Shown here in pieces: positions 1 through 35,183 of a DNA stretch of 35,183 nt. How positions within the stretch are numbered: position 1 is the stretch's first letter; every line of letters begins with the position of its first letter. Position numbers and translations under genes: made by a program. The notes below the pieces were generated by a model, which saw nothing but the letters and a program-made list of their open reading frames with translations, was not told where the DNA came from and searched no databases. Location of the stretch: NCBI GenBank assembly GCA_024641925.1, contig JAHECB010000013.1, forward strand, positions 1 through 35,183, in the 5' to 3' direction. Source of the DNA: Betaproteobacteria bacterium. GTDB taxonomy: Bacteria > Pseudomonadota > Gammaproteobacteria > Burkholderiales > Burkholderiaceae_C.

Positions 1-297
1 CGACTCTCGGGACAGGTCGACGCCCACGAAGTCGCGCAACGCCTGGCTGTCATACAGCGCGTCTTCCAGCGCTTCGTCGGCCAAGGCGTACCACTGTTGC
101 AGGCAGTACATGCGGAGCATTCTGCTGACCCCGATGGGTGGGCGCCCGACGCGGCCGCTATTCGGATACAGCGGCTCGACCATAGCCATCAGCCGAGCCC
201 ACGGCACGACGCGCTCCATCTCGCCCAGAAACTTCTCGCGCCGCGTCCGCTTCTTCTTCATCGCGTACTCAGCACCGGCAAAACTGCGTTGGCTCAT
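1..297 (-). mobile_element. IS5-family transposase, N-terminal part (runs off window edge)
   Basis: Reverse-strand reading MSQRSFAGAEYAMKKKRTRREKFLGEMERVVPWARLMAMVEPLYPNSGRVGRPPIGVSRMLRMYCLQQWYALADEALEDALYDSQALRDFVGVDLSRES matches the IS5 transposase N-terminus. A probable IS end (RC GGGAAACGCTGATTT) lies near 384-385. Confidence 0.85.
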
Positions 298-386
298 GGT
301 CGTGGAGCTCTTAAAGTGAACTACCTCTACAACGCTTCGAGGGCCGCGTTTGACGACTGGCACGGCCGATAAATCAGCGTTTCCCT

Positions 387-500
387 AACGGCATCACCGC
401 CTATGGCGCCCAATGTGCCCGGCAACTGGCGGTCGAGGATTCGGGCAAGGCGCTCAATGACGCCGAGAACTGGGGCCTGTTCATTGAACATTTCCGGTAG
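387..500 (+). pseudogene. C-terminal fragment resembling an M35-type metallopeptidase, cut by the IS5 end
   Basis: Frame reads NGITAYGAQCARQLAVEDSGKALNDAENWGLFIEHFR* with no start; it begins right at the IS boundary. Confidence 0.35.
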
Positions 501-725
501 CAGCAGTCACCTCGGGTTGCGCAGCGCGCATCGTTCGGACAGACGGCACCACCCTCTTCGTGATGTCGTCGCTGGAGTCATGCAGCGGCTGGCGGCGCCG
601 GTGCGTCTTGCCAGGCTTCACCATGGAACGACCGCTTCGAAGCCCTGAATTCCGCCGATCAGATGACCGCAATGGGCCATTGGCCGTAATAGTCCGACCA
701 TGGCCGTCATTGACGGCCGCTGCGT

Positions 726-880
726 TCAGATGTCAACGATAGGCCGTAGCAGGCCGAACCCGACGCGCCAGGTCTGACCGTCGCAATCCAGCGTGGCGGT
801 GCGCTGGTTGATGCGCACGATCAAGCCCACGCGATACTGCAGGTTCTGGTCAGTGAAGCTTACCCGGTTGCCGACGCGGA
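726..880 (-). pseudogene. C-terminal fragment of an accessory-region protein
   Basis: Coherent segment FRVGNRVSFTDQNLQYRVGLIVRINQRTATLDCDGQTWRVGFGLLRPIVDI; upstream part looks non-homologous. Confidence 0.3.
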
Positions 881-910
881 AGTCGGCGCGGCTGGCGATC
901 TCCGGCGGCG

Positions 911-1279
911 GTGTCGGCTTGGCCGCAACTGATGCATCGGCGCCGTCAGGTGCACTCCAGCACCGCACGTGCACTCATCACCGTCGAAAGTGCCTTCAAC
1001 CCCTGGGCCATCGGCGTGGTGGCCGGCGCCCTTCAACGACAGCCCAGAAACCGCGCCGAGGCACTTTCAACTGCACAGGCCCTGCAGCGCAATGGCTGGA
1101 ACTTCAGCGTCGGCCTGGGACAGATCAACGTCGGCAACTATGTGCGCCTGGGCTTGACCATTGAATCTGCCTTCGAGCCCTGCACCAACCTGGCCGCCAT
1201 GCAGAGGGTGTTGATCGATTGTTTCGACCGAGCGGCATACACCAGCACGGTGGCGGCCACTCAGATCCGTGCACAGTAG
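911..1279 (+). pseudogene. VirB1-like lytic transglycosylase fragment (T4SS-associated)
   Basis: ALITVESAFNPWAIGVV...ALQRNGWNFSVGLGQINVGNYVRLGLTIESAFEPCTNLAAMQRVL matches the SLT/VirB1 pattern (ES.FNP.AIGV, GQIN..N, FdpC.Nl). The N-terminus is missing. Confidence 0.65.
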
Positions 1280-2034
1280 GCCGCGTCCGGCCAGTGGCCG
1301 GTCTCTTCGCCAGGGCCTCCGTGCCCTGGCAGCCTGTCATCGAGATGATCCTCTGGCAAATGGGATTACGGGCCCGGGCGCCGCCAGGCTTGCCTGACCG
1401 TGACCAGGCGCTCCAAGCGGCCTGAGCACAGGCCAGCCACCGTTGATGGAAAGGCCATGCAGCGCGGGCCGCGGGTACAGGCGGTGCCCGCGGCTTCTGT
1501 GAGGGCTCAAAGCGACCCGCGGATCAGGGTTCAACTCTTGGGCGACACCCATGACGGGATCGTCTCGGCGGCGCCGTGGGCGCTGTGCAGGTTGCAGCCA
1601 ACCCCAGACGAGATCATCCAGCGGAATCAGCGGCCGTACAGCGGCGGGCAGCCGCGAAAAAGAGGGTGTTTGAATTTCCTATCCTCGGTTCGCCGCGCAT
1701 TCGTTGCCCACGGTTATGGCAAACCCGTGGTTGTCCACTGTGAACGACGCGCTTCGGCAGCACCGTCGGCTCTCAGCAGGTCGCCGCCACGCGGCAAGCA
1801 ACGCCTGAGTCGGTGTCGATCGTCTTGCCCGCGGAACCGGCGCGAAGAAGATATTGTGTTTGCATTTTCTATCCTCACAGTTTGTATTGATCGCGTATCC
1901 TGAAGGCTGGATCAAGCCGCTGGCCCGCCGCGGCGGATGAGAAGCCGATTGCATGAAAAAGGCCCAGCGACTGGAACCGTCAACTGCCACACCGGCCGTG
2001 CGAACCGCGGCATCGCACTGGCGCATCCGGCCCA

Positions 2035-4056
2035 ATGCCTGATAACAGCGGCGGCGATCCTGCGCGCATCGACAGCGCGTCCCAGTCCACTCTCCAGCGG
2101 GGTGGCCCGCCGGATTCACATGCGCTGCCCAAGGGCATGCGCCTGTCCGAGTTCGAGATCGTCAGCCTGCTCGGCGAAGGCGGCTTCAGCGTCGTCTACC
2201 GTGCCTGGGACCATTCGCTCGACCGCGAAGTTGCGCTCAAGGAATACATGCCGGCGTCGCTGGCTGCGCGCGGCGAGCGCACCGCGGTGTACCCGCGCTC
2301 GGAGCGCCTACGCGAAACCTTCGAACTCGGCCTGAAGAGCTTCGTCAACGAGGCCAAGTTGCTGGCCCGGTTCGACCACCCTACTCTGGCCAAGGTGTTC
2401 CGGTTCTGGGAGGCCAACGGTACAGCCTACATGGTCATGCCCGTCTACGAGGGGGTCACGGTGAAGGACACCGTGCGCGCAATGGCGCAGCCGCCCGACG
2501 AAGCCTGGCTGCTCGGCTTGCTGGACCCCTTGACGCAGGCACTGTCCGTGATGCATGCCGAGCAGGTCTACCACCGCGACATCGCACCCGACAACGTGCT
2601 GTTGCTGGCGGGCACCGGCCAGCCCGTGTTGCTGGACTTCGGCGCAGCGCGGCGCGTCATCAGCGACCAGACACAGGCGCTGACTGTGATCCTCAAATCG
2701 GGCTACGCACCGCTGGAGCAGTACGCCGAGGTGCCCGGCATGCGCCAGGGGCCATGGACCGATGTCTATGCATTGGCGGCAGTCGTCTATTGGGCGGCGA
2801 TGGGGCGCACACCGCCGCCTTCGGTCGGGCGCCTGGTGAACGACAGCCACGTGGCGCTGGCCGCCTGTGCGGGCGACCGTTTCAGCGCGCGCTTCACAGC
2901 TGCGGTCGACCGCGCCCTGATCGTGCGGCCGGAATTGCGCACCCGCAGCGTCGAGGACTTCCGCGCCGAATTCGGGCTTGACGAGATGCGCCCCCCGGAC
3001 GCGCCGGCGGCACCGGCCACGCCGGTTGACAGCGATGCGACCGTCATCCGCCCGATGGGTGCCCGCACGCGGGCCGGCAGTGCCACGAGCCCTGCAGCGT
3101 CGCGCACCGGAGTGGAGCCGGCAGCCGCCGCCATGCCGATGCCAGCCGCGCCCGGCCGCAGCGTCTGGATGGCCGCCGCCGTCGCTGGCATTGCGCTGTT
3201 CGGGGGCGCGGCGTGGTGGTGGGCCGGTCGTGATGCGCCGCAACCCGGTCCGAAAGCCGTCGACAAGCCCGTGCTGGCGCAAGAAAGCGCCGTACCGAGC
3301 CCGCAGCAACCGACGGCAGAAAATGTGCGGGCTGCCACGGTGCCGCCCGAAGCCAACAAACCGCCGCTGCCCCCGCTGGCGTCAGCTGCTGAGGCCCTGG
3401 ACCGCCTGCTGTCGCAACAAGACCCACGCGTGGGGCTGAAGCTGCAGCCAACCCAGTTGAAGCTCTCTTTCGTGGCGGCCGCGCCCGGCAACTTCTACCT
3501 CGTCGCGCAACGCCAGGGAGAAAACCAGCTGCGGCTTCTTGCACGGCCCGCCGAGGTCACCGTGCCTGATCGCGCATTGAACGAGGGCACTCGCGGCGAG
3601 CTCGACCTGACCCGGCTCGACCTGGCGCCCGGACACTGGCGCGCCGCTGCGGTGCTCACAAGGCGGCCCCGCGAGCTGGCCGCCGCCGGCTGGCAGGCCG
3701 AGGGGGCGACTTGGCTGCGCCGCTTCGGCGCCGGGGCACCTGACGTAACGCAAGCACTCGGGCCACCGCAATGCGACGCGGGTGCGACCACCTGCGACAG
3801 CGCGTTCGGCGCCGCCGAATGGTCGTTCGACATCGCACCACCCGCCGAGCCGGCACCCGCCCGCCCGGTGCCGGCGCCCAAGCCCGTGCTGCCCAAGCCC
3901 GAGGCCAAGACGCCGGCAAACACAAAGCCCGATCACACGGCCGACGCACCCCGGGCAACGCCGGACCCTGAATGCGCCCGCATCATGAGCCGGCTTTCCC
4001 TGGGCGAAGCCTCGCCAGACCTGTTTGCGCGCATGAAGACGCTGAAGTGCAAGTAA
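2035..4056 (+). CDS. Transmembrane serine/threonine protein kinase with extracytoplasmic C-terminal domain
   Basis: LLGEGGFSVVYRAWD (P-loop), VALKEYMP (Lys), YHRDIAPDNVLL (catalytic loop), LLDFGAARR (DFG); TM segment VWMAAAVAGIALFGGAAWWWAG followed by a 250+ aa C-terminal region. Confidence 0.9.
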   Translation: MPDNSGGDPARIDSASQSTLQRGGPPDSHALPKGMRLSEFEIVSLLGEGGFSVVYRAWDHSLDREVALKEYMPASLAARGERTAVYPRSERLRETFELGLKSFVNEAKLLARFDHPTLAKVFRFWEANGTAYMVMPVYEGVTVKDTVRAMAQPPDEAWLLGLLDPLTQALSVMHAEQVYHRDIAPDNVLLLAGTGQPVLLDFGAARRVISDQTQALTVILKSGYAPLEQYAEVPGMRQGPWTDVYALAAVVYWAAMGRTPPPSVGRLVNDSHVALAACAGDRFSARFTAAVDRALIVRPELRTRSVEDFRAEFGLDEMRPPDAPAAPATPVDSDATVIRPMGARTRAGSATSPAASRTGVEPAAAAMPMPAAPGRSVWMAAAVAGIALFGGAAWWWAGRDAPQPGPKAVDKPVLAQESAVPSPQQPTAENVRAATVPPEANKPPLPPLASAAEALDRLLSQQDPRVGLKLQPTQLKLSFVAAAPGNFYLVAQRQGENQLRLLARPAEVTVPDRALNEGTRGELDLTRLDLAPGHWRAAAVLTRRPRELAAAGWQAEGATWLRRFGAGAPDVTQALGPPQCDAGATTCDSAFGAAEWSFDIAPPAEPAPARPVPAPKPVLPKPEAKTPANTKPDHTADAPRATPDPECARIMSRLSLGEASPDLFARMKTLKCK

Positions 4057-4103
4057 GCGGACTTCTACATTCGTGCGATTGCTTCCTCCACGTAACTATG
4101 GAT

Positions 4104-4125
4104 GCGCCTTTGGGGATTAAGGCGC
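4104..4125. promoter_or_regulatory. Inverted repeat GCGCCTT-N8-AAGGCGC in the intergenic region
   Basis: Perfect 7-bp arms between the kinase stop (4056) and next gene start (4217); no T-run follows. Confidence 0.4.
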
Positions 4126-4158
4126 CTACTGTGTTCTGAGCGGTGATCGCCTGTGGTC

Positions 4159-4174
4159 TGCGGTGGCCACCGCA
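4159..4174. promoter_or_regulatory. 16-bp perfect palindrome TGCGGTGGCCACCGCA, candidate operator
   Basis: Directly readable perfect palindrome about 45 bp upstream of the likely ATG at 4217. Confidence 0.4.
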
Positions 4175-4216
4175 ACCGGGTCGACAGGGTTGAACACTGA
4201 GATGAGGGGATTTCGG

Positions 4217-6478
4217 ATGCGGACGCAATCGAGAGAACGCCGGATCGGCATTTTCAGCGCGCTGGCGGCGGCCTTGTTGCTCGGCTCCTGCGGTGGCGGC
4301 ACTGGCACCAAGGCCGGCAGCGGGACCGAGAAGACCACGCTCACCGTCGAGGCCACCGATCCCGACGGCGACACGCTGCACTACAACTGGCGCGTCACCG
4401 CCGGCGCCATCGACAACCGCGACGCCCGGTCCACCGTGTGGACACTGCCCGCCGGCCCGGGCCTGCATTTCGCCTATGTCACGGTGACCGACGGCAAGGG
4501 CGGCGTTGCTGAACAGCAGTACGCGGTGTCGTCCGACACGCTCGACATCGCGGCCCCGGTGCGCGCGCCAGTGAACCGCACCGCCTTGGCCTTCACCGGG
4601 TCGGAGGGCGGCACCGGACGGCTCAGCTTCGTTCGCACGGGGTACTTTTTTGCCAACCCCAACGGCGGCAACGATGTTGAGCGCTACATCTACATGCCGT
4701 CGGTACGGGTCGAACTGCGCAACGCGGCGAACGAGGTGGTGTTTGCCGGCGAGTCCGACGCCACCGGGCGCCTGGACCTGCCCCAGCTGGCGAACGACGC
4801 TGCGCTGAAGGTCTACTGTGCAGCCGGCCGCGGCATTGCGCTGGCGCCCTGCAATGCGAGCAGGCCGCTGGACGCGCCCGTCGTCACCCCCACGGCGATC
4901 AGCGCCATCTCGAGCACGCTGCAGCCCCCCACGGACCCGGCCCATAACCTGCGGCTGTACGGCCACCTCGGCTTCGCCGACGGCGGCGTGTGCCACCACC
5001 GCAACGAGTTCACCGGCCGGAGCTTGCGCGCCACGGCGCAGCTTCAGCTGATCGACGGCAGCGCCCTCGCGCCGGCGGTCGAGGTCAACCAGTTTGGCGA
5101 CTACGCCATCGACGCCGCGGTGCCGGTGCAGGCCCAGCTGAATTTGCGCGTGCGCTGCGAGGGCATCGACATCCTGCTGCCCGTGCGCGCTGCCACGGGC
5201 GCGGGCTACGATGCCGACACGAAGGTCGAACTGTCAGGGGTGCTGCCGAACAAGCACCCGCGCATCGTCAAGATGGTGGCCAACGGCCCCGAAGGCAGCG
5301 TGCGTGGCGCGGTGGTGGAACTGGCGCTTGCGGGCGCGCCTTCCAACAGCCTGCCAGGCACCAACCGGTTCCTCGCTTTCCGGGGCCTGGACACACGCGC
5401 CGGCGCCTGCCTCTACTACAAATCGTTCGGCGCCGTCCAGGACTGCGACGCCCAGGGCAACATGCTGAACCCGATTTCGCTGGCGGACTGGCGGCGCCAG
5501 CACAAGTTCGGCGCCCATGCCACGGGCAATGTCGAAGTGGCTGCCACCTACGTCAACAAGATGGACCTGAACCTGGTGCGCCGCATGGTGGCCACCCAGT
5601 CGGCGCCCGACAACATCGCCTTTGTCGTCTGCAACCACCCGGGACCAGAGGGCCGCAGCCAGCGAGAGGTGGATCAGGTGATCGACACGGCGCTGGCCGA
5701 CGAGAAGCTGGTCGCCTGCGTGGCCATGGAATGGTCGGTGACGCCGGGCGTCAACGGCAGCAAGCCCTTCACCAAGTTCCTGACCTTCGGGCCGGACGGC
5801 GGGCTGCTGCTGTCGGTGAACCTGGACGGGCGAGGCGAGAAGTACATGCCGGGCACCTGTGTCGCCTGCCATGGCGGCAATCAGTACCGCGGACGCTTCC
5901 CGCAGGCCGGCAACCCGTCGCCCAACCTGGGCTCCGGTTTCCTGCCCTTCGACAACGGCAACTACCTGTTTTCATCGTCCGGCGCGCTGCGCAAGGACAC
6001 GCAGCAGATGTCGATCCACGGCCTGAACAAACTCGTGCGCGAAACCTGGCGCGACAGCGCCAGCAACGCGGTGCGCAACCTGGTCAACGGCTGGTATGCC
6101 AACGACACCCGCAGCGAACTCCAGGAGTCCTACGTGCCGCCGGCGTGGCAGGCGCTGGATGTGACGCGCCCGGGTGCCGCGACCGTGTACCGCGAGATCG
6201 TCGGTGCCTCCTGCCGCACCTGCCATGTCGCCTTCCAGGGTTTCGACTGGGACGCCGAGCCGCAGCGCATCGTCGTGCCCGCAGGCTCGACACAGAAGAA
6301 CGTGCATGTGTGCGGCGGCTCGCCCGATCTGGCGGTCAACGCCAGCATGCCGAACGCCCTGATCTCACGCGATCGCGCCTTCGAGCGCGTGGCCGAAGAA
6401 CCCGCTCTGGCAGCGCTGATGCAGCAGTTTTTCGGCTGCACCAAGGCGCTGCCCGACCCCGCGTACACGCGCCAATGA
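4217..6478 (+). CDS. Exported lipoprotein with PKD/cadherin-like N-terminal domain and two c-type heme motifs
   Basis: Lipobox ALLLGSC; PKD-like VEATDPDGDTLHYNWRVTAGAID...VTVTDGKGG; CVACH and CRTCH motifs. ATG 4217 has upstream GAGGGGA; the tool start at 4163 is GTG. Confidence 0.75.
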   Translation: MRTQSRERRIGIFSALAAALLLGSCGGGTGTKAGSGTEKTTLTVEATDPDGDTLHYNWRVTAGAIDNRDARSTVWTLPAGPGLHFAYVTVTDGKGGVAEQQYAVSSDTLDIAAPVRAPVNRTALAFTGSEGGTGRLSFVRTGYFFANPNGGNDVERYIYMPSVRVELRNAANEVVFAGESDATGRLDLPQLANDAALKVYCAAGRGIALAPCNASRPLDAPVVTPTAISAISSTLQPPTDPAHNLRLYGHLGFADGGVCHHRNEFTGRSLRATAQLQLIDGSALAPAVEVNQFGDYAIDAAVPVQAQLNLRVRCEGIDILLPVRAATGAGYDADTKVELSGVLPNKHPRIVKMVANGPEGSVRGAVVELALAGAPSNSLPGTNRFLAFRGLDTRAGACLYYKSFGAVQDCDAQGNMLNPISLADWRRQHKFGAHATGNVEVAATYVNKMDLNLVRRMVATQSAPDNIAFVVCNHPGPEGRSQREVDQVIDTALADEKLVACVAMEWSVTPGVNGSKPFTKFLTFGPDGGLLLSVNLDGRGEKYMPGTCVACHGGNQYRGRFPQAGNPSPNLGSGFLPFDNGNYLFSSSGALRKDTQQMSIHGLNKLVRETWRDSASNAVRNLVNGWYANDTRSELQESYVPPAWQALDVTRPGAATVYREIVGASCRTCHVAFQGFDWDAEPQRIVVPAGSTQKNVHVCGGSPDLAVNASMPNALISRDRAFERVAEEPALAALMQQFFGCTKALPDPAYTRQ

Positions 6479-6510
6479 GCGGCCAAGCCAACCGCGCCGA
6501 GGAAACCTCC

Positions 6511-7929
6511 ATGATCAATCCGCGCCATCGCCAACGCCATCGCACCGGCGCCTGGCTGCTCTGCCTGGGCCTGCTCGGCGCCTGCGCCGGTGTCGAGCGG
6601 CCAATGCAGGCACCGACCGCCCCGGCGGCTGCAGCGGCCACGCCCAAAGCGGCGCCCGTGCCCGCCGCAGCACCCCAGGCCGCACCCATGTCGCCACAAC
6701 CGGCCGCAGTCCGGGCCGCAGCACCCACCGCCGCCCCGGTCGCGCGGCCTGTGGCCCAGGCGCCTGTCGCCACCACGCCCAGGACGCAGACCCCGGCGCC
6801 GCCCGCGCCGGAGCGCGAATTTGTCGCCCCGCCGCCGATCGAGTTCAAGGCCGCGGTCAGGCGTGCCGGCGCCCAGTTGCTGGCCGACGCCGGCGGCGTG
6901 CTCGGCGCCGAGGCGCGCGTGCTGGTGATCGACCCGCTGATCGACGCCAACACCGGCGGCCAGACCGTCAGCACCGTCAGCATGGGCGACCAGCTCGAGG
7001 GCCTGGTGAAAGCGCGCGCCGACGGCTGGAAGGTGCAGCCGCTGACACGCGAGGCCCTGGCGGGCCGACCCCTGCTGCTGATCGGCACGCTGACACCGGT
7101 GACGGTGGAACGTTCCATCGACACCGTACCCGACGCCTTTCGGGTCTGGCTGACGCTGATCGACCTGCGCACCGGCACCGTGGTGGCCAAGAGCCTGGAC
7201 CGCGCCACCACGGCATCGGTCGACCCGACGCCGCTCAAGTACTACAGCGACAGCCCGACCTGGCACAAGGACAAGACGGTTGCCGGCTACATCAACTCCT
7301 GCCAGGTCAAGACCCGCATCGGCGACCCGGCGGACCCGGACTATCTGGCGCGCCTGCCCGCAGCGGCGGTCGTCAACGAGGCTGCCATCGCCTATGACGA
7401 CGGCAAACTCGCGCAGGCCAATCAGCTTTACAAGGAAGCCAGCAAGCTGGCCGACGCGGGCGACCTGCGTGTGCTCAACGGCTTGTACCTGACGAACTGG
7501 CAGCTCGGCCAGCGCGACGCCGCGCGCGACGCCTTCGACCGCCTCGTCGCTTCCGGCCTGCACGAAGAGAAGCTGCCGCTGAAGTTGCTGTTCAAACCCG
7601 GCGGCACCAACTTCAACAGCATCGGCGACCTGGCCCAGCAGTACGACATGTGGATCAAGTCGCTGGCCCAGGTGACCGGCCGGGTGGCGGTTTGTGTGCG
7701 TGTCGTCGGGCACACCAGCCGCACCGGCAGTGCGCGGCTGAACGAGACCCTGTCACGCAAGCGCGCCGAAGCCGTGGCCGACATGCTGGTGCGCCAGAAC
7801 CGTGCCCTGTCCGCCCGCCTCAGCATGGCCGGCGTCGGCTCGCGCGAGGCCCTGGTCGGCCTGGGCACCGACGACCTGCGCGATGCGCTGGACCGGCGGG
7901 TGGAGTTTCGGGTCGTGGATTGCGTTTGA
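6511..7929 (+). CDS. OmpA-family lipoprotein with Ala/Pro-rich linker
   Basis: Start ATG 6511 preceded by GAGGAAAC; lipobox LLGAC; C-terminal VVGHTSRTGSARLNETLSRKRAEAVADMLV...RRVEFRVVDC matches the OmpA C-terminal domain. Confidence 0.75.
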   Translation: MINPRHRQRHRTGAWLLCLGLLGACAGVERPMQAPTAPAAAAATPKAAPVPAAAPQAAPMSPQPAAVRAAAPTAAPVARPVAQAPVATTPRTQTPAPPAPEREFVAPPPIEFKAAVRRAGAQLLADAGGVLGAEARVLVIDPLIDANTGGQTVSTVSMGDQLEGLVKARADGWKVQPLTREALAGRPLLLIGTLTPVTVERSIDTVPDAFRVWLTLIDLRTGTVVAKSLDRATTASVDPTPLKYYSDSPTWHKDKTVAGYINSCQVKTRIGDPADPDYLARLPAAAVVNEAAIAYDDGKLAQANQLYKEASKLADAGDLRVLNGLYLTNWQLGQRDAARDAFDRLVASGLHEEKLPLKLLFKPGGTNFNSIGDLAQQYDMWIKSLAQVTGRVAVCVRVVGHTSRTGSARLNETLSRKRAEAVADMLVRQNRALSARLSMAGVGSREALVGLGTDDLRDALDRRVEFRVVDCV

Positions 7930-7973
7930 CTCTCACTGCACTTGTGCTCGACCCAGTTGCTCAGGAGCCCATC

Positions 7974-10900
7974 ATGTCGAATCACTTGACGCCAAATGGC
8001 GGCCGGTCGCTGCGCAGGGCTGGGCTGACCCTGGCGCTAGCGGTGGGCGCTGTCAGTGCGGTGCAGGCCCAGACTGAACCACCCTCTGGCGCTTGCGTGG
8101 CACCGGTGCAATGGACCACCACCAACTACGGCGTGGGCACCTGCGCAGCTTGTCACGGCGGCACGGGCAACCCGCCCGCCATCGCCGCCAGTACCGGTGC
8201 CGGTTCAACGACGCTCGGGCTGTTCGAATCGTGGCTGGGCACATCGCCCCCGGACAACGATGCCACGCGGCTCTCTCGCCTGAGAACACGCATCACCGGC
8301 GTCAACGCGTCGATGACCGGCCTGGCTGGCGCTGCCGACGCAGACGCACAGGCGGTGGTGAACTACCTGACGTGCGTGCGCGACCTGCGGGTCGACACGG
8401 GGAGCCTGACCCTCACGCCGGCCGCCGCCATCAACCAGGCGCGCACCGCCACTTTCGTGATTGAAAATCCGCGCAGCGAGTCGGTGGCGTTCACCACCAC
8501 CGTGGCCGCCAACACGCAAGACTTTCCACAATCCGGTCTTTCCAGCACCTGCGGCGGCACCGTCCCGGCCGGCACGCCGGGCACGCCGGGCTCGTGCACC
8601 GTAACCGTCACGTTCAAGCCCCAGCCGGGCACCCCGACGACCCGGACGGGCACGCTCGCTGTTGCCTTCCTGACGCCGGTGTCCGCCGTGTTGCCCCATT
8701 CGCGGTCGATCACCCTGACCGGAACGGTCCTGCCGCCGGTCTACCAGTTCACTGCCGCCGCCGGACCGTTTTCGGCGCGACTGAACCGGTCCGCCGACCT
8801 GTTGGTAGGCACGCTGAAAAACACGGGCAATGCCAGCTTGGCCGTTTCCAGCATCACACGCGCCAGCGGATCGACGGCCTTCACGCAGTCCCCGGCGGAC
8901 ACGGCGCGCCCCTTGGCCTGCAGCAGCACGCCGCTGCTGGACGGCAACGCCAGCTGTGAGGTCTGGCTGCGATTCACACCCACCGCGGCAAACTTGACCA
9001 CAGCGCCCGACACCTACGCCGCCACCTTCACTGTGGCGCACAACGCGGCCGGCAGCCCCGGCAGCGTCAGCGTCACGGCCACAGGCCCGCAGCCGCTGAT
9101 CAGCCCGACCACGTTGTCGCTGCTGTTCGGTGACGTGCAGTCGGGCGTGGCCACGCCGAAAACCGCGCAGTTCAGCGGCGTAGGCACCATGCCCCTGACT
9201 TTCACCGCTGACCCGAAACTGCCCGGCGCGCTCAGCGGCACCAATCCGGCTGACTTCAGCGTCGGCACCAGCTGCAACAGCGGCGTCAACGCCACCTTGG
9301 CATCGGGGTCACCGTGCACGGTCACGGTCACTTTCACGCCACCGTTGAACGCACCGGTGAACGTAGAGCGCAGCGCGACACTCACCATCAACACCGACGC
9401 CGACAACAACGCCGGCGCGCTGGCCATCACCTTGCGCGGCACCCCGGTTGCGCTGCCCTCGCCGACGGTCACTTTCCCGACCAGTGCGTTTGCCAGCACA
9501 GCCATCGGTTTTGCCACGACAACCACAGCCACGGTGACCCTCAACAACCCGCGCACACGGGCGGTCAACTACGCCGTCACGTCTACCCGTGCGGCGGACT
9601 TTGCCGTCGTCGGCGGCACCTGCCCCGGCACCGCGGGGCAGGTGGCGGGCGGCGGTGGATCCTGCACCCTGCTGTACCGGTTCCAACCCGCAGCACCTTC
9701 GCCGGGCGATACCGACGACCGCAGCACGACCTTGACCGTGTCGTTCACCGGCACGGGCGGCGACGCCAACCCGGCCGCGCAGTCAGGCACGCTAAGCGGT
9801 CGTGCAGTGCTGCCGCTGACGCTGTCGACCGCCGTCCTGAGCCCGTCGTCGATCGTCAACACCGCCACCACGGCCACGCTGCTGCTGACCAACAACACAC
9901 CGTCGCCATTGACACCCACCGGGCTGCCCGTCACCGGTGCGGCGCTGGCCGACTACAGCGTCGACGCGGCCAGCGCCTGCCGTGCCGGCCTGGCCATCAA
10001 CGCCAGTCAGAGCTGCGCGCTGACGCTGCGCTTCCTGCCCACGCTGGAAGGCCTGCGCGCGGCAAGCCTGGGTATCGAGCACGCCGCCTACGGCAGCCCG
10101 CAAGCGGTTGCACTGCAGGGCACTGGGCAGCCGGTGCCCCAGGGCGAGGCCGCGTTCTCGGCACAAGCGCTGAACTTCGGTGACCAGCAACGGGGCAGCA
10201 CCAGCAGTGCCTTGACGGTGTCGCTGACCAACACCGGCACGGCGCCCTTGACCGTGAGCGCCCTGACGCTGGGCGGCGCCCATTTCGCCGACTTCAGCCG
10301 CAGCGGCAGCTGCGTCATCGGCTCGCCGCTGGCCATCGGCGCGCGCTGCGAAATGCTGTTGCAGTTCACCCCTGCGCAGCTGGGTGCACGCAACGCCACG
10401 CTGCGGGTGCAGTCCAACGCCCGGGTCAACGCGGACGTCACGATCGCGCTGTCGGGCAACGGCATCCCGGTGCCGGTGCCAGTGGTAGGGCTGTCGCCGC
10501 TGCCGCTGAACTTCGGCGACCAGGCGGTCGGAGGCCTTTACCCGACACGCAACCTGCAGCTCAAGAACACCGGCACGGCCGACCTGCTGTTGGCCAGCGT
10601 GACGGTGCAGGGTGCAGGCTTCAGCCTGGTACCGGGTTCGTCGTGCGGCACGACGCTGGCGGCGGGCGCGACCTGCGACATCCCGGTGGCTTTCGGTGCC
10701 TCGTCGGCGGGCGCTGATTACAGCGGTACGGTGACGCTGGCCAGCAATGCGGCCGACTCGCCGCACAGTGCGCAACTGGTGGGCAAAGGCGCCCTCGCTG
10801 CAGCGCCGGTGCTGGCCTGGGAGCCGGCATCGGCAACGCTGAACTTTGGCGAAGTGGCCGTGGGCACCGCCTCGGCGCCCCAGCCGTTGACGCTGGCCAA

Positions 10901-11597
10901 CCGCGGCCCGGGCGGCGTGAAACTGACCTTGCTGAACGCGGTCGGCCTGGACCGTGCGAACTTTGGCCATGTCGACGGGGCTGACGCCTGCCAGATCGGG
11001 GTCGTGCTGTTCGAAGGCACAACCTGCCGCGTCTACGTGGTGTTTGCGCCGGTACAGTCCGGCGTCAAGCAGGTGGCGCTGCAACTGGCTGCCGGCAACA
11101 GCCTGCCACCGGCCTTGACGCTGCAGGGCACCGGCATCGGCGGGCCCACCGCCGCGATGTCCACCTCGGTCGACGCGCTGTCGTTCGGCACGCTGGCGGC
11201 CGGTTCGCGCTCGGCACCGCAGTCCATCACGATCACCAGCAGCGGGGCCGCGTTGCGCATGACGGCGCTGCGGGTCACGGGCCCGTTTGCGCTCAGCGGC
11301 GGCAGCTGCCCCGCCCTGCCGTTCGATCTGCCCGCCGACAGCGCCTGCAGCGTCGACATCACGTACCAGCCGCAGGCTGAAGGCGCATCAACAGGCTTGC
11401 TGCTGATCGGTGAAGACAGTGATCCGGCGCAGCGCAAGTTGCAGCTGAGCGGCACGGCGAGAAAGGTCGATGCGCTCAGCGGTGGGGGCTGCACGATCGT
11501 GAACCGGCCAACGCTGACCGACCCCACGCTGTGGCTGCTGGCGTTGGGGGCCGCGCTGGCGCTGTGGCGGCGCGAGTCGGCGCGCCGGCGCCGCTGA
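7974..11597 (+). CDS. Choice-of-anchor-D-type repeat protein with N-terminal CxxCH motif and JDVT-CTERM-like sorting domain
   Basis: Signal peptide ending AVSAVQAQ; CAACHGG near the N-terminus; about nine LNFGD..VG...L.NTG...F.P-type repeats; C-terminus GGGCTIVNRPTLTDPTLWLLALGAALALWRRESARRRR. Confidence 0.8.
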   Translation: MSNHLTPNGGRSLRRAGLTLALAVGAVSAVQAQTEPPSGACVAPVQWTTTNYGVGTCAACHGGTGNPPAIAASTGAGSTTLGLFESWLGTSPPDNDATRLSRLRTRITGVNASMTGLAGAADADAQAVVNYLTCVRDLRVDTGSLTLTPAAAINQARTATFVIENPRSESVAFTTTVAANTQDFPQSGLSSTCGGTVPAGTPGTPGSCTVTVTFKPQPGTPTTRTGTLAVAFLTPVSAVLPHSRSITLTGTVLPPVYQFTAAAGPFSARLNRSADLLVGTLKNTGNASLAVSSITRASGSTAFTQSPADTARPLACSSTPLLDGNASCEVWLRFTPTAANLTTAPDTYAATFTVAHNAAGSPGSVSVTATGPQPLISPTTLSLLFGDVQSGVATPKTAQFSGVGTMPLTFTADPKLPGALSGTNPADFSVGTSCNSGVNATLASGSPCTVTVTFTPPLNAPVNVERSATLTINTDADNNAGALAITLRGTPVALPSPTVTFPTSAFASTAIGFATTTTATVTLNNPRTRAVNYAVTSTRAADFAVVGGTCPGTAGQVAGGGGSCTLLYRFQPAAPSPGDTDDRSTTLTVSFTGTGGDANPAAQSGTLSGRAVLPLTLSTAVLSPSSIVNTATTATLLLTNNTPSPLTPTGLPVTGAALADYSVDAASACRAGLAINASQSCALTLRFLPTLEGLRAASLGIEHAAYGSPQAVALQGTGQPVPQGEAAFSAQALNFGDQQRGSTSSALTVSLTNTGTAPLTVSALTLGGAHFADFSRSGSCVIGSPLAIGARCEMLLQFTPAQLGARNATLRVQSNARVNADVTIALSGNGIPVPVPVVGLSPLPLNFGDQAVGGLYPTRNLQLKNTGTADLLLASVTVQGAGFSLVPGSSCGTTLAAGATCDIPVAFGASSAGADYSGTVTLASNAADSPHSAQLVGKGALAAAPVLAWEPASATLNFGEVAVGTASAPQPLTLANRGPGGVKLTLLNAVGLDRANFGHVDGADACQIGVVLFEGTTCRVYVVFAPVQSGVKQVALQLAAGNSLPPALTLQGTGIGGPTAAMSTSVDALSFGTLAAGSRSAPQSITITSSGAALRMTALRVTGPFALSGGSCPALPFDLPADSACSVDITYQPQAEGASTGLLLIGEDSDPAQRKLQLSGTARKVDALSGGGCTIVNRPTLTDPTLWLLALGAALALWRRESARRRR

Positions 11598-11599
11598 TC

Positions 11600-12007
11600 A
11601 TGCGCACCGAACCGCACACGGTCGTGCCGGTGGCTGCCACCGTACTGCTGGCAGCGGCGGCGCTGTCCAGCGCCAGCGCTGCTTCGGCCGCGCCCAGCCT
11701 GGTCGTCATGCTGTTGCTGGTCGCTCCGCTGCTGGAAGAAACCGTGTTCCGCGTCGGCCTGCAAGACGCCCTGATGCGGTCGCGCCACGCGCTGTCGCCG
11801 ACGGCAGCAGCGCTGGCGCTGGCGCTGGTGGTCGCGCTGGTGCATGTCTGGGCACGGCAGGACCTGCTGGCACTGGGCGTGGTGGTGCCAGCAGCGGCCA
11901 TCGGCCTGCTCTACAACCGCTGGCGCCGGCTGCGCTGGTGCGTGCTGGCGCACGCCGCCATGAACGCGCTGTGGATCCTGTTCACCACGTCGACGACGGT
12001 CAGCTGA
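11600..12007 (+). CDS. mrtJ: CPBP-type glutamic intramembrane protease, likely JDVT-CTERM-system MrtJ
   Basis: Small multi-TM protein with EETVFR (EExxxR), VALVH and HAAMN (HxxxN) motifs, starting 2 bp after the JDVT-CTERM-like substrate stop. Confidence 0.75.
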   Translation: MRTEPHTVVPVAATVLLAAAALSSASAASAAPSLVVMLLLVAPLLEETVFRVGLQDALMRSRHALSPTAAALALALVVALVHVWARQDLLALGVVVPAAAIGLLYNRWRRLRWCVLAHAAMNALWILFTTSTTVS

Positions 12008-12010
12008 GCC

Positions 12011-13060
12011 ATGACCCATTCAAAAAACAACCCGGGGGAACACATGGTCACCGCGATGCAAAGGGCACGCCACGCGTGCGTAGCGGTCGGTCTGGGTCTG
12101 ACAGCGCTGGGCGCACAGGCCCAGGCCGACTACGGCTACTACGGCGTGCTGGACCTGTCTTACGGCCGCTTTGAGCCCAGCGGCCTCTACCGCGAGCACC
12201 GATTCAACAGCAACTCGATGACCGCCACCTTTGGCGGCGTCAACTTCAGCTATGGGCTGGAAAACGGCTGGACGCCCGGCGTCACGCTGGAAGCCTTCTA
12301 CCGGCTGCAGGACGCGCAGGGCGGCCGCAGCAACCGGGACCCGCTGCTGTCGCGCAATGCCTTCGTGTCGCTGGCGCATCGCGAGTACGGCACCTTGCGT
12401 GCCGGCCGCCTGCAGACCACGATGTTCAACCTGACGACGCGTTTCAATGCGCTGGGCAACTCGGTGGCCTTCTCGCCGGCGGTGCGCCATGTCTTCACCG
12501 CCGGCAACCTGATCGGGGTGCAGGGCGACTTCTACTGGAACCAGGCGCTCAGCTACACCAGCCCCAACCTGGAAGGTGTGACGACGACGCTGATGCTCGC
12601 GCGCGGTGAGCAGCAGGACCCGGGCGATCTGGCGGGGCTGAGCGTGCTGTTCTCGCGCGGCCTGCTGGCGCTGTCGGGGTCGGTGCAGCGTGTCCATGTG
12701 GACGACGGCATCAAGGACCCGACGAAAGAAACGGCCTGGCAGCTCAGCGGGTCCTACAACGTCGGACTGGTGCAGGTCTTTGCCATGGCTTTCGGCACCC
12801 ATGACAGAGGCTTGGACGTACGCAGCCACACCCTCTCGGCCGGCGCCAGCGCGCCGCTCGGGCCCGGAACCTTGTCGCTGCAGATGGCGTACTCGCAGGC
12901 CGACGGCCCGGCGGTGGACCGCCGCCAGACCACCACCAGCGCGGCCTACGTGTATGCCTGGGACAGTCTGACCGATCTCTACGTGGTCATGATGGACGAC
13001 CGCGCCAGCGGTCAGACACGCGGTGTCTCGATGGCCAGCGGGGTGCGTTGGCGCTTCTAG
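12011..13060 (+). CDS. Gram-negative porin, Burkholderiales type
   Basis: Signal peptide (GLTALGAQAQA), DYGYYGVLDLSYGR start, alternating beta-strand pattern, terminal GVRWRF. True start may be ATG 12044 or 12056. Confidence 0.75.
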   Translation: MTHSKNNPGEHMVTAMQRARHACVAVGLGLTALGAQAQADYGYYGVLDLSYGRFEPSGLYREHRFNSNSMTATFGGVNFSYGLENGWTPGVTLEAFYRLQDAQGGRSNRDPLLSRNAFVSLAHREYGTLRAGRLQTTMFNLTTRFNALGNSVAFSPAVRHVFTAGNLIGVQGDFYWNQALSYTSPNLEGVTTTLMLARGEQQDPGDLAGLSVLFSRGLLALSGSVQRVHVDDGIKDPTKETAWQLSGSYNVGLVQVFAMAFGTHDRGLDVRSHTLSAGASAPLGPGTLSLQMAYSQADGPAVDRRQTTTSAAYVYAWDSLTDLYVVMMDDRASGQTRGVSMASGVRWRF

Positions 13061-13126
13061 GCGACCGCCGGTGGGGCCAGCGCTGGTGTCAGTGCAACCG
13101 GTACTTTTCATCTTCCGGGGTTTGTC

Positions 13127-13816
13127 ATGATTGAAACCAGTGCCGCCGACTTTGCCGCCCTCACCCGCGACGTGTACCGCAGCAGCCCCAAGGGGTCGAA
13201 GGTCTACGCCTGGTCGCGGCAGAACTTTCTGGGCGACCCGACCAACGGGTTCTTCGCCGCCGCGTACCAGACGCCCCGCACCGGAAAACTGGTGGTGGCG
13301 TTCCGAGGCACGCAGCCAACCAGCGCAGTCGACTGGGCGAACAACCTGGCCAACACGACCGGTTGGTCCAGCGGCCAGTGGGACAGCCAGCTCAATACGG
13401 CGCTGGCCTACTTTCGTGCCGTCCGCAGCATCTACGCCGCAACCGACGTCGCCGTCTGCGGCCACTCCCTCGGCGGGTTTCTGGCCTCCATGGTCGCCAT
13501 CAAGGAGCGCGTACTCGGCGTCACCTTCAATCCGGCGCCGCTGGGCCTGTCCGGGCTGGGCACCCGGCTGCAAAGCGGGGCGCGCGACGCACCTCGCATC
13601 GTCAACTTCCGCCTGAAGGGCGACCTGGTCTCCGGGCTACGTCGGTACAACATCGGTCCGGTCATCGAACTCTCGCACTCGCGCGCCGAGCTGTGGGCCC
13701 GCGCGCCCGGGATCATGGGCGACCTGGACCCGATCATGCACGACATGGGGCTGATGGAAGAGGCCGTGCTGCTTCACCGGCATTCGGGCCTTGCACCAGA
13801 ACGCTGGGCACGTTGA
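13127..13816 (+). CDS. Lipase-like alpha/beta hydrolase
   Basis: VVAFRGTQPTS and nucleophile motif VAVCGHSLGGFLASMVA; no obvious signal peptide. Confidence 0.75.
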   Translation: MIETSAADFAALTRDVYRSSPKGSKVYAWSRQNFLGDPTNGFFAAAYQTPRTGKLVVAFRGTQPTSAVDWANNLANTTGWSSGQWDSQLNTALAYFRAVRSIYAATDVAVCGHSLGGFLASMVAIKERVLGVTFNPAPLGLSGLGTRLQSGARDAPRIVNFRLKGDLVSGLRRYNIGPVIELSHSRAELWARAPGIMGDLDPIMHDMGLMEEAVLLHRHSGLAPERWAR

Positions 13817-13825
13817 AGCGCCTGG

Positions 13826-14053
13826 TTGGCCGACGCAATGGCTCCAGCCATCCTGCAGGTCGATGATGCCGACGACGCACATTCCGCCAAGCGGTGGCCA
13901 GCGACCGTTTCAGCGTTGCCCGAGCGGGCCCTGATCTCGATGACCGTGCTGTTGGAACTTGAATGGGTCCGGCGCGGGTTTGATGAACCGCCACCGAAGG
14001 ACATTGCCCGCGTCTGGCGGGCGCTGGCGCAGCGGGTGGAATGGCTGATCTGA
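13826..14053 (+). pseudogene. PIN-domain (VapC-like) toxin fragment
   Basis: QVDDADDAHSAKRWPATVSALPERALISMTVLLELEWVRRGFDEPP resembles the central part of PIN toxins; the N-terminal catalytic segment is absent. Confidence 0.4.
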
Positions 14054-14212
14054 AACGCGATTGCGGCGCGGCAGAAGGGGATGCAGGCGCAGCTGAGTCA
14101 ACGGGCTGAGCCCTGCTGGACGCAGAAGTGGCTCACCGCGAAGGCCTGGTCGCCCGCAGAGCGCCGATTCACCGCAGATTCCTTGAGGCTGGCCGGCTGC
14201 ATCGGAGAGCGC

Positions 14213-15332
14213 TATAGATAAGGCCCACAAATAGATTGAACTTTGTGGGTCTGAGCGGGTCAGACTGAGCATGGAAAAAGACGATGCCAGAAGACTGAGC
14301 CCGAGTGAGCAACACGAGCGACGCAGACAAGTCATTCGAGCGCACAAGCGGGGGCGAACCCGCACGCAGATTGCCCAAGAAGTCGGCCTGAGCTACACAT
14401 CTGTGAGCAAGACCATTGCGCGCTACGAGGAAGAAGGTCTTGCTGCATTGGCGCCGCGCACACGCGGTCGTCGAAGCGGAGAAGATCGCGCGCTGACCGA
14501 GCTGCAAGAGCAGACCATCCAGCGCACCATCTGCGACAAGCGACCTGAACAATTGAAGATGGAGTTTGCGCTGTGGAGCCGCGCCGCCGTGATGCAACTC
14601 ATTGAGCGCGAATTCGGTGTTGTGCTTCATGTGCGCTCGGTGGGCAAGTACCTCGCACGCTGGGGCTTCACGCCGCAAAAGCCGATCAAGCGCGCGTACG
14701 AGCAATCCCCTGCAGCAGTCAAAGATTGGCTCGACAACCAGTACCCGCAGATCGCCAAGCGCGCAAAGGCCGAGGGCGGCGAGGTTCACTGGGGCGACGA
14801 GACTGCGCTGGTGAACACCGATGTTCGGGACCGTAGCTTCGCGCCCAAAGGCAAGACGCCCGTGACGATGGCCATCGGTGGGACACGCCAGAAGCGATCG
14901 ATGATTGCCACGGTCACCAACCAGGGAAAGGCGCGCTGGATGATCATCGACGGCGCCTTCAATCACGAACGGCTGATCGAATTTTTCGAGTCGTTGGTCA
15001 AAGACACGGGCAAGAAGATCTTCTTGGTCCTGGACAACCTGGGCGTTCATCACTGCAAGCCAGTGAAGGCCTGGTTGCTAGAAAACGCCACCAAGATGGA
15101 GGTGTTCTACCTGCCCAGTTACAGCCCTGAGTTGAACCCCGAAGAACGACTGAACGCAGACCTCAAGCACGTCATCAGAAGCAAAGTTCCGGTGCGCACG
15201 AAAGCCAAACTACAGGCTGCCGCTGATGATCACAGGACGGCGCTGCAGGCCAAACCTGAACGCGTTAAGACCTTCTTCCAAGAGCCGTTTGTGAAGTATG
15301 CGGCCTGAAACTGTTTGAGGGCCGAATCAATA
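14213..15332 (+). mobile_element. Complete IS630-family element
   Basis: Ends TATAGATAAGGCCCACAAATAG / RC TATTGATTCGGCCCTCAAACAG are imperfect terminal inverted repeats, with TA at both outer ends. Confidence 0.85.
14271..15308 (+). CDS. IS630-family transposase
   Basis: N-terminal HTH (RTQIAQEVGLSYTSVSKTIARY), DDE domain with HWGDETAL, LVLDNLGVHHCKPV, LPSYSPELNPEERLNADLK. Confidence 0.95.
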   Translation: MEKDDARRLSPSEQHERRRQVIRAHKRGRTRTQIAQEVGLSYTSVSKTIARYEEEGLAALAPRTRGRRSGEDRALTELQEQTIQRTICDKRPEQLKMEFALWSRAAVMQLIEREFGVVLHVRSVGKYLARWGFTPQKPIKRAYEQSPAAVKDWLDNQYPQIAKRAKAEGGEVHWGDETALVNTDVRDRSFAPKGKTPVTMAIGGTRQKRSMIATVTNQGKARWMIIDGAFNHERLIEFFESLVKDTGKKIFLVLDNLGVHHCKPVKAWLLENATKMEVFYLPSYSPELNPEERLNADLKHVIRSKVPVRTKAKLQAAADDHRTALQAKPERVKTFFQEPFVKYAA

Positions 15333-15520
15333 GGCCGGGAACCTGACTTTTTGCAGCGGTGAACGCGGCAGGTTTTCATGGTTGACAAGGTGAGGAGCCC
15401 AAAAACAACAACCCTTGATTCCTTCAACAACACCAGCAGCGCGCTGCAGCATGTACATGTTGCAAAGGCGAACGCGCCCACGCTCGGGCTGTTGACGCCA
15501 CCCCAGCACAAGGCCAGTTT

Positions 15521-15994
15521 CTATCCTGGCGGTGTGTCCGGATCCAACGCCGCCAACGACAGGCCCAGCATGTCTGCCATGGCCCTCAGGCTCAGTTCAT
15601 AACCCAGCGCACCGAAACCACAAATCACGCCGCGCGCTGTCTGCGACACCAGGGAGTTCCGGTAATAGGCTTCGCGCTGATGGATGTTCGTGATGTGGAC
15701 TTCGATGATGGGCAGTGCCGACGCCTTCAACGCGTCCAGCAATGCGACCGACGTGAAGGAGTAGCCGGCCGGATTGATCACGATGCCGGCAGCCGTCCGG
15801 CGCGCTTCATGAACCCAGTTGATCAGCTGCCCCTCTTCGTTGCTCTGCCGGAAGTCGACCTTCAGACCCAAGGTGTGTCCCATCGCATGACAACGTTGCT
15901 CGATCTGCTGGAGCGTGGTGTGTCCGTAGAGCGCGGGCTCCCGTTCACCAAGCAGGTTCAGGTTGGGGCCATTCAGCAGGAATATCGGGGTCAT
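15521..15994 (-). CDS. aroQ: Type II 3-dehydroquinate dehydratase
   Basis: MTPIFLLNGPNLNLLGEREPALYG..., INPAGYSFTSVALLDAL, PIIEVHITNIHQREAYYRNSLVS, GVICGFGALGY. Confidence 0.93.
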   Translation of the reverse strand: MTPIFLLNGPNLNLLGEREPALYGHTTLQQIEQRCHAMGHTLGLKVDFRQSNEEGQLINWVHEARRTAAGIVINPAGYSFTSVALLDALKASALPIIEVHITNIHQREAYYRNSLVSQTARGVICGFGALGYELSLRAMADMLGLSLAALDPDTPPG

Positions 15995-16088
15995 GGTTTT
16001 ACCTGGTGTCGCACGGTTCGACGTCAATCTTGTCATTCACCGAACGGCTTGGGGGCAAAGACCCCTGCGCCGAGACATCGTCAGAATG

Positions 16089-17393
16089 TCAGGGCCCCTT
16101 GTAGCCTGCCAGCCTGGGCAGGAACAGCACAAAGTCGGGAAAAAGGGTGATCAGCGCGAGTGCCACCAACATGACACCCAGGAACGGCAGCACTTCGCGG
16201 ACCAGATCCTTCAAGCGCACCCCCGCGATCTTGGTCATCATGAAAAGCAGCAGACCATAGGGTGGCGAGACGAGCCCGATCATGATGTTGACGATGGCCA
16301 CCACGCCGAAGTGGACCGGGTCGATGCCCAGGGCCTGTGCCGTCGGCAGCATCACCGGCAGGATGACCAGGATGATGGTCGACCCTTCAAGAAAACAACC
16401 CAGCACCAGCAGCACGATATTGACCAGAAGCAGGAAACCAAGCGGCGACAGGTCGTAGGCCTTCAGCACCACACTCAGCGACGCGGGGATGTTCTCTGCC
16501 GTGATCACGTAATTGAACACCAGCGCACCGGCAATCAGCATGCCGATGGAGATGCTGATGCGTGCGCTGGACAGCAGCGAGTTGTAGATGTCCTTCCAGC
16601 GGATGGATCTGTAAAGTACCGCCGACACCAGCAACGCATAGGCTGCGGCCACGGCCGCGGCCTCCGTCGGGGTGGTGATCCCGCTGTACAGGCAGCCCAG
16701 CAGGATGACGGGCAGCATCAACGCCGGGATGGCCTCCTTGGTAATCCGGGGCATGTCGCGCAGCGGCACCGGTTCTTCGGTGGCGAAGCCACGGCGCTTG
16801 GCCATGACGTAGATCAGAGTCATCTGTACGGCGCCCAGTAGCAACCCCGGCAGGACCCCGGCCATGAACAAGTAGCCGATCGAGGTGTCGGACACCAGCG
16901 CATACAGCACCATCGGTATCGAAGGCGGCAATATCGGCCCGATGACGGCGGACACGGCGGTCAGCGCGGCGGCAAACTCCTTGGAATACTTTCCGCCGCG
17001 CGTCATCAACTCCTGCATCATCTTGCCAGAGCCGGCGGCGTCGGCCAGAGCAGAACCCGACATGCTCGCGAAGACGATGCTCTGCAGCACGTTGACCTGC
17101 GCCAGTCCACCCGGGAACCTGCCCACGAGTGCATTGCAAAACCGCAACAGGCGGTCCAGGATGCTGCCTGTGCTCATGAAGGTCGCGGCCAGTATGAACA
17201 GCGGTATGGCCAGGAGCAGGTAGCTGCCGTAGGTACCGTTGAGCAACTGTTCGGCCGCGGTGCCCATGTCGGCACCCTTCAGGTACAGGTACAGGATGGA
17301 GCCGCCGATCATGGCGTGGCCGACGGGCACCCCCAGCAGGCTGAGCGCAACGATGGCGACCAGGCCGAGCGAGAAGGGACTGGTGAAGTTCAC
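16089..17393 (-). CDS. dctM: TRAP transporter large permease (DctM family)
   Basis: Multi-TM protein with VGHAMIGGSILYLYLKG, ASMSGSALADAAGSGKMM, GPILPPSIPMVLYAL, PPYGLLLFMMTKIAGV. Confidence 0.93.
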   Translation of the reverse strand: MNFTSPFSLGLVAIVALSLLGVPVGHAMIGGSILYLYLKGADMGTAAEQLLNGTYGSYLLLAIPLFILAATFMSTGSILDRLLRFCNALVGRFPGGLAQVNVLQSIVFASMSGSALADAAGSGKMMQELMTRGGKYSKEFAAALTAVSAVIGPILPPSIPMVLYALVSDTSIGYLFMAGVLPGLLLGAVQMTLIYVMAKRRGFATEEPVPLRDMPRITKEAIPALMLPVILLGCLYSGITTPTEAAAVAAAYALLVSAVLYRSIRWKDIYNSLLSSARISISIGMLIAGALVFNYVITAENIPASLSVVLKAYDLSPLGFLLLVNIVLLVLGCFLEGSTIILVILPVMLPTAQALGIDPVHFGVVAIVNIMIGLVSPPYGLLLFMMTKIAGVRLKDLVREVLPFLGVMLVALALITLFPDFVLFLPRLAGYKGP

Positions 17394-17914
17394 GAGGTCT
17401 CCCCGGTGCCTGGCGAGTCCGTCGGCGCCGGATCGATGCCGCGCAACAATTGCACGAAGTTCCAGGCGTAGCGCACAATGACGGCTGCGGCAAACAGCAG
17501 GTAGATGGAAAACAACCAGTCAAAACGCACGTTCAGGTAAGAGGTGCGCTCGACCTTCATGAACGATACATAGGCAAAGGTCGCGGGAAAGGAAATCACG
17601 AACAGCACCACGATGCTTGCCGTGCCGATGAGGCCGGCAACAATGCGGCTACGGCGCCCCAGCATGGCTGTCAGCAAATCAAAGCGGATTTCCTCGTCGT
17701 CCCGGAGCACAAACGCGGCGCCCCACAGGACCAGCCACAACCAAGCGACCACCGACAGTTCCGACGTCCAACCCACCGGCAGATTGAACACGTACCGGAA
17801 GACGATCTGGATGATGAACGCTACAAAGATGATCGCGATGAACGCCGCCGCAACGTGTTCGGCGAATCGCCGCATGGACGCGGTCAGCTGGCGCCCACTC
17901 GTCCTGAAAGCCAT
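17390..17914 (-). CDS. dctQ: TRAP transporter small permease (DctQ family)
   Basis: Four-TM protein with VFRYVFNLPVGWTSELSVVAWLWLVLWGAAFVLRDDEEIRFDLL; its stop overlaps the dctM start. Confidence 0.88.
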   Translation of the reverse strand: MAFRTSGRQLTASMRRFAEHVAAAFIAIIFVAFIIQIVFRYVFNLPVGWTSELSVVAWLWLVLWGAAFVLRDDEEIRFDLLTAMLGRRSRIVAGLIGTASIVVLFVISFPATFAYVSFMKVERTSYLNVRFDWLFSIYLLFAAAVIVRYAWNFVQLLRGIDPAPTDSPGTGETS

Positions 17915-17985
17915 GGCACCGGTCCCTTTTTCAGGATTTTGAATCAACTCCGCCAGTCACGGTCTGTGGCCAGCGGAGTGCAGGA

Positions 17986-18972
17986 TCATTTCAGTGCGTT
18001 GATCTTGTCCAGCATGCCTGCAGGCCAGCTCTTGGCCTCGTCCGACGCCAGATAGACCTTCTGCGCGTAGTCCCGGAAGGCATCAATGTTGGGCTTGTAG
18101 ACGTCCAGCCCCTGCTTTCTGAAATTGTCGGCCAATTCATTTTCGCGCTTCGTATGTTCCGCGGCACTCCAGGCCAGGGCCGAGTCGGCTGCGGCCTGAA
18201 CCTTGCCTTGCATCGCCGGCGACATCGATTGCCATGTTTTCAGGTTCATGGTCAGCAGGTCGAAGGCCACCAGGTGCGAGGTCAACACGATCTGCGACAT
18301 CACCTCGAAGAACTTCATGTTCTGGACGTTGGGCATCGGATTGTCCTGGCCGTCAATGGCGCCGGTCTGCAGGCCCGTGTACACCTCGGCGTAGGCCATT
18401 GGCGTGGGATTGGCGCCAAGAGAACGCCCGAGCAATTGCCAGGCATCCCCGCCGGGCATCCGCAGCTTGATCCCTGCCATGTCGGCTGGTGTGTTGATCT
18501 TCTTCTTGACCTTCAGGCCAACCTGGCGGGTGCCGAAGAAGGTGGGGCCCAGAATCTTCACCTTCACCTGATCTTCAACCATTTTCTTCATCTGAGCGCC
18601 CAAGTCGCTGGCGAAGAAAGTCTTGAGGTGGTCGGCGTCGCGGAACAGATAGGCCGAGGTCAGGATCGACCAGGCCGGAATCTGCTTGGAGAAATCCTGC
18701 GGGGCGATATTGCCCATATCCAGGTTGTTGCGTTGCAGCGCAACCAGTTCGGTACCCTGCTTGAACAGCGTTGAATTGAGGAAGGGCTCGACCTTGTAGT
18801 CAGGCTCGATCGCCTGGGCGAACATGCGCATCATTTCGGCACGGATGTCCTTGTCCGAAAAGACGGCGGCGAAGCGCAGGGATTTGCTCTGCGCCCAGGC
18901 GGGCAGCGTCGCAGTGGCAGCCAGCGAGGCGCTGGCTAAAAGGGCCGAGCGGCGATTGATGGTGAAAGTCAT
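17986..18972 (-). CDS. dctP: TRAP transporter substrate-binding protein (DctP family)
   Basis: MTFTINRRSALLASASLAATATLPAWAQ signal; GIKLRMPGGDAWQLLGRSLGANPTPMAYAEVYTGLQTGAIDGQDNP. Confidence 0.92.
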   Translation of the reverse strand: MTFTINRRSALLASASLAATATLPAWAQSKSLRFAAVFSDKDIRAEMMRMFAQAIEPDYKVEPFLNSTLFKQGTELVALQRNNLDMGNIAPQDFSKQIPAWSILTSAYLFRDADHLKTFFASDLGAQMKKMVEDQVKVKILGPTFFGTRQVGLKVKKKINTPADMAGIKLRMPGGDAWQLLGRSLGANPTPMAYAEVYTGLQTGAIDGQDNPMPNVQNMKFFEVMSQIVLTSHLVAFDLLTMNLKTWQSMSPAMQGKVQAAADSALAWSAAEHTKRENELADNFRKQGLDVYKPNIDAFRDYAQKVYLASDEAKSWPAGMLDKINALK

Positions 18973-19221
18973 GATTAGGTCTCCTGTGGCAAAGCGGGTG
19001 GTTGGTGAGTCGGTTGCGTCAAGGCCCATCGCCATGGCGGTGGGGTGCAGGCCAGTGGCAATTCTCGACGCATCCCCGTCGGCGCCGAGTACCGGGGAAA
19101 GCCCCCCGAAGCGCGACCTCTTGCGATGCATGACGCCAGGCGAACAGGCGCGGGCTTGCATGGCGGCGGCATGGGGGAAACCTTGGTTGTCGCCAGCAGC
19201 TGCAAGCTACGGCGGGCAGGC

Positions 19222-20982
19222 CTAGTTGACGGCTGCATGGTGTACCCGCCGATCAGGTGAATAGATGTCCATGATGTTCCAGTGCCCCGCTGTGGGCACG
19301 GGCTCGTTCATCATGGCCACGTCGATCACACACGGTCTGCCAGAGGCCACTGCCGCCTCCAGCACCGGCTTGAACTGGGCTGCGGATTCGATGCGAACGC
19401 CATCCAGCCCGTAGGCCCGTGCGATGGCGGCATAGTCGACATGGTAGGGCTCGCCGTCACGCCGGAAGACACAGCCGAAGGCCGTGCCGAAGTGGGCCAT
19501 CTCCAGGCCTGCGATGGTGCCGAAGGCGTTGTTGTTCATGATGATCCAGACCACCGGCACCTGCTGTTCGGCGGCCGTTGCCAACATCGCGGGGTTCTGC
19601 CCGAAGCCGCCGTCGCCGACCAGCGCCACAACGACCCGGTCGGGGCAGGCGATCTTCGCGCCGATAGCCGCGGGCGCTCCGAACCCCATCGTGGCAAAAC
19701 CACCGGGTGTGAGGATGCTGCCCGGTGTGAAGATCGGGAACTGCTGGCCCACACCGTTTTTGTTCCAGCCGACGTCGGTGGTAATGATGGCATCCCGGGG
19801 CAGCACCGCGCGCACCGTGGACAGGATGCGCTCGGGGCGCATCGGATAGGCATCGTTGCCCTGGTGTGGAACCTGTTCGGCCGCAAAATTTGCGCGGTAC
19901 GCCGCAATCTCGCGCTGCAGGGCCTCGCTGGAGCGGCCCTTGGGGAACAGGCGGCGCGCCACGCGGTTCAGCACACTCAGGGCCTGTTTGAGATCGGCAA
20001 CCGCACCGATCGCGACAGGGAAGTTCCGTCCGATTTCGCTGGGGTCGATGTCGATGTGAATCAACTTGGCCGGCGGAAAACTGAAGGTGTACTCCGGTTC
20101 CCATGAACTGCAGTCGGCCTCCGCGAACCGGGTGCCCAGGCCGATCACCCAATCGGCGGTGCGGCACTTTTCATTGATGAAGCGGGTGCCCCAGAAGCCA
20201 GTCATGCCCAGCGTCAGTGGATGGTCGTCTGGCAGCACACCCTTGCCCATCAGGCTGTGGGCCACCGGCAGACCCATGTGGTCCACAAATGCGCGGAACT
20301 CCTCTGCGGCATCGGCCAGGATCACCCCGCCGCCGGCCTGCACCACCGGCGAATGGGCATCGGCCAGTGCACGCACGATGCGTTCGGCGGTCTCGTCGTC
20401 GATCGACGGCGCGCTCAAGGCGCGGGTGTGCCGGCTCAGGCACTCGAACAACTGGGTGTCCACCTGCATCGAGAAGATGTCCATCGGCACCGACACCAGC
20501 ACCGGACCGGGCCGACCCGACGCGGCCAACTGGAAGGCCTTGTCGATGATTTGCGGGAACAGATCGGGCCGCTCGACGCGCCACACGCGCTTGACGAAGG
20601 GGCGGTAGATCTCGGACTGCGCGGCGTCCGCATGAAGGTTCACTTCCTGATGCGGATGCTTGCCGTAGTAGTGACTGGGCACGTCGCCCGCAATCACCAC
20701 CATCGGGATCGAATCCAGCGCCGCATTGGCCACGCCCGTGGCCGCGTTGGTCAATCCCGGGCCCAGGTGCGACAGCACCACGGCGGTCGTCTTCCTGGCG
20801 CGGGCGTAGCCGTCGGCGATGTGCGCCGCCACCTGTTCGTGGCGTGTGCTGATGAACTTGATCTTGCTGTTGGACAGCGCCGACAGCACGGCGATGTTGG
20901 TGTGCCCGCACAGCCCGAAGATGTGCTCAACACCCCGCTCTTCCAGGTAGGTGACCAGTTGCTCTGAAATCAGCTTCTTCAT
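19222..20982 (-). CDS. Thiamine-diphosphate-dependent enzyme (acetolactate synthase-like family)
   Basis: RHEQVAAHIADGYAR (catalytic Glu), VVALVGDGGFGQNPAMLATAAEQQVPVVWIIMNNN (GDG...NN ThDP motif). Start overlaps the upstream stop. Confidence 0.9.
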   Translation of the reverse strand: MKKLISEQLVTYLEERGVEHIFGLCGHTNIAVLSALSNSKIKFISTRHEQVAAHIADGYARARKTTAVVLSHLGPGLTNAATGVANAALDSIPMVVIAGDVPSHYYGKHPHQEVNLHADAAQSEIYRPFVKRVWRVERPDLFPQIIDKAFQLAASGRPGPVLVSVPMDIFSMQVDTQLFECLSRHTRALSAPSIDDETAERIVRALADAHSPVVQAGGGVILADAAEEFRAFVDHMGLPVAHSLMGKGVLPDDHPLTLGMTGFWGTRFINEKCRTADWVIGLGTRFAEADCSSWEPEYTFSFPPAKLIHIDIDPSEIGRNFPVAIGAVADLKQALSVLNRVARRLFPKGRSSEALQREIAAYRANFAAEQVPHQGNDAYPMRPERILSTVRAVLPRDAIITTDVGWNKNGVGQQFPIFTPGSILTPGGFATMGFGAPAAIGAKIACPDRVVVALVGDGGFGQNPAMLATAAEQQVPVVWIIMNNNAFGTIAGLEMAHFGTAFGCVFRRDGEPYHVDYAAIARAYGLDGVRIESAAQFKPVLEAAVASGRPCVIDVAMMNEPVPTAGHWNIMDIYSPDRRVHHAAVN

Positions 20983-21878
20983 GTCTCGCTCCGTGAATGC
21001 GTCTGCCCGGTCGCACCGTCGGCCGTTGGGGCTGCGGTGTCCGTGCTGACATCGAATGGGCGCCGTGCGGGCCCCGTGTAGCGGTAGCCGAAGCTGGGTG
21101 GCATCGGCCCCTTGATGCGGCCACCCTGCTCGATCTGTTCCCAGGCGTGTGCCAGGATGCCCACCGAACGCGACAGGATGAACAGGCCGCGCCCGAGTTG
21201 CGGGTCGAACCCGAGTTCGCAATAGATCATCGCGGTGGCGCCGTCGATGTTCATCGGGATCGGCACCCCTTTGCGCTTGCTGATCACCTGCTCGATCAAC
21301 GAGCTGACGGTGGCGTAACGCCCGCCAACATAGCCCGCTTGCCGGGCCTCGTTGACCAGCGCCGGCAGCCGCACCGCGCGGGGGTCGACGTCGTGCCACC
21401 GGTGGCCGAAGCCCGGGACGATCTTGCCCTGCTTGGCCGCAAACGCGTCCAGCGCCTGCTCGACATGGTCCCGCGTGACCGCGTTGTCCCCGCACTGCTG
21501 CACGATGCCGTACATCAGACTCATGCACTGCTGACCCGCGCCGCCGTGGATGCCATCCAGCGCGTTGATGGCCGAGGCCATCGCACCATTGACCGGCAGG
21601 CCGCAGGTGGTGGCCATGCGGGCAATCGCGATGGACGGCGCATGCGGCCCATGGTCGACCGCGGCAACCATGGCCGCCTCCATGAGCCGCACCTGGGCGT
21701 CCTGTGGCAGTTCGCCACGCAGCATCAGCCAGACCATCTGCGGATAACTCAGGCGCCCAATCAGGTCCTGGATCGGATAACCGCGGATATTGATTTTCCC
21801 GGGCTCAATGTCGACGATGGCCGTCGACCACCAGCGGCGTGCCTCGTCGGCCATGCGGCCCACATCGGTCGTGGTCAT
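20979..21878 (-). CDS. Citrate synthase-family protein, citryl-CoA lyase-like
   Basis: INIRGYPIQDLIGRLSYPQMVWLMLRGELP, GIHGGAGQQCMSLMY, VPGFGHRWHDVDPRA, NIDGATAMI. Confidence 0.8.
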   Translation of the reverse strand: MTTTDVGRMADEARRWWSTAIVDIEPGKINIRGYPIQDLIGRLSYPQMVWLMLRGELPQDAQVRLMEAAMVAAVDHGPHAPSIAIARMATTCGLPVNGAMASAINALDGIHGGAGQQCMSLMYGIVQQCGDNAVTRDHVEQALDAFAAKQGKIVPGFGHRWHDVDPRAVRLPALVNEARQAGYVGGRYATVSSLIEQVISKRKGVPIPMNIDGATAMIYCELGFDPQLGRGLFILSRSVGILAHAWEQIEQGGRIKGPMPPSFGYRYTGPARRPFDVSTDTAAPTADGATGQTHSRSET

Positions 21879-23077
21879 ACGGCACCTGCCTTGCGGAGTT
21901 CCTCGATCTCGCCGGCCGTGTAACCCAACTCGGCGAGGATGGCCTGTGTGTGCTGACCCAGGCGCGGCGGCGGCATGGCCGCGACGGGATCGCCGCCGCT
22001 GAGCTTGAAGCCAGCGCGTGCCACCGTCACGTCGCGCCCGACACCGGGTGCGTCGGCGAAGGTCTGCAACAGGCCCCGTGCAGCGATCTGGGGCGAGGCG
22101 AGTGCATCGGGCACGCTGGCCACCCGCCCGGCCGGTACGTCGATGGCGCTGAGCAACTGCTCCCACTCGATGGCGGGCCGTGCTGCGAGCGCGGCTTCGA
22201 TTTCTGCCGTCAGGGCTGCGCGATTTTTCTTACGGCCCTCGCGTTCAGCGAATCGGGGGTCGGAGATCAAGGCTTCGCGTCCGATCACCCCTGCGAGCGC
22301 CTCGAACTGCTCCTGCTTGTTGGCTGCGATGTTGATCAGGCCCTCGCCGGTCCGGAAGGTGCCTGACGGGGCCGCGGTGAAGTTGCTGTTGCCGTGCGGC
22401 TCGGGTTCGGTGCCGGCGATCAGGTAATTCGACACAACCCAGCCCATCGTGACCAGCGCCGAGTCGAGCATGGAGACGTCGATGAACCCGCCTTCGCCGG
22501 TGCGCTGGCGCCGCACCAGCGCCGCAGCGATGGCAAATGCCCCGGTGATGCCGCTGATGGTGTCGGCCACCGGGTACCCGGCGCGCAGCGGCGCACTCGT
22601 GGCGTCACCGGTGATGCTCATCATGCCGGACAAGCCCTGGATGATCTGGTCGTAGGCCGGCGCGGCGCTAAGCGGCCCCTGCTGCCCAAAACCGCTGATG
22701 GCGCAATAGACCAGCGACGGGTTGATGGCCCGCAGATCCTCGTGCGACAGCGAAAGGCGCGCCATCACACCGGGCCGGAAGTTCTCGATCAGCACGTCGG
22801 CGCGCGCCACCAGCCGCCGCAGCACCTCCTTGCCCTGCACTGTTTTCAGGTCGACCGTGACCGACCGCTTGCCGCCGTTCTGCGCCAGGAACGAGGCTCC
22901 CATGAGGCTGGCATTCAGGCCCGCGTCATTGCCAAGCTGGCGCGCCAGATCGCCACTTCGAGGCGTTTCGACCTTGATGACCTCGGCCCCCAGCAGCGCC
23001 AGCTGGTAAGCACACAGCGGCCCGGCCAGCACATTCGTCAGGTCCAGCACTCGGATGCCGTCCAGCGCTTTGCTCAT
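21875..23077 (-). CDS. CaiB/BaiF-family CoA transferase
   Basis: MSKALDGIRVLDLTNVLAGPLCAYQLALLGAEVIKVETPRSGDLAR, VLIENFRPGVMARL, SGFGQQGPLSAAPAYDQIIQGLSG. Confidence 0.94.
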   Translation of the reverse strand: MSKALDGIRVLDLTNVLAGPLCAYQLALLGAEVIKVETPRSGDLARQLGNDAGLNASLMGASFLAQNGGKRSVTVDLKTVQGKEVLRRLVARADVLIENFRPGVMARLSLSHEDLRAINPSLVYCAISGFGQQGPLSAAPAYDQIIQGLSGMMSITGDATSAPLRAGYPVADTISGITGAFAIAAALVRRQRTGEGGFIDVSMLDSALVTMGWVVSNYLIAGTEPEPHGNSNFTAAPSGTFRTGEGLINIAANKQEQFEALAGVIGREALISDPRFAEREGRKKNRAALTAEIEAALAARPAIEWEQLLSAIDVPAGRVASVPDALASPQIAARGLLQTFADAPGVGRDVTVARAGFKLSGGDPVAAMPPPRLGQHTQAILAELGYTAGEIEELRKAGAV

Positions 23078-23116
23078 CGCAGGTTCACCAGGGCAGGGCA
23101 CATCATCACGTCGCGC

Positions 23117-24604
23117 TCAACGGCGGATGAAGGGGTTGGGCACGTCCAGATCGGAGGACACCCACACGCACTTGGTGTTCAGGTATTCCTTGATCGTTTC
23201 GCTGCCCGATTCGCGGCCGATGCCGGAGGCCTTGTAGCCGCCGAAGGGCGAGGTGAAACTAGTAGCGCGGTAGTTGTTGACCCAGACCGTGCCCGCCTGC
23301 AGTCGCTCCGTCATCATCATCGCGCGCCGCAGATCGCGGGTCCACACGGCGGCAGCCAGTCCGAACTCGATGTCGTTGGCGATGCGGATGGCGTCTTCCT
23401 CGTCGTCGAAGCGGATCACCGACAGCACCGGCCCGAACACCTCTTCCTGCGCGATGCGCATGTCGTTGCGCACGTCCACGAAGATGGTCGGTTCGACAAA
23501 CTGGCCGGCACCCAGGTCGGGCCGCGACCGCCCGCCAAACACGCAGCGTGCACCGTCCGATTTGGCCAGTTCGATGTACGACATAATCTTGTCGAACTGG
23601 GGCCGCGTCGAGATCGGGCCGATCTGGGTGTCTGGCAGGGCCGGGTCGCCGAGCTTGGCCGAGGCGATGAAGTCGACCAGCATGCCGACAAAACGATCGT
23701 GGATCGACGACTGCAGCAGCAGTCGCGAACCCGCCTGGCAACTCTGCCCCGAAGCGGCAAAGATGCCCGACACCGTGCCCTTGACGGCCTGTTCGAGGTC
23801 TGCATCCTCGAAGACCACGTTCGGCGACTTGCCACCGAGCTCCAGCGTGACGGTCTTCAGGCCCCTGGCGGCCAGTTCGTAGATGCGACGGCCCGCCACC
23901 GTGCCACCGGTGAAGCCCACGTGGGCCACCGCCGGGTGCGTCACCAGCGCTTCGCCGACCTCCGGGCCCAGGCCGGTGACAACGTTGACCACGCCGGCGG
24001 GGATGCCGGCCTGCTCCATCAGCCGTGCAAATTCGATCATCGAGGCCGAGGTGAATTCGGACGGCTTGACCACCGCCGTGCACCCGGCAGCCAGCGCCGG
24101 CGCCAGTTTCCAGCTGGTCAAGGTCAGCGGCGAATTCCAGGGCGTGATGATCGCAATGACACCTTTGGGCTCGTAGCGGGTGTACGCAAAGACGCCAGGC
24201 TTGTCGGTGGGCAGCACCGAACTTTCGATCTTGTCGGCCAAGCCGGCGTAATAGCGGAAGTAGTCGCCCATGTAACGCACCTGCGCGCGCACCTCGGTGC
24301 CCAGCTTGCCGTTGTCGCGCTGCTCGATCTCGGCCAAGTGGTCGACATGGGCGACGATCAGGTCGCCTAGACGCCACAGGCGACGACCGCGCTCGGAGGC
24401 GGTCAGCCGCGGCCAGGGGCCGGTGGTGAATGCACGGTGCGCCGACTCGACGGCGCGACGCGCGTCTTCGGCGTCACCGCGTGCGATCGAGGCCCAGACG
24501 CGCCCCGAAAACGGGTCTTCCGTGGGCAGGTAGCGGCCACTGGCCGGCGCGGCATCCGCGCCTTCAATCCAGTGTTCGTACCGCGGTAATGTCTCGCTTC
24601 CCAT
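23117..24604 (-). CDS. NAD(P)-dependent aldehyde dehydrogenase
   Basis: IITPWNSPL, ELGGKSPNVVFEDADL, ASGQSCQAGSRLLLQ, EEVFGPVLSVIRF. Confidence 0.95.
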   Translation of the reverse strand: MGSETLPRYEHWIEGADAAPASGRYLPTEDPFSGRVWASIARGDAEDARRAVESAHRAFTTGPWPRLTASERGRRLWRLGDLIVAHVDHLAEIEQRDNGKLGTEVRAQVRYMGDYFRYYAGLADKIESSVLPTDKPGVFAYTRYEPKGVIAIITPWNSPLTLTSWKLAPALAAGCTAVVKPSEFTSASMIEFARLMEQAGIPAGVVNVVTGLGPEVGEALVTHPAVAHVGFTGGTVAGRRIYELAARGLKTVTLELGGKSPNVVFEDADLEQAVKGTVSGIFAASGQSCQAGSRLLLQSSIHDRFVGMLVDFIASAKLGDPALPDTQIGPISTRPQFDKIMSYIELAKSDGARCVFGGRSRPDLGAGQFVEPTIFVDVRNDMRIAQEEVFGPVLSVIRFDDEEDAIRIANDIEFGLAAAVWTRDLRRAMMMTERLQAGTVWVNNYRATSFTSPFGGYKASGIGRESGSETIKEYLNTKCVWVSSDLDVPNPFIRR

Positions 24605-24742
24605 CACGCCCCCTCTGGAGAAACACCTTGCAGTTCATTCGTTTCACTGAGCATAACGAGGTTCTAAAAAAAAGTAACCAGGGTTGCCTCTAGGTTGTAT
24701 GCCCTGACAGGCCGCTACGCTGTCGTGGCGCCAACGGTTCGT

Positions 24743-24760
24743 GGCAGTCTGTAAACTGCC
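24743..24760. promoter_or_regulatory. Inverted repeat GGCAGT-N6-ACTGCC, candidate IclR operator
   Basis: Perfect 6-bp arms in the divergent IclR/ALDH intergenic region, 22 bp before the ATG at 24783. Confidence 0.45.
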
Positions 24761-24782
24761 CACTCTGGCTAAGGGAGAAAGC

Positions 24783-25544
24783 ATGAGCGATGAAGGCGGC
24801 GTGGCCGCGGTAGAACGCGCCCTGTCCATCCTGGATGCGTTGTCCGACGAGCGGACGTCTCTGTCCGATCTGTCCAAGAGGACGGGCTTGTACAAGAGCA
24901 CGGTGTTGCGTTTGGCGGTATCGCTGGAACGCTTCGGCTACATCCAGCGCACCGAGGACGCCCAGTACCGACTGGGCTCCAAGGTTTTGTTGTTGGGAAC
25001 GCTGTACCAGCGCCACTTCAAGACAGGCGATATCGTGCCGCCGGAGCTTCGAAAGATGGTGCAGGAACTGCATGAAGGCGTTTCGTTTTACATCGCTGAT
25101 GGCGACCGGCGTGTCGTGCTGCACCGCATCGAGGCGCCGCGGGCCGTTCGGGACTCGGTGCATGAAGGCGACCGCTTCCCCTTGACCCATGGCGCCTCGG
25201 GCCACGTGCTGCGTGCCTTCAACGGCCAGCGCGGCGAAAAGTTCGACCTGATCCGCGAGACCATGTTTGCTGCCTCGTATGGCGAACGTGATCCTGAGAC
25301 TGCGGCCATGGCAGTGCCCGTGTTCAGCCACGGTGGAGTCCTGATCGGCGCACTGAACGTCTCGGGACCGCGATACCGGATCGAGGCACTGGGTGAAGCC
25401 AAAATATTGCCGGTCCTGTTCAAACACGCACAGACACTGACCAAGACCTTTGGTGGCGACCCGATGGCGCAGGCGTTCTCCGGCTGGCACCGGGTGCCTG
25501 CCGTTGGCGCGCGGCCCGCCGCCAAGCGCAGCGGCAAGGTCTAG
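24783..25544 (+). CDS. IclR-family transcriptional regulator
   Basis: AVERALSILDALSDERTSLSDLSKRTGLYKSTVLRLAVSLERFGYIQR HTH, IclR effector domain; RBS AAGGGAGAA. Confidence 0.93.
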   Translation: MSDEGGVAAVERALSILDALSDERTSLSDLSKRTGLYKSTVLRLAVSLERFGYIQRTEDAQYRLGSKVLLLGTLYQRHFKTGDIVPPELRKMVQELHEGVSFYIADGDRRVVLHRIEAPRAVRDSVHEGDRFPLTHGASGHVLRAFNGQRGEKFDLIRETMFAASYGERDPETAAMAVPVFSHGGVLIGALNVSGPRYRIEALGEAKILPVLFKHAQTLTKTFGGDPMAQAFSGWHRVPAVGARPAAKRSGKV

Positions 25545-25638
25545 TCGGCCGGGGCCGCGGGGCACCGCGCGTCGAGTCTTGACGCGCGGCTCCCTGCAAC
25601 CCGCCGCGCCCGGTGTCGGGCGCGGCGCTCCTGCCCGC

Positions 25639-28299
25639 TTACTTGACGACCTGCACCGTGACCGTCGACGACAGTTGCTTCTGCACACCCTGGTGGATGA
25701 AGTTGGCATACAGCGTCAGCGGGACAGCATCACCCTGCGGGATGTTGTTGTCGATGTCGGCTTTCCTGAACTGCGCCACCAGCACCCGGCCATTTGAAGT
25801 GGCATTGGACGACGACGACGGAATCAGCGTCTCCGACAACGGCGTCTTGAGCACGACGCCGCCGTCGAGCTGGTAGCCCGTTGGAACCTGGAAGTGCGCC
25901 GTGACGACACCATAAACATCCGTGAAGATGCCGCTGGGCGATCCCAGGTCCAGGCGCTGGGGCGTGAAGCGCAATGCACCCGGCACGTCCTGCGGCGACA
26001 GCACCACCTCGATCTTGCCCGTGGGCCGCGGATCGGTGCAGTCGTTGAAGAAGTACTCACCCGCACGGTCGAAGGTGTACTCGAAGCTCTGACCCGGATT
26101 CAGCTTGGCATTGAACTTGCCTTCAAAGAACTGCGTTGCGCAATGCAGTTTCTGGTTGGGGAAGTTCGGGAACGTCGCCGCACCCGGGTTCAGGAACTTC
26201 ACTTTTGTGCCGACCGGCACACGAAGGTGCGCCGGGCTCATGGCGGACTGAGACGTGGAGTCGGGCGACGAGGCGATGTCCGCCGTTCTTGACGTTCGGG
26301 CCAGGTACACGGTGTTGCCCACGGTGCTGCCGTCGACGGGGCCGCCGCTGACCGGGCGGCGAATCGTCAATGGTGCCGTGGCAGGCCCTTCACTGCTGCC
26401 GGATGCCGTCTTGTAGGTACCGCCCAGCTTGAACGCCCACAACGAGTCGCCCTGGGTCACCGATCCGCCGTAGGGGTTGGTGCTCCCGGCGGCAAAGATG
26501 GCCACGTACTGTTCGCCATCGATGGTGTAGGTGATCGGACCGGCAGCGATGCCCGAGCCGGTCTGGAAGCGCCAGAGCTCCTCGCCAGAGCGCCCGTTGA
26601 GCGCGAGGAAGTTGCCATCGATCTGGCCCACGAACACCAGGTCGCTGCCTGTTGTCAGCGGGCTCTGCCCGTGCGACATGTCCAGTCCGATATGGTTGGT
26701 CCAGCGCACGGTGTTGGTGGTGGCGTCTACCGCCAGGATGCCGCCGGTCTGGTACTGGCCATAGGCCCGCTGACCGTTGGCGCCGGCGCTGCGCCAGTGC
26801 GCAACCGGGTTGGTGCCGTAGGGCACGTAGATCAATCCCAGGCTGTGGTTGAAGGCGTAGCTGGACCAGTCGGGGCCGCCGTTCTGGCTGGTTGTCGAAA
26901 GCACCGGCAGGTCCCACTGCGGGTCGTACATGCAGCCCTTGCGGTGCGTTGCGCCATAGGCCGGCGGATAGGTCACGAAGGCCTTGTCCGCGTCGAGGTA
27001 GTTGGGCTCGGTGTAGACGAGGTTACCCGCTGCGTCCGGCTGGTAGCCGTTGTAGTTGGGCACCGCACGCCAGGGGTCGCCCGGAATGTTGTTGGGGCCC
27101 AGCGCCTGCCAGACCAGACAATCCGGCAGCATCCGGGTGGGGAAGGGCTGCGTCGCCGGATTGTTCTGCCGCGAGTCCTGCGCCATGGGCTTTTCTGCGA
27201 TGGGCAGCAAAGCCTTGCCGGTTTTGCGGTCAAGCACAAAAAGGTGGCCTGACTTGCTGCCGTAGTAGATCGCCTGACGCACCTTGTCGTTGATGCGGAC
27301 GTCGGCCAGCAGCGGCGGGTGCACGTTGTCCATGTCCCAGACGTCGTGGCGGATCGACTGGTAGTGCCACTTGTAGGCACCGGTCTTCATGTCCAGTGCC
27401 ACCACCGAGTTGGCAAACAGGTTGTCTCCAGGGCGCAGTTCACCGTCTTGCGAGGAACGGCAGCTGCGCGCGTTGCCGTAGGTGACATAGGCCATGCCCA
27501 GGACGGGATCGATGGAACCGTGGATCCACGGCGTGGCGCCGCCGAGGGGCGCGCAGTAGGTGCCGTTGGGCTGCGGCGGGCCCCAGCTGTCGCCGGCATT
27601 GTGCGTGACGCCGTTGACATCGGTGAACGATTCGCCGGGGTTGGGGCCGCCGAAAAACGACCAGACGTAGGCGCCGTCGCTCGAGCGCACCGCGAACGCG
27701 GCGCCGCGGTTGCCGTCGTTGGTGTTCACGTACACCATGCCGTCGTGGTAGACGGTGGCGACCTTGGCAATGCGACCCAGCGACTCACCATTGGGGCCCT
27801 TCGGCTGCGAGACCCAAACTTCCTCGCCCGTATCCTTGTTCAAGGCGACGATGCGGTCGCCGCTGGCCAGGGTGTAGACCTTGCCGTCGCCCACCGACAC
27901 GCCACGGCGTGTGCCGCTGGTGCCATAAGCCTGCGGCTGCCACTTCCACTTGGTGGCGCCCGTGCGTCCGTCGACCGCGATCACACCGCCGATGGGCGTG
28001 TCCAGATAGATCACGCCGTCCACCACGATCGGGGTGGTTTGCTGGCCGGTGTCGTTGGTGGCCGGCGCCGCGGCCGATACATGTGACCGCCATACCGGGC
28101 CGAGCCGGCGGATGTTGGTGGGCGTGATCTGGGCCAGCGACGACGAACGCTGGTTGCCGAGATTGCCGCCGTGTGTGGGCATGTCTTGGCCGGTCGGCGT
28201 GCAGCACGACGACAGGCCTGCCACGTCACCCATGGACAGCGCAGGAACGGTGATGGCACCGGCGGCGACAAGCGCCGACGTGATGTGTCTGAGCTTCAT
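25639..28299 (-). CDS. Exported PQQ-dependent dehydrogenase-like beta-propeller with C-terminal cupredoxin-like domain
   Basis: HGGNLGNQRSSSLAQITPTNIRRLGPVWR; repeated GxVIAVDGRTGATKWKW/LALNGRSGEELWRF blades; C-terminal VPVGTKVKFLN...PGQSFEYTFDRAGEYFFNDCTDPRPTGKIEV. Confidence 0.8.
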   Translation of the reverse strand: MKLRHITSALVAAGAITVPALSMGDVAGLSSCCTPTGQDMPTHGGNLGNQRSSSLAQITPTNIRRLGPVWRSHVSAAAPATNDTGQQTTPIVVDGVIYLDTPIGGVIAVDGRTGATKWKWQPQAYGTSGTRRGVSVGDGKVYTLASGDRIVALNKDTGEEVWVSQPKGPNGESLGRIAKVATVYHDGMVYVNTNDGNRGAAFAVRSSDGAYVWSFFGGPNPGESFTDVNGVTHNAGDSWGPPQPNGTYCAPLGGATPWIHGSIDPVLGMAYVTYGNARSCRSSQDGELRPGDNLFANSVVALDMKTGAYKWHYQSIRHDVWDMDNVHPPLLADVRINDKVRQAIYYGSKSGHLFVLDRKTGKALLPIAEKPMAQDSRQNNPATQPFPTRMLPDCLVWQALGPNNIPGDPWRAVPNYNGYQPDAAGNLVYTEPNYLDADKAFVTYPPAYGATHRKGCMYDPQWDLPVLSTTSQNGGPDWSSYAFNHSLGLIYVPYGTNPVAHWRSAGANGQRAYGQYQTGGILAVDATTNTVRWTNHIGLDMSHGQSPLTTGSDLVFVGQIDGNFLALNGRSGEELWRFQTGSGIAAGPITYTIDGEQYVAIFAAGSTNPYGGSVTQGDSLWAFKLGGTYKTASGSSEGPATAPLTIRRPVSGGPVDGSTVGNTVYLARTSRTADIASSPDSTSQSAMSPAHLRVPVGTKVKFLNPGAATFPNFPNQKLHCATQFFEGKFNAKLNPGQSFEYTFDRAGEYFFNDCTDPRPTGKIEVVLSPQDVPGALRFTPQRLDLGSPSGIFTDVYGVVTAHFQVPTGYQLDGGVVLKTPLSETLIPSSSSNATSNGRVLVAQFRKADIDNNIPQGDAVPLTLYANFIHQGVQKQLSSTVTVQVVK

Positions 28300-28559
28300 T
28301 GATGGTCTCCAATGGTCAAGTCAGTGCCTGGCCGAGAACCGGACCCAGGCAGAAGCCTGCGTGCGCAGGCGTTTGGACAAACGTTCAGGTGCGCTTGTCA
28401 AAGGCGCCGCCTGTCCCTGGCTGCGCAGGGCCATGACCAAGCCTTGGCCATCACCGGGTGCACAGGTGAAAGACGTGAATGGAACGGTGTTCTGGCAGCG
28501 CTCGTGATGCCTTGCGCCAACAACCGCGGCGGGTCAGCCGCCGCGGCCGATCGCTCAAC

Positions 28560-29567
28560 TCAGCGACAGAAGGGCAGATTGCCCATCGCCGACAGGATGC
28601 CGTTGACGATCATGCTCTTGAACTGCGCCTGGCCCGGGAAGTTCGAGCCGTCGGTGAAGGCGGCGCCGTCGTGGCCCATGGTGGTGACCCAGGAGCGACC
28701 CCCGTCGTAGTACTGGCACCAGGTGACCGGATGGAAGTCGCCATGCCCCGGGTGTGTCGTGCGGCGGGTCGCCAACGAGTTTTCGTCGACGTTGATCAAG
28801 TACTTGACCCGTGTGGGGAACGGCTCCAGGTTGTACCACTCGTCCTTGAAGGCCCAGCGTGCCGGCAAAGCGGCGGTGGAGGAGTCCTTCGACACAACCA
28901 CGGCCGTGCCATCCTGGTTCGCGCCGTGGTCGTAGTAGTTGGCGTTGCCCAGCAGGCCCTCGTACCAAGGCCAGTTGTATTCGGTGCCGAAGGCGTTGTG
29001 GATGCCCACAAAGCCGCCGCCGGCGCGAATGTACTGCCGCAGGTTGACCTTGCCCGCGTCGAGGTAAGCACTTGTGCGCGTGTTGACCGCCGCGTTCGCG
29101 TCGACGGCGGTGCCGTGTTTCCACAGCGTGTCGCGGCTGGTACTGGCGAAGATCACCGCTTTGTACTTGTTCAGACTGCTCAGGCGCGAAACGTCTTCGG
29201 TCCAGTCGACCGCAACGCCCTGTTCGCCCATCCACTGGATGATGGCGTTCTGGACGATGTGTTGGGGCGTCAGCAGGGGGTTCATTCCGCCGCCCAAGCT
29301 GGGGCCGAGATTGGCGTGACGCGGCCCAGCGGTGCGGGTGTACAGCAGCACCTTGTTCTCCCGGTTCTGCACCCAGGGGTGGTAGCACCGCGGGTCTGTG
29401 CCGCGGCACACGTTGTAAACGGGGTCGAAGTTGTCGTTTGCACCGGGCGTTGCGTGCACGCCCGTTGGCGTGGCCTCGGTGGGCTCGGCCGGTGCGGCCA
29501 TGGCGGACGTTCCGCACAGGGCCGTTGCCACGGCGGCCAGTGCCGTCTTCAGGGTGATGGGATTCAT
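28560..29567 (-). CDS. Exported ThuA-domain protein
   Basis: Signal peptide MNPITLKTALAAVATALCGTSAMAAP; VLLYTRTAGPRHAN..., LRQYIRAGGGFVGIHNAFGTEYNWPWYEGLLG, TMGHDGAAFTD; RBS GAGGAG. Confidence 0.8.
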   Translation of the reverse strand: MNPITLKTALAAVATALCGTSAMAAPAEPTEATPTGVHATPGANDNFDPVYNVCRGTDPRCYHPWVQNRENKVLLYTRTAGPRHANLGPSLGGGMNPLLTPQHIVQNAIIQWMGEQGVAVDWTEDVSRLSSLNKYKAVIFASTSRDTLWKHGTAVDANAAVNTRTSAYLDAGKVNLRQYIRAGGGFVGIHNAFGTEYNWPWYEGLLGNANYYDHGANQDGTAVVVSKDSSTAALPARWAFKDEWYNLEPFPTRVKYLINVDENSLATRRTTHPGHGDFHPVTWCQYYDGGRSWVTTMGHDGAAFTDGSNFPGQAQFKSMIVNGILSAMGNLPFCR

Positions 29568-29681
29568 GTCATTGCTCCTCATTGAACATCTGGGTTGGGT
29601 GGGTGGGAACCAGGGCCGAGCGACCTTTCTGCCGGCCCGCCCGACCTGGAGGTCCGGGTGTTGGCTGGTGTGTTTGCCGCA

Positions 29682-29698
29682 GTTCTGTCTAGTAGAAC
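29682..29698. promoter_or_regulatory. Inverted repeat GTTCT-N7-AGAAC, candidate operator
   Basis: Lies just downstream (minus strand) of the candidate promoter at 29721-29748. Confidence 0.35.
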
Positions 29699-29720
29699 AC
29701 TGTTATGTTTTAGTGGTTTA

Positions 29721-29748
29721 AGTATAGGGAGCCCCACCGTGATGTCAA
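29721..29748 (-). promoter_or_regulatory. Sigma70-like promoter for the ThuA/PQQ genes
   Basis: Minus strand reads TTGACA (29748-29743), 16-bp spacer, TATACT (29726-29721). Confidence 0.6.
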
Positions 29749-30447
29749 TTACAGAAAGCTGAGGGAAAGCCCGCAAAGGGCCGCACCATCGGTGCTCGGG
29801 AAAAAAGAGGTCGAGCAGCGCTGGGGGCGGTCGACACTGGCCCAATTGCCCTCGTATTGCGATGGCTCGGCAAACACCACTGGCTGCTGTCCGGCCGCGC
29901 TGCCGCATTGGCAGAGAGCCGTTCCGACTCCCGTCTCGACTCTGGGGACGACTGTCATTACTAGTCGGCTTACGCGCGGCTGTGCGCTCCTGTCGACGAT
30001 CGACTGACGCTGCTGTTCAGGACCTGAAAACCGACCTTCCAGCGACCACAAGATGCCGCGGCGCCTGGCCTACCCGTTGGCTGACCGATGCAGAGGGGCA
30101 CGCCGCTTCAAACCGGCTACGCTCCCAAGTCATCAAGCTCGCTGATGAGTTGCCCAACTTTCAGCAGCACTCCACAGCCACAGCCATTGCGGACGGGATG
30201 TTTCTGAGTCGCGCAGATTTTGGGCTGATGCGCGATATCACGCTCATGCGCAGCGAACGTCGCGTGGCGTTCTTGGCGTTGCGCTCCAAACGGCGCTTGC
30301 CGCCGAACTCGGCGTCAGCGCGGCGGATTGTCGGCGCCGCAAGCCGAGGGTGTGATGTGATGGCGGCGCGCCAATCGTTTTGCAGCTACACGCAAGATGC
30401 CCTGTTAAACGGGCGACCGGCCCGATGTCGATGTATTGCATCGCCGG

Positions 30448-30960
30448 CTATCCCAGCAGTTGAGCCACCAGGTGCATCGGCACAAATAGCCGGCCAGGCT
30501 GGGCCTGCAGAGTGAGGAAGCCATGGTGCCGATAAAAGGCGACAGCGCTTTCGTCGTTGGCGTCGACAACCACCGCCATCGCAGCAACTTGGCCGGTATG
30601 GTCCAGGCTGCGTTGCAGGGCGTCCAGAAGCAGATGTTCCCCAAGTCCCTGGCCCTTGGTGGAGTGATCAACGGCCATCCGGCCGAGCAGCACCACGGGA
30701 AGCTGCGGATATCGAGGCAGCTTGCGAGTCAGATTTTCCGGCAGGTCGGAAAGCGTGAGCACCGAGGCCGCCAGTATGCAGTAGCCTAAAACTCGGACGT
30801 CAGGCGGCCGGATGACAACGAGCGGCGCGGCGACTCGCTTGTCCGCGTCTTGCCGCGCCTGCTGCTTCAGGTAGCGGTTGAGTGAATCTGCACCGCAGTC
30901 GAAGGCCGTTCGGTCGTGTTGTCGGCTCAGGGCTTCGACCGTGATGCCGGTCAAGGCCAC
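30448..30960 (-). CDS. GNAT acetyltransferase toxin, TacT-like
   Basis: FDCGADSLNRYLKQQARQDADKRVAAPLVV..., VVLLGRMAVDHSTKGQGLGEHLLLDAL, AVAFYRHHGF; GTG start. Confidence 0.9.
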   Translation of the reverse strand: MALTGITVEALSRQHDRTAFDCGADSLNRYLKQQARQDADKRVAAPLVVIRPPDVRVLGYCILAASVLTLSDLPENLTRKLPRYPQLPVVLLGRMAVDHSTKGQGLGEHLLLDALQRSLDHTGQVAAMAVVVDANDESAVAFYRHHGFLTLQAQPGRLFVPMHLVAQLLG

Positions 30961-30978
30961 GGGTCATGAGCCTGACCG

Positions 30979-31269
30979 TTAGCCGGCCTTTTGGCGATAG
31001 GCCTTGGCCGCACGCTTGAGGCGCGCGTTCGGCTCCGGTGGCTTCAGCAAAGCTTGAACAAAAGCCAACTGTTCTTTGCGCGACAGGCGGATCGATTCAT
31101 TTTCGGCAATCAGCCGGCGCGCTGCGTCTTGCGCGCTGGCGACGACAAATTCACTCATCGTGCGCCCGGAAAGCGCCGCCGCTTGCTGAAAGAGACTCTT
31201 CTGCGCCGCAGACACGCGGGCTTCAAGGCGGGCGTCACGGGCGTTGTCTGGGGTGTCTTGATTGGCCAT
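30979..31269 (-). CDS. DUF1778/TacA-family antitoxin
   Basis: RLEARVSAAQKSLFQQAAALSGRTMSEFVVASAQDAARRLIAENESIRLSRKEQLAFVQALLKPPEPN; RBS GAGGAAACC. Confidence 0.9.
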   Translation of the reverse strand: MANQDTPDNARDARLEARVSAAQKSLFQQAAALSGRTMSEFVVASAQDAARRLIAENESIRLSRKEQLAFVQALLKPPEPNARLKRAAKAYRQKAG

Positions 31270-31385
31270 GGTTTCCTCGCTGTCGAAAATGCACGTCAGA
31301 TGTCCGTTCATAGCAAATGGGAGACAAACCCGTCCGCGATGGGGTTTGCGAAGCACCAGGTCAAGGGCGGGCAACGCTCGGCGTA

Positions 31386-31430
31386 GCGAACTCTTGACGT
31401 GGCGCGAAGCGTCAACACGCTCAAGTTCGC
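31386..31430. repeat. Nested inverted repeat
   Basis: Outer arms GCGAACT (31386-31392)/AGTTCGC (31424-31430), inner arms TTGACG (31394-31399)/CGTCAA (31410-31415). Confidence 0.5.
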
Positions 31431-31502
31431 GTGCAGGCGGCTGCTGCAGTGGATTGCCCCCGAGCCCGTCCGGCGGCGAGGCCTTGCGTTTGCAGCCTGC
31501 CG

Positions 31503-32009
31503 CTACCGGTTGATGTCCGGGCCGCGGATGGGCTCCGGCGTCAACTGTTGAGCGATCCACCCGCGGTCCAAGCTCAAGCGGGGCAGTTCAGTCTCCCGCT
31601 GCGCAACACTCATGCGAGGCACCGCCTGCGCAGCCTCAGTCTGCATCTCGAAGTCGACAATTCGCTTGCTGTGCTCACGATCGGTCGAGTCCGGCGATGC
31701 AGCCAACGCCTTGGTGATCTCGGCCCAGGTCTTCATCGCGCCCGAGCGCGTGGCCTGTGACAACGCCTCGGCTTCGATGCCCCAATCGCGCAACTTCTCG
31801 GCAAAGGTTTCGCGCCATTGGTGCAGGTCTTTCTTGTGCGGGTTCAGGCGCTTGCCGTCGCGCCCCTCCACGCGCACGCTGACGTGAACGTGCGGATTGG
31901 CCTGGCGCGTGTGCAGCACCATCCCATGGCGGTGATTCGCCAACTCCGCTTTGGCAAATTCGTGCACCGCCTACTGCAGCACGCGGGAATCGGTGTCGGC
32001 TGGCATGGA
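31503..32009 (-). pseudogene. Relaxase/mobilization nuclease fragment with in-frame amber stop
   Basis: SMPADTDSRVLQ*AVHEFAKAELANHRHGMVLHTRQANPHVHVSVRVEGRDGKRLNPHKKDLHQWRETFAEKLRDWGIEAEA; PHVHV matches relaxase motif III. Confidence 0.75.
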
Positions 32010-32325
32010 CGCATGATGTGGACCCACAGCAGCCGGCGACTGCTTTCTGAGTGAACGACCGGTCCAATCTGAGGCTGGAACTTCGACATTGCCGCGGCGC
32101 AAGTTCGAGTTGGGAACAGCCGTCGTTCGCGGAGGCTGGCCGAGAGTATCGTTAGATTTGCAGCAGCCGAGTGGCTTCGAGGGATGGTCGGAGGCCCCGG
32201 GCCGGTCGGCTCCAGGCGGCATGGCGATGCGGGAAGGCGAGGCCAAGCGCCGCTCAGGCGCCCATCTCTGATCTCCAGCCCTGGCGATGGCGTACCCTCC
32301 TTGCGGGAGGTTGGTCCAAAGGCTC

Positions 32326-33015
32326 ATGAACGTTAGAACCAAACTGGCTGTCAGTGCTCTGATGCTGGCGTCGCTTGCTGGCGCGTATGGGCTGCTGCAT
32401 GAGACAGGGGCGATGGCGACGATGCTGGACACCAGCGCGCTGCACGCACGTGTAGTCCGGATGGGGCCCTGGGGACCCGCCGCGATCATCGCGCTCATGG
32501 TGCTGGCGATCCTGATCAGCCCGATCCCGAGCGCACCGATCGCGCTGGCGGCGGGCGCAGCCTACGGTCACGGATGGGGCGCACTTTACGTGCTGCTGGG
32601 GGCGGGCCTCGGGGCCATGGCGGCGTTCGGCGTCGCCCGATTCGTCGGCCATGAAACCGTGCAGCGTTGGTTCGGCGGCCGCCTTTCAGTCGGTTTGGTC
32701 GGATCCCAGAATATGCTGATGGGGGTCGTATTCGTGAGCCGACTGCTGCCGTTTCTCTCCTTCGACATCGTCAGCTACGCCGCCGGACTCACGGTGCTGT
32801 CGTTCTGGCGCTTTGCCATCGCAACGCTGGCAGGCATCGCTCCAACGAGCTTCCTGCTTGCTCACTTCGGTAGCGAGATGGGGACCGGTGAGACCAACCG
32901 CATCCTGTTCGCGGTGCTGGCGCTGGGCGGCCTGGGCTTGATACCGATCGCGACCAAGCTCTATCGAGTTTGGCGTACCAAGCGACAGGCTGCCGCGGCC
33001 ACGGAATCCGAATGA
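32326..33015 (+). CDS. TVP38/TMEM64 (VTT/DedA-like) membrane protein
   Basis: LISPIPSAPIALAAGAAYGHGWGALYVLLGAGLGAMAAFGVARFVG, FVSRLLPFLSFDIVSYAAGLTVLSFWRFAIATLAGIAPTSF. Confidence 0.88.
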   Translation: MNVRTKLAVSALMLASLAGAYGLLHETGAMATMLDTSALHARVVRMGPWGPAAIIALMVLAILISPIPSAPIALAAGAAYGHGWGALYVLLGAGLGAMAAFGVARFVGHETVQRWFGGRLSVGLVGSQNMLMGVVFVSRLLPFLSFDIVSYAAGLTVLSFWRFAIATLAGIAPTSFLLAHFGSEMGTGETNRILFAVLALGGLGLIPIATKLYRVWRTKRQAAAATESE

Positions 33016-33310
33016 CCGGCCCTTGCATCGCGGCACTGGTGCCGCCTGCCGTCCCTTGGTGGCCCCCATCGCGTTTCGACCGCCGCAGCCTGGCCGTCAG
33101 CGTACGCCTGCATTTCCTCCCTCAGCGTCTTGAGTTGCCTGTGATCGTGGGTGCACCCGACCCACATCATCCGTCGTGTGTGTTGGCGCCGCCCGAGAAC
33201 CGAGCCACCGGGGGTGCGGCCTCAAATTTGGATCGGCGCCGAAACCAGGGAGCGATGCGGCCGGTGTCGCGTCCGGCCCAGGATGTCGGGGTCACTGTTC
33301 GAAAGCCTGT

Positions 33311-33331
33311 CAGTGCCCACAGAGGGCACTG
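33311..33331. promoter_or_regulatory. 8-bp perfect hairpin CAGTGCCC-ACAGA-GGGCACTG
   Basis: Upstream of the DUF411 gene; no T-run follows. Confidence 0.45.
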
Positions 33332-33354
33332 AAATGTCTACATCCACTACATTT
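33332..33354. promoter_or_regulatory. Inverted repeat AAATGT-N11-ACATTT, candidate operator
   Basis: Perfect 6-bp arms immediately after the hairpin and 24 bp before the DUF411 ATG. Confidence 0.4.
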
Positions 33355-33378
33355 GAAAGCAGACAAGGAGAACGCACC

Positions 33379-33861
33379 ATGCATGCGAAGCACACCCGCC
33401 GTCGGGCCCTCATGACAACGCTGGCTTCGCTGGCCACTTTGGGAATGTCCTGGTCAGCGTCGGCGCGCAAGGCGTCCGACGCCCCGCTGGTTGAGGTCTG
33501 GAAGAGCCCGACCTGCGGCTGCTGCAAGGACTGGGTGACCCACCTGGAAGCCAACGGCTTTCGAGTCGTGGTCCACGACACCGGTAACACCGCGGTGCGA
33601 ACCCGACTGGGCATCGACCTGAAGTACGCCAGCTGCCACACGGCCCAAGTCGGCGGCTACGCCATCGAAGGCCATGTTCCAGCGACCGACATCAAACGCT
33701 TGCTGAAGCAGGCGCCCGTCGCCACCGGCTTGGCGGTGCCGGGCATGCCAGTGGGCTCGCCCGGCATGGACGGTGCCGCCTATGCCGGGCGCCGCGATCC
33801 CTATGACGTGCTGCTGATTGCCAAGGACGGCAGCGCCACTGTGTTCCAACCCCACCGTTGA
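33379..33861 (+). CDS. DUF411-family (copper-associated) periplasmic protein
   Basis: VEVWKSPTCGCCKDWVTHLEANGFRVVVHDT..., LKYASCHTAQVGGYAIEGHVPATDIKRLL, GMPVGSPGMD; RBS AAGGAG. Confidence 0.92.
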   Translation: MHAKHTRRRALMTTLASLATLGMSWSASARKASDAPLVEVWKSPTCGCCKDWVTHLEANGFRVVVHDTGNTAVRTRLGIDLKYASCHTAQVGGYAIEGHVPATDIKRLLKQAPVATGLAVPGMPVGSPGMDGAAYAGRRDPYDVLLIAKDGSATVFQPHR

Positions 33862-34241
33862 AGGAAGAAACCAGGAAGACGATCAAGACCCTGTTCATCG
33901 CCATCGCGTTTGCCGCCCTTGGGGTCGCCCTTGTGGCCGCCGTGATGCCGGCCCTGGCGCAGACCACGATGGACCATAGCAAGATGGCTGACATGAAGAT
34001 GGCCGACACCGCAGCCGTCGGCATGAGCGACGGCGAAGTGCGCAAGATCGACAAGGCGCAGAGCAAGCTCACGTTGAAGCACGGCAAGATCAAGAGCCTG
34101 AACATGCCGGTTATGACCATGGTCTTTACCGCAAAGGACAAGGCCATGCTCGACGGCGTCAAGGTCGGCGACAAGGTCAGATTCCAGGCGACCAACGAAG
34201 GTGGCAAGCTGGTCGTCGTCGAACTGGCGCCAGCGATATGA
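33858..34241 (+). CDS. CusF-like periplasmic copper-binding protein
   Basis: GEVRKIDKAQSKLTLKHGKIKSLNMPVMTMVFTAKDKAMLDGVKVGDKVRFQA is typical of CusF/CopK-like metal-binding repeats; TTG start overlaps the upstream stop. Confidence 0.88.
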   Translation: MKEETRKTIKTLFIAIAFAALGVALVAAVMPALAQTTMDHSKMADMKMADTAAVGMSDGEVRKIDKAQSKLTLKHGKIKSLNMPVMTMVFTAKDKAMLDGVKVGDKVRFQATNEGGKLVVVELAPAI

Positions 34242-34313
34242 GAGCCCGAGCGCAGGCTTCGAGAGCCGACAAAGAACGGCGCTGCACGCCAATTGAGGAC
34301 CGGGGCAGCAGCC

Positions 34314-34463
34314 ATGGTGAAGCGCAGTGTTCTGTCGCGACTGCTGCTCGCTTTGGGTCTTTGCATGGGCAGCGCCGGTGCGGCGTTGGCCCACACAAAC
34401 CTGGTGGCATCGGTACCCAGCGACGGTCAGGCCGTCACTGGGGCGACGAGACTGCGCTGGTGA
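34314..34463 (+). pseudogene. copC: CopC-type copper-resistance protein, truncated by an IS630 fragment
   Basis: MVKRSVLSRLLLALGLCMGSAGAALAHTNLVASVPSDGQAV then IS-derived TGATRLRW*; IS identity starts at 34435. Confidence 0.7.
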
Positions 34464-34981
34464 ACACCGATGTTCGGGGCCGTAGCTTCGCGCCCAAAGG
34501 CAAGACGCCCGTGACGATGGCCATCGGTGGGACACGCCAGAAGCGATCGATGATTGCCACGGTCACCAACCAGGGAAAGGCGCGCTGGATGATCATCGAC
34601 GGCGCCTTCAATCACGAACGGCTGATCGAATTTTTCGAGTCGTTGGTCAAAGACACGGGCAAGAAGATCTTCTTGGTCCTGGACAACCTGGGCGTTCATC
34701 ACTGCAAGCCAGTGAAGGCCTGGTTGCTAGAAAACGCCACCAAGATGGAGGTGTTCTACCGGCCCAGTTACAGCCCTGAGTTGAACCCCGAAGAACGCTT
34801 GAACGCAGACCTCAAGCACGTCATCAGCAGCAAAGTTCCGGTGCGCACGAAAGCCAAACTGCAGGCTGCCGCTGATGATCACAGGACGGCGCTGCAGGCC
34901 AAACCTGAACGCGTTAAGACCTTCTTCCAAGAGCCGTTTGTGAAGTATGCGACCTGAAACTGTTTGAGGGCCGAATCAATA
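34435..34981 (+). mobile_element. 5'-truncated second copy of the IS630 element
   Basis: Collinear, without indels, with 14786-15332, nearly identical and sharing the same right end. Confidence 0.93.
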
Positions 34982-35076
34982 GCGCATCGTCGAGCACTGG
35001 AGGCAGCTCCAGCCTCCCGCGAACTGGTGCTGCCGACCCACACCCGTCATTCATCTGCCAAGACAGTCCGCCTCAA

Positions 35077-35123
35077 AGCAGTCATGGCTGAGCAGTCATA
35101 GCTGAGCAGTCATAGCTGAGCAG
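35077..35123 (+). repeat. 14-bp tandem repeat, three copies plus partial
   Basis: AGCAGTCATGGCTG / AGCAGTCATAGCTG / AGCAGTCATAGCTG / AGCAG. Confidence 0.85.
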
Positions 35124-35183
35124 GTAGTGGCGCACAGGAATGGACAGCTGTCTACCGGCGGTCTGGCCCGCGCGCACTGTCGT

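Follow-up and report, generated by a model that had tools for sequence, protein, structure and literature searches.

Can an intramembrane CPBP protease serve a single redox protein? The question is posed by a gene cassette in a Betaproteobacteria bacterium (GTDB lineage Bacteria; Pseudomonadota; Gammaproteobacteria; Burkholderiales; Burkholderiaceae_C). The window, meaning the whole stretch of DNA analysed, comprises 35,183 nt (assembly GCA_024641925.1, contig JAHECB010000013.1, positions 1–35,183 of the forward strand), and the interval under study spans positions 2,035–13,816. The first-pass annotation had described this interval as seven co-directional genes forming a candidate undescribed envelope system of a kinase, heme proteins, an OmpA lipoprotein, MrtJ and a repeat protein, with a porin and a lipase. 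All seven genes were found on the + strand, and their coordinates have been refined. Judged from gene order and sequence, six of the seven form a real conserved cassette: the kinase, the heme lipoprotein HL, the OmpA lipoprotein, the exported protein J, the protease MrtJ and the porin. Transposase genes flank the region, and a search for a plasmid origin found none.

A scan with HL as the query across 85,462 species has returned 12 further loci from Piscinibacter, Massilia, Zoogloea, Variovorax, Roseateles and others, in which genes were called with a codon-usage caller suited to GC-rich DNA. With the window's genome included, the cassette is present in at least 13 Burkholderiales genomes. The order HL-OmpA-J-(MrtJ)-porin is kept in the 12 other genomes at an HL identity of 49–56%, which argues that the grouping is not due to chance. 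HL, OmpA, J and porin are grouped in all 13 genomes, and MrtJ is in place in all but one (L086), where it is not found between J and the porin and another contig carries a match of 68.7 bits. The genes flanking the cassette vary from genus to genus. In the window the gaps from HL through OmpA, J and MrtJ to the porin are 32, 44, 2 and 36 bp, so that MrtJ starts 2 bp past the J stop; elsewhere the end of J runs into the start of MrtJ, by 4 bp in five genomes (L080, L081, L082, L085, L089) and by 25 bp in two. For HL, OmpA and porin the pairwise distances are correlated (r 0.79–0.88), with the porin among the genes that follow HL most closely. The kinase is the weakest member of the cassette: it is close by in 12 of 13 genomes with varying position and strand, is missing near the Variovorax cassette, is separated from HL by 160 bp in the window, and its distances follow those of the other genes less closely. 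The lipase-like alpha/beta hydrolase (13127–13816, +; Lipase_3 PF01764, 27.3 bits, cut-off 22) has a homologue in none of the 12 related loci and has been dropped from the cassette.

A survey anchored on MrtJ gave a different picture. Among 399 genomes of the order, 15 others carry an above-cut-off MrtJ, and none of them has the kinase, HL or OmpA gene nearby. The earlier expectation that these three genes co-occur with the JDVT-CTERM/MrtJ pair was borne out in many other genomes by the HL-anchored search, while the reverse association failed, as did the inclusion of the lipase. The 15 genomes indicate that JDVT-CTERM/MrtJ occurs more widely as a two-gene unit, which the cassette recruited; since the other genes are missing from most MrtJ loci elsewhere, the cassette appears to be one specialised use of the pair. 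The kinase-OmpA pair is likewise a wider module in its own right.

J (7974–11597, +) is an exported protein with a heme motif, CAACH, at residues 57–61, followed by a Met 53 residues past the motif and then a C-terminal helix. It had been noted previously as a CxxCH protein; the motif is present, and it is not isolated, as it belongs to a cytochrome c domain. A PDB profile search with this domain retrieved class I cytochromes c (best E 2.8e-9), and all 19 tabulated J proteins carry CX2CH or CX4CH with a Met later on. Pfam Cytochrome_CBB3 or Cytochrom_C matched 11–12 of 17 J proteins weakly, and the window J falls below the gathering score for both Cytochrom_C (18.4 vs 21.3 bits) and CBB3 (17.9 vs 27 bits). 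Relative to the window copy the N-terminal domains are divergent (15–37% identity), and nothing but the C, C and H of the heme motif is invariant in them (alignment A8). Foldseek on the AF2 model of the domain, which is of low confidence (pLDDT 64), gave two matches with E>1, both to c-type cytochrome structures; sequence profiles were preferred. By its profiles, J has a class I cytochrome c as its N-terminal domain. Most of J consists of Ig-like repeats, with nine choice-of-anchor-D repeats above the cut-off (NF012200). The tail, GGGCTIVNRPTLTDPTLWLLALGAALALWRRESARRRR, matches JDVT-CTERM (NF033191, 34.9 bits, cut-off 27), and a GGC tail occurs in 13 of 13 cassette J proteins.

MrtJ (11600–12007, +) is a JDVT-CTERM-system glutamic-type intramembrane protease of the CPBP/Rce1-like type (NF033192, 79.6 bits, cut-off 75), in which EExxR and two His are invariant. 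It is the sole Rce1-like match found in the window's genome, which holds one MrtJ and one JDVT-CTERM protein, J, above the cut-off. MrtJ therefore looks dedicated to J. Every cassette genome likewise has one JDVT protein above the cut-off. J tails with the JDVT Cys were found only in genomes with MrtJ (16, including two with MrtJ just below the cut-off) and tails without it only in MrtJ-less genomes (4).

HL (4217–6478, +) has a lipobox, LLGSC-GGG, followed by Ig/PKD-like beta domains at the N-terminus. Its heme motifs are CVACH (548–552) and CRTCH (666–670, within SCRTCH), with MPN further on. In the 13-genome alignment (A1) the lipobox Cys, both CxxCH motifs and ten more Cys are invariant. 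The AF2 model of HL is of low confidence (pLDDT 64), and Foldseek on this model gave generic Ig-fold matches only. The OmpA-C-terminal lipoprotein (6511–7929, +; PF00691, 36.4 bits, cut-off 27.2) shows 59–82% identity among genomes and is predicted to bind peptidoglycan; its conserved N-terminal domain has a fold without assignment, and PDB profile matches were to OmpA-like domains. The general porin (Porin_4, 12044–13060, +; PF13609, 91.9 bits, cut-off 27) is orthologous across the cassette, with 51–62% identity to the window copy in a 13-genome alignment (A6). The transmembrane Ser/Thr kinase (2035–4056, +; Pkinase PF00069, 81.5 bits, cut-off 31.7) has retained the catalytic K69, HRD D182, N187 and DFG D201 in all 11 aligned kinases (A5), and its extreme C-terminal tail holds two invariant Cys, C647 and C672.

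Related loci also bear on function and export. In L095, from the same genus as the window, a kinase-MrtJ-J group adjoins redoxin-DUF4266-DUF3570-ApbE-DsbD, a set described in PMC8238504 as an extracytosolic electron-transfer system. In L094, also of this genus, J is joined to DsbD-DUF3570-DUF4266-ApbE. HL-like lipoproteins with three CxxCH motifs elsewhere adjoin proteins with an N-terminal CxxCH, Ig repeats and an autotransporter barrel, which suggests the same functional unit built with different anchors; the N-terminal heme domain of these relatives would need to pass the barrel, and its final side is therefore uncertain. Loci of both kinds support a redox role, and together with the cytochrome domain of J they favor the surface redox apparatus hypothesized earlier. 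As for export, four other MrtJ loci lie amid gsp genes, gspD is above the cut-off in 18 of 19 genomes, and the window's genome carries a type II secretion (T2SS) secretin gene and CcmF above the cut-off. Cleavage and T2SS-dependent surface display have a precedent in MYXO-CTERM proteins (PMC11980579). T6SS-like genes are found beside the cassette in three Zoogloea loci only, and a general T6SS link was rejected.

The cassette probably encodes a MrtJ-sorted, surface-tethered c-type cytochrome, J, with HL as its heme lipoprotein partner and several helpers, export being probably by type II secretion; we give this reading a probability of about 0.6. It builds on the conserved linkage, the cytochrome domain, the JDVT/MrtJ pairing, the sole substrate and the T2SS secretin and CcmF genes. 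J would be exported by its signal peptide, acquire heme c in the periplasm and remain tethered to the inner membrane through the JDVT-CTERM helix. MrtJ would then cut beside the invariant, probably lipidated Cys, and type II secretion would most likely carry the folded holoprotein through the outer membrane, after which it would be anchored in the outer leaflet with the heme domain at the tip of an Ig-like stalk. HL would be an outer-membrane lipoprotein and the electron partner of J, with a direction of electron flow that is itself conjectural. The OmpA lipoprotein may fasten the complex to peptidoglycan; the porin may provide an outer-membrane channel. The membrane kinase might tune expression or activity, its extracytoplasmic two-Cys tail perhaps sensing the redox state of the envelope. 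HL has two heme motifs and J one, and a total of three is low for conduction over long distances, which counts against this mechanism. It is possible, at somewhat less than even odds, that the cassette represents a new class of apparatus for surface electron transfer or redox sensing, in which a mono-heme cytochrome borne by an Ig stalk pairs with a heme lipoprotein and is put on the surface by interchangeable anchors, one lineage using JDVT-CTERM/MrtJ and another an autotransporter barrel, under control of a membrane Ser/Thr kinase.

J could instead be mainly a surface adhesin or signalling stalk, its heme domain being a gas or redox sensor whose signal is read by HL and the kinase. The predominance of Ig-like repeats in J, its one heme motif, the Ig/PKD-like N-terminal half of HL with weak structural matches to adhesins, and a nearby kinase with two conserved C-terminal Cys are all consistent with this. 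J-type proteins also adjoin DsbD/ApbE/DUF3570 electron-transfer genes, however, and two invariant CxxCH motifs in HL would be superfluous for a pure adhesin, so that we consider such a role unlikely. The chance is small that HL and J together act outside the cytoplasm as a heme enzyme tethered near its substrate, such as a peroxidase or an enzyme that oxidatively degrades a compound imported by the porin. The C-terminal half of HL is large, cysteine-rich and holds both heme motifs, and the porin distances are among those that track HL's best, but Pfam, NCBIfam and PDB sequences revealed no known enzyme domain in HL, di-heme peroxidase included, and in a related locus that lacks HL and porin J is tied to electron transfer.

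Slimmer still is the chance that the cassette encodes a conduit of the MtrAB/PioAB type for electron passage through the outer membrane. Genes for a porin, a heme lipoprotein and a heme protein of the outer surface do lie side by side, but the porin is an ordinary Porin_4 of 338 residues and HL has two CxxCH motifs against the many hemes in known barrels; membership was rejected on heme count and barrel type. That the genes are mere neighbours whose grouping has no functional meaning is very improbable. The absence of kinase, HL and OmpA from most MrtJ loci elsewhere and the flanking transposase genes would fit such an accident, yet 13 genomes from several genera have kept the same genes together, at about 50% identity and between different flanks, and for HL-OmpA-J-MrtJ-porin this conserved linkage refutes it.

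The literature searched held no description of the whole gene combination, and several known systems resemble parts of it. Porin-cytochrome conduits such as MtrAB, PioAB and MtoAB likewise place a porin and heme proteins at the outer membrane, as predicted here. In known conduits many hemes fill the barrel, whereas the cassette has far fewer heme motifs, a small general porin and a surface protein whose tether is a C-terminal sorting signal. The kinase resembles PASTA/PknB-type and T6SS-associated kinases in being a membrane Ser/Thr kinase whose C-terminal part is extracytoplasmic, and T6SS-like genes beside the Zoogloea cassettes recall the latter. Unlike PASTA/PknB kinases, it has no matched PASTA domains and scores 94.7 bits against a cut-off of 450 for NF033483. 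The DsbD-DUF3570-DUF4266-ApbE flavinylation system is joined to J in L094 and to J, MrtJ and the kinase in L095; family searches found no ApbE, DUF3570, DUF4266 or thioredoxin-like gene in the window cassette, whereas all lie beside J in L095. J, MrtJ and the kinase go unmentioned in the available part of PMC8238504. MYXO-CTERM proteins and their myxosortase MrtX share with J and MrtJ an invariant Cys, a TM helix, an Arg-rich tail and a CPBP protease, with lipidation and T2SS export proposed for both; MrtX has dozens of substrates in Myxococcota, in contrast to one protease and one substrate here (PMC11980579).

The closest relative is the MrtJ/JDVT-CTERM pair itself (NF033192/NF033191), known so far from sequence as a bare protease-substrate pair with no assigned job; as described, its neighbourhood comprises MrtJ and a single JDVT protein only, and it is sporadic in beta-proteobacteria (PMC11980579). 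Both cassette members exceed the curated cut-offs, the protease adjoins a single substrate, and the distribution in beta-proteobacteria is likewise sporadic. Unlike the bare pair, they lie here within a conserved six-gene cassette and the substrate has a cytochrome c domain. The cassette thereby supplies MrtJ/JDVT-CTERM with a single client that can be tested, a cytochrome c, together with partner genes. It is a compact setting in which to ask how Gram-negative bacteria display heme proteins on their surface, and it sets a Ser/Thr kinase beside the surface sorting of a heme protein.

The seven genes described in the first-pass annotation have been recovered at the positions it gave, all on the + strand, with starts refined by frame and upstream context. 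Family searches confirmed the Ser/Thr kinase identity of the transmembrane protein encoded at 2035-4056 and a peptidoglycan-binding-type OmpA C-terminal domain in the lipoprotein at 6511-7929, the N-terminal domain of which is conserved and of unassigned fold. The Ig-repeat protein J (7974-11597) contains nine choice-of-anchor-D repeats and a JDVT-CTERM over cut-off, the intramembrane protease MrtJ (11600-12007) scored over its family cut-off, the porin (12044-13060) belongs to Porin_4, and the lipase-like gene (13127-13816) gave a weak class 3 lipase match. The two-CxxCH lipoprotein (HL, 4217-6478) had no full-length match in the family searches, which returned weak Ig/PKD-like and cytochrome matches only. 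A gap of 160 bp separates the kinase from HL downstream, and the gaps from HL through OmpA, J and MrtJ to the porin are 32, 44, 2, and 36 bp, respectively. Alignment shows HL to be invariant at the cysteine of its lipobox, at both CxxCH motifs and at ten other cysteines, and MrtJ to be invariant at EExxR and two histidine positions; the kinases keep all catalytic residues and have two invariant cysteines in the extreme C-terminal tail. Ahead of the kinase lie two fragments, one transposase-like where the contig begins (1-363) and one with an SLT domain, resembling lytic transglycosylases (950-1279). The window also contains an intact IS630-type transposase gene (14271-15308) with a 5'-truncated copy (34393-34957) in direct orientation 19.6 kb away. 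The two copies are nearly identical across ~560 nt and flank a TRAP/CoA-transferase/aldehyde dehydrogenase/PQQ region; DUF411 and CusF-type copper-binding genes (33412-34241) adjoin the truncated one.

The proposal that the kinase, HL and OmpA genes belong with the JDVT-CTERM/MrtJ pair has a divided outcome, depending on the gene from which neighborhoods are surveyed. MrtJ was found over the curated cut-off in 16 of 399 genomes of the order, and homologues of the three genes were not found within up to ~10 kb of MrtJ in the other 15 genomes and at three loci just below cut-off, some of these contigs being short. This matches the published picture of MrtJ and one JDVT protein as a bare two-gene unit of sporadic occurrence (PMC11980579). 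HL is rare as well, the only full-length match in those 399 genomes being the one in the window. A scan of 85,462 species by exact short patterns, however, found at least 12 further HL loci (49-56% HL identity) in Piscinibacter, Massilia, Zoogloea, Variovorax, Roseateles and other Burkholderiales. Around every one of them, tblastn and codon-usage gene calls revealed the cassette, whose full set is kinase, HL, OmpA, J, MrtJ and porin. HL-OmpA-J-porin is present in 13 of 13 genomes, window included, divided in one between two contigs (L087 and L093), and MrtJ directly follows J in all but locus L086, whose genome has a 68.7-bit MrtJ match on another contig. The kinase is missing only near the Variovorax locus L085; it is mostly upstream, after the porin in L082, on the opposite strand in L083 and L084, and apparently interrupted in reading frame in L080 and L086. 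The lipase, counted earlier as a member, occurs in none of the 12 related loci. Because flanking genes differ between genera, it is the cassette itself that is conserved and not the whole region. Pairwise distances follow one another closely for HL, OmpA and porin (r 0.79-0.88, shared ancestry still included), moderately for MrtJ and least for the kinase. A plasmid search gave no match. In the Zoogloea loci L083, L084, and L091, sequence starts and homology clusters read by eye place T6SS-like genes and a MinCDE-like set beside the cassette.

J is predicted to carry a cytochrome c domain. In alignments of its N-terminus nothing is invariant except the Cys, Cys and His of the heme motif, and each of the 19 J proteins tabulated has a CX2CH motif (CX4CH in KLAP34 and L096, from other genomes) and a methionine 30-65 residues later, followed in most by a terminal helix. 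When a profile built from this domain was compared with PDB sequences, nearly all hits were class I cytochromes c (best E 2.8e-9). The assignment rests on profile and motif, since individual Pfam scores of the window domain are below threshold and its AF2 model is poor. Above cut-off, the window's genome encodes a single MrtJ and a single JDVT-CTERM protein, and each of the cassette genomes likewise has one such JDVT protein. The JDVT-type GGC tail occurs on 16 J proteins, including that of the family relative L046, all in genomes with MrtJ (two just below cut-off), and four related J proteins without the tail cysteine are all in genomes without MrtJ. The probability of this split would be 1 in 4845 if the cases were independent, but the genomes are related, so that it counts as supporting evidence and no more.

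Related arrangements have been found at other loci. One locus of the same genus, L095, carries kinase-MrtJ-J and then redoxin, DUF4266, DUF3570, ApbE and DsbD genes; another, L094, combines J with the greater part of that redox set. The set has been described as a thioredoxin/flavin system for extracytosolic electron transfer (PMC8238504). In L046 (577-3354, -) a single reading frame joins a cytochrome-Ig-JDVT protein to a thioredoxin domain that follows the JDVT helix. In another family, three-CxxCH HL-like lipoproteins adjoin large Ig-repeat proteins with autotransporter barrels; two are complete (L126:2071-6912 and L127:8482-13257), each having seven Ig repeats and a CxxCH at the N-terminus, and a third is cut by a contig edge. 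The pairing of a heme lipoprotein with a heme-bearing Ig-repeat protein thus appears to recur with a different anchoring device. The kinase-OmpA pair forms a module in its own right as well: of 11 OmpA paralogues surveyed in the genus, seven have a Ser/Thr kinase beside them. Loci L129-L134 and L138 of the same genus show a wider Ser/Thr kinase and OmpA-lipoprotein gene pair independent of JDVT/MrtJ.

Export and heme machinery is also present. GspD scores above its cut-off in 18 of 19 genomes tested and in that of the window, which also has CcmF above cut-off. Four MrtJ loci outside the cassette (L031, L032, L033, L035) lie amid type II secretion genes. At L035 (10309-11940, -) a subtilase-like protease that ends in a JDVT-like tail accompanies MrtJ inside a type II secretion operon. 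Work on the sister MYXO-CTERM/myxosortase system supports cleavage and T2SS-dependent surface display (PMC11980579), which may carry over to JDVT by analogy. Cassette linkage, domain identities, the sole substrate, and the export and heme machinery are seen directly in the sequences and are best explained by J being a dedicated surface cytochrome with HL as its heme lipoprotein partner. J would be loaded with heme, lipidated and exposed on the cell surface, electrons would pass between HL and J, and the porin may have a role in a system that the kinase may regulate. Unlike MtrAB, the cassette does not form a long-distance conduit, a reading rejected because only three heme motifs are present. 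In the literature searched, which included few subscription papers, only the myxosortase paper names JDVT-CTERM and no paper pairs choice-of-anchor D with a cytochrome. The MrtJ/JDVT pair is known, and what is new is that its client appears to be a cytochrome and that it lies within a conserved cassette of six genes.
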